Source: a virus. Taken from it: a DNA stretch of 42,834 nucleotides. The stretch lies in IMG/VR virus record IMGVR_UViG_3300025896_000006, positions 1-42,834 of that record; one strand, given 5' to 3'. A program made the translations under genes and the position numbers. Within the stretch, counting starts at the first letter, position 1. Every line of letters begins with the position of its first letter. Of this stretch, positions 1 through 42,834 are shown piece by piece. The notes below the pieces were generated by a model that worked only from the letters and a program-made list of their open reading frames with translations, did not search any database and had not been told where the DNA came from.

Positions 1-127
1 TAATCCAGCTTCTACAGTGGCATGACGTTCAGAGAGGTCAGTAGTACCATGATCGCTATACTTAGGGTTCTGCCCTATACAGTTAAGGAGAGCTTCACAG
101 CAATGAACACTTGCCCAAATATTACAA
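1..127. repeat. Terminal direct repeat, left copy
   Basis: Bases 1-127 are identical to bases 42708-42834. An exact repeat restricted to the two contig ends means that a circular or circularly permuted molecule was assembled; the unique length is 42,707 bp. A length of 127 equals a commonly used maximum k-mer of short-read assemblers, so this is more likely an assembly overlap than a biological terminal repeat. The repeat lies inside a coding gene. Confidence 0.95.
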
Positions 128-366
128 GCAAGAGTATCACCCCATGGGAATTTCTGCCAATCTAAGTCACCCAAGAATGGGTCGTAGTTTTGAGCAGGAT
201 TGATAATTGGAAGTGTTCCTTCAACTGGTTCTATAGAAGCAACCATTTGAAGTTCCTCTTCAGTAGGAGGAATTACACCCATGTTTTTACCGATCTCAAG
301 ATCTTTGGCGATTTCAGAGTTTAAAAAATCTGCGTGCGCTGCTGGTTGTAAAATGTTATCCATCAT
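1..366 (-). CDS. Papain-like (C1-type) cysteine peptidase, N-terminal part (cut by contig end)
   Basis: This is the first 122 codons of a gene that continues, in frame, into the right end of the window (9 linking codons, then 231 codons down to 41985), giving about 362 aa. This part carries the candidate nucleophile in the stretch GDTLACNIWAS, which resembles the Cys-containing helix start of papain-type enzymes. The matching His lies in the other part. Two consecutive ATGs (366 and 363) are possible starts and neither has a clear Shine-Dalgarno sequence. The neighbouring virion genes suggest a virion-associated or maturation peptidase. The fold call rests on motifs only. Confidence 0.6.
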   Translation of the reverse strand, partial: MMDNILQPAAHADFLNSEIAKDLEIGKNMGVIPPTEEELQMVASIEPVEGTLPIINPAQNYDPFLGDLDWQKFPWGDTLACNIWASVHCCEALLNCIGQNPKYSDHGTTDLSERHATVEAGL

Positions 367-370
367 ATAT

Positions 371-727
371 TTAGAGAAACTTTTTAATTAAGTAAGCAGT
401 TATTAGCGATGTTAGAACTGGCATAATAACTCCGATAGCGATAATGATTCCTCGCATCACAGATTGGTATTTAACCAGCCCATCCACTACGGTGGCTTGA
501 GCCCCTAATTGTTTATAGAGATCTTCGTGAACTTTTTCGGAATCCTTAAATTTTTCTTCGGTGCCACTACGGCCATTTTCGATACTTTGAAGCCGACCAT
601 CGAGGCTTGTGTTTTGTTTTACAAGGGCATCCACGCTCGAAATCAAGCCATCAACTTTGGCTTCAATTCGACCCTCGAATGCTCCTTGGCGACGTGCGTC
701 GTCGATGCGTTCGTTTGCTTTTGGCAT
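371..727 (-). CDS. Coiled-coil protein with C-terminal membrane segment (XhlA-like)
   Basis: A 118-aa protein. Residues about 1-85 are charged and heptad-like (many E, K, D, Q, few aromatics), consistent with a coiled coil. Residues about 91-118 form one hydrophobic segment (MRGIIIAIGVIMPVLTSLI) ending in a KK-rich tail. This coiled-coil-then-TM layout resembles XhlA-type haemolysin/holin accessory proteins, so a lysis or membrane-anchoring role is possible. It ends 4 bases before the peptidase start. The leader (CTGAAACAAAAA before ATG) is A-rich with no Shine-Dalgarno. Function is inferred from architecture alone. Confidence 0.6.
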   Translation of the reverse strand: MPKANERIDDARRQGAFEGRIEAKVDGLISSVDALVKQNTSLDGRLQSIENGRSGTEEKFKDSEKVHEDLYKQLGAQATVVDGLVKYQSVMRGIIIAIGVIMPVLTSLITAYLIKKFL

Positions 728-849
728 TTTTTGTTTCAGATATTTTTCATGAACTCTTCATCTTAATTATACAATAGAACTTGTAGATAAAGAGGTGGAT
801 AAGAATGGGCTTGAGTAAGCCACTCTTGCTTAATTATTAGAGGTTTTCC

Positions 850-877
850 CCTCGCCGGATTATTCGTCACGGCGAGG
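850..877 (-). terminator. GC-rich hairpin over the stop codon of the 1,071-aa gene
   Basis: The minus strand reads CCTCGCCG, a 12-base loop containing the TAA stop, then CGGCGAGG: an 8-bp perfect stem. No U-tract follows, so it may be a processing or stability hairpin rather than a true intrinsic terminator. Confidence 0.45.
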
Positions 878-3800
878 AGTAGTGTCCTTGGGGATAAACG
901 ATCGTTTGAAGATCGGAGCAACGCCCGACTTGTCGAGCAAGTCTTGAAGGGCTTTGATCTTTTCTTTCTCACGATACAATTCTTCCTCGGTGAGATCTTT
1001 CCCGTATGGCTTCAGCCCGGTAAGCTGACGCATCAGCTTGAGCTTGCCGGAAACATTCTCATCCTCCAATTGTCCGATTACCGAGACAACTCGAGACGAT
1101 GGTGGAATGTTCTGAATAATGAACATACGAGTAGGATTAAGAGAAATAGCGCGCTCACTACCATCCTTGTTTTCACGGGTAGTGTAACCGATGTAGTCCT
1201 TGATAAACTGTGGAGCGTTCTTGAAAGCAGTAGCATCATTTACATCCTTCAGGTCTTTATCGAAGAAGAAGTGCTTACCAATAGCCACCTGAACCGGCAC
1301 AGCAATAGTAGGAGATACAGAACCAAGTAAGGCGTTTGGTTTCAGAGTAGAGAACATCGCTTCGATCGGAGTTCCAAGAGAAGTAATAAGCTCAACCTTG
1401 TCGCCATCACGCTTGATAACAATTCCCAAACCTTCTTGCATCCACTTCGGTAGATTTTTCTTTTCATCTTCTGTGAGTGTTCCACCAGAGAAACCAGAAG
1501 AGACTGCTTTAAATAGTTTGGCGTTGATTGCTTGCTTGCCCGGGGTCTTAAGTAGAGCACGGACCTGAAGCTCAAGGTTCTTACGGGTGAAAGTATAGAA
1601 CGGCACAAGACGGCGCAGCACATTCTTTTCAAATGGTGAGAGATTGGCGTAGTCGAATAGGAACTGTTTGGTTCGAGCGGCAGCCGCTTCAACATCACCT
1701 GTCTTGGCAAGGTTGCTCATGAAGTTCACAAGACGAGCTTGTTCTTCTACCATCTGACCAGTCTTACGACCAGCTTTAAATAGTAGGTTATCTTGTGAGA
1801 GTGGATTAACTGGACGTACTTTGTCGCGTAGAGTAGATTTCTGGCCCGGAAGTTTTTTCAATTTATCCATCGTAGTCTCACGAATGTCGAGGAAGCCAGT
1901 GTATTCATTTCCGAAAGCAACACGATTATCTTTGATGGCTTTCTGTAATTCACCGAAAGTCCAACCCTTTGTGTCATCCGTGCCTTTGATGATCTGCTTA
2001 GATAGCAGTTCTTCAAGTTCACCTTTAGCTTTTTTAGCAGCAGGGCCCACACCGAGTGAGGCCTTTTTAAGTTTAGTTGCTTGGCGGTTAAGGTTCAAAA
2101 GCTCAACAGCCATAGTATGTTTTACTGGATTCAACGCTTGACCACCAATGTCGAGGAAGTTTAGGAATACATTAGAGATGGCATTACGACCATGGAAGGC
2201 AGGGAATATAGAGGTAACAGATGCTTTCCATAGATTCTGCACCTTGTCGAACGCTTGAAGGAGCTTACCAGTAGCCTCGTCGTTGATCATACTCTTTTTA
2301 AAAGTATCGATTTGTTCAGCGATCGCAGGATGGAACTTGAAGCCCTTTAATTCTTTAGCACCAGCAGAAACATAATTGCTTGGTGCGTAATCAGCAGCAG
2401 CACCGAACTTCTGCGCCACTTCACGAATGAAATCAGCAGCAGTAGTAGCACGAGCAGAAGCTACCATACGAGTAGCAGCCGCCGAGACGATGTTCGGATC
2501 AAAGAACTCTTGGCCGAAGGCATCATTGATTTCTTTAATCGTTGCGCGTTGTGCATCCTCAAGTTTGCCAACCTTTTTGATTTGTTCGACTGCTTCGATC
2601 TCGGTTTTTCCGGCTTCACGGAAGGCAGTTAAACGATGCTTACCATCTTCGACGAACATTTTGTCACCCTCTCGAATAAGTTTGATTGGATCGATCTTCT
2701 CGCCAGCTTCAATCTTCGCTTTGTATTCTGCAATGCGGTCCAAATCTTCAGGAAGGTCATCGGGGTGGATGTTGAGTTCATCCAGCTTAGCCATAAACGG
2801 ATCAGTTTCTTCTACGACCTTACCGATCTTACGAGCCTTCGAAGCTCCAAGCGAAACACGAACACCTTCAGGCTTGAAAGGAATAGCACGAGTATCTATG
2901 TCAGCTAAGATATGCGGCACATAGTTTTTCAAGTCACCGACTTGGATGCCACGTCGGCTTTCTTCTTTTATAGTAGAGCCGAGTTCACGTTCAAATAATT
3001 GACGAGCATTCTCGAGGCGTTCATCCGCCATCTTGGTGCCGTTTTCCAAAGCATTAGTGATCATCTCCGCTTCACGAGCATTTAAGTTATTCGCTTGGGC
3101 GATACTCATAGCCTTCTCGATAGCATCAGCTTCTTTTGTTAAGCCCTGATCTCGATATTTCTGCGCCACTTTTACATATTCTTCTGGAAGCTTACCGAAC
3201 TTTGCAGAAGCATCACGATTAAATAAAGAGTAGATAGCATTGCGTGTACCTTCGGTGGCACGATCAACCTTCTCTACCAGAGGGAGTTTAGAAGTGACTG
3301 CGGCGATACGGCCAGAAGACACAATGGTCTTGCCGAAATACTTAATACCACCTTGATCAATAAACTTCCCGTATAAAGCTGGGCTCTTCTCGGCCATATT
3401 AGCCACCGCGCGTTCTACGAACTCACGGCCGAAAGTAGAGCCGAGACCCTTGGTCGCAGCTTTTTCAACAAACTTAGTACCAGCTTTGGACAACACAACC
3501 TTACTACCACCAGCAAGGCCCACCTTAGCACCAGCACCGAAACCAAAAGTAAGATAGGTTAGCGGATCGAGCAAAATATCAGCGGCAAAACCGAAAACGG
3601 CATCGTTGATTTTCTCGATACCTTGAGCTTCGGGCTGCCCCGATTCTTTACGCCACGCCTTAAACACATCAGAGTAAGTCATTTGAGACTTACCGGTGAT
3701 ACCCTCTTTCAAACCGCCAGTGAAGGTGGTCTTTTTGTCACGATCAAACAGGTTGTGAACCGCAGTAGCAGAAGCATAGTTCGTGCGAGATAGTTTATCC

Positions 3801-4075
3801 AGCGTCCAACTAAGTCCTTTACCGGCAGAAGATTTGATTTTACCCCAAGTTGATTGCTCGGGATTCATGATCTTACCTGCTTCTCCGGCTACTGGGTTAC
3901 CAGCTCCAAGGGCCGTGTTATACAACCCTTGGGAACTATTAAGATCAACCTTCGGCTGAATGCCGCGGCTTATAAGACGTTGATTTACTTTGTCCATACG
4001 CCCTTGGAAGCGCGCTCCTCGTTTTTCAAGGAGTTTTTGTCGCGCTTCCAATCGAGCTTGGTAGTCTGTAGCCAT
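860..4075 (-). CDS. Large virion protein with embedded ParB-like domain
   Basis: A 1,071-aa protein at the end of the virion operon, in the place where podoviruses carry internal or ejection proteins. Residues about 160-195 are hydrophobic and Gly/Ala-rich, a possible membrane-inserting helix. Residues about 445-500 contain DPIKLIREGD followed by VEDGKHRLTAFREAG, which looks like the ParB/Srx-like core (strand, Gly-x-His-Arg helix) found in ParB N-domains and phage polyvalent proteins. Long helical stretches flank it. The rest is not recognised. The start ATG has an A/T-rich leader with no Shine-Dalgarno. A role in DNA ejection or in acting on host DNA after entry is inference. Confidence 0.7.
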   Translation of the reverse strand: MATDYQARLEARQKLLEKRGARFQGRMDKVNQRLISRGIQPKVDLNSSQGLYNTALGAGNPVAGEAGKIMNPEQSTWGKIKSSAGKGLSWTLDKLSRTNYASATAVHNLFDRDKKTTFTGGLKEGITGKSQMTYSDVFKAWRKESGQPEAQGIEKINDAVFGFAADILLDPLTYLTFGFGAGAKVGLAGGSKVVLSKAGTKFVEKAATKGLGSTFGREFVERAVANMAEKSPALYGKFIDQGGIKYFGKTIVSSGRIAAVTSKLPLVEKVDRATEGTRNAIYSLFNRDASAKFGKLPEEYVKVAQKYRDQGLTKEADAIEKAMSIAQANNLNAREAEMITNALENGTKMADERLENARQLFERELGSTIKEESRRGIQVGDLKNYVPHILADIDTRAIPFKPEGVRVSLGASKARKIGKVVEETDPFMAKLDELNIHPDDLPEDLDRIAEYKAKIEAGEKIDPIKLIREGDKMFVEDGKHRLTAFREAGKTEIEAVEQIKKVGKLEDAQRATIKEINDAFGQEFFDPNIVSAAATRMVASARATTAADFIREVAQKFGAAADYAPSNYVSAGAKELKGFKFHPAIAEQIDTFKKSMINDEATGKLLQAFDKVQNLWKASVTSIFPAFHGRNAISNVFLNFLDIGGQALNPVKHTMAVELLNLNRQATKLKKASLGVGPAAKKAKGELEELLSKQIIKGTDDTKGWTFGELQKAIKDNRVAFGNEYTGFLDIRETTMDKLKKLPGQKSTLRDKVRPVNPLSQDNLLFKAGRKTGQMVEEQARLVNFMSNLAKTGDVEAAAARTKQFLFDYANLSPFEKNVLRRLVPFYTFTRKNLELQVRALLKTPGKQAINAKLFKAVSSGFSGGTLTEDEKKNLPKWMQEGLGIVIKRDGDKVELITSLGTPIEAMFSTLKPNALLGSVSPTIAVPVQVAIGKHFFFDKDLKDVNDATAFKNAPQFIKDYIGYTTRENKDGSERAISLNPTRMFIIQNIPPSSRVVSVIGQLEDENVSGKLKLMRQLTGLKPYGKDLTEEELYREKEKIKALQDLLDKSGVAPIFKRSFIPKDTTPRRDE

Positions 4076-4085
4076 AAATTATTTG

Positions 4086-5762
4086 TTACCAGCGGAATGC
4101 GTCAGCAATCCCTTTAATAATATTCTTACCACCCTCCCAAGCGTTCTTTACTACGTTGGTTGGTTTCATACCTTCAAGCACTTGGCCTCCGAAAGTAGAA
4201 GGAGCATTGTCGCCACCTTCAGCAGCAGGATCTCCACCTTCAGATGGGTTAGCACTGATCTTACCGACTTGGCTACGAGCATAGTTAAGCAAGTCACCAT
4301 AAGATTTCTTGTCTACACTGATACCCATTTGTTCAGCCATCGCGATAGCGTTCAATACTGCATCTTCAGGACTATCACCAGCCAAAAGACCTTCGTTGAT
4401 AAGACCAGAGAAGATACCGCCATTCTCACCACCGATACCAGCGTCACCTCCACCCCCGCCCCCACTTGAAGGAGGTCGGACTTGTTCTTTATAGATAGCA
4501 GAGCTGCTCATTACCTTAGCCACGGCTTGATCAATCGAATCCCCCGGCTTGATGCCAGCATCGAAGTATTTATCCATCAAGTTAAGGACTTGGCTACGAG
4601 AGGCAACCACATCAGCGTTGTAATCACTGATCATACCCTTAGCCTTCGCATCTTCGATAGTCATACCGGTCATCTTCTGGAACTCTTCAGGATCCTTGAA
4701 TGACCAACCATCAGCAACGCGAACCAATTCGCCATTTTTATTAGCGTAAGCGGTAGTGATACCAGCTTCGAATAGTTCTTTAACATTTTCCTTGGCCTGT
4801 GCACGTCGTTCAACTACTTCAGCTTGAGTAGCCATCTTCTTTTGGATAGCTTCCACGCTGTCGTTTAAGGTAACACCAGAATCAGCCATGAATTTAGCGG
4901 TCTCCGGATTGATCATCAATTCCTTGATGTAATCAGCGGTAGCTTGGCTGCGCTCCATGTCACCTTCAAGCAAGCCGATTTGCTTCTTGATATACTGCTC
5001 TTCTTTTTGATCGAGGGTGAATAACTTCTTCCCTTCTTCATCTTTTTGGTTCTGGTAGAAGTCGTAAACAGTTGAATAGTAATTTAACTGGTCCTTACGA
5101 TCAGAGTTGATCGCTTCGATGGACCGGTCAATCATTCGGTACCCTTCAGAGATTTGACCACTGCGTGCGTTCATCACCGCTTGGATAACACCAACACGGG
5201 CTGATACGTCCTGCAAGGCCTGTATCGCGCGGGGAGACTGGTTAATACCAGCCAACCCCGGGATCTTAGAGGAACGAAGCTGTTGCATCATAGAGTTGGA
5301 TTGGGTTAGGAGGGTTTCCAGTTCCCGTACCAAGCCTTGATTGGCTTCGTAGTTTTCATTTATATAGAGACGATTACGTTCATTGTTCTCCAGCTGTTCA
5401 CGAAACGGCTTAAGTGTAGTTTCTAAGTCACCGATTACGCCTTCTTGCTTTTTATTGAAAGCATCGATTTTACTTTGGGCTTCGGCTTGCTGCTTGTCGA
5501 TAGCATCGCGCTCTAACTTATACCGATCTTCAACAGCCTTACGCTGCGAATCAAGGTTAGAGGTCAGAGACCCTACGTACTCGTCGAACACTTTTGGTGC
5601 TTCTGGTTCAGGGAGCTTCGGTTGAGGAACCATCTTCACGTCAGAAGTCGAAGGAGGCGTAGCAGATGCCTGCGGCATAGTAGTGCCGCCCACATAGAAA
5701 CCGCTATCTCCGAAGTATTCCTTCGGAGTAGCGATTGTTTGAGTTGTGTTTGCTGTTGCCAT
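4086..5762 (-). CDS. Coiled-coil structural/internal virion protein
   Basis: A 558-aa protein in the virion operon, 10 bases from the next gene and 2 bases from the 1,422-aa gene. The N-terminal 45 residues are Pro/Thr-rich. Residues about 60-270 are strongly helical and rich in K, E, Q and R, consistent with a long coiled coil. Near residue 435 a short SSGGGGGGDAG linker precedes a helical C-terminal part with further Gly/Ser/Pro-rich segments. No enzymatic motif is visible. By position it is probably an internal or tail-hub component; the family is not recognised. Confidence 0.7.
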   Translation of the reverse strand: MATANTTQTIATPKEYFGDSGFYVGGTTMPQASATPPSTSDVKMVPQPKLPEPEAPKVFDEYVGSLTSNLDSQRKAVEDRYKLERDAIDKQQAEAQSKIDAFNKKQEGVIGDLETTLKPFREQLENNERNRLYINENYEANQGLVRELETLLTQSNSMMQQLRSSKIPGLAGINQSPRAIQALQDVSARVGVIQAVMNARSGQISEGYRMIDRSIEAINSDRKDQLNYYSTVYDFYQNQKDEEGKKLFTLDQKEEQYIKKQIGLLEGDMERSQATADYIKELMINPETAKFMADSGVTLNDSVEAIQKKMATQAEVVERRAQAKENVKELFEAGITTAYANKNGELVRVADGWSFKDPEEFQKMTGMTIEDAKAKGMISDYNADVVASRSQVLNLMDKYFDAGIKPGDSIDQAVAKVMSSSAIYKEQVRPPSSGGGGGGDAGIGGENGGIFSGLINEGLLAGDSPEDAVLNAIAMAEQMGISVDKKSYGDLLNYARSQVGKISANPSEGGDPAAEGGDNAPSTFGGQVLEGMKPTNVVKNAWEGGKNIIKGIADAFRW

Positions 5763-5764
5763 AA

Positions 5765-8700
5765 TTATTCTTCGTTAGTTTGGTTAGTTTTTGAAGTGAT
5801 TTGGATTTCCTCAAGTTCGACGCTATCTCGGATCTCCGGCTTAAGTTGTAGCCATTCAGAGGTCGATCCTACCAGATTTCGGTTTGTGATGAGCTTCCAG
5901 TTTTCTACCGAGAAGGTCATGCTACCGGAAGTGATGTCAGAGAGACCGCCGGTTACTGTTACTGTGCGAGTAGTTGTGCCAGTTATGCTCACGATTATGA
6001 GCCGTAATCCAGACCCTTGGCCTCGCCGCACGATAACTTCATCTCCCGCTTCTATCGTTCCTGCGTCTACTGCGGTCTTGAAGGCTGCGTCCGTAGTAGT
6101 AAATGTCGTTGCTGCCGTCCATGTTCCGGCGTAGCTTGGAGCATCATACCCTTCTCCGATCGGAGAAGCTTCTTGGCGATACTTCATTACCAGTGAGCCG
6201 TTTACTACCCCAGCTGGCCGATCATCTACTTTAGAGAAGATGCGCTGCCAGATAGAATCTCGTTCTTTACTCGTATACCGCGCTGTTCGCAAGTACCCAC
6301 GCCCTTCTGATTCGACTGTCACTCCGGAAGCCTTAGTTGGAGAGAAGACACCTTTGACTTCCGTGGAGTTGTCTGTGCCGTAGAGCCGCGCTCCTGCATA
6401 AATATTTGTGCCATTGTCGTAGAGTGATCGCCACCCAGTTGGCACGTCCATCGCTCCATAGGAGTTTAGGTTCACGCCATCGTAGACAAATGGGTGTTTG
6501 TGGTAGAGACGACCATCGTCGTAGACCCATATACCAGCAGCGTAAGGATATTGACCCTCCCACAAGATGTGGATGTCTCCGTTTTTCACGAAGATTCCGT
6601 TTCGGTGAGGAAGGTTCATCTTCTGATCGTTGTAATAAGGAGGGAAGTAATCCATCGCCGGGAAGGCAGAGCCGTTGTAGTAGCGCATCTGGCCAGCACG
6701 ATCGATGATGTAACAGTTTTCATCTACTGTGAAGCCAACTGTGGCCCCTTCTTTAATTGTGAAGATACGAGAGATTTCAGAGTTCGGTTCGTAGTAACAG
6801 ATTTTAGATGGCAGGTCTTGGGATTTCTTGTTAGCCAGTCCGATAAACACCGCAGACTTGGTAACTTGAATCCAGTTAATATAGTGAGTTGAATCGAACA
6901 CTAATCGGTTCGGGTTAGCTTCAGTCACACTTACGCCGTTAGCGATCATGGAGTGTAGTTTATGGCCGTCACCGACGAATAGTACACCGCCCGCCCCAAG
7001 ATCTTTCAGAGGATGAGGGAAATTACTATCGAGTGCATCTTGCTGATAGATACCCATCCAGAGAGATTGCCAGATGCCATTTTCAGCATTTAAGAACTTA
7101 ATGTCTTTAGTAGTTGTTACATATAGACGTTCTTCTGCTTCAGGGAACTCGAGCTGTAACTGAAGCGAGGCATCGATGTATTGATCTTGAGCCTTATAAG
7201 GAATCGCAATCGTTCCTGCTACTGCGAAGCCATCACCTGAACCAGTAAACGCACTTGGATTTTCGCTTGATGCTTCGAGTTGTCGTTCTGCTACCGCAGT
7301 ACGCGCACCCTTCAAAGCTTGTTCATCGAAGTTATACTTTTCAGGTTGGATAATGAATGAGGTGTAATTAGTCGGACCGGCTGTTGGGTTTTGGTTTGGC
7401 TGTGAACTGCTGACCATTGTTCCAGCAGCGATCCAAAGATATTTAGCCAGTTCGAACGTGTCATGTTCCGGAGGATCCATCGTTCCAGCAGTTTCTTGAG
7501 TAGCAGTCGGAGTGTCTCCGTTTTTAATTCGATAACCGATGTAAGATAAACTGGTCGTAGTAGAAAGAGTAAATATTCCATCATCATCACCAGTAGCGAC
7601 TTTATGTAAGATAGTTTGCGCACAATTGCTACTCGTCGCAACCTTAGAAGAGATCACATCCCAACCAGTTTTCGAGGCAGTAGCCGCACCATCAGCAGAG
7701 ATAACTAACACCAGAGTATCACCTGGTAATACAGTAGATGGGAAGTTAATACTATGAGAAGTTCCAGTGCTTGATGTGCCGAAGAAGCGTTCGATTACAT
7801 TCGGATAGTTAGCCACGATCGGAACAGTGTAGGAGATACGAACTTCACCACGAGCTCCTTCGTATTGGCTTCCAGCTTGAGACATACCACCAGCACTGTA
7901 AAGTCCACCAGTAGAAACAGTAGTGGAGTTTAGGGTTCCACCTCCGTTACCGCCTTGAGTTCCACCGCCAGCACCACCGAACTCGTCAATAGCGTCGTTA
8001 CCAGCGAATAAATCACCAGCACCGCCACCACCACCGGCTTCGCCGGTTCCGATAAATCCGTCACCACCGCTGTATTTGGTATCACCAACACCATCAGATG
8101 CTTGACCACCAGTTCCGCCGTTGTAGCCGTTTAGGCCGCCGTAAGCGATAACTCGATCATCATTAATGGCTGTGATTTCAAAAGTACCATTAGAAGTGAA
8201 GGTATGGATAGTGTAGCCACCAGAGGTTGTAATAGTTCCACCAGTTGCAGTATATTTTCCTGTTAAGTAGCGAACGATAACAATACCAGATCCACCCGCG
8301 CCACCATTTCCGGGAGCTGCAGAGGCACCGCCTCCACCACCGCCACCAGTATTAGCAGTTCCAGCTGTTCCGTGAGTTGTAGCTGATCCAGCACCACCAC
8401 CGCCTGCGCCTCCTGCGCCACCGACACCAGTATTTTCACATCCACCGCCACCGCCACCAGCATAAGTGACTGACGCGCCAGAAATAGTAGAGACTTTTCC
8501 GTCACCACCAGCACCACCAACTTCAGCAGCCCCATTAGAACCGGCCTCGGAAGCACCACCACCACCGCCACCTTCGTCAGTATCAAGTCCAGCACCACCA
8601 TTGTAACCTTGGCCCGGAGTTCCAGTACCGGCTGAAGCAGAAGCCTGTGATGCACCACCACCAGATCCACCATTATCGCCGTTACCACCAGCTGTGCCGC

Positions 8701-10033
8701 CACCTCCACCACCAAGGGCGACTATTAAAGAAGTATCAAAAGTTGTATTGTTTCCAGCATCACCAGAGCTTGATCCACCCGCACCAATAACAACAGCGTA
8801 GGTATCAACACCCAACGCCAAACATTTCTCGACAAATCCGCCGGCTCCTCCACCACCGCCCGGTCGAGTTCCGTTTCCAGCACCACCAGCTCCTCCGCCA
8901 CCAACTGCAAGAACTTCGATACCATTAAAGGCCGAGCCATAACCATCATCTCGGTTTGTACTTGCTTGGCCTACAACAATGCCATGAGTTTCAGCAGCCG
9001 CCACTGTAATAACAGACTTAGAGTACGCACCTCCACCACCGCCACCTACATTGGTGGTTCCAGCAGCACCGGCACCCCATACTTCAACAGTCGCTTGAGT
9101 TACACCGCTCGGCACAGTCCAAATACCATCATCAGTAAAGGTATCGGTACGGACATAAGTGTCAGTACGGGTCCAAGTAGAACCATTATATTGCTGTAGA
9201 GATCCATGCTTGTAAGGGTTGTTTGGATCTTCATCTGCCGGAACATCAGGATCAACTTCGCCGAAGGCAAGCCGGAACTCTAAGAAATTAGACGTATCAG
9301 CAGAGCCACTACGCGAGAAGACAAGATGGTAAGTCGCATCCAAATCGAACTGAACAGTTGAATCAGTCCAGTCTTCGGCTTCGTATTCATATAATGTAAA
9401 GCTATCACTAAATTGACCACCATCAAGAGTGAGGGAGGTAAGAGTTGTGCCAGATGGCACGCCGGCAGTATCAGACTGGATCTGAATAACAATGTCATCA
9501 GTCACAGTGCCGTTTTGTCGAATATATAAAGAGAGTTTTTTAAATGGTCCTTGTACTTGAGTGAAGCTTTGCGCCCATTTTGTGTTATTACCAGATCCAG
9601 TTATACGGAAAGCCCCGTCACCTTGAGCAATAGACAGTTCAGTTACGATTAAAGAATCTTCGGTGTCATCGCCTACTGAAAGAAGATCACTATAATCACC
9701 AGTATTTTCTGCCGCAGTAAAACCTGTAGCGGTATCTTTAACAAACGCTGCACCAGATAGGGAGCGCATTAAAACTTTATCATCCATCACAGCCCAAGTT
9801 TTCAGGGTTCGTGCCGCGCCATCGTAAATAGATGCAGCGACCATATCGCCCGGAGGTGTCATAGTTGAACCAGAAACAGTACCAGTGGTATGAGGATAAA
9901 CCTTACTACCGAGCTTAACTTTTCCCGGAGAACTAAAAAGATCAATCCCCATTGAGTTGGTGATGTTGCCGAGGTAATCACCCTTGAAGGATGTTACCCA
10001 CTTTTTTGTGTCTTGTCGTGGTAATCGAATCAT
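5765..10033 (-). CDS. 1,422-aa glycine-rich tail/receptor-binding protein
   Basis: The largest protein in the genome. The N-terminus (MIRLPRQDTKKW) is followed by beta-rich segments and a carbohydrate-binding-like region. Residues about 310-720 hold glycine-rich modules with a V-E-V-W-G-A-G-A type opening and long GGxGG runs, as in phage adhesins whose tips fold as polyglycine sheets. The C-terminal ~450 residues contain repeated Tyr/Trp/Asp beta motifs that could form a propeller-like tail domain. A glycine-rich module of the same style occurs in the collagen-like protein at 11930-13705. The leader (CTAAATAAACAAAT) lacks a Shine-Dalgarno sequence. A role in host recognition is inferred from composition and position. 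Confidence 0.75.
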   Translation of the reverse strand: MIRLPRQDTKKWVTSFKGDYLGNITNSMGIDLFSSPGKVKLGSKVYPHTTGTVSGSTMTPPGDMVAASIYDGAARTLKTWAVMDDKVLMRSLSGAAFVKDTATGFTAAENTGDYSDLLSVGDDTEDSLIVTELSIAQGDGAFRITGSGNNTKWAQSFTQVQGPFKKLSLYIRQNGTVTDDIVIQIQSDTAGVPSGTTLTSLTLDGGQFSDSFTLYEYEAEDWTDSTVQFDLDATYHLVFSRSGSADTSNFLEFRLAFGEVDPDVPADEDPNNPYKHGSLQQYNGSTWTRTDTYVRTDTFTDDGIWTVPSGVTQATVEVWGAGAAGTTNVGGGGGGAYSKSVITVAAAETHGIVVGQASTNRDDGYGSAFNGIEVLAVGGGGAGGAGNGTRPGGGGGAGGFVEKCLALGVDTYAVVIGAGGSSSGDAGNNTTFDTSLIVALGGGGGGTAGGNGDNGGSGGGASQASASAGTGTPGQGYNGGAGLDTDEGGGGGGASEAGSNGAAEVGGAGGDGKVSTISGASVTYAGGGGGGCENTGVGGAGGAGGGGAGSATTHGTAGTANTGGGGGGGASAAPGNGGAGGSGIVIVRYLTGKYTATGGTITTSGGYTIHTFTSNGTFEITAINDDRVIAYGGLNGYNGGTGGQASDGVGDTKYSGGDGFIGTGEAGGGGGAGDLFAGNDAIDEFGGAGGGTQGGNGGGTLNSTTVSTGGLYSAGGMSQAGSQYEGARGEVRISYTVPIVANYPNVIERFFGTSSTGTSHSINFPSTVLPGDTLVLVISADGAATASKTGWDVISSKVATSSNCAQTILHKVATGDDDGIFTLSTTTSLSYIGYRIKNGDTPTATQETAGTMDPPEHDTFELAKYLWIAAGTMVSSSQPNQNPTAGPTNYTSFIIQPEKYNFDEQALKGARTAVAERQLEASSENPSAFTGSGDGFAVAGTIAIPYKAQDQYIDASLQLQLEFPEAEERLYVTTTKDIKFLNAENGIWQSLWMGIYQQDALDSNFPHPLKDLGAGGVLFVGDGHKLHSMIANGVSVTEANPNRLVFDSTHYINWIQVTKSAVFIGLANKKSQDLPSKICYYEPNSEISRIFTIKEGATVGFTVDENCYIIDRAGQMRYYNGSAFPAMDYFPPYYNDQKMNLPHRNGIFVKNGDIHILWEGQYPYAAGIWVYDDGRLYHKHPFVYDGVNLNSYGAMDVPTGWRSLYDNGTNIYAGARLYGTDNSTEVKGVFSPTKASGVTVESEGRGYLRTARYTSKERDSIWQRIFSKVDDRPAGVVNGSLVMKYRQEASPIGEGYDAPSYAGTWTAATTFTTTDAAFKTAVDAGTIEAGDEVIVRRGQGSGLRLIIVSITGTTTRTVTVTGGLSDITSGSMTFSVENWKLITNRNLVGSTSEWLQLKPEIRDSVELEEIQITSKTNQTNEE

Positions 10034-10039
10034 ATTTGT

Positions 10040-11041
10040 TTATTTAGCGGTCCAGCCCGTAGCCGAGCCGTTATTAGCCGTTTTAACGTACAGGGATGTG
10101 GAGGTTGAGCCATCGAAGCGCAGGTAGATAGAGCCAATATTGGCTGTTACTACGCCTTCCGGACTTCCAGTACCCCACTTGATATAGCGAGGCTGCGATC
10201 CACCAGAGCTTCCATAACCTAATCGGATATCTTCTCCGGCATATATACGCTGCCAAGGGAGTTCGGCAGAACCGAGCAACATCGGCATTCGCACTCGATA
10301 AGAGTAGGTACCAGAAGTAAGAGAGAAAGAAGCTGCTGTTGTTGCGCCATTGCTTAATACTGTTCCGAGAGTTAGGGTATTAGATGTGTGAGAAAGTACC
10401 CGATAGCTTTCGCCCACATTCCCATCAGAGTTATAGATAGTAACTAAACCAAGCAGTAATTCATCAGGAGAAAAGCGAGCCGTGCTATCTGAAATTGTGC
10501 TTCCACCTTGTGTGATAGTACCGGTTCCCGCCACGATCGGAGTTCGTTCTCCAAGAAGGAAGGAAAGAGGGGAAAGGAACGATGGACCGCTAACAGAGTA
10601 AGTACCTTGTGGGTTTTGGATCATGGCCAGCTGCGCCCAGTTCATCTTTACCCAGTCAGTTTGGTTTGCTGGTTTTACTCCTTCAGTAAGATCGGGAACC
10701 TTACCAGCAGCCACTAAGAATTGAACAGTTTCATCATCTTCGTCACGGGTGCCAAGATTGGCAATTCCAATCCCTACTGCACGCTGCTGGGCGGATTGAT
10801 CTCGCCCGTCAGCAATGGTTAAGGGGGTGAATTGAAACTCTTGACGAGTGATCGCATTCCCCACTAATTCGAGAGATTTCCCCTTAAATGGAGTATCGCT
10901 TTCGAACAAAGGACTTCCATCAACACCGAGATGTTGGTGAGCAGAATAAGTCTCAATCTTTTTTTCAAGACCATCGATCTTGTCCAAAAGGGGTTGAGTA
11001 GCTTCCTCGATAAGTTGTTGGATTTGCTGTTCGTTAAGCAT
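10040..11041 (-). CDS. Structural protein with N-terminal coiled coil (tail fibre/adaptor type)
   Basis: A 333-aa protein. Residues 1-35 form a short coiled coil (LNEQQIQQLIEEATQPLLDK), followed by an HQHLGVDGSP element common in phage tail or fibre proteins, then a beta-rich body with many G, S and T. It ends 7 bases before the 1,422-aa gene. Its ATG overlaps the last codons of the 43-aa gene upstream, so translation is probably coupled. The position suggests a tail or fibre attachment role; no specific family is recognised. Confidence 0.7.
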   Translation of the reverse strand: MLNEQQIQQLIEEATQPLLDKIDGLEKKIETYSAHQHLGVDGSPLFESDTPFKGKSLELVGNAITRQEFQFTPLTIADGRDQSAQQRAVGIGIANLGTRDEDDETVQFLVAAGKVPDLTEGVKPANQTDWVKMNWAQLAMIQNPQGTYSVSGPSFLSPLSFLLGERTPIVAGTGTITQGGSTISDSTARFSPDELLLGLVTIYNSDGNVGESYRVLSHTSNTLTLGTVLSNGATTAASFSLTSGTYSYRVRMPMLLGSAELPWQRIYAGEDIRLGYGSSGGSQPRYIKWGTGSPEGVVTANIGSIYLRFDGSTSTSLYVKTANNGSATGWTAK

Positions 11042-11165
11042 GGAATTGAGGGGGTATCGGTTTAGGGTTTTTCATTTTATCGGCCGTGTCATTAGCCATA
11101 TCAGTTTTGATTTGCTCAATCTGTTCAGGAGTGAGAATAGGAGGCTGGATGATTGGAGTTTCCAT
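11034..11165 (-). CDS. Small Pro-rich protein (43 aa) in the virion operon
   Basis: This short frame starts METPIIQPPILTPEQIEQ and ends PQFHA. It fills the gap between the connector-like gene (ending 11167) and the 333-aa gene, whose ATG it overlaps by 8 bases. The gap-filling position and coupled stop/start support a real gene. Its function is unknown; it may be a small linker in the tail. Confidence 0.55.
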   Translation of the reverse strand: METPIIQPPILTPEQIEQIKTDMANDTADKMKNPKPIPPQFHA

Positions 11166-11166
11166 A

Positions 11167-11919
11167 TTAAGAACTCCAATCTACCGAGCGTTCCCATCCA
11201 TCTCCGTCCGCCATTGGGGCGAAGTTTTCTTTGCGCGGTCGTAAATTAACTTTTTTATCCTTACTACGTGCAGAATAGAACTCGATTAGGCCGTTAGCCA
11301 TTCGATCCCACTGCTTCATCAGAACAACCATCTTCTTTTCTAATCCGTTAGGAATACAGTAGTCGATAGCGGCACCGATAGAGAGTAGTTTATGATATTG
11401 ACGATTAAAGCCGGGTTCAGTAGTTGTAGATGCGGTCGTGAAGAGTACAGCATTACGTTTGTAGTAGACCTTCAACCCCTCGTTGTAGTCGTAGTTCGGG
11501 GTTGGATAAAGGATCAAAGAATTTCCCACTTTGTCGTAATACTGTGGAATGCCATTGGTGTGAGCGATTTCAGTCATCGCAGTGCCACGGCGATCTTGAT
11601 AATCAATCGGCACAAGCTGGATCGCTCGGCCATTAGGCTGTAAGAGTTCCAAGCGGATGATGTCAAGGAAGCTACCAGCAGCAATTTCATAGTTATTCTG
11701 ACCATTTACAAGGTCAGTTGTGCCAACTGGCAAGTCGGTTTGATTGTTGTCATCAAACTCCCATGTGCCATCAGCGCGCATTATTAACGACACGACTTCA
11801 TCAAGTCGGTTATTAACATTGCGAGTTTTATCGGCAATCGGGTAAGAGGATGAGTTTGTTCCGACTAAGAAGTCGATGTCATCCACTATCCCTAAGCCAG
11901 TTCCGGGGTTAAATTGCAT
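11167..11919 (-). CDS. Head-tail connector / tail-adaptor-like protein
   Basis: A 250-aa protein with an acidic N-terminal half (VDDIDFLVGTNSSSYPIADK, then RNVNNRLDEVVSLIM) and a helical C-terminal half with a basic tail. The pattern of repeated helices at residues 20-45, then GTWEFDDNNQTDLP, an N-Y-E-I segment and a middle beta domain with ILYPTPNYDY resembles the small structural proteins that podoviruses place between head and tail. The assignment comes from this pattern and the gene order, so it is tentative. No Shine-Dalgarno is seen; the leader is TTAATTAAACTAAT. Confidence 0.6.
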   Translation of the reverse strand: MQFNPGTGLGIVDDIDFLVGTNSSSYPIADKTRNVNNRLDEVVSLIMRADGTWEFDDNNQTDLPVGTTDLVNGQNNYEIAAGSFLDIIRLELLQPNGRAIQLVPIDYQDRRGTAMTEIAHTNGIPQYYDKVGNSLILYPTPNYDYNEGLKVYYKRNAVLFTTASTTTEPGFNRQYHKLLSIGAAIDYCIPNGLEKKMVVLMKQWDRMANGLIEFYSARSKDKKVNLRPRKENFAPMADGDGWERSVDWSS

Positions 11920-11929
11920 ATTAGTTTAA

Positions 11930-13705
11930 TTAAAATGTTGTTATGATAGCTTTTCCATTTCCGCCCTTACCAGAAGCACCTACTTCAGAACCTCCACCGC
12001 CGCCTCCGGGTTGAGAACCATCAGTCGCGGTTACCGAGTTACCTGCACCAGCACCGCCATTACCGCCATAAACAGAAGTTCCACCTGCGCTACCTGTGTT
12101 GTTATTAGCCCCAGATCCACCACCAGCACCACCATAAATACTGTTTCCACCACGAGCAGTTCCAGCACTGGTTCCAGTATCAGGGCCACCAGCACCGCCT
12201 CCACCGCCTCGGACGGAATCTCCGCCGTTGGTACCAGTGCTGTTTCCTGTTCCTCCACCTCCGCCGCCACCTGAATCATTATTCATACCAGCGACACCAG
12301 CAGTTCCACCTTTACCGAATCCACCAACGATGGTCGAGGTAGGGGCTCCTCCATTACCACCAGTTCCACCACCCGGCATCGCACTACCAGCACCTAACGC
12401 TCCACCACCGCCACCGCCTCCGACGTGCTGTGATACTCCGCCTCCACCAGCACCGCCGTAAGCAGTAAGAAGAGCTCCGAAGGTTGTATTTTCACCAGCG
12501 TTTCCAGCACCAGTGCTTCCAGCGGCTCGAGCTGCCCCACCATTACCGACAGTTACAGTGACATTGCCACCGAAAGAAGAAAGTTCGAACCAAGCTTCAG
12601 CGTAACCTCCGCCGCCACCTCCGCCTCCACCAGCTGTACTTCCACCTTCTGCGCCACCACCGCCGCCTCCCCACAATTGAACGAATACTTTCGTTCCAGT
12701 AGAAGGTTTGGTCCATGTTTGCGCTCCGGTTGAAGTGATGGTCTGTACGTTGATAGCACCCGGACCAGTATAGCCTGTGTAACCCGTATAACCTGTATAG
12801 CCAGTCGGTCCATTCGGACCAGTGTAACCGGTATAGCCAGTTGGGCCAGCAGGGCCAGTGTAGCCTGTGTACCCTGTGAAGTTGCCGGGTCCAGTGTAGC
12901 CTGTGTAACCGGTATAGCCGGTTGGGCCTTGTGGTCCAGTGTAACCAGTGTAGCCAGTTGCACCTTGAGAACCATTATTTCCAGCAGGACCTTGAGGTCC
13001 GGTGTAACCCGTATAACCTGTTGGGCCTTGTGCGCCCGGTGCACCATCGTCACCAGCTGGACCATCCGGTCCTGTGTAGCCAGTTGGGCCAGTGTAACCA
13101 GTGAAATTCCCCGGACCAGTATAACCGGTGTAGCCAGTGTAACCAGTTGGGCCAGTAGCACCTTCGGATGCAGCAGGACCTTCCGGTCCAGTATAACCAG
13201 TGTAACCGGTAGGACCGATTGGTCCGGTGTAACCGGTATACCCAGTAAAGTTTCCCGGTCCAGTGTACCCTGTGTAACCTGTTGCGCCGATCGGGCCAGT
13301 GTAGCCCGTGTAACCAGTTGGACCTTGGGGTCCGGTATATCCGGTGTAGCCTGTATAACCAGTAAAAGCACCGGCACCTGTGTAACCCGTGTAGCCTGTT
13401 GGGCCTTGAGGGCCAGTATAGCCAGTAGCACCTATTGGGCCAGTATAACCGGTGTAACCAGTAGGACCAGTTGCGCCTTGTGGACCAGTGTAACCAGTGG
13501 CACCGATTGGACCAGTGTAACCAGTTGGGCCAGTATAGCCAGTCGCACCAGTGTAACCGGTGTAGCCAGTCGGACCAGTGGCACCCATCAAGTTGGTTTT
13601 GGTAGACTTCTTTGTCTCACCAGTCGCCAAATCAACGAACGGAATGACATCAGTGTCAGTCGGGGTTCCAGCGGTAAGTTGTGTAATTTTTTTATCGACA
13701 GCCAT
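11930..13705 (-). CDS. Collagen-like (GPTGYTG) fibre with glycine-rich tip
   Basis: A 591-aa protein. Residues 1-38 form a short N-terminal head ([21 protein letters not shown]) typical of phage fibres. Residues about 40-315 are almost pure Gly-X-Y triplets dominated by GPT, GYT, GPQ and GAT, with interruptions such as GNFTG and GAFTG. Residues about 320-591 form a glycine-rich domain opening with a V-Q-L-W-GGGG motif. The triplet part should form a trimeric collagen-like shaft and the glycine-rich part a binding tip. Thr in the Y position of GPT triplets is the known O-glycosylation site in bacterial collagens such as BclA, and a glycosyltransferase gene lies one gene upstream. Glycosylation here is inference. 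Confidence 0.85.
12760..13590. repeat. Collagen-type tandem repeat DNA (9-base units)
   Basis: About 830 bases consist of imperfect 9-base multiples coding Gly-X-Y triplets, mostly permutations of CCAGTGTAACCAGTTGGG on the plus strand. Synonymous changes vary between units, so the array is maintained at the protein level. Such DNA is prone to length change by slippage, and short-read assembly may have collapsed or expanded it. Confidence 0.85.
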
Positions 13706-13708
13706 ATT

Positions 13709-13963
13709 TTAGTTTTTAGGTAGGTTAGTCCAAGAGGAAAGTTGTTTAGTAGCCCTTGAAAAAACAGAAGATGCTTTAGAGGGATGATTGTAGGTAGAAC
13801 TATTTTTGTCGTTGTTATCGAAAGAGTGATCTTCCAAGATAATTTTCCCGCCATCTTCCATCAACAGGTATGCTCCATCTTCCTGAAGTAAGAAACTGAT
13901 CAGCTTCTCTTTAATACCATTGACGTAGGTAGAAACGCTTTTCGTTAAGTTAGTCCACGGCAT
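13709..13963 (-). CDS. Small structural-operon protein (84 aa)
   Basis: The frame starts MPWTNLTKSVSTYVNGIKEKL and contains two similar segments, LLQEDGAYLLMEDGG and IILEDHS, a pattern often seen in small phage virion proteins. Its start overlaps the end of the glycosyltransferase gene by 14 bases and it ends 3 bases before the collagen-like gene. Its function is not recognised; its position suggests a small virion component. Confidence 0.6.
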   Translation of the reverse strand: MPWTNLTKSVSTYVNGIKEKLISFLLQEDGAYLLMEDGGKIILEDHSFDNNDKNSSTYNHPSKASSVFSRATKQLSSWTNLPKN

Positions 13964-15698
13964 AAAGTTGTTTTAATTTTTTATCAAGTAAAGCTCGATC
14001 GTGTTCCACGTGATCAGGGTTCCAAGCCAGTTTATAGACTTCATCCCATTCAGCTCCTCGGCTGAAATGCTTATGTAGTACGTGCGCGTGTTCGCAACGA
14101 TCTGCTTCTCCAAGTTTTTTGGCTTTCGCCCACAGGAGATTATCAACACCGACATGATAAAATTCGGTATCAAAGATCTCCCCACCAAGCTGCGGAATCA
14201 AATCCCGCTTTATAAGGAAATGTTCACAAATATTCCCTTCATCGGGTGAGACCTCGCCAGTGTTAAACGCCACTAATTTCTTTTTATAGTAGAGCGAATG
14301 TAACACTGCGTTCATAACAGAATCAGATAAGAAGGAAGTGTCGTTCGATCCGTAGACAATATAGTCTCCGGTTGAGCGAGCCACTCCTTTTTTGAAAGTG
14401 ATAGGTACACCCATTCGATTCTCGAAGTTGTCTTCTTCGACAATGACTTCAAGTAATTCCTTCGGGTAGTTTAAGTTCGAAACAGCATTAAGAGCTTTTT
14501 CTAACCCATCAGGACGACCAAGAGTAGGAATAACTATCGAGACTTTAGGAAGTGGGTAATGCTTTGCATCGGCTAAATACTTTTGGTTCATCGGCTGGTA
14601 GTGCCAAGCTTCGAGAAAATGCTTGTAACTACCTTCATAATCGCCTAACTGCCAGAGAGCCCAATAAAGGATCTCGTGCGGGTAGAAAGTATAATGAGCT
14701 TGATTGTCAGCGTAAAATCCACTGGTTGTAACAGTGAGTGCTGCACTCGCGAAAGCTGCTGCTTCTTGAGCCTTCCCATTTTTGTAGTAGAAATCAGCCA
14801 ATCGCATTAACGCCTCACGTCGGTATGGTGCTGTTTGATAAGCATCGAACCAATAAGAGATAGCGTATTCATTTTGACCCAGCTGCGCGTAAGCGTCGCC
14901 GATGAAAATTTGAGATTGGGATTTTTCTGCTGGCCATTTATCCATTCCGACGTGTCGGTGTAATTCCTTCACAGCAGATTGTATTCGGCCAGTCCATAAC
15001 ATCTCGCGACCTAAGTAGTGAGAGTTCCGGTCATTGTCCGGATCAAGATAACAATCGAGAGCGAGCCCTCGTAAGTAACCAGATCGATCCGTTTCGTGAT
15101 TCTGATAATGTTCAAGTTTGATGATTGATTCATCTAAGAATTGAGGAGTAGCACGCCCAGAGAGAACCTCGTGGATGATACCTACCCATTTCATTTTCTT
15201 GTAGTTATAGAATTTGCAGTGACGAAACTTTATAGCTTCGTTTCCATATTCATCGTGTGAGAATACAAAATTGTATTCTAATTGATCGGCACCATCAGCA
15301 ATAAGTTTGTTGATAGCATCGAGATCTAAACGCGTATAGACCTCATCGCAATCCGGCATAGCGACCATTTCAGTCGGACTGAAATTGGCAATGTAGTTAC
15401 GCGCGGATGCGTAGTCGAACAGTCGATCCCCTGCTTTGACTAACGGCTCCTCGTCTTCAACCACGAATCGAGTGTTGATTTTTTGGGCGAGTTCCGCATC
15501 TATGGTTTTAATGAACTTCTCCCCTACGGCGTGGACTTCACAGCCCAAGCCTTCGGCGATTTTAATCGTTTCGTCTGTACTACCAGTGTCGAGTAAAAGC
15601 ACCTTACCGCCACGAGTTTGGAACTCTTTAAGAGAATCCATCAAACGTGGGAGTGTTTTAGATTCGTTTTTGGCAATTAGACAAACGGAGAAGTTCAT
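13950..15698 (-). CDS. Two-domain GT2-type glycosyltransferase with TPR-like middle
   Basis: A 582-aa protein. Residues 1-130 match a GT-A (family 2) fold: the start VCLIAKNESKTLPRLMDSL, LLLDTGSTDET for nucleotide-sugar binding, and the D-x-D-like PDCDEVY. Residues about 230-375 contain paired helices with W/Y/A/L spacing like tetratricopeptide repeats (LGQNEYAISYWFDAYQTAP). Residues about 385-560 start VSIVIPTLGRPDGLEKAL, a second GT2-like domain with VYGSNDTSFL as a possible metal-binding segment. It is embedded in the virion operon between coat/decoration genes and the collagen-like fibre. The substrate is unknown; modification of the phage's own fibre is the favoured inference. Confidence 0.85.
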   Translation of the reverse strand: MNFSVCLIAKNESKTLPRLMDSLKEFQTRGGKVLLLDTGSTDETIKIAEGLGCEVHAVGEKFIKTIDAELAQKINTRFVVEDEEPLVKAGDRLFDYASARNYIANFSPTEMVAMPDCDEVYTRLDLDAINKLIADGADQLEYNFVFSHDEYGNEAIKFRHCKFYNYKKMKWVGIIHEVLSGRATPQFLDESIIKLEHYQNHETDRSGYLRGLALDCYLDPDNDRNSHYLGREMLWTGRIQSAVKELHRHVGMDKWPAEKSQSQIFIGDAYAQLGQNEYAISYWFDAYQTAPYRREALMRLADFYYKNGKAQEAAAFASAALTVTTSGFYADNQAHYTFYPHEILYWALWQLGDYEGSYKHFLEAWHYQPMNQKYLADAKHYPLPKVSIVIPTLGRPDGLEKALNAVSNLNYPKELLEVIVEEDNFENRMGVPITFKKGVARSTGDYIVYGSNDTSFLSDSVMNAVLHSLYYKKKLVAFNTGEVSPDEGNICEHFLIKRDLIPQLGGEIFDTEFYHVGVDNLLWAKAKKLGEADRCEHAHVLHKHFSRGAEWDEVYKLAWNPDHVEHDRALLDKKLKQLYAVD

Positions 15699-15700
15699 AG

Positions 15701-15961
15701 TTATGCAGTTGGTTTAGCGTTTACAGTTAGCTTGGAAGCTCCTGCGGTGACGATGGATAGACCTTTCATCACAGCACAGTTGAAAGTATATGTACCTTCA
15801 GCGATAGAAGCTTTCAATACAGCGATAGTGGTAGCACCATCTTTGATGGTGATAGTACCTGCTGCGGTTTCACCCAGCACGATAGTACCGAGAATCATCG
15901 GACCAGTACCGATAGTAGTGGTGGTCGCAGAGGAAATATAAGTTGGTTGGAATGAATCCAT
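15701..15961 (-). CDS. Small beta-rich decoration-type virion protein (86 aa)
   Basis: The protein is rich in T, G, A, I and V with alternating hydrophobic residues (TITIKDGATTIAVLKASI), indicating a small beta-sandwich. It lies between the coat-associated genes and the glycosyltransferase, as expected for a capsid decoration or head-fibre protein. The leader TTAAAACAAAACAACT before ATG has no Shine-Dalgarno sequence. The role is inferred from fold type and position. Confidence 0.65.
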   Translation of the reverse strand: MDSFQPTYISSATTTTIGTGPMILGTIVLGETAAGTITIKDGATTIAVLKASIAEGTYTFNCAVMKGLSIVTAGASKLTVNAKPTA

Positions 15962-15987
15962 AGTTGTTTTGTTTTAATACGACTAAA

Positions 15988-16005
15988 GGGGCAGATGACT
16001 GCCCC
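15988..16005 (-). terminator. Hairpin after the 144-aa gene (GGGGCAG stem)
   Basis: A 7-bp perfect stem, GGGGCAG/CTGCCCC, with a 4-base loop lies 6 bases beyond the stop of the upstream gene. On the minus strand it is followed by TTTAGTC, only a weak U-tract. It could end part of the transcripts or protect the 3' end of the coat mRNA. Confidence 0.5.
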
Positions 16006-16010
16006 AATAA

Positions 16011-16445
16011 TTAAGCTTCTTTTGTTACGACACCAGCATAGCCAGTGACGATCCATTGTGTTCCATCACAGAACAAATCAGCATAGTTGCCGATCACGCC
16101 AGCGATGTTCAAGTATTTAGTTACAACAGCCGACCCGTTAAGGTTGATTGCTTCACCGGTTACAGGAAGAGCGCGAACGATTTGAGCGGCTAAGACGTTG
16201 ATGGTAAGAGTTTTACCAATAGAATCTTTAACTGCTGGAAGTGTAAGCACAGTAGTGCCATCATCTCCAGAGTTATTGAAGATACCATCAAGCTCGGAAG
16301 CTAAAATGGTGTAATCAGAAGTCTTTGTAGTAACAGTTGCAGTGCGACGATCAACTTGTGGGTAGAATGTAGACTTAGTTGAACTAAGGAACAAACCACC
16401 AGCTAATCGGCCGATGAACTGTTTTACTAATCCGTTAGAGATCAT
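16011..16445 (-). CDS. Head decoration/fibre-like protein (144 aa)
   Basis: A hydrophobic N-terminal stretch (LVKQFIGRLAGGLFLSS) is followed by a beta-rich body. It contains LASELDGIFNNSG and VLTLPAVKDSIGKTLTI, a pattern common in short phage head-fibre and decoration proteins, and ends with FCDGTQWIVTGYAG. It is immediately downstream of the coat protein gene and separated from it by strong hairpins. The function is inferred from the pattern and location. Confidence 0.65.
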   Translation of the reverse strand: MISNGLVKQFIGRLAGGLFLSSTKSTFYPQVDRRTATVTTKTSDYTILASELDGIFNNSGDDGTTVLTLPAVKDSIGKTLTINVLAAQIVRALPVTGEAINLNGSAVVTKYLNIAGVIGNYADLFCDGTQWIVTGYAGVVTKEA

Positions 16446-16475
16446 GATCTTACTTTATGTTAATGGTATAAGATC

Positions 16476-16510
16476 GGGGGATTGAAAGACCCTCCCCCGG
16501 GGGGTTCAGC
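16476..16510 (-). terminator. G/C-run hairpins after the coat gene
   Basis: The interval holds GGGGG, a 13-base loop and CCCCC, and also CCCCCGGGGG, so two competing stems can form just beyond the coat stop. No U-tract follows on the minus strand. Strong structure after the coat gene could raise coat mRNA stability or reduce read-through. Confidence 0.45.
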
Positions 16511-16521
16511 TTAAGCTAAGG

Positions 16522-17727
16522 TTATACCCAAGAAGAAGCGTCTTGCTTCACGTAAGTGATAGCATCTTTCATTTGATCGAATACCTTAGAACCGTAAAGC
16601 ATCCAAGGGTATACGTAGCGGCCCAATCGCTTTTCAGCAAGACGGAACTCTACGCTTGGGCTCTTTTGAGCAACCAAGTCAATCGCACCACGCTTCATAA
16701 ACATAGGGAATGAAGAGTGAGAGGTGATAGCAAAGTTAGCAGCAGCTTCAGACATCGCAAGGTCACCATTACCAGTGATGGTAAAGGTTGTGCCGGATGG
16801 AGTAGTAGCAGCAACATTAGCTTTCAAAAGTTTGCGGCGAGATACAGCAGAAAGCTGGATCCACTTAGTACCAACACCAGTAGCACTGTTGTTGATAGCG
16901 TTAGCCAAGTTGATCATAGTATCAACTGCGTTAGTTTCAATTAACACGTTTCCAGCGGTAGAACCGATAGAAGACACGAAAGTGAAAGTAACACCACCCA
17001 AAGTGAAAGTTTCAGCGTTGGATGGGTTGTTGGTTGTAGCACCGAAAGTGATTAAGGTGCTGAATGGTACGTTGTTAGAAACAACGATATCAAAACCAAA
17101 ACGCTTTGCAACCATTCCGTTGTCGGAAACAGTTTCACCAAAGCCGGTTTCACGGGCACCTACGTACAAACGTAGAGTTTCAAGCAAGCGGTTACCGATA
17201 ACGGCAACACGTTCACCTACAGGTACATCTTCAGCATCAAGCTTACGAGCACCTACAGCAAACATATTTGCAATGTTGCTGGTGGAAATAGCGATAGAGC
17301 CAGTTCCAGAACCACCCAAGTCTTGCGCAGAGATGAAACCACGAGCATCGCTGTAGTGGCTCAAAACACGTTGGTCAAGGATGTTGTTCAAAACGCGTTG
17401 AGCGTCAGCTGCATATTGAGCAGCAGAATCCCACTTGTTTTGGATTTTGTCGAGGTCATCGACGTAGAAAGGTACTACTTTTGCAGTATCTACAGAAAGG
17501 TATTCATCAGTAGCAGTCAAATCATTGAAAGTGCTGATATCAGTACCCTTAGTGTAGGTCTGACCCGCTAAGTACGAGCGGTATGGTTTGTGCAAAGTAT
17601 CTCCATCACGAAGATCTGCGCGTAGTTCGGTGTTAGCCAAACCAAGAGCAACAGATTCCTTGAAGAAAATGCCTTGCATTTCAGCTGCCCAGTATTCCGG
17701 GTTAAAAGCTGTTAATTCATTGGCCAT
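16522..17727 (-). CDS. Major capsid (coat) protein with inserted domain
   Basis: A 401-aa protein. The N-terminus, MANELTAFNPEYWAAEMQGIFF, and the middle part with YVDDLDKIQNKWDS and RVLNNILDQRVL are typical of HK97-fold coats of the P22/podovirus type. Residues about 220-325 (FTLGGVTFTFVSSIG through FTITGNGDLAM) look like an inserted beta domain; the HK97 core resumes with FPMFMKRGAIDL. The gene lies downstream of the portal and scaffold genes as expected. The leader AAAAACAAAGACCAAT is A-rich with no Shine-Dalgarno sequence. Confidence 0.85.
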   Translation of the reverse strand: MANELTAFNPEYWAAEMQGIFFKESVALGLANTELRADLRDGDTLHKPYRSYLAGQTYTKGTDISTFNDLTATDEYLSVDTAKVVPFYVDDLDKIQNKWDSAAQYAADAQRVLNNILDQRVLSHYSDARGFISAQDLGGSGTGSIAISTSNIANMFAVGARKLDAEDVPVGERVAVIGNRLLETLRLYVGARETGFGETVSDNGMVAKRFGFDIVVSNNVPFSTLITFGATTNNPSNAETFTLGGVTFTFVSSIGSTAGNVLIETNAVDTMINLANAINNSATGVGTKWIQLSAVSRRKLLKANVAATTPSGTTFTITGNGDLAMSEAAANFAITSHSSFPMFMKRGAIDLVAQKSPSVEFRLAEKRLGRYVYPWMLYGSKVFDQMKDAITYVKQDASSWV

Positions 17728-17784
17728 ATTGGTCTTTGTTTTTCTTAATTACTTAACAAATAATACGAATACTTCCCCAAGACC

Positions 17785-18414
17785 TTACTGGTCTTTAAGC
17801 CACTTCTTGTATTCGCCCCATTGTTCACGCCCTTCGGCGGTCGATAGGTCGAAGTCAGATGGCTTGGCATCTGCGAAGTCAGCCTTAGCGAAGCTTTTCT
17901 GCTTTTTCGAAATTGTCGCGTCTTCAATCTTTTTCTTTTCTGCCTCTTCCCCTTTCAGGAAATTGATGTACTTAGAATTAGCAGCTTGAGTAACTGACAA
18001 GTTATTCGATTGAGCGTACTTCTTGATTTCACCGCGAATTTCTTCGCTCACGTCCAACGCGTCAAGGTCGCGCTTGAAGAGTTTCGCTTCAAGACGTGCG
18101 TCCACATCATCCTCGGTGAGAGTGACGTTAGCCGGTGGGCTTTGTTTTTCGGACGGCTTTGGTTTTGGTTTTTCTTCTGGTTTAGCCGGCTCTTCTTTTG
18201 GAGCTTGCTTAACCCACTTGCCCGTTTCCGGGTCTTTGACCTTGCCTTCAGCTTTCATAAGGCGAGCGAAGAGCTGCTTATTCTTGCCTTTGACACTTTC
18301 TATATCTTCCTCGTCGTCTTCGTCGTCGAGGACTATATCGTTGAGATCTAAGTCCTGATCTTCAACTTCATCGCCTGTTTGAGAGTTAGGCTTCTCGATT
18401 TCTGGATCTGCCAT
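17785..18414 (-). CDS. Scaffold-like acidic protein (209 aa)
   Basis: It starts MADPEIEKPNSQTGDE. An upstream extension to 18474 lacks ATG and crosses a hairpin, so I prefer the ATG at 18414. The N-terminal half is extremely acidic (VLDDEDDEED), followed by a basic Pro/Lys-rich linker and a helical C-terminal part with FAKADFADAKPSDFDLST. The gene sits directly upstream of the coat gene, the classic scaffold position. Identity rests on composition and gene order. Confidence 0.7.
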   Translation of the reverse strand: MADPEIEKPNSQTGDEVEDQDLDLNDIVLDDEDDEEDIESVKGKNKQLFARLMKAEGKVKDPETGKWVKQAPKEEPAKPEEKPKPKPSEKQSPPANVTLTEDDVDARLEAKLFKRDLDALDVSEEIRGEIKKYAQSNNLSVTQAANSKYINFLKGEEAEKKKIEDATISKKQKSFAKADFADAKPSDFDLSTAEGREQWGEYKKWLKDQ

Positions 18415-18494
18415 ATTTGGGAGGGGTTTGGATTCCCCATTTCTGCAACTATTAGAAGAGCAGTTGCCGCTCAAAAAAACAACGTCATTACGAC

Positions 18495-18546
18495 GCTGTT
18501 TTAACCACCTAAGAGCTTTGCAGAGAACTTAAGTGGCTGAAACAGC
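18495..18546 (-). promoter_or_regulatory. Long RNA hairpin upstream of scaffold/coat genes
   Basis: Two 19-base arms (18495-18513 and 18528-18546) pair with 16 Watson-Crick pairs, two G-U pairs and one mismatch around a 14-base loop. It lies in the leader of the scaffold-coat transcript, 80 bases before the start codon. There is no U-tract, so an RNase-processing or regulatory role is more likely than termination. A short palindrome, AGCTTTGCAAAGCT, lies at 18552-18565 and repeats part of the loop. Confidence 0.55.
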
Positions 18547-18579
18547 ACCATAGCTTTGCAAAGCTTTTAGTATTTAGTT

Positions 18580-18834
18580 TTATACTCCATAATCGTTTTT
18601 ACCCGGCTTCGGTTTTTCCGGAGAGCCAGCAAAACTAATTATTTGCTCAAGTATTTGTTGGAGTTTGGTATGAGCTTTTTTCTGCGCCTTCAGTTCGAGG
18701 GCCTGATCTTGTGCCTTCGAGTATTCCTTCACATTCGAGATATCCTTAAGGGAATCAAGTTGGAGTGTGAGAAATTCTCGAAGGTCACGACCAGTTTCGG
18801 ACTGAAGAACTTCTTTAAGCCTCTTCAGATCCAT
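18580..18834 (-). CDS. Small charged helical protein (84 aa)
   Basis: It starts MDLKRLKEVLQSETGRDLRE at 18834 behind a strong ribosome binding site (AAGGAGAT), overlapping the end of the 110-aa gene by 20 bases. A longer frame reading up to 18972 exists but is Lys/Leu-biased and overlaps that gene. The sequence is helical throughout and rich in K, E and Q, with a PEKPKPGKNDYGV tail. It lies between portal and scaffold genes; its function is unknown. Confidence 0.6.
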   Translation of the reverse strand: MDLKRLKEVLQSETGRDLREFLTLQLDSLKDISNVKEYSKAQDQALELKAQKKAHTKLQQILEQIISFAGSPEKPKPGKNDYGV

Positions 18835-19147
18835 CAGAATCTCCTTCCTTCGGAGCTTCTTCAGGAGCAGCTTCGTCGGCAGGGGTTTCATCAGCAGGAG
18901 CTTCGTCTTCAACTTCAGCGAGTTTCTCTTCGAGACCTTCGCCTGCAGCTTTAGCAGCTTCGCCGCCTTCACCAGCTTCGATCTCGCGCTTGGCGATCTC
19001 GCGTAGCTGTTCGTTCAGCTCACCTTTATAAGCAAAGAACTTATTCAATGTCATAGCCATCTCATCGATAAGCTCTTCCATTGTTTTCACGTACTTCATA
19101 TTGATAGTACGCTTCTTTCCTTCGTAATAGTTTTTATCAAATGCCAT
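18815..19147 (-). CDS. Acidic-tailed protein (110 aa) in the head operon
   Basis: It starts MAFDKNYYEGKKRTINMKYV. Residues about 20-65 are helical (MEELIDEMAMTLNKFFAYK) and residues about 75-110 are a low-complexity tail rich in Glu, Ala, Pro and Asp. The acidic tail is of the type found in small head-assembly proteins. It is in a tightly packed head operon with overlapping neighbours. No family is recognised. Confidence 0.65.
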   Translation of the reverse strand: MAFDKNYYEGKKRTINMKYVKTMEELIDEMAMTLNKFFAYKGELNEQLREIAKREIEAGEGGEAAKAAGEGLEEKLAEVEDEAPADETPADEAAPEEAPKEGDSDGSEEA

Positions 19148-19161
19148 AAGTAGAAATTGGA

Positions 19162-19179
19162 GGGGCGGGGAGCCGCCCC
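19162..19179. terminator. GC hairpin between two head-operon genes
   Basis: GGGGCGG/CCGCCCC form a 7-bp perfect stem with a 4-base loop between the stop of the 82-aa gene and the start of the 110-aa gene. No T-run follows on either strand, so read-through is expected; a role in mRNA stability is plausible. Confidence 0.45.
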
Positions 19180-19186
19180 GTTAATT

Positions 19187-19435
19187 TTATTCTTCGATTA
19201 CTTCTTCAGAAACTTCTTCAGAAACTTCTTCAGCATCTTCGCTGGGAGTTACCTCATCAGCAACTTCGGTTTCTTCAGTTTCGATAGGAGCTTCAACCGG
19301 AGCTTCTACTACTTCTTCGGAAGCAGGAGCTTCACCGGAAACAGCAGCCGCAGCCGCATCAGCTTCTTCAATGCTGGAACCATTCTTCAACGCGTCAGCG
19401 CGAGCTTGGTCAGCGGGATCTGTAAATTCACCCAT
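19187..19435 (-). CDS. Small acidic low-complexity protein (82 aa)
   Basis: It starts MGEFTDPADQARADALKNG behind a good ribosome binding site (AAAGGA, at about -9). After residue 30 it consists almost entirely of E, A, V, S, D and T (a VSEEVSEEV-type pattern). It follows the portal gene by 27 bases. Such acidic peptides in head operons are often minor scaffold or portal-associated proteins, but this cannot be shown here. Confidence 0.55.
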   Translation of the reverse strand: MGEFTDPADQARADALKNGSSIEEADAAAAAVSGEAPASEEVVEAPVEAPIETEETEVADEVTPSEDAEEVSEEVSEEVIEE

Positions 19436-19461
19436 TTGAGAATCCTTTCTTGATTAGTTGA

Positions 19462-21261
19462 TTAATATTGTGGAGAGATTTCTTTCTGCGACATCTCCTT
19501 ATTAGGAGACATCTGACCCTTCATTGCCATCTTGAGTTTTGCAGCCGTATCTGTACCATCACCCTCGGCCATCATAGATGGATCAGGAGGGGGAGGAGAC
19601 TTTGGCAAGTCTTCTACATCAATTCCTTTTCGCTTCATCGCACGTTCGATAAGAGCAGTGCGACGGACCGGATCAACTTCCAGCTGAATGAAGGTCGCAA
19701 GTGTCTGCAAGTCTTCAGTCATTGTGATGTTTTCACCAGAGATAACTACAGCGATTCGTGGTTTAACTTCATCAAGCCAGCCTTCTTCTAACCGGATCAA
19801 CTGTTCAGGCTCGGCCATAATTTCTGCGCGCTTCTTTTCTTTTAGCGCATCCCCAACTTCTTGTCCGTGAGGGGGCATCTTCAGCAGGTTCTTTACATAC
19901 CAGCTATTTACCAGCATATCGTAGTAACGATTCATCATTGCTGGATCACCAGTCAAGCGCAAAACATCTTTCGCCTTCAGGTTCTTAAGCATATCCGGCA
20001 TGATCCAATCTTGGAATACATCCTGAATACCGAGTGAGAGCTTTTGGCGTAAGAAGTCGTAAAGCTTGTTGGCATTCTGGTTCATCATCGCACCTAAGCG
20101 GAATGGAGTACCAGAAGGCATGGCTTCACCAGTTACTACTTCGTAAGAGTTGGTAAGTTTATCAGCTACATCCATCAAGCGGTTCCAGTCAGCGATTAGC
20201 TGATCAAGTCCGTGCATACGGATGTCAATTTGCTGCAAGTCAGTAGATCGGATTACATCCCCGTTCGCCATATCAGTGATGATGTTTTGAGCGAGCAAGT
20301 TATCCTGTGTTCGGAAAATAGTTTTAGAGGCCCATTCGAGACCGCGAGCAATCTGGTTAGAGATTTCATTAGCGCGGGTTTGAACATCGAATAGAATTTC
20401 AACGATACCTTCACGGAACCATCGGCCCTTGTAGCGACCGCGGTGAGCTTCTTTGTAAGGCATCGAGCCAATAGCTTGAGCGAACAATATATACTTCTTG
20501 TCATCAGCCTTCTCGGTCCGGCGTAAGCCGGCCACGATAATTTTTGCTAAGAGGTATTTATTTTTCGATCCGCCGTCACCCTTACCTTGAGCTTGGAAAA
20601 GATCGTACTCACTTACTTCACCATTACGTTCATAGATTTCGTAGTAAGGAGTTTCTTTGGATTCTGTAACACCTTCAGGGTTACGAGTAAAGCCGCGGTT
20701 TCCACAATCATTAATTACATTCTCAACATTATCCCATACGCCCATCTTGGCGCGAAGATCAGATTGGGTAAAGATGTGTCGTTCGATTACCGGAGTTTCA
20801 TTCAGGGTTTTAGCCTGCTGGTTGATAACATAAAAATCTTTAAGAGCTACACGTTCGTAGCCGCCCTTAACTTTCTTCCATACCACGTTACCCCAAGAAG
20901 AGAACTCTTCAACTGCGTCGTTGAGCTCTTCACCTTGCTGGTTGTCGCGCATCCATTCATCCAAAGCCAAATTACACAGAAGCATATAGCCTGCGTCTTT
21001 GTAGCTTTCAGAGTAATACTGGATAGCACTACTATTGAAGTCAATATTTTTTACTTCACTATCAACACGTGGCTGACTTACGTCGATCCACTGTTTGTAA
21101 TCGCCTTGGGCGGTAAGTTTTCCGGTTGGGTAAATGTTGTTCTGATACAACATTATGCGCTTAATCAGTTTGTACTGATTAAACTTATATCCTTCAGAGA
21201 TCTCGACCTTCCCTGTTAGATAGCTTTGGATTTCACTCTCAATGAGTTTAAAGATAGCCAT
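19462..21261 (-). CDS. Portal protein
   Basis: A 599-aa protein directly after the terminase gene. It has the portal layout: a helical N-terminus with YQNNIYPTGKL, a wing with a SSWGNVVWKKVKGGYERVA core, a RGRYKGRWFREGIVEILFD segment, and the stem and crown helices (ANEISNQIARGLEWASK; LMDVADKLTNSYEVVTGEAM). The C-terminal ~70 residues are hydrophilic, with a SPPPPDPSMMAEGD linker. Length and order fit podovirus-type portals. The leader TAAACAAACAAAAA has no Shine-Dalgarno sequence. Confidence 0.8.
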   Translation of the reverse strand: MAIFKLIESEIQSYLTGKVEISEGYKFNQYKLIKRIMLYQNNIYPTGKLTAQGDYKQWIDVSQPRVDSEVKNIDFNSSAIQYYSESYKDAGYMLLCNLALDEWMRDNQQGEELNDAVEEFSSWGNVVWKKVKGGYERVALKDFYVINQQAKTLNETPVIERHIFTQSDLRAKMGVWDNVENVINDCGNRGFTRNPEGVTESKETPYYEIYERNGEVSEYDLFQAQGKGDGGSKNKYLLAKIIVAGLRRTEKADDKKYILFAQAIGSMPYKEAHRGRYKGRWFREGIVEILFDVQTRANEISNQIARGLEWASKTIFRTQDNLLAQNIITDMANGDVIRSTDLQQIDIRMHGLDQLIADWNRLMDVADKLTNSYEVVTGEAMPSGTPFRLGAMMNQNANKLYDFLRQKLSLGIQDVFQDWIMPDMLKNLKAKDVLRLTGDPAMMNRYYDMLVNSWYVKNLLKMPPHGQEVGDALKEKKRAEIMAEPEQLIRLEEGWLDEVKPRIAVVISGENITMTEDLQTLATFIQLEVDPVRRTALIERAMKRKGIDVEDLPKSPPPPDPSMMAEGDGTDTAAKLKMAMKGQMSPNKEMSQKEISPQY

Positions 21262-21272
21262 TTTTTGTTTGT

Positions 21273-21437
21273 TTATAGACTTAAGTCACTTTTGTCGAGA
21301 CGGGCTTCACGTGCATTTTCAATGCGTTTTTTTTCTAAATAATCAGGATCGTCGCGCCGGGAAAATATCTCCGCGAGGTGTCGGTTCATCTCCTTATCAG
21401 AGGAGCTCATGGTTTTGTCGTTCTCGTCGTCGGACAT
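21273..21437 (-). CDS. Small charged protein overlapping terL (54 aa)
   Basis: It starts MSDDENDKTMSSSDKEMNRHL within the last 41 bases of terL, in another frame, and ends 11 bases before the portal start. It is very hydrophilic (K, E, R, D). The tight packing and overlap support a real gene. Its function is unknown; small terL-portal spacer proteins occur in many phages. Confidence 0.55.
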   Translation of the reverse strand: MSDDENDKTMSSSDKEMNRHLAEIFSRRDDPDYLEKKRIENAREARLDKSDLSL

Positions 21438-22887
21438 TGATTTTGTATTGTTCCTCGGCACCAGCCGGAGGCTGGGCGATCTGAAGTTGGTAGGCTGCAC
21501 TATCCATCACATCATCATGGACCGCCCGCGGGAAGCGCAGCAGCTCTTCCTCAAGGTCCATACATTCGTTCTTGATGTGAAACACTGACTTAGATTCATA
21601 CCGCGGTTGAAGCCCCCGAATGCGGGAATGCTTATTAACTTGGTTATGATCTAATTCTACTATCGGTAAAAATTTGTTACGTGCCCGGCACTCATCGTCT
21701 ATGAAACCTTTGAGGGCCTGCAAATAGATGGTCTTTTCAATCCCAATCTTTTCTGGCCGGTCCTGTTCGTATAGAACGAAGAGCAAATCGATTAACTCTT
21801 TCGGGTTAATCTTTAAGCGGTAAGCGCGGAGGTGCCATTTGTTCTGATCGTCCACGTAATTACGTGTAATACCAGTAAAGTCACCCTCATCACGCTGTGA
21901 TACCGCAGTATCGATCGTAATAAAATTCCGGGTACGTTTTTTTTGTACGTCCTCCCACTCGACTGTGACAAACAGTTCCTTTTTGAACTCTTGTTTTTCT
22001 TCATCGATTGGTTGGTTCATCATTTCAGCGTTAAAGTCAGTGCTACCTAACTGGCGGCGTTTGTCTTCAAGTGAAATCTTCCCAGTGCCCCTCGCCTCAT
22101 CGTCGGTTAAAGCATATTTAGCTGGCCAAGTTGGCAAACCACCTGCAATTACCGGAATGATACGAATACGCAAGCCTTTGTCATGCTGGGAGCGGTTGAT
22201 CAAAGACTGCACGGACCCGAACTCGGTGATGTAGTTACCAAGATACAAGATCTTAGCACTGCCATCGAGCCCAGCTTGAAACTCTTTGATGTGTTTAATG
22301 ATTTGAGAAGTGTAGGCCTCGGAATCCTTGGTCTTCGCCGTCTCAAAGTCATCAAGCAACAAAAAATCTGGTCGCTGATGTCCATGTATGCGACCACGTA
22401 CGGATTCTTGCGTACTGTGAGCTTCAACACGAACACCATTATTGGTTACGAAGTTGTTAATGCGCTTCTGCTTAACTTCATCGCTGCTACGCTTCGAGTT
22501 ATAAAGTTCTCCGAAGTCCTGACGTAGCCGTTTGTTGATCTGCATCTCGAGTACGATGTCAAAGAGGATGCGTTCTGCGTTCTCTTTGTCGAAACTGTCC
22601 ACGTTGATGTACTTCTTCTTCCCGTAAGCCACCATCCACATCAGAAAAATTTTACTGATACTGGTTTTGGCTGATTCACGAAAGGCGATCCACGCCACTT
22701 CACGAATTTTCCCTTCCATCAGATCCTTCACGTCAGCGAACATATCGAAGTGGAACGGAGCGAAGGGATATTTGATGTACTCAAGGAAGTAGTAGGTAAA
22801 AAACAGGGAGAAATCACGTTCACAGAGATAACGTCGCTGCTCTTTCGTACCTTCAATGCATATCTGCAAAGCTTTTTTATTAACCAT
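21397..22887 (-). CDS. terL: Terminase large subunit (DNA packaging ATPase/nuclease)
   Basis: A 496-aa protein. The ATPase N-domain has a Walker A-like AFRESAKTS (about residues 68-76), Walker B DFLLLDDFE (about 175-183) and a coupling segment ILYLGNYITEFGS. The nuclease C-domain has FITIDTAVSQRDEGD (about 323-337, metal-binding Asp), GIEK (about 383) and AVHDDVMDSAA (about 456-466). It drives packaging of DNA into the prohead through the portal encoded next door. Its start overlaps the end of the upstream 91-aa gene, and no Shine-Dalgarno sequence is seen. Confidence 0.93.
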   Translation of the reverse strand: MVNKKALQICIEGTKEQRRYLCERDFSLFFTYYFLEYIKYPFAPFHFDMFADVKDLMEGKIREVAWIAFRESAKTSISKIFLMWMVAYGKKKYINVDSFDKENAERILFDIVLEMQINKRLRQDFGELYNSKRSSDEVKQKRINNFVTNNGVRVEAHSTQESVRGRIHGHQRPDFLLLDDFETAKTKDSEAYTSQIIKHIKEFQAGLDGSAKILYLGNYITEFGSVQSLINRSQHDKGLRIRIIPVIAGGLPTWPAKYALTDDEARGTGKISLEDKRRQLGSTDFNAEMMNQPIDEEKQEFKKELFVTVEWEDVQKKRTRNFITIDTAVSQRDEGDFTGITRNYVDDQNKWHLRAYRLKINPKELIDLLFVLYEQDRPEKIGIEKTIYLQALKGFIDDECRARNKFLPIVELDHNQVNKHSRIRGLQPRYESKSVFHIKNECMDLEEELLRFPRAVHDDVMDSAAYQLQIAQPPAGAEEQYKINVRRRERQNHELL

Positions 22888-23155
22888 CGAGTATTTTATT
22901 TAAGTGTTCCTGCTCTTCAGCAGTCAATTTTGTTTCTTCTTCCGGAATTTCAGTGTCCGCCGCAAGTTTTGGGAAAAGGTTCGGTGCCATTGAGCGTAGG
23001 ATGGAGTGCTTTAGTTCCATCTCGTGCTTCAGGAGCATCGTGTCTTCCTGCGACAGCAGCCACTTGATCTGTTTTCGAGCCATCTGACGAATTTCAAGCT
23101 CCAACTGCTTATCATCAATCTCTTCAGTTGGTTTTTGTTTCGTATTAGGCTTCAT
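22880..23155 (-). CDS. Small helical protein before terL (possible terminase small subunit)
   Basis: A 91-aa protein of charged helices (ELEIRQMARKQIKWLLSQED, then LKHEMELKHSILRSM) with an acidic C-terminus. It overlaps the terL start by 8 bases, the usual place for TerS. It has no recognisable helix-turn-helix and is shorter than typical TerS proteins, so the assignment is by position only. Confidence 0.45.
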   Translation of the reverse strand: MKPNTKQKPTEEIDDKQLELEIRQMARKQIKWLLSQEDTMLLKHEMELKHSILRSMAPNLFPKLAADTEIPEEETKLTAEEQEHLNKILDG

Positions 23156-23178
23156 AGTAGATACATTATAGCATATTT

Positions 23179-23544
23179 TCAGAAAAATTTCATCTCGATT
23201 TCAGTGGATAACTGTGTCATCTGCGCCACGTAGTCATCCCAATCCTTCACAACAAGAACTAAACCTCCCATTTTTCTGACATTGGCGTGGAATCCGATTT
23301 GCTCGGGTCGCAGTCGATCTTTGCCGGTTTTAATTTCGATGCATAACAGCCGCCCGAGTGGAAAAAGTACAGCAAAGATGTCGGGTAATCCGGACTTACT
23401 GGCAGGCCTAAATCCACTAAAGACCCCCGCTCGTACCACAGGTACGGGGAGCGTGTTTTGTCGCCAGGCGTATACACCGACGGAATAGAGGTGCTTAAGG
23501 ATGCGCTGTGTAAGATCATTGGTTGGACTTTGTTTTGGTTTCAT
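23179..23544 (-). CDS. VRR-NUC family nuclease (PD-(D/E)XK)
   Basis: A 121-aa protein with the VRR-NUC signature: GLPDIFAVL (metal-binding Asp), LLCIEIKTGKDRLRPEQIGF (catalytic E-x-K and the following Q) and a final LVLVVKDWDD strand. These stand-alone nucleases occur in phage packaging or replication modules, where they may cut branched DNA. It is the first gene of the long minus-strand operon and starts just after an extended -10 promoter. Confidence 0.85.
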   Translation of the reverse strand: MKPKQSPTNDLTQRILKHLYSVGVYAWRQNTLPVPVVRAGVFSGFRPASKSGLPDIFAVLFPLGRLLCIEIKTGKDRLRPEQIGFHANVRKMGGLVLVVKDWDDYVAQMTQLSTEIEMKFF

Positions 23545-23560
23545 ATGAAACAGTTATGAA

Positions 23561-23572
23561 ATAATTATAACA
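23561..23572 (-). promoter_or_regulatory. Extended -10 promoter for the packaging/virion operon
   Basis: On the minus strand TGTTATAAT matches the extended -10 motif TGnTATAAT, with the hexamer at 23564-23569. Transcription would start near 23557, 13 bases before the VRR-NUC start codon. No convincing -35 element is present, as is common with extended -10 promoters. Confidence 0.5.
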
Positions 23573-23602
23573 TATCCACAACTACAAGATGTCCACAGGG
23601 TG

Positions 23603-23608
23603 TATAAT
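23603..23608 (+). promoter_or_regulatory. Putative -10 element for the plus-strand 209-aa gene
   Basis: TATAAT lies 28 bases before the ATG at 23637. No good -35 is seen at the proper spacing. Together with the minus-strand -10 at 23564-23569 it forms a divergent intergenic region that also contains two TCCACA elements. Confidence 0.35.
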
Positions 23609-23636
23609 AGATACATATAAGTAATTGAATAGAACT

Positions 23637-24266
23637 ATGCGAAAAAAGAGAATAGTGAAGAAGATCCCCATCGGCTTCCATCAAGTCCAAATGGACTACC
23701 TCGAGAAAGCTGATGCCGACGGCTACGAAATCTCCTCCCTGATCCGGCAACTTGTGACCGATTGGGGCGAGGAAAAGTACCCGAAGATGAAGCCATATAA
23801 CAAGCTTGCGGAAATCAAAGCCAAGAAACTCGAGAAGGAGATCGAAGCCGACCAGGACTTCGAAGCAATGAGCAATGAGGACTATGCTGAAAAGATCCTC
23901 CGCGGTCAAGTCCGTGATGGCGGGCGCGTAGCCTTCCGTATGGTCAATGGTCGTGAGTGGTACACTCCGCTCAAAACCATCAAGGAGAAAACCCTTGAAA
24001 ATGACGATGCCATCCGCTTGCACCAAACCTTGCTCGACGGCACCGCAGAATGGTTCGGCGGGAAACCCCTCACCGAAGCTGATTATCGAGAGAGCTTGGA
24101 CGGATGGGTTGATCGTCAGCCGGCTTGGGATCAACGGCGCGAGCTCGGCTTGCCCGATAAGAGCGAGAAGGGCACTGACAGCCCCGCTACTGAACCCGAT
24201 CCTGAAAATGAGCCGTTAGGCGAACTCGAGGGAGAAGACCTTGTAGACATCAGCACAGAAGAGTAG
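23637..24266 (+). CDS. Protein with N-terminal RHH-like segment and acidic tail (209 aa)
   Basis: The first ATG is at 23637; a TTG 12 bases earlier is also possible. Residues about 8-45 (KIPIGFHQVQMDYLEKADAD, then ISSLIRQLVTDW) have the strand-helix-helix pattern of ribbon-helix-helix DNA-binding proteins. The middle is helical with GGRVAFRMVNGREWYTP. The last 40 residues are acidic and Pro-rich. It lies alone between a divergent promoter region and an intrinsic terminator, so it is probably a separately controlled regulator or DNA-binding protein. Base use is more GC-rich than in the late genes. Confidence 0.65.
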   Translation: MRKKRIVKKIPIGFHQVQMDYLEKADADGYEISSLIRQLVTDWGEEKYPKMKPYNKLAEIKAKKLEKEIEADQDFEAMSNEDYAEKILRGQVRDGGRVAFRMVNGREWYTPLKTIKEKTLENDDAIRLHQTLLDGTAEWFGGKPLTEADYRESLDGWVDRQPAWDQRRELGLPDKSEKGTDSPATEPDPENEPLGELEGEDLVDISTEE

Positions 24267-24282
24267 GCGCACAAAAAAATGA

Positions 24283-24309
24283 CAGCCCCCACCCCGGGGC
24301 TGTTTTTTG
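24283..24309 (+). terminator. Intrinsic terminator after the 209-aa gene
   Basis: CAGCCCC/GGGGCTG form a 7-bp stem with a 6-base loop, followed by TTTTTTG. It starts 16 bases after the stop codon. A preceding A-run (24273-24279) also gives it some ability to work in the opposite direction. Confidence 0.85.
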
Positions 24310-25037
24310 TTGTTAAGTACCTAAGCTTTCAGACCCCACCCCCTTGCAGGGCAGTGGGTTCAAAATGTTTAGGAATATGGTAGGGGTGGTATATAAAAAT
24401 TTTTAGAAAGTACCGGGCCGTCTTGCCATATACCCCCCTTCGGTTCATCTGATCGCTTTTATTTTTAAGGCACGCACGCACGCAGCACCCACCCACCAAA
24501 AAAGCACGTAAAAAAACACCCCCACCCTTGGCATATTCAATAAATACAAGCGTCGCACAATAAAGCAATGCGCGACACGCTCGACAAGTGGCGCAGTTAT
24601 GCGGGATTCCGAAAGCGAAAGAGAAAGCGGGTAAAAAGTAACAAAACGAAATGCGAAACGCATTGAATAAAAAGTAAATGATCTTAACAAATATTTTATA
24701 AGATCATAAGTACATAGATGATACAATAAAAAAATAAGAGATTTTTTTTTTTTGATATACATACTAATCAGTGTGTAACAATCGACAATAAAGATACCAT
24801 TTTGTCAAGTTTTTAACGACTTATCCACTTTTTACAACACACTTATTATATCATTGTCAATAATGTGCTATAACTAAACAATTATAACCGCTTCTATTAT
24901 ATCGCTATGAGGTATATTATTAGATAACTTTTGATAGTCATATTAGATACTATATTAATATCCCAATAGATACCCAGTTAAAAACTCCCTTATTATACCA
25001 ATGAAAATACCTTAAACAATATTTTCTAATAAAAGCC
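24310..25037. other. A/T-rich gene-free control region (possible replication origin)
   Basis: No convincing gene is seen over about 730 bases. It contains C/A-rich tracts (24470-24530), a GAAAG-rich stretch, the palindrome AATGCG-AAA-CGCATT at 24650-24664, a run of 12 T, the DnaA-box-like TTATCCACT (24821-24829) and repeated TATTATATC elements (24846, 24895). AT content rises strongly after 24660. An origin or regulatory role is inferred from composition, position at a strand switch and the DnaA-like box. Confidence 0.4.
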
Positions 25038-25038
25038 C

Positions 25039-25067
25039 TTGACAAATATTTTTCAAGGGTATATAAT
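25039..25067 (+). promoter_or_regulatory. Consensus sigma70-type promoter (TTGACA-N17-TATAAT)
   Basis: TTGACA at 25039-25044 and TATAAT at 25062-25067 are separated by exactly 17 bases, a perfect match to the housekeeping consensus. Transcription should start near 25074 and read the accessory block. It is the strongest promoter seen in the window, so early and high expression is expected. Confidence 0.88.
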
Positions 25068-25117
25068 AAGAGAGTAGAAAGTAAATAACCGGGCACAGCC
25101 CGAGAAAACAAAAACAA

Positions 25118-25252
25118 ATGACATTCTTTCACTGGTTCGGCCGTGTGTGTAGAAATAGAGATCATAAGCACGCAATGGCACGACACAACCGCATCATTAT
25201 TAATCACTATAAAAATGGCCGAAGCGTCCGAAGATTCACGAAATGCTTGTAA
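25118..25252 (+). CDS. Tiny basic ORF at the head of the accessory transcript (44 aa)
   Basis: It starts MTFFHWFGRVCRNRDHKHAM and is strongly basic, with many R, H and K. It is the first ATG after the consensus promoter, but there is no Shine-Dalgarno sequence and it overlaps the zinc-ribbon ORF in another frame. It could be a leader peptide or non-coding. Confidence 0.35.
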   Translation: MTFFHWFGRVCRNRDHKHAMARHNRIIINHYKNGRSVRRFTKCL

Positions 25253-25322
25253 AATGTGCGGATCGCCAAAACTATATAAAAACGGGTTTTGCCGCGATTG
25301 CCACGAGTTCATAAATAAATAG
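25215..25322 (+). CDS. Mini zinc-ribbon protein (35 aa)
   Basis: The protein has two CxxC knuckles, CKMC near residue 12 and CRDC near residue 26, separated by SPKLYKNGF: a complete minimal zinc ribbon. Such tiny zinc-ribbon proteins are common early phage products that bind host factors or nucleic acid. It starts within the preceding 44-aa frame. The intact four-Cys pattern makes a real gene likely although no ribosome binding site is evident. Confidence 0.6.
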   Translation: MAEASEDSRNACKMCGSPKLYKNGFCRDCHEFINK

Positions 25323-25336
25323 CGAGCAGATCCAAC

Positions 25337-25392
25337 GGCTGAAATGATTCAGCCCGCGGACTTGATCACCATTTAACAATTAATCGATCAAG
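25337..25392 (+). promoter_or_regulatory. Tandem hairpins before the 101-aa gene
   Basis: GGCTGAA/TTCAGCC (25337-25354, 7 bp, ATGA loop) is followed by CTTGATC/GATCAAG (25361-25392, 7 bp). The second stem ends five bases before the AAGGAG ribosome binding site. They could form an attenuator or protect the start region. Confidence 0.45.
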
Positions 25393-25408
25393 AAGCAAGG
25401 AGCAGTTT

Positions 25409-25714
25409 ATGAAAATAGTTACTATTAGCCAAGTTGGCTACAATCACCCGAGCCAAGCAAATTGGAGCTATGGCATATATAAAATTGATCTGATCGACAC
25501 AGAGCAAAAGTATTGCCAAAGCTACACAGTAAAAGAAAATTTCGGCGGGGATGATCGCTTGCGCGCCAAGGTTCGCGAAGAATTAGGCGCGGAGATGATC
25601 GAGACAACGAGCGTATACACAGGCACAGGCACGCAGAAAATAACAGGCGTGGCGAAGCTATGGAACGCCGAAGGTCCGGAGATTTTCGAGGCTATACAGA
25701 ATTTTCTTAAATAG
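25409..25714 (+). CDS. Accessory protein (101 aa), unknown function
   Basis: It starts MKIVTISQVGYNHPSQANW behind a strong ribosome binding site (AAGGAG, 6 bases before ATG). It appears to be a small alpha/beta protein with a G-D-D-R-L-R-A-K-V-R-E helix and a final helix. Another gene with the same GAAGCAAGGAGCA leader follows, so both belong to one transcript from the 25039 promoter. Codon choice (GCG, CGC, GCA) differs from the late genes. No family is recognised. Confidence 0.6.
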   Translation: MKIVTISQVGYNHPSQANWSYGIYKIDLIDTEQKYCQSYTVKENFGGDDRLRAKVREELGAEMIETTSVYTGTGTQKITGVAKLWNAEGPEIFEAIQNFLK

Positions 25715-25719
25715 TTTAT

Positions 25720-25754
25720 CGATCATAGCGCAGGCATTGCTTGCGCCTTGATCG
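25720..25754 (+). promoter_or_regulatory. Two-part hairpin between the 101-aa and 292-aa genes
   Basis: CGATCA/TGATCG (outer, 6 bp) and GCGCA/TGCGC (inner, 5 bp) form one long interrupted stem immediately after the 101-aa stop codon. No U-tract follows, so it is likely a processing or attenuation element. Confidence 0.45.
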
Positions 25755-25770
25755 GCAAATTAGCCGGTCG

Positions 25771-25795
25771 CACCTTGAAAACTGAATAGAAAAGC
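25771..25795. repeat. 25-bp inverted repeat, left arm (flanks the 292-aa gene)
   Basis: The reverse complement of this stretch matches 26700-26724 at 23 of 25 positions. The arms lie just before the ribosome binding site and just after the stop of the 292-aa gene. The core TTGAAAACTGAATA resembles elements seen in Gram-positive rRNA/tRNA leaders, but I cannot confirm a relation. Confidence 0.7.
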
Positions 25796-25813
25796 AGAAG
25801 CAAGGAGCATTTT

Positions 25814-26692
25814 ATGAATAAATATTCCGTTTTACTTGATGGACGCATTGATGCGGACATTGTAGACAGCGGGCAAGCCATTGACGTATTAGCCAAGGCT
25901 TGCGGACAGTACACCTCAAACGAGGCGCAGGAGCAGTCAATTGACGGGGAGCGTTACGTGATCGAGTACGTGATCGGAGAATATGATCACGAGGCGCGCG
26001 TGCTTGCGTGGCTTAATGAAGACGCGGGCAGGTTCACGGATGATCAAGTCATTTCGGCCGGTCCGTTTATCGGTTACTCAAAGTATGTTGATGCGCAGGA
26101 GAAGGCGAAAAAGCCCGTTTTGTTGCCTGGTGCGTGGCTTGCGCTCGAGTGCCCCGAGGCATTCAAGGCGTTAGTCAAGCACTGGACCGAGCGAATGGAT
26201 GAAGCAGCCTGGAGCTATTACGATTACGATTTGGACATTGCCGACGAGTTATGCGGGCAGGTTCAAAAAGCGATTGACGATTACCAGGTCGAGCAGTACA
26301 ACGAATGGCTTAAGGGCGATTACCGCAATTGGGCGGGAGTTCTGAAAGAAGCAGCCCGAGCGATCGGATGCGAAGCCGTCGAATACGACGAGAAAAAGGA
26401 TCAAGTCACGCTTATTTTCACCGAAGGCGAAGCCGAGGATTTTATGTTCGGTCACACTTTCGGCAATGAAGACGAAGAATGGTCCAAATTGTCCGAGCGC
26501 GAGAAGCAGGGCACGCTTGAAACAGCTGTTATAGACTGGATCAACGGCAAGGCGGGCGCAGAGATCGCCAAACAGCACGAAGAGACACGCAAACGCCGCG
26601 AACAGTGGCAAAGAGAAAAAGAGATCCGCGAGAAGCGGGAGCAGGAAGCCGAAGCCGAGCGAATCGCGAAGCTTAAGGCAATGACAAAATAA
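25814..26692 (+). CDS. Accessory protein (292 aa) with charged coiled-coil tail
   Basis: It starts MNKYSVLLDGRIDADIVDSG behind AAGGAG. Residues 1-90 appear alpha/beta. The middle is rich in Trp, Tyr and acidic residues (YYDYDLDIADELCGQVQKA; QYNEWLKGDYRNWAGVL). The final 45 residues are an E/K/R/Q coiled coil. It has no membrane segment and no known catalytic motif. It is enclosed by a 25-bp inverted repeat and its GC-leaning codon use differs from the late genes. The function is unknown; some acidic phage proteins of this type inhibit host factors, but nothing here proves that. Confidence 0.65.
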   Translation: MNKYSVLLDGRIDADIVDSGQAIDVLAKACGQYTSNEAQEQSIDGERYVIEYVIGEYDHEARVLAWLNEDAGRFTDDQVISAGPFIGYSKYVDAQEKAKKPVLLPGAWLALECPEAFKALVKHWTERMDEAAWSYYDYDLDIADELCGQVQKAIDDYQVEQYNEWLKGDYRNWAGVLKEAARAIGCEAVEYDEKKDQVTLIFTEGEAEDFMFGHTFGNEDEEWSKLSEREKQGTLETAVIDWINGKAGAEIAKQHEETRKRREQWQREKEIREKREQEAEAERIAKLKAMTK

Positions 26693-26699
26693 TTAATTA

Positions 26700-26724
26700 G
26701 CTTTTCTATTCAGTTTTAAGGGTG
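26700..26724. repeat. 25-bp inverted repeat, right arm
   Basis: This is the partner of 25771-25795, with 23 of 25 pairs matching in opposite orientation. In RNA the two arms could pair over the whole 292-aa gene; in DNA they resemble the ends of a small mobile unit. Confidence 0.7.
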
Positions 26725-26743
26725 CGGAATTAATACCATTTAT

Positions 26744-26902
26744 ATGGAAGTAAAATTGAAGGTTAAAAATGCGCAGGTCGAGGCGGTCACACGCTATATA
26801 TCGCGCATCAAAGGCACCAAGAAAGCCTTGCGCAATGCGCAGGTGAAGGTGATCGAGCAGGAAGGCGAAGGCTTTACGCTTATTAGTTATACCCTTGTTT
26901 AA
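26744..26902 (+). CDS. Small NAQV-repeat protein (52 aa)
   Basis: It starts MEVKLKVKNAQVEAVTRY and contains a second NAQV at residues about 31-34. Both copies are encoded by the 11-base repeat AATGCGCAGGT. The protein is a basic alpha/beta peptide ending LISYTLV. No Shine-Dalgarno is present. The in-frame use of both repeat copies favours a real gene. The function is unknown. Confidence 0.5.
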   Translation: MEVKLKVKNAQVEAVTRYISRIKGTKKALRNAQVKVIEQEGEGFTLISYTLV

Positions 26903-26947
26903 TTCTGATCAAGGGTATAGTATTAAGATTATTATTAATAGAAGTAT

Positions 26948-27025
26948 ATGAAGAATATTATATACACAGCAGTGTTTATGTTCGCACTATGGCAGGGCAC
27001 GCTCTTGTCCATTCCGCAGGCATAA
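26948..27025 (+). CDS. Signal-peptide-like mini-ORF (25 aa)
   Basis: It starts MKNIIYTAVFMFALWQGTLL and ends SIPQA: a basic start, a hydrophobic core and a small-residue end, as in a bacterial signal peptide. The TAA stop lies immediately before an AQV repeat copy. Reading on after a frame change gives AQVAIPAPAYAHQP, so this may be the start of a decayed secreted protein. Real expression is uncertain. Confidence 0.35.
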   Translation: MKNIIYTAVFMFALWQGTLLSIPQA

Positions 27026-27078
27026 ATGCGCAGGCGCAGGTAGCAATACCCGCGCCGGCATATGCGCACCAACCCTGA
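26989..27078 (+). CDS. Overlapping mini-ORF with NAQAQV (29 aa)
   Basis: It starts MAGHALVHSAGINAQAQVAI and ends AYAHQP. It overlaps the preceding signal-peptide-like ORF in another frame and has no ribosome binding site. I list it because it carries the extended repeat copy in the NAQV phase; it may be only a fragment. Confidence 0.2.
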   Translation: MAGHALVHSAGINAQAQVAIPAPAYAHQP

Positions 27079-27142
27079 ATTATTATTGCGGGGCATTGAT
27101 GCGCAGGTGCCGGCGATTCAGACCGCCGGAGTTGTGCGATCC

Positions 27143-27225
27143 CGCGTTCATCACGTGAGGCGGGATCGCCTCCTTGCTTCTAATAAAAACCCGATAGCAA
27201 GGCGGGAGAAAAACAAAAAGACAAT
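27143..27225 (+). promoter_or_regulatory. Two strong hairpins before the membrane ORF
   Basis: GCGATCCCGC/GCGGGATCGC form a perfect 10-bp stem with a 14-base loop near 27137-27170. CCTTGCT/AGCAAGG form a 7-bp stem around 27173-27203. The following ORF starts at 27224. No U-run is present, so they are regulatory or processing candidates rather than terminators. Confidence 0.5.
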
Positions 27226-27436
27226 GGCAATATACGAGAAAGGCGAAGCTGTTTTAAGAGACGGCAAGCCGAATGCGCAGGTAAAGGCGCATAAGAATGT
27301 AGCCGCACTATTGATCGCAGCACTTGTGATCTTATTGTTGGCAACAGCAGGTTTTTTCTACGCAGTAGAGAAGACGGCAGGGTATTTGAGCAGTCAGTTT
27401 TCGACTGATGCGCAGGTACAGTCACATTTAGAGTAG
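27224..27436 (+). CDS. Single-pass membrane ORF (70 aa), probable N-terminal part of a split gene
   Basis: It starts MAIYEKGEAVLRDGKPNAQV. One hydrophobic segment (VAALLIAALVILLLATAGFF, about residues 27-46) forms a TM helix, followed by a short periplasmic-type stretch ending STDAQVQSHLE. A longer in-frame start at 27062 crosses the hairpins and is less likely. The downstream lysozyme-like frame continues in the -1 phase. Removing the 11-base repeat at 27407-27417 would join both frames into one membrane-anchored protein. It is either a split/disrupted gene or two adjacent genes. Confidence 0.55.
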   Translation: MAIYEKGEAVLRDGKPNAQVKAHKNVAALLIAALVILLLATAGFFYAVEKTAGYLSSQFSTDAQVQSHLE

Positions 27437-27489
27437 CCAAGAATCCAATACCTGAGGCTAAAGCTGCAGAGGTAGAACCACAACCTGAT

Positions 27490-27768
27490 GTGGCGTTGGA
27501 TAAAGTGGTCGCTACAATGTTTATTCTCGAAAGCTCTGGAGGTAAGTACGTTAATTGTCCCGCTGGTACCTACAACGGTTACGGTTACAGACAAAATAAG
27601 CGTGAATGGAAGTGCTTCCCGACTCAAGCAGAAGTAGTGGGTTACGTTAAAGAGCTGATGGCAGAGCGCATCAAATCGATGGGCTTACCGACAGCACTTT
27701 GTTACTACCAGTCAGGTCATAAAGTATCTAACTGTGAGTACTATAGAAAATTCTTAAAGTTACAATGA
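27490..27768 (+). CDS. Lysozyme/SLT-like domain protein, probable C-terminal part of a split gene
   Basis: The frame is open from 27409; GTG at 27490 and ATG at 27517 are possible starts, neither with a ribosome binding site. The residues ATMFILESSGGKY match the Glu-Ser-Ser-Gly catalytic motif of lytic transglycosylase/lysozyme folds. They are followed by YNGYGYRQNKREWKCF and LCYYQSG, with three Cys that could pair outside the cytoplasm. If fused to the upstream TM ORF it would be a membrane-anchored cell-wall hydrolase. Codon use is more like the rest of the genome than the preceding block. Confidence 0.55.
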   Translation: MALDKVVATMFILESSGGKYVNCPAGTYNGYGYRQNKREWKCFPTQAEVVGYVKELMAERIKSMGLPTALCYYQSGHKVSNCEYYRKFLKLQ

Positions 27769-27935
27769 TTCAATTTATTAAAAACAAGTTATGTAAATGG
27801 GGTATTCACAGCCATAAGATTAAAGTTGTTTATCCTCAGTGGGAGTTGAAATGGGATGCGCTCCCGCAATTCTATTGCTTGTGGTGTAAACAAAATATCG
27901 GACAGGTATTTGGCAAACCACCAGAAAACTATTAG
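27765..27935 (+). CDS. Small protein (56 aa) overlapping the lysozyme-like gene
   Basis: It starts MIQFIKNKLCKWGIHSHKI by a 4-base ATGA overlap with the previous stop, which indicates coupled translation. It has a C-terminal FYCLWCKQNIG Cys pair preceded by C and H near residues 10-17, possibly one small zinc site. The function is unknown. Confidence 0.5.
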   Translation: MIQFIKNKLCKWGIHSHKIKVVYPQWELKWDALPQFYCLWCKQNIGQVFGKPPENY

Positions 27936-27967
27936 TAGCTTGACTCAGTGGAGGGCTGAGATGAGGC

Positions 27968-27976
27968 TGTTATAAT
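27968..27976 (+). promoter_or_regulatory. Extended -10 promoter giving a near-leaderless helicase mRNA
   Basis: TGTTATAAT at 27968-27976 matches TGnTATAAT. The expected start of transcription is about 27983, the A of the helicase ATG itself. No Shine-Dalgarno is present, consistent with leaderless translation. Confidence 0.5.
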
Positions 27977-27982
27977 TATTCT

Positions 27983-29314
27983 ATGATTCCACTATACGAT
28001 TATCAAAAAGATGCAGTTGACCTTATGCTTGCGGGCAAAGTTTTAAACACCAGCAAGGTTGGTACAGGCAAAACTTTGATGGCATTAGGTTGCATAGAAC
28101 GATTGCAGGCTCGAACAAATTTAGTGGTCGCTCCGAAGTCCCTGCTGGTGCAGTGGTCTTTGGAGATTCAGAAGTTTACAGACCTTAAGCCTTACGTCAT
28201 ACAAGGCACGCCAATCAAGCGGTTCAAGCTATATGCGGAGTACATCGCGGACCCGAACCCTAAGGTTCTGATTGTCGGTTACGAAACGTTGCGTTTAGAC
28301 ATCGCACGCGTAGCTGCAGTTGTATTTGACGTTGTGATATTTGATGAGGCTCACAAATTGAAGGAGCCTAACACGCAGCTGAAAAAGAAACTAAAGTTTT
28401 TGATTGCCCGCCATCGGTTCGGATTATCTGGCTCGCCGGTGGTCAATCATTATGGTAATACCTATAGCATTTTGAACACGCTGCTGCCCGTGCAGTTCCC
28501 TAATTACTACCAGTTCATTGCTAACTTCACCATTAAAAGCCAGCATAAGGGGTTGTTGATCTTCCGGGATCAGGATAAGATCCGGCAGATGTTTGCTCCC
28601 TATATAGTCAGTAAAAATCTTGAGGACGCAGGGAAGTCACTGCCGCCACTGCAAGAGATAGAGATTCCGCTTGAATTATCAAGCAAGGAGCGGAAGATTT
28701 ACGATAAGATGTTGATGGAGTTATTATTTGAGTTTGAAGAGGGAGATGTGACTAAGCTGTCAAGCCCTATGATGCTGCAAAATGCGCTGGCTAAGATCGG
28801 TAAACTTCAGGAAGTCGCTGATCACCTCGCTCTTGTCGGTGATCACACCGAAAGCAGTAAGCTTGATGTGCTTAAAGAAATACTGGAAGATCAGGTCATG
28901 GAAGACGAGAAGGTTATTATCTTTACGCGTTTTTCTCGGATGGCTACTATACTTGCCATTGAGTTGAAGGCTCATTTGATTACTGGCGCAGTTGGTACCA
29001 TTGCCCGCGGTTCTATTCTTGATGAGTTTCGGACAAGGAGAGGGAAGCAAATACTCGTGATGACTAACGCCGGGCGTGAAGGTCTGAATATTCAGGAAGC
29101 TAACATTGTGATCATGTACGATCAGGACTACACCGCAGCTGGAATGGAACAGCGCATTGGCCGGGCGTACCGGCTCGGACAAACAAAGCACGTACGCGTT
29201 TATCATTTACTTGCCAAAGGTACTATTGATTACCGGATCAGGAAGTTATTGGCCCGGAAGCAAGCACTGGCTGATGATCTTATGGACACTATTAAGAGTT
29301 TGCTTTATGAGTAA
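27983..29314 (+). CDS. SNF2-type DEAH helicase/translocase
   Basis: A 443-aa protein with the SF2 motifs in order: Q-like YDYQKDAV, Walker A TSKVGTGKTLMALG (about residues 23-36), Ia LVVAPKSLLVQW, II VIFDEAHKLKEP (about 112-123), III LSGSPVVN, IV VIIFTRFS, V TNAGREGLNIQ and VI QRIGRAYRLGQTK. The last motif with LGQ is typical of SNF2/RapA relatives. The protein is compact, with no extra DNA-binding domain, like phage helicases used in replication or recombination. Two small genes follow in the same operon. Confidence 0.9.
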   Translation: MIPLYDYQKDAVDLMLAGKVLNTSKVGTGKTLMALGCIERLQARTNLVVAPKSLLVQWSLEIQKFTDLKPYVIQGTPIKRFKLYAEYIADPNPKVLIVGYETLRLDIARVAAVVFDVVIFDEAHKLKEPNTQLKKKLKFLIARHRFGLSGSPVVNHYGNTYSILNTLLPVQFPNYYQFIANFTIKSQHKGLLIFRDQDKIRQMFAPYIVSKNLEDAGKSLPPLQEIEIPLELSSKERKIYDKMLMELLFEFEEGDVTKLSSPMMLQNALAKIGKLQEVADHLALVGDHTESSKLDVLKEILEDQVMEDEKVIIFTRFSRMATILAIELKAHLITGAVGTIARGSILDEFRTRRGKQILVMTNAGREGLNIQEANIVIMYDQDYTAAGMEQRIGRAYRLGQTKHVRVYHLLAKGTIDYRIRKLLARKQALADDLMDTIKSLLYE

Positions 29315-29513
29315 TTGGAGACATGGCCGTGAAAAGTACGGCAAAATTAGATCCGGTCAATTCTGGAAAAAGAAAGATAGCGGCATGGTTATGCGGATCA
29401 AAAACAAGAATGGCGGCGATAGATGGACTGTCGAATACAACTCGCCGGGCCATAGAGTGTGTCACACTATTGCCGCACGTATCATTTATCATTATTATGA
29501 CTTAGTAACTTAG
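29307..29513 (+). CDS. Small basic protein after the helicase (68 aa)
   Basis: It starts MSNWRHGREKYGKIRSGQFW, overlapping the helicase stop by 8 bases. It is basic and beta-rich (MVMRIKNKNGGDRWTVEY) with an HTIAARIIYHYYDL end. It could be a small nucleic-acid-binding protein; no family is recognised. Confidence 0.5.
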   Translation: MSNWRHGREKYGKIRSGQFWKKKDSGMVMRIKNKNGGDRWTVEYNSPGHRVCHTIAARIIYHYYDLVT

Positions 29514-29524
29514 AAAGGACTACT

Positions 29525-29728
29525 ATGAAACGAGACAAATACACCCTGAACGACTACATTAAGGAGCACCACCCATTAATTTGGGAGAAGTGGGAGAAGT
29601 TCCAAATAGAACGCAAGCGCGAAAAAGCACGCCTTGGTATGCGTGCTAAGTATGTGCCGACCGGCAATACGCCAGGTCGTCCGCGGATTGAAGAAGCTAA
29701 AAGTTCAGTCCAGCCTGTTCGCTCGTAA
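29525..29728 (+). CDS. Small charged protein (67 aa)
   Basis: It starts MKRDKYTLNDYIKEHHPLIW behind GAAAGGA. It is rich in K, E and R with a Pro/Arg-containing tail. Its last 32 bases overlap the 3' end of the opposing ATPase gene, so the two operons converge here. The function is unknown. Confidence 0.55.
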   Translation: MKRDKYTLNDYIKEHHPLIWEKWEKFQIERKREKARLGMRAKYVPTGNTPGRPRIEEAKSSVQPVRS

Positions 29729-30989
29729 GATCGAACTTAGTAGCAGGCGGTTCTTCTGTTGGTAATGGTTCTCCGGTGCCAAAAGCATCGGGATCCTTGC
29801 CGTCAAGATCCTGCTTGCCCATATTAAGTCCGCGATAAGTCGCCATCAGCTGTCGGTATTCTTCCTTTAGGATGTACTGCCAGCTGTGGGCGGTTTTTTG
29901 TATTTGTACTAAACCGACAGCCACAAGGTCTCCGAGGTAGAGCTTGATGAAAGGACGGCTCATTGAAAGCTGTTCTATCAAGCCGTTCTCGGTAGCAGTA
30001 GAGTACATAGTCAAGGCTTCAAGCAGGTCACGGCGTGACTGCGGGATGGAATCGAGGGCTACTTTGAAGAGGATTGCTTTGTCTCCTTCGGTTAGAACTT
30101 CAGGCTCGCCGTCGTAGCGGTGCACTAAAAGCAGTCCATAAGCTACACATACGAGTGCTTTGGCGAAACGGGGGGTCATCTCGAGGGTCGGGCGCATCTC
30201 CTGATCCTTGTCACGGCTGTACTGGTTGCGCTTCACGGCACTGCGGGCACGGGTTGTGAACTCGGCTAAGGTCACGAGCTCTTTGCGGGTTCCAAGATCC
30301 ATCTTAGGCATAACGAAACCGCCTTCAGCGCGTTGTAGTTCCACTACGTCGTCGATTATAGGGTTCAGATATTCTTGGAAAGCAGCTGACATATCGGCTT
30401 TAGCTTTGTAGTCGGTGATCTCCTCGGTGGACATCATCGCTACCTCGAAGCGATCAGGCATCTCGAGTTGGTAGTAAAGATAGCGTTCACCCATCGCAGC
30501 GTTGCTCGAGGTGACTTCTTGGCTGTAGATTTCAGGGGTTACGCCGGCAATCATCCCGACTTTACCGCTCCACTGCACGTCTTCCCCGTTCCCGAACTTC
30601 TTTCGGTAGTCGCCATCAAAAATCTTACGCATTTGGCCCAAGATTTCAGCACGAGATTCCTTATCCTTCGATAGCATCGTGGTGTAATCCTTAATCAAAA
30701 GCGTACCATTCTTCGGCATCTGTGCCAGCAGTGAGTTCTGCGATTGACCGCGCATACCGGAAGCGAATGTTTTGGCGGTCATATCATCGATCTCCACCAC
30801 CCCCGTCACGGGTTTCATAGCCGACAGGATCATTGACTTACCGCCGGAAGAGTTACCAACGATAAACATCCAACTCGGAGGAGTTGGTAAGTAATTTGAG
30901 ACCATCGTGGCGCAGATAAGGCGAATGATCCCCTTGTCTGCGCGTAGCATATACTCATCTACTATATTTTCGAGGTCTTTTAGTTTCAT
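29697..30989 (-). CDS. AAA-type replication ATPase/helicase-like protein
   Basis: A 430-aa protein with Walker A IVGNSSGGKS (about residues 43-52) and GTLLIKDYTTML (about 94-105) as Walker B with Asp. FASGMRGQSQNSLLAQM precedes the B motif. The middle carries SSNAAMGERYLYYQLEMP, typical of D5/DUF927-like helicases in plasmids and phages. A winged-helix-like C-terminal part (ATENGLIEQLSMSRPFIKLYLGD) may bind DNA. It is the last gene of the operon with the CHC2 zinc-finger protein and probably acts in replication initiation. Confidence 0.75.
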   Translation of the reverse strand: MKLKDLENIVDEYMLRADKGIIRLICATMVSNYLPTPPSWMFIVGNSSGGKSMILSAMKPVTGVVEIDDMTAKTFASGMRGQSQNSLLAQMPKNGTLLIKDYTTMLSKDKESRAEILGQMRKIFDGDYRKKFGNGEDVQWSGKVGMIAGVTPEIYSQEVTSSNAAMGERYLYYQLEMPDRFEVAMMSTEEITDYKAKADMSAAFQEYLNPIIDDVVELQRAEGGFVMPKMDLGTRKELVTLAEFTTRARSAVKRNQYSRDKDQEMRPTLEMTPRFAKALVCVAYGLLLVHRYDGEPEVLTEGDKAILFKVALDSIPQSRRDLLEALTMYSTATENGLIEQLSMSRPFIKLYLGDLVAVGLVQIQKTAHSWQYILKEEYRQLMATYRGLNMGKQDLDGKDPDAFGTGEPLPTEEPPATKFDLTSEQAGLNF

Positions 30990-32134
30990 TAAAACATATT
31001 CTTGATTACTTCACGGACTACATTGACTGTAACTCCGTTGCCGAGGGTTTTGTATCGTTGCGTGTCGCTCAACGCTTGCGTCCAATTATCAGGGTATGCT
31101 TGAAGTCGTTCGCATTCTACTGGTGTTAGGCGACGGATCCGCATCCCGTCGAAGATGCCGTGCCGATCTTGTGCCGTGAGAGTGGAGGCGGGTTCGCCGT
31201 CTTCCTTGAATCGCCGTCCGTTCTGTCGCTTCTCGGGCCGGTCCGGAGTAAGCACAGGGATGGCTACTACTGCGTTATTGTCTCCGCTCTTATGGTAAGT
31301 AGCGCGGATGGTCGGGAAAATGTCTGCCTCTTTGACCTCTATACTGCGCTGTCCGTTTCCATAATGGGGAGTGCGGGTGAGGATGACGGGCTGACCGCTT
31401 CCGTCTTCACGGGCTCGGGCTGGGATGGTAGGGGCGATTCCTGATTTGATTTCTCGGAATCCGTTTCCATCTTTGTGGGTGCGGAGGGTTCCGACGCGAA
31501 CTTGTGCATCGAGTTTACCTTCAGCAACATACGTTCCGACTGCTGTTCCTCCTTCATAACGGGTGGTAAGGGTGTTACTGACCGGTCCCGGTACGAGAGA
31601 AGCCTCGCCGTCAGCTGATCCGAAAGAAAATACTTGTCGTCCACCGAATCCTCCAAGACATCCTGCAATGAACACTCGCTCCCGATTTTGGGGAACTCCG
31701 AAATTCTTGCTGTTAAGTACCAGTGCTTGGATGTCATAACCAAGTTCTGTAAGCGTGGACAATATGGTTTTGTAAGTTCGTCCGCCGTCGTGAGAAAGCA
31801 GTCCTTTAACATTTTCAAGTAGAAGATATTTTGGTCGCTTTTCTTTAGCAATCCTTGCGATATCAAAAAAGAGTGTGCCTCTGGTATCGTTAAATCCTGC
31901 ACGCTTTCCAGCAATTGAGAAAGCTTGGCAAGGGAATCCGCCAACGAGGAGGTCGAAGTCGGGGAGTTCTTCAGGGTTGATTTTGGTTGCGTCGCCATAG
32001 TTTTTGTGTTTGAATTGTTGTTCATATATTTGTATTGCGTACTTGTCGATCTCCGAGTAGCCGATGCACTCGGCTTTGTCGCCGATGCCGAGCTCGAAGC
32101 CTCCAATGCCGGAGAACATACTGAAGTATTTCAT
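30989..32134 (-). CDS. DNA (cytosine-5) methyltransferase
   Basis: A 381-aa protein with all key motifs in order: I FSGIGGFELG, IV GGFPCQAFS with the catalytic Cys, VI LLENVKGLL, VIII QNRERVF, then a target recognition region (about residues 165-330) with NTLTTRYEGG and SGIAPTIPARAR, IX RRLTPVECERLQAYPD and X GNGVTVNVV. It methylates C5 of cytosine in a recognition sequence I cannot predict. No cognate restriction endonuclease is adjacent. It probably protects phage DNA from host restriction. The leader AAATAAATAACAAA before ATG lacks a Shine-Dalgarno sequence. Confidence 0.95.
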   Translation of the reverse strand: MKYFSMFSGIGGFELGIGDKAECIGYSEIDKYAIQIYEQQFKHKNYGDATKINPEELPDFDLLVGGFPCQAFSIAGKRAGFNDTRGTLFFDIARIAKEKRPKYLLLENVKGLLSHDGGRTYKTILSTLTELGYDIQALVLNSKNFGVPQNRERVFIAGCLGGFGGRQVFSFGSADGEASLVPGPVSNTLTTRYEGGTAVGTYVAEGKLDAQVRVGTLRTHKDGNGFREIKSGIAPTIPARAREDGSGQPVILTRTPHYGNGQRSIEVKEADIFPTIRATYHKSGDNNAVVAIPVLTPDRPEKRQNGRRFKEDGEPASTLTAQDRHGIFDGMRIRRLTPVECERLQAYPDNWTQALSDTQRYKTLGNGVTVNVVREVIKNMF

Positions 32135-32142
32135 TTTGTTAT

Positions 32143-32550
32143 TTATTTAATTGACGGGAAGATGACTATCATACTTGGGAACGGCGCACTGTTTTGATGC
32201 CCTCCAAATTTAATGCGCCCCTTGATAAATCTTATCTCCGCTTTCCCATAGATGTAGTCGTGGAACCATTTGGTGTCGGTTCGGGCGGGGAGCAGTGCTA
32301 CCCCCCCCACTTCTGCAAGCTTTTTAATCCATTTCCCTATCTCGCGTCCGTAGGGAGGGTTCATAAAGATTTTTTCTCCTGTCCAGTCTCTACTTAATCC
32401 GTCATCTTCTTTGGTATAAAACTTCGGGCACTTTGCATTTTCTTTAGTGGCGCACGGGTCAAGCGTAAAGTTAAATTCTTTATTAAGTTGGTCGAATAGT
32501 TCTTGAGGTGTCGCCCATTCAGGGGTTGCGCTTGAGAAATGTACGTTCAT
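32143..32550 (-). CDS. Phage Dam-type N6-adenine methyltransferase
   Basis: A 135-aa protein of the short phage DNA adenine methylase family. It has W-A-T-P-Q-E-LF, LDPCAT, IFMNPPYGREIGKW (the catalytic NPPY) and VALLPARTDTKWFHDYIYG, then a conserved RFIKGRIKFGG end. It modifies adenine in a short site. It is co-transcribed with the cytosine methyltransferase and shares a nearly identical A-rich leader (AACAAATAACAAA before ATG). Confidence 0.9.
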   Translation of the reverse strand: MNVHFSSATPEWATPQELFDQLNKEFNFTLDPCATKENAKCPKFYTKEDDGLSRDWTGEKIFMNPPYGREIGKWIKKLAEVGGVALLPARTDTKWFHDYIYGKAEIRFIKGRIKFGGHQNSAPFPSMIVIFPSIK

Positions 32551-32554
32551 TTTG

Positions 32555-33253
32555 TTATTTGTTTAATATCCACTTCACTGCGTCGATGAACTCTAAGCCC
32601 TGAAGTTTTTTAATAAAGTCGATGCTATCTCCGTGTGCGTCGCAGGCGAAGCACTTGAACCTGTTGTCGGGGAATATAGTAAGGCTCGGATGGCTGTCGT
32701 TATGGAAGATGCACTTGGTAACGTAGTTCTTGCCTTGCCGTTTGTGCTGAACGAAGTCTATTATCGGAACTCTTCGAGCGGCATCCTTATCTTGTTCGGT
32801 AATTCCCACTCCCGATGGAACATTTCGTCCATCGATCGCATCCAGTTGCCAGCGAAGTCGTCGGAGAATAAGCTGTGCGTCTTTGATTCTATCGTTAGTA
32901 ATAGACTCGAGCCACTCGCACTCGACCAGCTTCGCACCATTGGCGAAGGCTCCTTCATTTTTAACGGATTGAAGCTCCTTGTATAAATCTCTTTCAGCTG
33001 CGGAGTAGAATTTAATCTCGTCTCTAAGTCCTGCTTTAGCAATTCCTTTCGCTTCTGGAAAGACATCGAGCCAGTCAAGTAGAGAGGAGGGGAGCTCGGA
33101 CTTTTGCTTGGCACGCCAATCCTCTTCAATTCCATCGAGCCAGTGTCTATAATTGAGCCGGGCTCTAAATTCTGTAGGATGTTGTAGTTGTAACCATTCA
33201 AGGTAACGGTCTTCTGTTTCATATTTTATGCGGTCTTCTGGAGTTATCCCCAT
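32555..33253 (-). CDS. CHC2 zinc-finger protein (primase-like, no TOPRIM)
   Basis: The ATG at 33253 is preferred over the TTG at 33283. The protein is 232 aa. Residues about 1-165 are charged and helical with no catalytic motif that I recognise. Residues about 165-232 contain CIFHNDSHPS, FKCFACDAHGDSIDFI, the Cys-His-Cys-Cys zinc finger of bacterial and phage primases. There is no TOPRIM or other polymerase domain in this protein. It is the first gene of the operon with the AAA ATPase, so it may recognise DNA for a host or partner primase. Confidence 0.8.
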   Translation of the reverse strand: MGITPEDRIKYETEDRYLEWLQLQHPTEFRARLNYRHWLDGIEEDWRAKQKSELPSSLLDWLDVFPEAKGIAKAGLRDEIKFYSAAERDLYKELQSVKNEGAFANGAKLVECEWLESITNDRIKDAQLILRRLRWQLDAIDGRNVPSGVGITEQDKDAARRVPIIDFVQHKRQGKNYVTKCIFHNDSHPSLTIFPDNRFKCFACDAHGDSIDFIKKLQGLEFIDAVKWILNK

Positions 33254-33271
33254 AAAAATCTTGTATTTAAT

Positions 33272-33300
33272 TTGACTACCCAATTATATCAGTTTATAAT
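33272..33300 (+). promoter_or_regulatory. Plus-strand promoter for the HTH/SSB operon
   Basis: TTGACT (33272-33277) and TATAAT (33295-33300) are 17 bases apart. Transcription should start near 33307, 54 bases before the HTH gene. It overlaps face to face with a minus-strand promoter. Confidence 0.75.
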
Positions 33301-33311
33301 CATAATATCAA
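33283..33311 (-). promoter_or_regulatory. Minus-strand promoter for the CHC2/methylase/ATPase operon
   Basis: On the minus strand TTGATA (33306-33311) and TATAAT (33283-33288) are 17 bases apart. Its -10 lies within the spacer of the plus-strand promoter, so RNA polymerase cannot occupy both at once. Confidence 0.7.
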
Positions 33312-33360
33312 AGCACAATTGTATAGAACGTGTTGATAACTCTTAAACCACCGATAAAAT

Positions 33361-33528
33361 ATGGCCAAATTAATTAAACGATTACAAGACATTCGAGACC
33401 CCTATATACTAATGATGTTCAACGATGGTGTGGATGCGAAAGATATTGGAGAAATTGTTGGGATGACTACAACTGGTATATGGGAAGTCATCAAGCGCGA
33501 GAAGGCCCGTGTAGAACGGGATCAATAA
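33361..33528 (+). CDS. Small helix-turn-helix protein (55 aa)
   Basis: It starts MAKLIKRLQDIRDPYILMMF. Residues about 24-48 (VDAKDIGEIVGMTTTGIWEVIK) match a helix-turn-helix of the sigma-70 region 4/LuxR type, with D-I-G as the first helix and T-T-T-G-I-W as the recognition helix. It is encoded right after the divergent promoter pair, so autoregulation or control of the switch is likely. No Shine-Dalgarno is seen. Confidence 0.75.
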   Translation: MAKLIKRLQDIRDPYILMMFNDGVDAKDIGEIVGMTTTGIWEVIKREKARVERDQ

Positions 33529-33563
33529 CCCTTAGATATTAACAAATATCAAAACAATTAAGT

Positions 33564-33588
33564 GTCGGACATCAGTAGATAGTCCGGC
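33564..33588 (+). promoter_or_regulatory. Hairpin before the SSB-like gene
   Basis: GTCGGAC/GTCCGGC pair over 7 bp (one G-U) with an 11-base loop, ending 16 bases before the ATG at 33604. It lies next to the GAAAGGTAAG ribosome binding site and may tune translation. Confidence 0.4.
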
Positions 33589-33603
33589 CGAAAGGTAAGT
33601 AAA

Positions 33604-33993
33604 ATGCCAGAGATCTCATTCCCAAGCGAATGGTTGAAGATCAACAACAATGTGTGGAACGGCGACCTGATCCGATTTACGGACGTAGGCACACAGAACG
33701 ATGAAGGTAACTATATCTTCAATGTTCAAATCATTCATGCTGGAAAGCCAACAGAAGTGAAGAAGTTCCAGCTGAACAAAACCAACTTCGACGCAGTTAG
33801 TAAGCTATACGGCACTAACTCCGATGCATGGGTTGGTAAAGAAATGTCTGTTGAAAAAATTAAGCAGCGCAAACCGGGTTCAAGCGAAATGGTCGATTCG
33901 ATCTTGCTGGTTGCTCCCGCTGCTGATCCATTAGCTAACGCTGGTACTGCACCTGAAGGTGAAGCACCAGCAGTAGAGGACGTAGCATTCTAA
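33604..33993 (+). CDS. Single-stranded DNA-binding-like protein (129 aa)
   Basis: It starts MPEISFPSEWLKINNNVWNG behind GAAAGG. The N-terminal ~100 residues form an OB-fold-like beta pattern (DLIRFTDVGTQ; YIFNVQIIHAG; KEMSVEKIKQRKPG). The C-terminal tail is low complexity and ends EDVAF, close to the acidic tip (DDIPF-type) used by SSBs to dock partners. Position among replication genes supports a role in binding single-stranded DNA, by inference. Confidence 0.6.
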   Translation: MPEISFPSEWLKINNNVWNGDLIRFTDVGTQNDEGNYIFNVQIIHAGKPTEVKKFQLNKTNFDAVSKLYGTNSDAWVGKEMSVEKIKQRKPGSSEMVDSILLVAPAADPLANAGTAPEGEAPAVEDVAF

Positions 33994-34021
33994 TGCCGGT
34001 CCTAAATCTCGGAGGACGCTA

Positions 34022-34207
34022 ATGTCTTTATTTAAAACTAAAAGTGTCATCCGTGACCGCGTGCTCGAAGCTGTGGAACGTAAGATAGTTGAGGTCGAGA
34101 CTATCTACGAAGATCGCGTCGAGCAGGCACAAGAAGCGTACGAGGCTGCCGTGGAGACAGCCGAGAACGAAGCAGTGAACTCCATTGTGGGTAAGCTGTT
34201 CAACTAA
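34022..34207 (+). CDS. Small coiled-coil protein (61 aa)
   Basis: It starts MSLFKTKSVIRDRVLEAVER behind GGAGGA. The whole length is helical with E/A/V heptads (EQAQEAYEAAVETAENEAV). The function is unknown; it may form a small scaffold or accessory to the SSB-like protein encoded just before. Confidence 0.6.
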   Translation: MSLFKTKSVIRDRVLEAVERKIVEVETIYEDRVEQAQEAYEAAVETAENEAVNSIVGKLFN

Positions 34208-34216
34208 ACAAACCAA

Positions 34217-34387
34217 ATGATAATCAATATCATCATCGCTGTTCTTGCCTTCTTTTTGGCAGGAGCGGTACCGATCTTAGATAAAGGTCTCGTGTCATTC
34301 TTTATCTGGTGTGTAATTCTATTCTTCATCGCAGGAATTGGTTACGCTCAAGTAGCACCGGATGGAAAGCCACGCTGGCTCTTCTAA
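34217..34387 (+). CDS. Small two-TM membrane protein (56 aa)
   Basis: It starts MIINIIIAVLAFFLAGAVPI, followed by a second hydrophobic stretch FIWCVILFFIAGIGYAQV and a short charged end. It sits 9 bases after the coiled-coil gene. It could be an early membrane effector; no ribosome binding site is obvious. Confidence 0.5.
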   Translation: MIINIIIAVLAFFLAGAVPILDKGLVSFFIWCVILFFIAGIGYAQVAPDGKPRWLF

Positions 34388-34481
34388 TCAATCAATGGAA
34401 GTCGCAAAATAGTCGGGGGTTAATATGCGAATTTGTCGAAAGACACCTGCTCCTTCCATACCCTTTAAGAAAAATAAACCT

Positions 34482-34814
34482 ATGAAATTAGCACAAGCAT
34501 TATTGCTGCGCAAGCAGCTTGAAGCGAAGGTCCGTCAGTTAGAACCATTGAGACTGGCTGACCCGAAGATGTTCGAGGTTCAAACCAAGCGTATGAATGT
34601 GACTGATCAAACTGATGAGATCTCATTCCACGTTCCGAAACTACAGTTGTCCGACGTGACAGCAGAGTACGACAAGTACGCTACTGCACTTCGTAAGTTA
34701 GACGCTGCTATCCAGCACTCTAACTGGACTTACGATGTAACAGAATTTGCTGACAGCGAAAATCCTTTCGATGCAGCACCTTCTACAACTAACACCGAGG
34801 CAGCAAGCGTTTAG
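34482..34814 (+). CDS. DIP1984-like helical protein (110 aa)
   Basis: The ATG at 34482 (MKLAQALLLRKQLEAKVRQL) matches the usual beginning of DIP1984-type proteins; a longer frame from 34425 adds a basic extension. The rest contains a helical hairpin (AEYDKYATALRKLDAAIQHS) and an acidic C-terminus. The function of that family is unknown. A small hairpin (AGCAAGC/GCTTGCT) covers the stop codon. Confidence 0.55.
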   Translation: MKLAQALLLRKQLEAKVRQLEPLRLADPKMFEVQTKRMNVTDQTDEISFHVPKLQLSDVTAEYDKYATALRKLDAAIQHSNWTYDVTEFADSENPFDAAPSTTNTEAASV

Positions 34815-34820
34815 CTTGCT
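34802..34820 (+). terminator. Hairpin over the stop codon of the 110-aa gene
   Basis: AGCAAGC, a short loop with the TAG stop, and GCTTGCT pair over 7 bp. The following bases (CCTCCG) contain no T-run, so its strength as a terminator is doubtful. Confidence 0.35.
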
Positions 34821-34945
34821 CCTCCGTTCCTGCCGGTTATCAGTGAAGGGGAGGGCCTTGGGCGTTGAGCCTTAATCAACGTACAAGCTGGCCAGTTTGG
34901 TTCCCATATAAATTCTAAAACAACATTCTGCACCATTGAATGTTG

Positions 34946-35018
34946 ATAGCATTAGCTCAAATGGTTAGAGCACAAGCTTTTGGAGCTTGATGTTCTCGGT
35001 TCGATTCCGAGATGCAAT
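34946..35018 (+). tRNA. tRNA-Gln (anticodon TTG)
   Basis: D arm GCTC/GAGC, anticodon stem CAAGC/GCTTG with loop TTTTGGA (anticodon TTG), and T arm CTCGG-TTCGATT-CCGAG are all clear. The acceptor ATAGCAT/ATGCAAT has one A-A mismatch and can be extended outward by two to three pairs. No CCA is encoded (TCAA follows). The noncanonical acceptor leaves some doubt about function. Confidence 0.75.
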
Positions 35019-35139
35019 CAAACAAACTTAAATTGGAAATGTTTACATCCGATTTGCGAAAAAACTAACATTAGAATTTTGAACACTATAACTTTTATTT
35101 GATAACATACCGACCCCTTGGGGTAATCGGTGGGAACGG

Positions 35140-35234
35140 GGGCGTGATGGGTATTTGCGGTAGTGGAGCGAACAGCTCTATTCCCCAAGTGGGAAGACTA
35201 CCATACGTCGGTTCAACTCCGACCACGTCCACCA
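35140..35234 (+). tRNA. Atypical 95-nt tRNA-like RNA with encoded CCA
   Basis: The acceptor GGGCGTG/CACGTCC (7 bp, one G-U), T arm GTCGG-TTCAACT-CCGAC and 3' ACCA are perfect. In place of normal D and anticodon arms there is a stem GGTAGT/ACTACC enclosing two hairpins, GAGC-GAACA-GCTC and TTCCC-CAAGT-GGGAA. I cannot find an anticodon loop with U33, so the amino acid is unknown. It may be an intron-bearing tRNA, a tRNA-like regulatory RNA or a degraded tRNA. Confidence 0.5.
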
Positions 35235-35237
35235 AAT

Positions 35238-35320
35238 CGGTCTGATGCCCCAATGGTTCGGGGGCGGGTCTGTAAAACTCGCTAACCATCAACTCGGTTC
35301 GATTCCGAGCAGGCCGACCA
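35238..35320 (+). tRNA. tRNA-Tyr (anticodon GTA)
   Basis: Acceptor CGGTCTG/CAGGCCG, D arm GCCCC/GGGGC, anticodon arm CGGGT-CTGTAAA-ACTCG (GTA), an 11-base variable region and T arm CTCGG-TTCGATT-CCGAG are followed by ACCA. All stems pair well and the long variable region fits bacterial tRNA-Tyr. It starts 3 bases after the preceding tRNA-like RNA. Confidence 0.9.
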
Positions 35321-35321
35321 C

Positions 35322-35396
35322 GCTGCGGTAGCTCAATAGTTAGAGCGTTGGCCTGAAGACCCAGATATCTTGGTGCGATTCCAAGTCGCAGCACCA
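35322..35396 (+). tRNA. tRNA-Phe (anticodon GAA)
   Basis: Acceptor GCTGCGG/TCGCAGC, D arm GCTC/GAGC, an anticodon arm with loop CTGAAGA (GAA) and a C-C mismatch at the loop-closing pair, and T arm CTTGG-TGCGATT-CCAAG are followed by ACCA. It is separated from tRNA-Tyr by one base, so both are probably processed from one precursor. Confidence 0.85.
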
Positions 35397-35474
35397 TAAT
35401 TGTTTCCTGCTCGTGTATAGGTCACAAAACCTTTCAACTGAATACGTGAGCAGAGAGTAATTAAAGGTTTAACA

Positions 35475-35852
35475 ATGAAACGACATTTTTCCCCAGAAAC
35501 AATAGCCAAACGTGTAGCCACTCGGATTGCTTCTTCGGATGAGCGATTAGTTCCTCGATTTTTTGCAAGAGTTAAAAAGACGAGAAGTTGCTGGAACTGG
35601 ATTGGCACCATTAACAGTACGCATCCGAATAAGGGTGGTTATGGAACACTAAGGTTTAATGGTAAGCGTCACAGGGTGCATCGATTGTCTTGGATGATCC
35701 ACAACGGGAAGATATCACCAGAAGTATTAGTCCTCCATAAGTGCGACAATCGCATATGCGTAAACCCTAAACATTTATTTATCGGCACTCAATTAGATAA
35801 TATGAGAGACCGGTTTAAGAAAGGCCGAAAGTATGTCACAGCAAAAGTTTGA
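35475..35852 (+). CDS. HNH homing endonuclease (125 aa)
   Basis: It starts MKRHFSPETIAKRVATRIAS. It contains SCWNWIGTIN, KGGYGTLRFNGKRHRVHRLSWM and VLHKCDNRICVNPKHLFIGTQ, the classical HNH layout (His in VLHKC, Asn in VNPKH) of phage freestanding endonucleases. The tail DNMRDRFKKGRK is the usual basic end. It overlaps the next gene by 20 bases. Such enzymes usually spread themselves and neighbouring DNA. Confidence 0.88.
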   Translation: MKRHFSPETIAKRVATRIASSDERLVPRFFARVKKTRSCWNWIGTINSTHPNKGGYGTLRFNGKRHRVHRLSWMIHNGKISPEVLVLHKCDNRICVNPKHLFIGTQLDNMRDRFKKGRKYVTAKV

Positions 35853-36600
35853 GTTTACTAAAAAATTTGGGATACAGTTAGCTCCGACACTTTCGGAACA
35901 TTGGTATGCAGTATCGAAACTCAACAAAAAGGGCGGGGAGAAAAAGCTCGGGTACTACCCTTCCGCCACAACAATCCTCAACGCATATCCGCAGGCTGCT
36001 CACCTTAATAAATGGATCGGAGAAAACGGATGGAACGAATCGCAGCGCATTCTCAAAGAAGCAGGATTAAGAGGTACCAAGGTCCACGACGCGATAGAAC
36101 AGTTGCTTGAAGGTGATGAGCTGTGGAATCATCACTACTCCCTTGATGAATGGCACCGCATTGATGCTTTTGTCCGCTGGTTCCAAGCGACAAAGCCAGA
36201 AGTGCTGGCAGTTGAAGTGGCTTTGTTCTCACCGAAGCACGGCTACAGTGGCCGCGTAGACTGCGTTTGTATCATTGATGGTAAGGTAACAGTGATCGAC
36301 TGGAAGACATCAGGTGCTATGTACCCCCATTTCCCATTACAGTTTGCAGCTTACGCACAAGCTATTGAGGAAACCACAAGCTTAAAGGTCGATCAAACTG
36401 CGGGGCTACAACTCGGTACAAAGAGCAAGGCGGGCTACAAGTTCGAGGTACACGAAGGGTGGCGTATGGACTTCGAGATGTTCAAAACAGTAAAGCAAAT
36501 TTGGGAGTACGACCGATTCATTAGCAAGAAAACAAAAAAGATGGAAGCTCCGGTGTTGGTCCTGCCGGATAAGCTCTCTATATTAAACGAGCTACAGTAA
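35833..36600 (+). CDS. RecB/Cas4-like PD-(D/E)XK exonuclease (255 aa)
   Basis: Motifs: GTKVHDAIEQLLEGDEL (the His motif), VEVALFSPKHGYSGRVDCVCIIDG (the Asp), VTVIDWKTS (D-x-K) and FPLQFAAYAQAIEE (the QxxxY-type helix). These define the PDDEXK_1 exonuclease family used in phage recombination and end processing. It is placed between two HNH genes and shares a one-base TAATG overlap with the second. It probably works with the SSB-like protein or helicase in recombination. Confidence 0.85.
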   Translation: MSQQKFEFTKKFGIQLAPTLSEHWYAVSKLNKKGGEKKLGYYPSATTILNAYPQAAHLNKWIGENGWNESQRILKEAGLRGTKVHDAIEQLLEGDELWNHHYSLDEWHRIDAFVRWFQATKPEVLAVEVALFSPKHGYSGRVDCVCIIDGKVTVIDWKTSGAMYPHFPLQFAAYAQAIEETTSLKVDQTAGLQLGTKSKAGYKFEVHEGWRMDFEMFKTVKQIWEYDRFISKKTKKMEAPVLVLPDKLSILNELQ

Positions 36601-36938
36601 TGCCATTTGTAAAGGGTTATACCCCTTGGATTAAGGGGAGAAAAATGTCGGAAGAACACAAGCGGAAAATTGGATCCGCCAATAAAGGTCGTGCCCCTGC
36701 GATAAAAGGAACCAGATTTATACGTATTGCGGATCCATCCAAAGTTAGCTACTCGGGAATCCACGTGTGGTTAATAAGGAATTTCGGCAAAGCTACTCGA
36801 TGTGAGAATGTTACCTGTGCCGGTAGGAGTAAGACATACGATTGGGCGTTAATAAAGGGTGGGGATTATAAGCGTCTGCGAAATTGTTTTATGATGATGT
36901 GCCGTAGTTGTCACGTCAAATACGATAAGCAAAAATAA
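36600..36938 (+). CDS. NUMOD3-HNH homing endonuclease (112 aa)
   Basis: The N-terminal part (GRKMSEEHKRKIGSANKGR) is a NUMOD3 DNA-binding motif. The C-terminal part (CENVTCAGRSKTYDWALI, then MMMCRSCHVKYD) forms the zinc-bound HNH core with two Cys pairs and His. Its start overlaps the exonuclease stop. Its close packing with the exonuclease and first HNH gene suggests a mobile unit around the exonuclease. Confidence 0.82.
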   Translation: MPFVKGYTPWIKGRKMSEEHKRKIGSANKGRAPAIKGTRFIRIADPSKVSYSGIHVWLIRNFGKATRCENVTCAGRSKTYDWALIKGGDYKRLRNCFMMMCRSCHVKYDKQK

Positions 36939-36939
36939 T

Positions 36940-37053
36940 ATGGATTATAGTTCAAGTTATAATGATCTTCCCACGTCATTCTTTGACGGGGAAGACGAGG
37001 AAAACCAAAATGATAGAGACCGAGAAGATGCAGACTATCCCGATGAGCGATGA
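36940..37053 (+). CDS. Small acidic protein (37 aa)
   Basis: It starts MDYSSSYNDLPTSFFDGEDE one base after the HNH stop and ends DADYPDER. It is rich in D, E, S and N. The next gene starts within it in another frame. The function is unknown and it might be a chance frame. Confidence 0.35.
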   Translation: MDYSSSYNDLPTSFFDGEDEENQNDRDREDADYPDER

Positions 37054-37216
37054 GCGGAAGCGTGATCAGGAGATTAATGCTAAGTATCTAAACCGGAAAA
37101 GCAATAATCAGACTGTGCGATTCCGAAAGAATGCTGAAAATTATGCGTCCATGGTGCGTAATTACAGAGAGATTTTCGGTATTAATGTCCTTCCAAAAGA
37201 TAAGCCAATGCCATAA
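37010..37216 (+). CDS. Small basic protein (68 aa)
   Basis: It starts MIETEKMQTIPMSDERKRDQ; the ATG has a GAGG-type ribosome binding site 10 bases upstream, so an extended reading from 36962 is less likely. It is rich in K, R, N and E, with a NYREIFGINVLPKDKPMP end. Its stop overlaps the next ATG (TAATG). The function is unknown. Confidence 0.5.
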   Translation: MIETEKMQTIPMSDERKRDQEINAKYLNRKSNNQTVRFRKNAENYASMVRNYREIFGINVLPKDKPMP

Positions 37217-37392
37217 TGCCACGCAAACCATATGATCCAAACGTAAGATATAGTTATGCTACGGCATACTGCCCTAAGTGCAAGGTAACTTGCTGGTACA
37301 CACCCGGACAGCCGCATTATCAGGGCTGTGATGGGATATTAATTGATATTAAAGAACACGAAAATGATCGAACCGATAAAACGAACACTTAA
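37216..37392 (+). CDS. Small Cys-containing protein (58 aa)
   Basis: It starts MPRKPYDPNVRYSYATAYCP in a TAATG overlap with the previous gene. It has CPKCKVTC (residues about 19-26) and a further Cys in YQGCDG, so a small zinc site is possible. It overlaps the start of the next gene by 29 bases. Confidence 0.5.
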   Translation: MPRKPYDPNVRYSYATAYCPKCKVTCWYTPGQPHYQGCDGILIDIKEHENDRTDKTNT

Positions 37393-37582
37393 AAATTTCA
37401 AGATCACACGCACTCAACTAACCACCACTAAGAAGGTCTCTACCACAGAACGCTTGGCGGAGAGCGAAGATGAGGTTGTGAAAGAATTAAAAGAGAGCAA
37501 CTATTTGCATCAATATGATCAGGTAACCACCAATGATGTAATTGGGGTTGATGAAACTTATACTATCGAAGAGGTGAAGTAA
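37364..37582 (+). CDS. Small Thr/Lys/Glu-rich protein (72 aa)
   Basis: It starts MIEPIKRTLKNFKITRTQLT and ends ETYTIEEVK. A basic N-terminal half and an acidic C-terminal half are visible, with no known motif. It overlaps neighbours on both sides (29 bases and 1 base), so it belongs to a translationally coupled chain. Confidence 0.5.
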   Translation: MIEPIKRTLKNFKITRTQLTTTKKVSTTERLAESEDEVVKELKESNYLHQYDQVTTNDVIGVDETYTIEEVK

Positions 37583-37929
37583 TGATCGTCGCGTTCGACG
37601 TGGATGACACGTTACTCTATCCGCCCGAAGCGATGAAGCTACCAATCGATACCCCTAACTATGAAACAATCGCCATTTACAACTGGTTCAAGCGACAAGG
37701 GAATACTATGGTTATTTGGTCTGGTGGTGGTGTTGATTATGCTGCTCGATGGGCCGAGAAACTGGGTCTTAAGCCTGATATGGTGGTGGCTAAAGGCAGT
37801 ATTCGGGTGGACATAGCTTTCGATGACTGTGATGTTGAACTGGGTACAGTTAATGTCAAAGTTAAACGATTAAACAATAATATAAAAAGGACAATCCCCA
37901 ATGAACGAAAAACTACAAATCCTAATTGA
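37582..37929 (+). CDS. HAD-superfamily phosphatase (115 aa)
   Basis: It has the HAD motif I VAFDVDDTLLYPP (nucleophile Asp and Asp+2), motif II VIWSGGG and a final VDIAFDDCDVELG with the metal-binding Asp pair. It is shorter than many HAD enzymes, with no large cap, as in phage proteins related to the PNK 3'-phosphatase. The likely role is removing phosphates from nucleic acid ends or nucleotides; the substrate is unknown. Confidence 0.78.
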   Translation: MIVAFDVDDTLLYPPEAMKLPIDTPNYETIAIYNWFKRQGNTMVIWSGGGVDYAARWAEKLGLKPDMVVAKGSIRVDIAFDDCDVELGTVNVKVKRLNNNIKRTIPNERKTTNPN

Positions 37930-38095
37930 TCGCGGCCTGTTCTTCGAAGTGAAGTTTATGGCCGGTAGAGAAATTTATAAATGGTTTGGGTCCGTTCAAC
38001 GCCGTAAAAATGGAGAGGGCTCCGACTTTGGTTTCGGCAAGGGTGAAACACTCGATGAATTACTAACTAATTTAATAGAAGAATGCAAGAGTTAA
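37901..38095 (+). CDS. Small protein (64 aa) overlapping the HAD gene
   Basis: It starts MNEKLQILIDRGLFFEVKFM behind AAAAAGGAC. It is alpha/beta with a FGFGKGETLDELLTNLIEEC end that resembles the last part of the next protein (FGATIEEALQDKI). The two neighbours may have arisen by duplication of a small fold. The function is unknown. Confidence 0.55.
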   Translation: MNEKLQILIDRGLFFEVKFMAGREIYKWFGSVQRRKNGEGSDFGFGKGETLDELLTNLIEECKS

Positions 38096-38298
38096 TTGAA
38101 CAACTTGACCGGTGGGTGAACTTCACTGATCCGGGAAATAAACAAACACGGAAAGTCGGTTTGACTATTCACTACTCTCCAACGGCAGATCGTTGGGAAG
38201 TAACCTATGGTCGGAGCAAGAGTAGCTTGAAGCATACGGGCTTCGGAGCGACTATCGAAGAAGCTTTGCAGGATAAAATTAATAAGAGCAATAACTAA
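38083..38298 (+). CDS. Small beta-rich protein (71 aa)
   Basis: It starts MQELIEQLDRWVNFTDPGNK, overlapping the previous gene by 13 bases. Two beta strands (VGLTIHYSPTADRWEVTYG) are followed by a helix with GFGATIEEALQDKI. It is similar in layout to the 64-aa protein before it. The function is unknown. Confidence 0.55.
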   Translation: MQELIEQLDRWVNFTDPGNKQTRKVGLTIHYSPTADRWEVTYGRSKSSLKHTGFGATIEEALQDKINKSNN

Positions 38299-38310
38299 AG
38301 AAAGGATAAT

Positions 38311-38520
38311 ATGAACGAAATAGTAACAGTTTCCCAAGCGATGATCGATGATTTCATCGCAGCAGAAGGTCGTCACCCTCAAGATGCCGTTAGTGGTATC
38401 GATATTAAAGTCGGTGATCGCGTCACTCTTGAAACCATTCAGCCAGAACACGAAGGCCAAACAGCCTATCAACGTATTGTAAAGGTTGGAGAGGAGCCAC
38501 AAGATGAGCCAGCGAACTAA
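38311..38520 (+). CDS. Small acidic protein (69 aa)
   Basis: It starts MNEIVTVSQAMIDDFIAAEG behind AAAGGATA. It contains VSGIDIKVGDRVTLETI, a short beta segment as in SH3-like small domains. It is rich in D, E and Q. It overlaps the following gene by 17 bases. The function is unknown. Confidence 0.55.
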   Translation: MNEIVTVSQAMIDDFIAAEGRHPQDAVSGIDIKVGDRVTLETIQPEHEGQTAYQRIVKVGEEPQDEPAN

Positions 38521-38740
38521 GTGTGTATCGCTCCGTAAGAGTGAGTTCAGCGGTTCTACAATCGGACCGATGGACTATGAAACGGAAATCAACCTAATCC
38601 TGAAGGCGAATGAAGCTGAAGGGTATGAGTTCATTAACTGCACCAATGAAGGTGAGTTCGTTCTCTTATTCTTCTATAAGCCACAGGATCAAATGCAGAT
38701 CCGTCCAGACCTTTTGGTTCCTGAACCAGAAGAAGAATAG
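38504..38740 (+). CDS. Small acidic protein (78 aa), last gene of the plus operon
   Basis: The ATG at 38504 (MSQRTKCVSLRKSEFSGST) follows GGAGAGGAG and is preferred over an in-frame start at 38486. A beta pattern (EFINCTNEGEFVLLFFYK) is followed by an acidic tail. The gene ends at the bidirectional terminator. The function is unknown. Confidence 0.55.
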   Translation: MSQRTKCVSLRKSEFSGSTIGPMDYETEINLILKANEAEGYEFINCTNEGEFVLLFFYKPQDQMQIRPDLLVPEPEEE

Positions 38741-38741
38741 A

Positions 38742-38773
38742 AAAAAGCCGACACAGGGGATGGTCGGCTTTTT
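38742..38773. terminator. Bidirectional intrinsic terminator
   Basis: AAAAAGCCGAC and GTCGGCTTTTT pair with a 10-base loop. On the plus strand a T-run follows the GC stem, and on the minus strand likewise. It separates the plus operon from the converging minus operon (38803-39018). Confidence 0.9.
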
Positions 38774-38802
38774 GATTTCGCACAGGGTGTGCAAGGTAGG
38801 AT

Positions 38803-39018
38803 TTATGCAGGGTTCTGGCAGGCTTCTGTAGGTGGAGGATTATCCTCCGAGTTGTAATACTTTATCGGCGCGTTTCGGCAGTCGAAGTGAACGAGATATT
38901 TTTGGAAATAGGTCGCACAACAAAGATAACCAGCACACACGCTACAATAAAGATAGAACTTGGGAGCAGCTTTAAGCCGCTCCTTGATTCGCTTTTTGAT
39001 TGCGTCTTCTTCATACAC
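38803..39018 (-). CDS. Small Cys-rich protein (71 aa)
   Basis: It starts MYEEDAIKKRIKERLKAAPK. Residues about 25-50 hold CSVCAGYLCCATYF and FDCRNAP, a pattern of five Cys that may bind zinc or form disulfides. The N-terminus is a charged helix. It is the last gene of the minus-strand lysis-side operon. The function is unknown. Confidence 0.5.
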   Translation of the reverse strand: MYEEDAIKKRIKERLKAAPKFYLYCSVCAGYLCCATYFQKYLVHFDCRNAPIKYYNSEDNPPPTEACQNPA

Positions 39019-39052
39019 GGCTACACCTCCCGATACATCAGGAATGATTCGA

Positions 39053-39364
39053 TCATATACGAGGCTCGGAACTCCTGATGACAGGTGTCACAGATACCTT
39101 GGAATACGATTGAATTGAAATTAACTTTTCCCCACTCATTAGCTTTACTTCGTATTTCGTTTCACGCTTCCAGTAGATCAGGCGATCATCTTTCGACATG
39201 AACGTAACCGAGATGAAACCCATTGTATCTTCCACATCAGCTTGCGATGTGTGCCTTTCGTGGGTGTCTTGACACCGAGCTATGATTACTACTCCGAGCA
39301 TTATATCCAGTGCCAGAAAGACAATGATGACCCATCGCACGAACATTCGTACTAATTGTTTCAT
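39053..39364 (-). CDS. Membrane-anchored small protein (103 aa)
   Basis: It starts MKQLVRMFVRWVIIVFLALD behind GAAGGAGA. One TM segment (residues about 10-30) is followed by a hydrophilic beta-rich domain with TKYEVKLMSGEKLISI. The topology suggests an exported domain anchored by its N-terminus, as in Rz-type or immunity proteins. The ATG overlaps the stop of the 85-aa gene (4 bases). Confidence 0.55.
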   Translation of the reverse strand: MKQLVRMFVRWVIIVFLALDIMLGVVIIARCQDTHERHTSQADVEDTMGFISVTFMSKDDRLIYWKRETKYEVKLMSGEKLISIQSYSKVSVTPVIRSSEPRI

Positions 39365-39618
39365 TTTTCTTTCTCCTTCAGGAATCTATGATGGAGCCAA
39401 ACGCCGCTGATGCCACCGAGGGTGGTGCCAGTAGCGTAGGCGACGATAGTCATCGGATCATCTATATTCTGCATCAGGTTTTTAAACATGGTGCAGTAGA
39501 GACCGGCGACCAGTATGTTTGTTATCGCCATTCCAGCATAGTTTCTCGTGTTCAGGCACCTTGAATGGAACGTGAGCAGGAGAAGCTGGAAGTACGAAAG
39601 GATTGCTATCTTTAGCAT
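39361..39618 (-). CDS. Multi-TM membrane protein (85 aa)
   Basis: It starts MLKIAILSYFQLLLLTFHSR. Two or three hydrophobic segments (residues about 4-18, 27-45 and 58-76) with TTLGGISGVWLHHRF suggest a small integral membrane protein. It precedes and overlaps the 103-aa membrane gene. It could be a second holin or membrane effector. Confidence 0.5.
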   Translation of the reverse strand: MLKIAILSYFQLLLLTFHSRCLNTRNYAGMAITNILVAGLYCTMFKNLMQNIDDPMTIVAYATGTTLGGISGVWLHHRFLKEKEK

Positions 39619-39636
39619 TCCAGCTTCTCCTTGCTA

Positions 39637-40434
39637 TTAGCCTTGGTAGATTTTGCCGTCGCGACCGACGAACCGGTGCTTGAATATCTTCGTGGTGGTT
39701 TCTTGGAAGTAACCATCGGGGAAGAATAAAAACTCCGAGAACGCCTGTTGCCAGTTCGAAGGTTTGGTTTTCATATACGGCATATTATAGATACACAAAC
39801 AACCGAGCGATTTGCCGACGATGGTCTTGTCTTTACCCCAAGTCATCTTCGGAAACTCGATCACGTCGTGAGTGTGACCATAATAGATATTTACTCCGTA
39901 GGTATCAACCATTTTATAGGCGTGATACTTGTTGAGGAAATTGCCGTGCGTGAACACCGCTTTACCCTTCTTGAAAACATCGTGCTTATCCCAGCACTGC
40001 ACGAACTTGATGCCGCGGTCCTTCAAACGAAGGTTAGCGGAATAGTCGAGCAGTCCTGCAAGCTTGGGTTCCTTTCGGCCCAAGTCTTTAGCGCGCCAAT
40101 CGTGGTTACCTTCAAGGAGAACCATCTCGAACGGCTTGCCAGACAATGCCATCAACTCCTGATGGCGATCGAGGAACGCGTTACCGAGGTCATAAGACTT
40201 CTTAACGCTCCCTTTGATGCTGGCTTCGTAGCCAACATTCCATCGTGACAACTCATCGAAATCGAGGAAGTCACCCATTTGTAACCAACCGACGAACGGA
40301 TCGTCGGACTTCTGGACTTCTGCGATGTATGCCTCCAATGCTTTCAATGTTCGCTTATCTTCATAAGGAATCTGAAGGTCTGGAAGGATGATCCATCGTT
40401 CGTAGTCCTTAGAGACGCGAACATTTTGTTTCAT
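39637..40434 (-). CDS. Calcineurin-like metallophosphoesterase (265 aa)
   Basis: The ATG at 40434 (MKQNVRVSKDYERWIILPDL) has a good CAGGAGAAAAC ribosome binding site; a longer frame up to 40545 lacks one. It has all metal-binding motifs: PDLQIPYED, GDFLDFDELS, LEGNHDWRAK (GNHD), FTHGNFLNKYH and YYGHTHDVI (GHxH). It hydrolyses phosphodiesters or phosphomonoesters; the substrate is unknown. Phage relatives often lie near lysis and DNA-metabolism genes. A possible role is nucleotide or RNA turnover. Confidence 0.88.
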   Translation of the reverse strand: MKQNVRVSKDYERWIILPDLQIPYEDKRTLKALEAYIAEVQKSDDPFVGWLQMGDFLDFDELSRWNVGYEASIKGSVKKSYDLGNAFLDRHQELMALSGKPFEMVLLEGNHDWRAKDLGRKEPKLAGLLDYSANLRLKDRGIKFVQCWDKHDVFKKGKAVFTHGNFLNKYHAYKMVDTYGVNIYYGHTHDVIEFPKMTWGKDKTIVGKSLGCLCIYNMPYMKTKPSNWQQAFSEFLFFPDGYFQETTTKIFKHRFVGRDGKIYQG

Positions 40435-40448
40435 TGTTTTCTCCTGAA

Positions 40449-40658
40449 TTACTCGACGAGTATGAACTCTCGAGTTAGTTGTAGATACTCCTGTTTCTGC
40501 AGCTGCGTGTGCTGCGGGATTATCAGTTCTAACGCATCGTGGCACTTTCTACAGAGCCATAAAAGCGGTCCTTCACCACCAAAGAATCTACGCGGGTAGA
40601 CATGGTGGCGGGTACCGGGCTTGATTTCCAAGCACTTGCTACATAAAATCTTACACAT
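40449..40658 (-). CDS. Small HNH/zinc-finger endonuclease (69 aa)
   Basis: The ATG at 40658 (MCKILCSKCLEIKPGTRHHV) follows a consensus AGGAGG, so I reject the longer frame to 40730. It has CSKC, RHHVYPRRFFGG and LWLCRKCHDALEL, the small zinc-bound HNH found near phage lysis or packaging genes. It may cut DNA. It ends 14 bases before the metallophosphoesterase start. Confidence 0.75.
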   Translation of the reverse strand: MCKILCSKCLEIKPGTRHHVYPRRFFGGEGPLLWLCRKCHDALELIIPQHTQLQKQEYLQLTREFILVE

Positions 40659-40783
40659 TGGTCCTCCTAAAGACGTGGGAATGTGCTCGAGAATTTTCAT
40701 CCTCGATCCAAGCGATAACCGGGGCCTCATGCAATGCGCCGTTTTTAGCGGACTGTCTTACAGGGAGTTATCGATTGGGCCGA

Positions 40784-40812
40784 AGAAAAAAGACGAACCC
40801 TAAATAGGTTCG
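40784..40812 (-). terminator. Intrinsic terminator after the holin gene
   Basis: On the minus strand CGAACC, a 7-base loop containing the stop codon, then GGTTCG, form a 6-bp stem followed by TCTTTTTT. It ends the endolysin-holin transcript and leaves the downstream HNH/metallophosphoesterase genes to another promoter. Confidence 0.78.
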
Positions 40813-41015
40813 CCTTTGTCTTCTGTATTTAAGAACTTTGTGACTTCATTTACGATAAGCCCAATGGCTGCAATAACAACGATGTTAAGAAGCACCTTTG
40901 GATCGACCTTGTAAATGTCGCCAAGTTGCAGGACATATGCCCCGCCCCCTACCACCGCGATGCCAGCGGCACGCCATAGTAGAGACTTGATACGCTTTAT
41001 AAGTTGTTCGCTCAT
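40800..41015 (-). CDS. Holin candidate (71 aa, two TM segments)
   Basis: It starts MSEQLIKRIKSLLWRAAGIA. Two hydrophobic segments (residues about 14-32 and 42-60) with a short charged loop and a charged C-terminus (NTEDKGEPI) fit class II holins. It overlaps the endolysin gene by 4 bases (ATGA), as expected for a lysis cassette. Identity is by topology and context. Confidence 0.7.
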   Translation of the reverse strand: MSEQLIKRIKSLLWRAAGIAVVGGGAYVLQLGDIYKVDPKVLLNIVVIAAIGLIVNEVTKFLNTEDKGEPI

Positions 41016-41542
41016 AGAATATACCCTTTAATTAGTTTCGAATTAATTGGCAATTCCCGTATGGTATGACCACAACGCTTATAGTTGTAGTCATCTATAA
41101 TCACTTTTGTTTCAGTAACCCCTGCTACGATACCCATATGACCCTTCGGTCCTTCATAGGTCACGATAATCGCGCCTATCTGTGGTGCCTGTTTGATGGC
41201 CGGATAGTTCTTAGCGGCTCCATAGCCTAATGGCATAATGCCAGCACGTTTGAACTTCACGTAACTCCAACAGTTACACGGGTTGAAACCAAGTTGTTTA
41301 GGAGAAGTCGTTACCTTTGCTGTTTTCGAGGCAGGCTTTGGTTTCGGCTTTTCTTTTTCCGGGAGATTTGCCGGTTTGGGAGGTCCATATACTTGTAGTA
41401 TCTGCGGCTTGCGCAGTGATGGATCAACCCGGAAGATGAGTTGTTGCTTCTTCGGAGAAGCGGCTGCCGTACTTATTGGGAAGGCCAGTACAGCGAGGGC
41501 CAGCAGTGATGCAATGATTCCGACCTTAAGTAATAGTCGCAA
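41012..41542 (-). CDS. Secreted CHAP-type endolysin (176 aa)
   Basis: It starts MRLLLKVGIIASLLALAVLA, a clear signal sequence with an Ala-rich cleavage end near residue 28. A Pro/Lys-rich linker (EKPKPKPASKTA) follows. Residues about 85-176 carry the CHAP core: NPCNCWSYVKFKRAG with the catalytic Cys, a PQIGAIIVTYEG strand, GHMGIVAGV with the catalytic His, and IDDYNY. It cleaves peptide or amide bonds in peptidoglycan. The signal sequence suggests export by the host Sec system before the holin opens the membrane. Confidence 0.83.
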   Translation of the reverse strand: MRLLLKVGIIASLLALAVLAFPISTAAASPKKQQLIFRVDPSLRKPQILQVYGPPKPANLPEKEKPKPKPASKTAKVTTSPKQLGFNPCNCWSYVKFKRAGIMPLGYGAAKNYPAIKQAPQIGAIIVTYEGPKGHMGIVAGVTETKVIIDDYNYKRCGHTIRELPINSKLIKGYIL

Positions 41543-41650
41543 AACACTTCCCTTATCAGTCCACAGTATCTACACACCATCCCTTAAGTGCGCCCTCCAA
41601 GATGATTTAAGACTGTTAATAATTAAACTGGTTTGATTTCCCAGCCCCCC

Positions 41651-41671
41651 CACACAGGGTCGATCTGTGTG
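41651..41671. repeat. Perfect 7-bp hairpin before the endolysin operon
   Basis: CACACAG and CTGTGTG pair with a 7-base loop, followed on the minus strand by a run of G. It lies between the stop of the MazG-like gene and the endolysin start and may be a weak terminator. Confidence 0.4.
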
Positions 41672-41687
41672 AGGAGGTTGAGAGGCG

Positions 41688-41978
41688 TTACTGGCACGCC
41701 TCGCAATCAGGATCAGTTACCTTACAAGCTTCACCCAAAACAATATTATCTTTATCTTTCAATGTTGGATCTACCACCTCCGGGTTATCCCGTTGCTGAC
41801 GTAGGACGTGAGCATAAACATAAAAGTCTATACATTCTTCCATCAGCATCTCAAGCACACCCGGCTTTTTCCAGAGGTCGCCGCCGTGTTCTGCTTGTCC
41901 TTTGCGGTATTTTTCATCAACCGCCTTAAGGAAGTCATATTTAATATCGCGTAAATGATTTTCTTGTTCGGGGGTCAT
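41688..41978 (-). CDS. MazG-like nucleotide pyrophosphohydrolase candidate (96 aa)
   Basis: It starts MTPEQENHLRDIKYDFLKAV. It contains KYRKGQAEHGGDLWKKPG and EMLMEECIDFYVYAHVL, which resembles the E-x-x-E-x-x-D helix arrangement of all-alpha NTP pyrophosphatases. The C-terminus ends with three Cys (CKVTDPDCEACQ) of unknown role. If the assignment is right it would clean or adjust nucleotide pools. The match is by pattern only. Confidence 0.5.
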   Translation of the reverse strand: MTPEQENHLRDIKYDFLKAVDEKYRKGQAEHGGDLWKKPGVLEMLMEECIDFYVYAHVLRQQRDNPEVVDPTLKDKDNIVLGEACKVTDPDCEACQ

Positions 41979-41984
41979 TTTTTT

Positions 41985-42834
41985 TTAAACTTCGTTAATT
42001 GGTATGATATTATTTCCGGTAATTTCCAAACCTTCTTTTAACTTTTCTAAGCTTTGTGGTGTCGCTTCTTTAGAATAGAACAGTACAGTGCGACCATCTT
42101 TCGCTAAACACAAACCTTCAATCGGCATATTCTGGATTTCAGAAATAGGCTTGATTGGAGTTGAAATCTTTACGAAAGCGGCCAGAGTTCGGCCATCAGG
42201 TAACATCATTACACCGCGATCATTAGGGGTTTTAGGTGTAAGGATTGTTTGGAAAGCGTAATCAATTCGATAATCAGCAGCCAAAACTTTTTTATAGTTA
42301 GGGTACTGGTCGTAGATATGAACACGTCCTTGGTCGTCTACGTAGCGAACCATTACAGCGTGGTTCATTGGATTCGTGGTACGAGGAATTTCTTTGGGCT
42401 CGCTGTTGTTCCAACCCTTGCCAGTACCGACAAAGATTTTAACTGGACCATACTTCAAAGCTTCTTTGATAGCAGCTGCACTCACAGTCATTGGGTCTAA
42501 TTGATAAGGACTGTCTTGTATGCGGCGGTGACTGATGTCGTAATCTTTTAAAAACTCTTTAGCCTTTGCTTGAATATCAGCTGGAATTTTCTGGAAAAAT
42601 TGAGCCTTAGTAATTTCACGAGTGTAAGGCCAGATTGTTTCTTTGATTAAACCATAATTGTTAATCATTTTTTGCCACATAGATTCACTGGAACCAGCAC
42701 TGCCGGTTAATCCAGCTTCTACAGTGGCATGACGTTCAGAGAGGTCAGTAGTACCATGATCGCTATACTTAGGGTTCTGCCCTATACAGTTAAGGAGAGC
42801 TTCACAGCAATGAACACTTGCCCAAATATTACAA
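41985..42834 (-). CDS. Papain-like (C1-type) cysteine peptidase, C-terminal part (cut by contig end)
   Basis: The reading frame runs through the right contig end and continues at base 127 of the left end; the complete protein is about 362 aa. This part has the candidate catalytic His in NPMNHAVMVRYVDDQGRVH and a following YDQYPNY, where papain-type enzymes place the His and Asn/Asp. SAAAIKEALKYGPVKIFVG resembles the middle helix and strand of C1 peptidases. An internal ATG at 42680 exists, but a start there would lose the catalytic Cys, so it is not used here. Confidence 0.65.
   Translation of the reverse strand, partial: CNIWASVHCCEALLNCIGQNPKYSDHGTTDLSERHATVEAGLTGSAGSSESMWQKMINNYGLIKETIWPYTREITKAQFFQKIPADIQAKAKEFLKDYDISHRRIQDSPYQLDPMTVSAAAIKEALKYGPVKIFVGTGKGWNNSEPKEIPRTTNPMNHAVMVRYVDDQGRVHIYDQYPNYKKVLAADYRIDYAFQTILTPKTPNDRGVMMLPDGRTLAAFVKISTPIKPISEIQNMPIEGLCLAKDGRTVLFYSKEATPQSLEKLKEGLEITGNNIIPINEV
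42708..42834. repeat. Terminal direct repeat, right copy
   Basis: This is the right-hand copy of the 127-base terminal repeat. Joining base 42707 to base 1 removes the duplication and restores one continuous reading frame on the minus strand. Confidence 0.95.

Follow-up and report, generated by a model that had tools for sequence, protein, structure and literature searches.

Iterons are direct repeats that are clustered in one orientation with close and regular spacing, and may also lie within a gene, that for lambda O being an example. In cluster A mycobacteriophages, as far as the cited texts describe them, many short asymmetric DNA sites (stoperators) are bound by the repressor and halt transcription elongation (PMC9283540, PMC6550527). 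The locus described here lies in a virus record of 42,834 bases, an IMG/VR-type contig that was analysed over its whole length (the window), and carries a cluster of an 11-base word, RATGCGCAGGT, with points of likeness to both systems. The relevant features are as follows.

25039-25067: sigma-70-like promoter, 12/12 match, TTGACA-17-TATAAT, in the long intergenic stretch before the rightward genes; the only perfect match in 23000-30000
26090..26100, + strand: near copy (the seventh), GATGCGCAGGA, read as DAQE within ORF 25814-26692
26744..26902, + strand: small gene A, 52 aa, with copies 1 and 2 in frame; frame 2 favoured by the codon model
26768..26778, + strand: copy 1, AATGCGCAGGT, read as NAQV within ORF 26744-26902
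26834..26844, + strand: copy 2, AATGCGCAGGT, read as NAQV, also within ORF 26744-26902
26948..27025, + strand: signal-peptide-like ORF, 25 aa, its closing TAA overlapping copy 3
27025..27041, + strand: copy 3, altered, AATGCGCAGGCGCAGGT, i.e. AATGCGCAGGC then GCAGGT, 17 nt, with the internal GCGCAG present twice
27098..27108, + strand: copy 4, GATGCGCAGGT, 5' of a terminator-like hairpin, probably intergenic
27157..27172, + strand: terminator-like hairpin between copy 4 and the next gene
27224..27436, + strand: putative membrane-anchor ORF; frame 2 favoured by the codon model over 27224-27406
27272..27282, + strand: copy 5, AATGCGCAGGT, read as NAQV within the membrane-anchor ORF starting at 27224
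27407..27417, + strand: copy 6, GATGCGCAGGT, at the exact point of a reading-frame change
27418..27768, + strand: downstream open frame, coding-like immediately 3' of copy 6

Five exact copies of RATGCGCAGGT were found, all on the + strand (starts 26768, 26834, 27098, 27272 and 27407), and a count over the entire 42.8-kb record gave none outside 26768-27417. An earlier note on this DNA had reported six copies within 650 bases; the cluster itself stands, while the sixth member, at 27025, is an altered copy. The word is asymmetric, its first position being either A or G. The copies are spaced irregularly (66, 191, 73, 174 and 135 bases) without helical phasing, and their flanks differ, so that only the exact 11-mer is common to them. 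In 1000 dinucleotide-preserving shuffles of 23001-30000 (7 kb), the maximum multiplicity of any mixed-composition 10-mer per 650 bases was 1-3 and never exceeded 3 (0/1000), against 5 in the real region; the cluster is real and far above chance level. Other irregularly spaced 10-mers with at least four copies per 800 bases, across 1.59 Mb of window and related loci, mostly resembled repetitive protein genes by sequence, as far as they were inspected. The cluster is a non-random oddity, probably of an ordinary kind.

The phage has relatives among IMG/VR contigs, whose portal proteins reach 66% identity to its own, as do their head proteins. A similar density elsewhere, which the earlier note had named as an outcome that would undo its proposal, was not found: 38 full records of portal-sharing phages contain no copy of the word, so family composition does not account for it. 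No homologue of the small genes was covered by any of the related loci. Searches made directly with gene A, with the membrane anchor and with the downstream frame gave nothing in phage records or IMG/VR, collections that may omit the records nearest the window, and species genomes searched for the downstream frame gave nothing either; the one weak hit (L245) was spurious. The portal and head proteins that the family has in common are encoded at 16522-21261 of the window and in loci L047-L053 and L169-L244. For the head protein, a search of 50,697 phage records gave no more than four matches, all distant, the best below 30% identity.

Reading frames around the copies were scored with a codon model trained on the large genes of the phage. 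Copies 1, 2, 4, 5 and 6 all start at 2 mod 3 and copy 3 alone differs, so the frames hardly differ in phase, contrary to what had been claimed. The accompanying claim that each copy reads as (N/D)AQV is true of mechanically called ORFs, but plausible genes hold only copies 1, 2, 5 and 6. A lone-sequence structure model of small gene A has a beta-alpha-beta-beta arrangement (pLDDT 74) in which the two NAQV stretches fall where loops meet structural elements. The NAQAQV of copy 3 is read only in ORF 26989-27078, to which the codon model gives no coding support. The stretch around copy 4 (27062-27223) scores weakly and the copy lies upstream of the likely ORF start at 27224; it is probably intergenic and untranslated. 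A hydrophobic stretch in ORF 27224-27436 points to an N-terminal membrane segment, and this ORF, as read, stops 19 bases past copy 6. Minigenes of the form ATG-CGC-AGG-stop within the word occur just at copies 2, 5 and (longer) 3, which is near chance.

The single orientation of the copies, an exact core that accepts either purine at its first position, unshared flanks, and placement at genic as well as probably intergenic sites together fit asymmetric protein-binding sites. From this pattern we tentatively infer both binding and its purpose, namely that the copies are cis-acting protein-binding sites private to this phage, a reading to which we give somewhat less than even weight. On this view an unclassified tailed phage carries, in what is probably its early operon, short asymmetric direct repeats that all point along transcription and are candidate targets of a sequence-specific DNA-binding protein, as operators, stoperators or iterons are. 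The sites would regulate the operon or replication, and would be tolerated within the small genes in the (N/D)AQV phase. All copies are within a + strand gene run downstream of the promoter-like site and near the cumulative GC skew minimum. An RNA hairpin signal was rejected, as the copies pair differently: no common RNA structure was found among them, and predicted pairings vary from copy to copy. Among the window proteins scanned, Pfam identified two methyltransferases, an SNF2-type helicase, a primase-type zinc ribbon and a PD-(D/E)XK nuclease; no repressor or DNA-binding protein for the word was found among those scanned with Pfam and PHROGs, several small proteins matching no family. Two further observations count against evolved binding sites: they leave the frame break at copy 6 unexplained, and the four genic copies share a phase, for which a site acting purely as DNA has no need.

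The frame break would be explained by a close rival, the spread of inert or mobile inserts. In this explanation, which we consider less likely than binding sites, a functionless 11-12-base unit was copied repeatedly into the locus via micro-insertion or templated repair, breaking at least one gene. The codon-favoured frame is 2 up to 27406 and 1 from 27418, with copy 6 lying exactly between, and the register offset between the membrane-anchor frame and the downstream frame equals the copy length. In frame 1, no ATG, GTG or TTG occurs from the TGA at 27406-27408 to the GTG at 27490, yet 27418-27489 is coding-like, and that TGA, the upstream close of frame 1, is made in part by copy 6. The frame switch and the matching offset mean that copy 6 either splits one gene or joins two genes with abutting frames. 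An ESSGG motif suggests that the downstream frame encodes a lysozyme-like enzyme; its structure model is of low confidence (pLDDT 54) and gave no useful fold match. Taken whole, 27224-27768 may be a membrane-anchored lysozyme-like gene that is broken or recoded, its frames out of register at copy 6. A recoding or bypass signal within the word was rejected, as copies 1, 2 and 5 would then upset their own genes and copy 6 has no slippery site.

The doubling of GCGCAG in copy 3, as expected of slippage, and word codons that are foreign to the phage overall also speak for inserts. Against them, copies 1, 2 and 5 leave their frames unshifted, so a single fixed 11-mer insert cannot account for all copies; such an insert at every copy conflicts with the frames of ORF A and the start of gene C. 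Nor is copy 3 responsible for the end of the upstream ORF: the in-frame stop of ORF 26948-27025 persists with or without copy 3 counted, and the gene-interruption reasoning used for copy 6 fails there. Target-site duplications were looked for and none was seen, and a similar sprinkling is absent from the other viral loci scanned and, among the matches listed, from bacterial ones.

The earlier note had offered selection on the peptide as one of two readings. Small phage proteins would, in that case, use (N/D)AQV as a tag, a degron or a binding motif. This is now disfavoured and appears unlikely. In its support, all four copies that lie in plausible genes have one phase in common (chance 1/27), which the near copy at 26090 also has, and this is mild evidence that phase matters. 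The simplest reason may be that NAQV and DAQV are tolerable, whereas the other phases would give Met-Arg-Arg or Cys-Ala-Gly. The codons, however, are both rare and invariant. GCG and CAG are fixed across 5/5 exact copies, while in the phage 16% of Ala codons are GCG and 42% of Gln codons are CAG; under peptide selection alone the product for this invariance is ~1.4e-6 with phage usage, and ~0.003 if usage is taken from the neighbouring ORF 25814-26692 (15/33 GCG, 11/16 CAG). The synonymous variation expected of a conserved peptide tag is missing from the five copies. Open frames hold one [ND]AQV besides these; it belongs to the cytosine methyltransferase at 31510 and is written GATGCACAAGTT, in codons that differ from those of the word. 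Furthermore, copy 4 is probably untranslated, copy 3 is in an unsupported frame and copy 6 falls at a frame break. The fixed GCG and CAG, together with different codons in the sole other [ND]AQV, indicate a repeat kept or made as DNA, and the best reading is that RATGCGCAGGT is kept or copied at the DNA level and not as a peptide. The other suggestion of the earlier note, a spreading coding-phase unit, could still apply to a DNA unit. One form of it would be an 11-base micro-repeat that multiplies locally in the operon by a spreading mechanism of its own, biased to the harmless (N/D)AQV phase, with occasional gene breakage and perhaps derived from solenoid-rung DNA; this we consider improbable.

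Rungs of that kind were encountered when IMG/VR was scanned for paired words 56-86 bases apart. The scan returned 115 stretches, almost all of them 18-nt-periodic arrays coding ...SGNAQVYGDAQVSG..., against 1 stretch for the reversed word, and three translated array examples match the YdcK beta-solenoid family PF18836. RAT GCG CAG GTN is a standard phage YdcK rung, YG[ND]AQVSG. The earlier note had named no known tag of such sequence; this calls for amendment, as [ND]AQV in identical codons and frame is a YdcK rung, though the window itself has no array. A YdcK array in the window was rejected on the lack of a profile match (none to PF18836 in the record at E <= 10) and of 18-nt-periodic rungs. 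The arrays thus share with the window the identical 11-mer and the same NAQV/DAQV frame, but their rungs are in tandem within one protein, whereas the window copies are isolated, without SG/YG flanks, and spread across several genes. It is accordingly a slim prospect that the word was seeded from a YdcK array via recombination with another phage, even though the purine at position 1 and the frame fit the N/D alternation of the rungs and the reversed word is so much scarcer. The missing rung flanks (SG/YG codons) and the lack of a PF18836 match stand against it, and elsewhere the arrays are not accompanied by stray single copies. Large collections may hold some repeat family for many 10-mers, and the word also occurs in a second, unrelated family, the repeats upstream of AAA_14 genes, so neither the YdcK nor the AAA_14 matches are good evidence of common origin.

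A metagenomic assembly or record artefact, conceivable in an IMG/VR-type virus contig, is very unlikely, as the word occurs at six places with unique flanks and just 11 bases in common, an overlap too short for usual assembler k-mers.

The neighbouring ORF 25814-26692 (292 aa) stands apart from the remainder of the phage in its GCG-rich codon usage (15/33 Ala) and is bracketed by a 27-base inverted repeat (25769-25795 and 26700-26726, 93%). An acquired or invertible cassette would look like this.

Should the copies be protein-binding sites, they would reveal a control or origin region, so far unrecognised, in an environmental phage group that is widespread yet unstudied, and the word would be a ready bait for the DNA-binding protein of that group. 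Should they be inserts, they would be a rare instance of a very short sequence that has multiplied at a single locus.

Species genomes were also scanned, with pair spacings chosen to avoid the 18-base period. The matches listed were mostly coding-sequence pairs or short local repeats, and no sprinkled cluster comparable to that of the window was found among them in bacterial genomes. A striking class consisted of 34-bp-phased repeats adjoining AAA_14 ATPase genes. In L272, L283, L298, L313, L324 and L357 (and L312, by sequence), AAA_14 genes are preceded by 2-5 direct repeats with the core ATRCGCAKGT at 34 (35) bp, while in L266 the AAA_14-like ORF lies further off; Pfam was run on two of the AAA_14 proteins. 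These repeats look like a conserved operator array across two phyla, and no paper combining DUF4143 and direct repeats was found among those searched.

The AAA_14 (DUF4143-type) repeats of Bacteroidales and Clostridia resemble the window copies in being direct repeats with the 10-base core ATGCGCAGGT, but theirs are non-coding, strictly phased at 34 bp, with A/T flanking the core and, in clear cases, an adjacent AAA_14 gene, none of which is seen in the window. An operator of this type was rejected for the window, where the spacings are no multiples of 34, the flanks differ and no AAA_14 is present among the proteins scanned. With iterons the window copies share clustering as direct repeats in one orientation. 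Their spacing of 66-191 bases is irregular, unlike the regular, close and helically phased spacing of an iteron array, which was rejected, and no initiator was recognised in the window. Stoperators, as far as the cited accounts describe them, are distributed genome-wide, whereas here all copies are confined to 650 bases; in common with the sites in those accounts, the window has many copies of a short asymmetric site (five of them exact, in a + strand gene run) in a single orientation relative to transcription.
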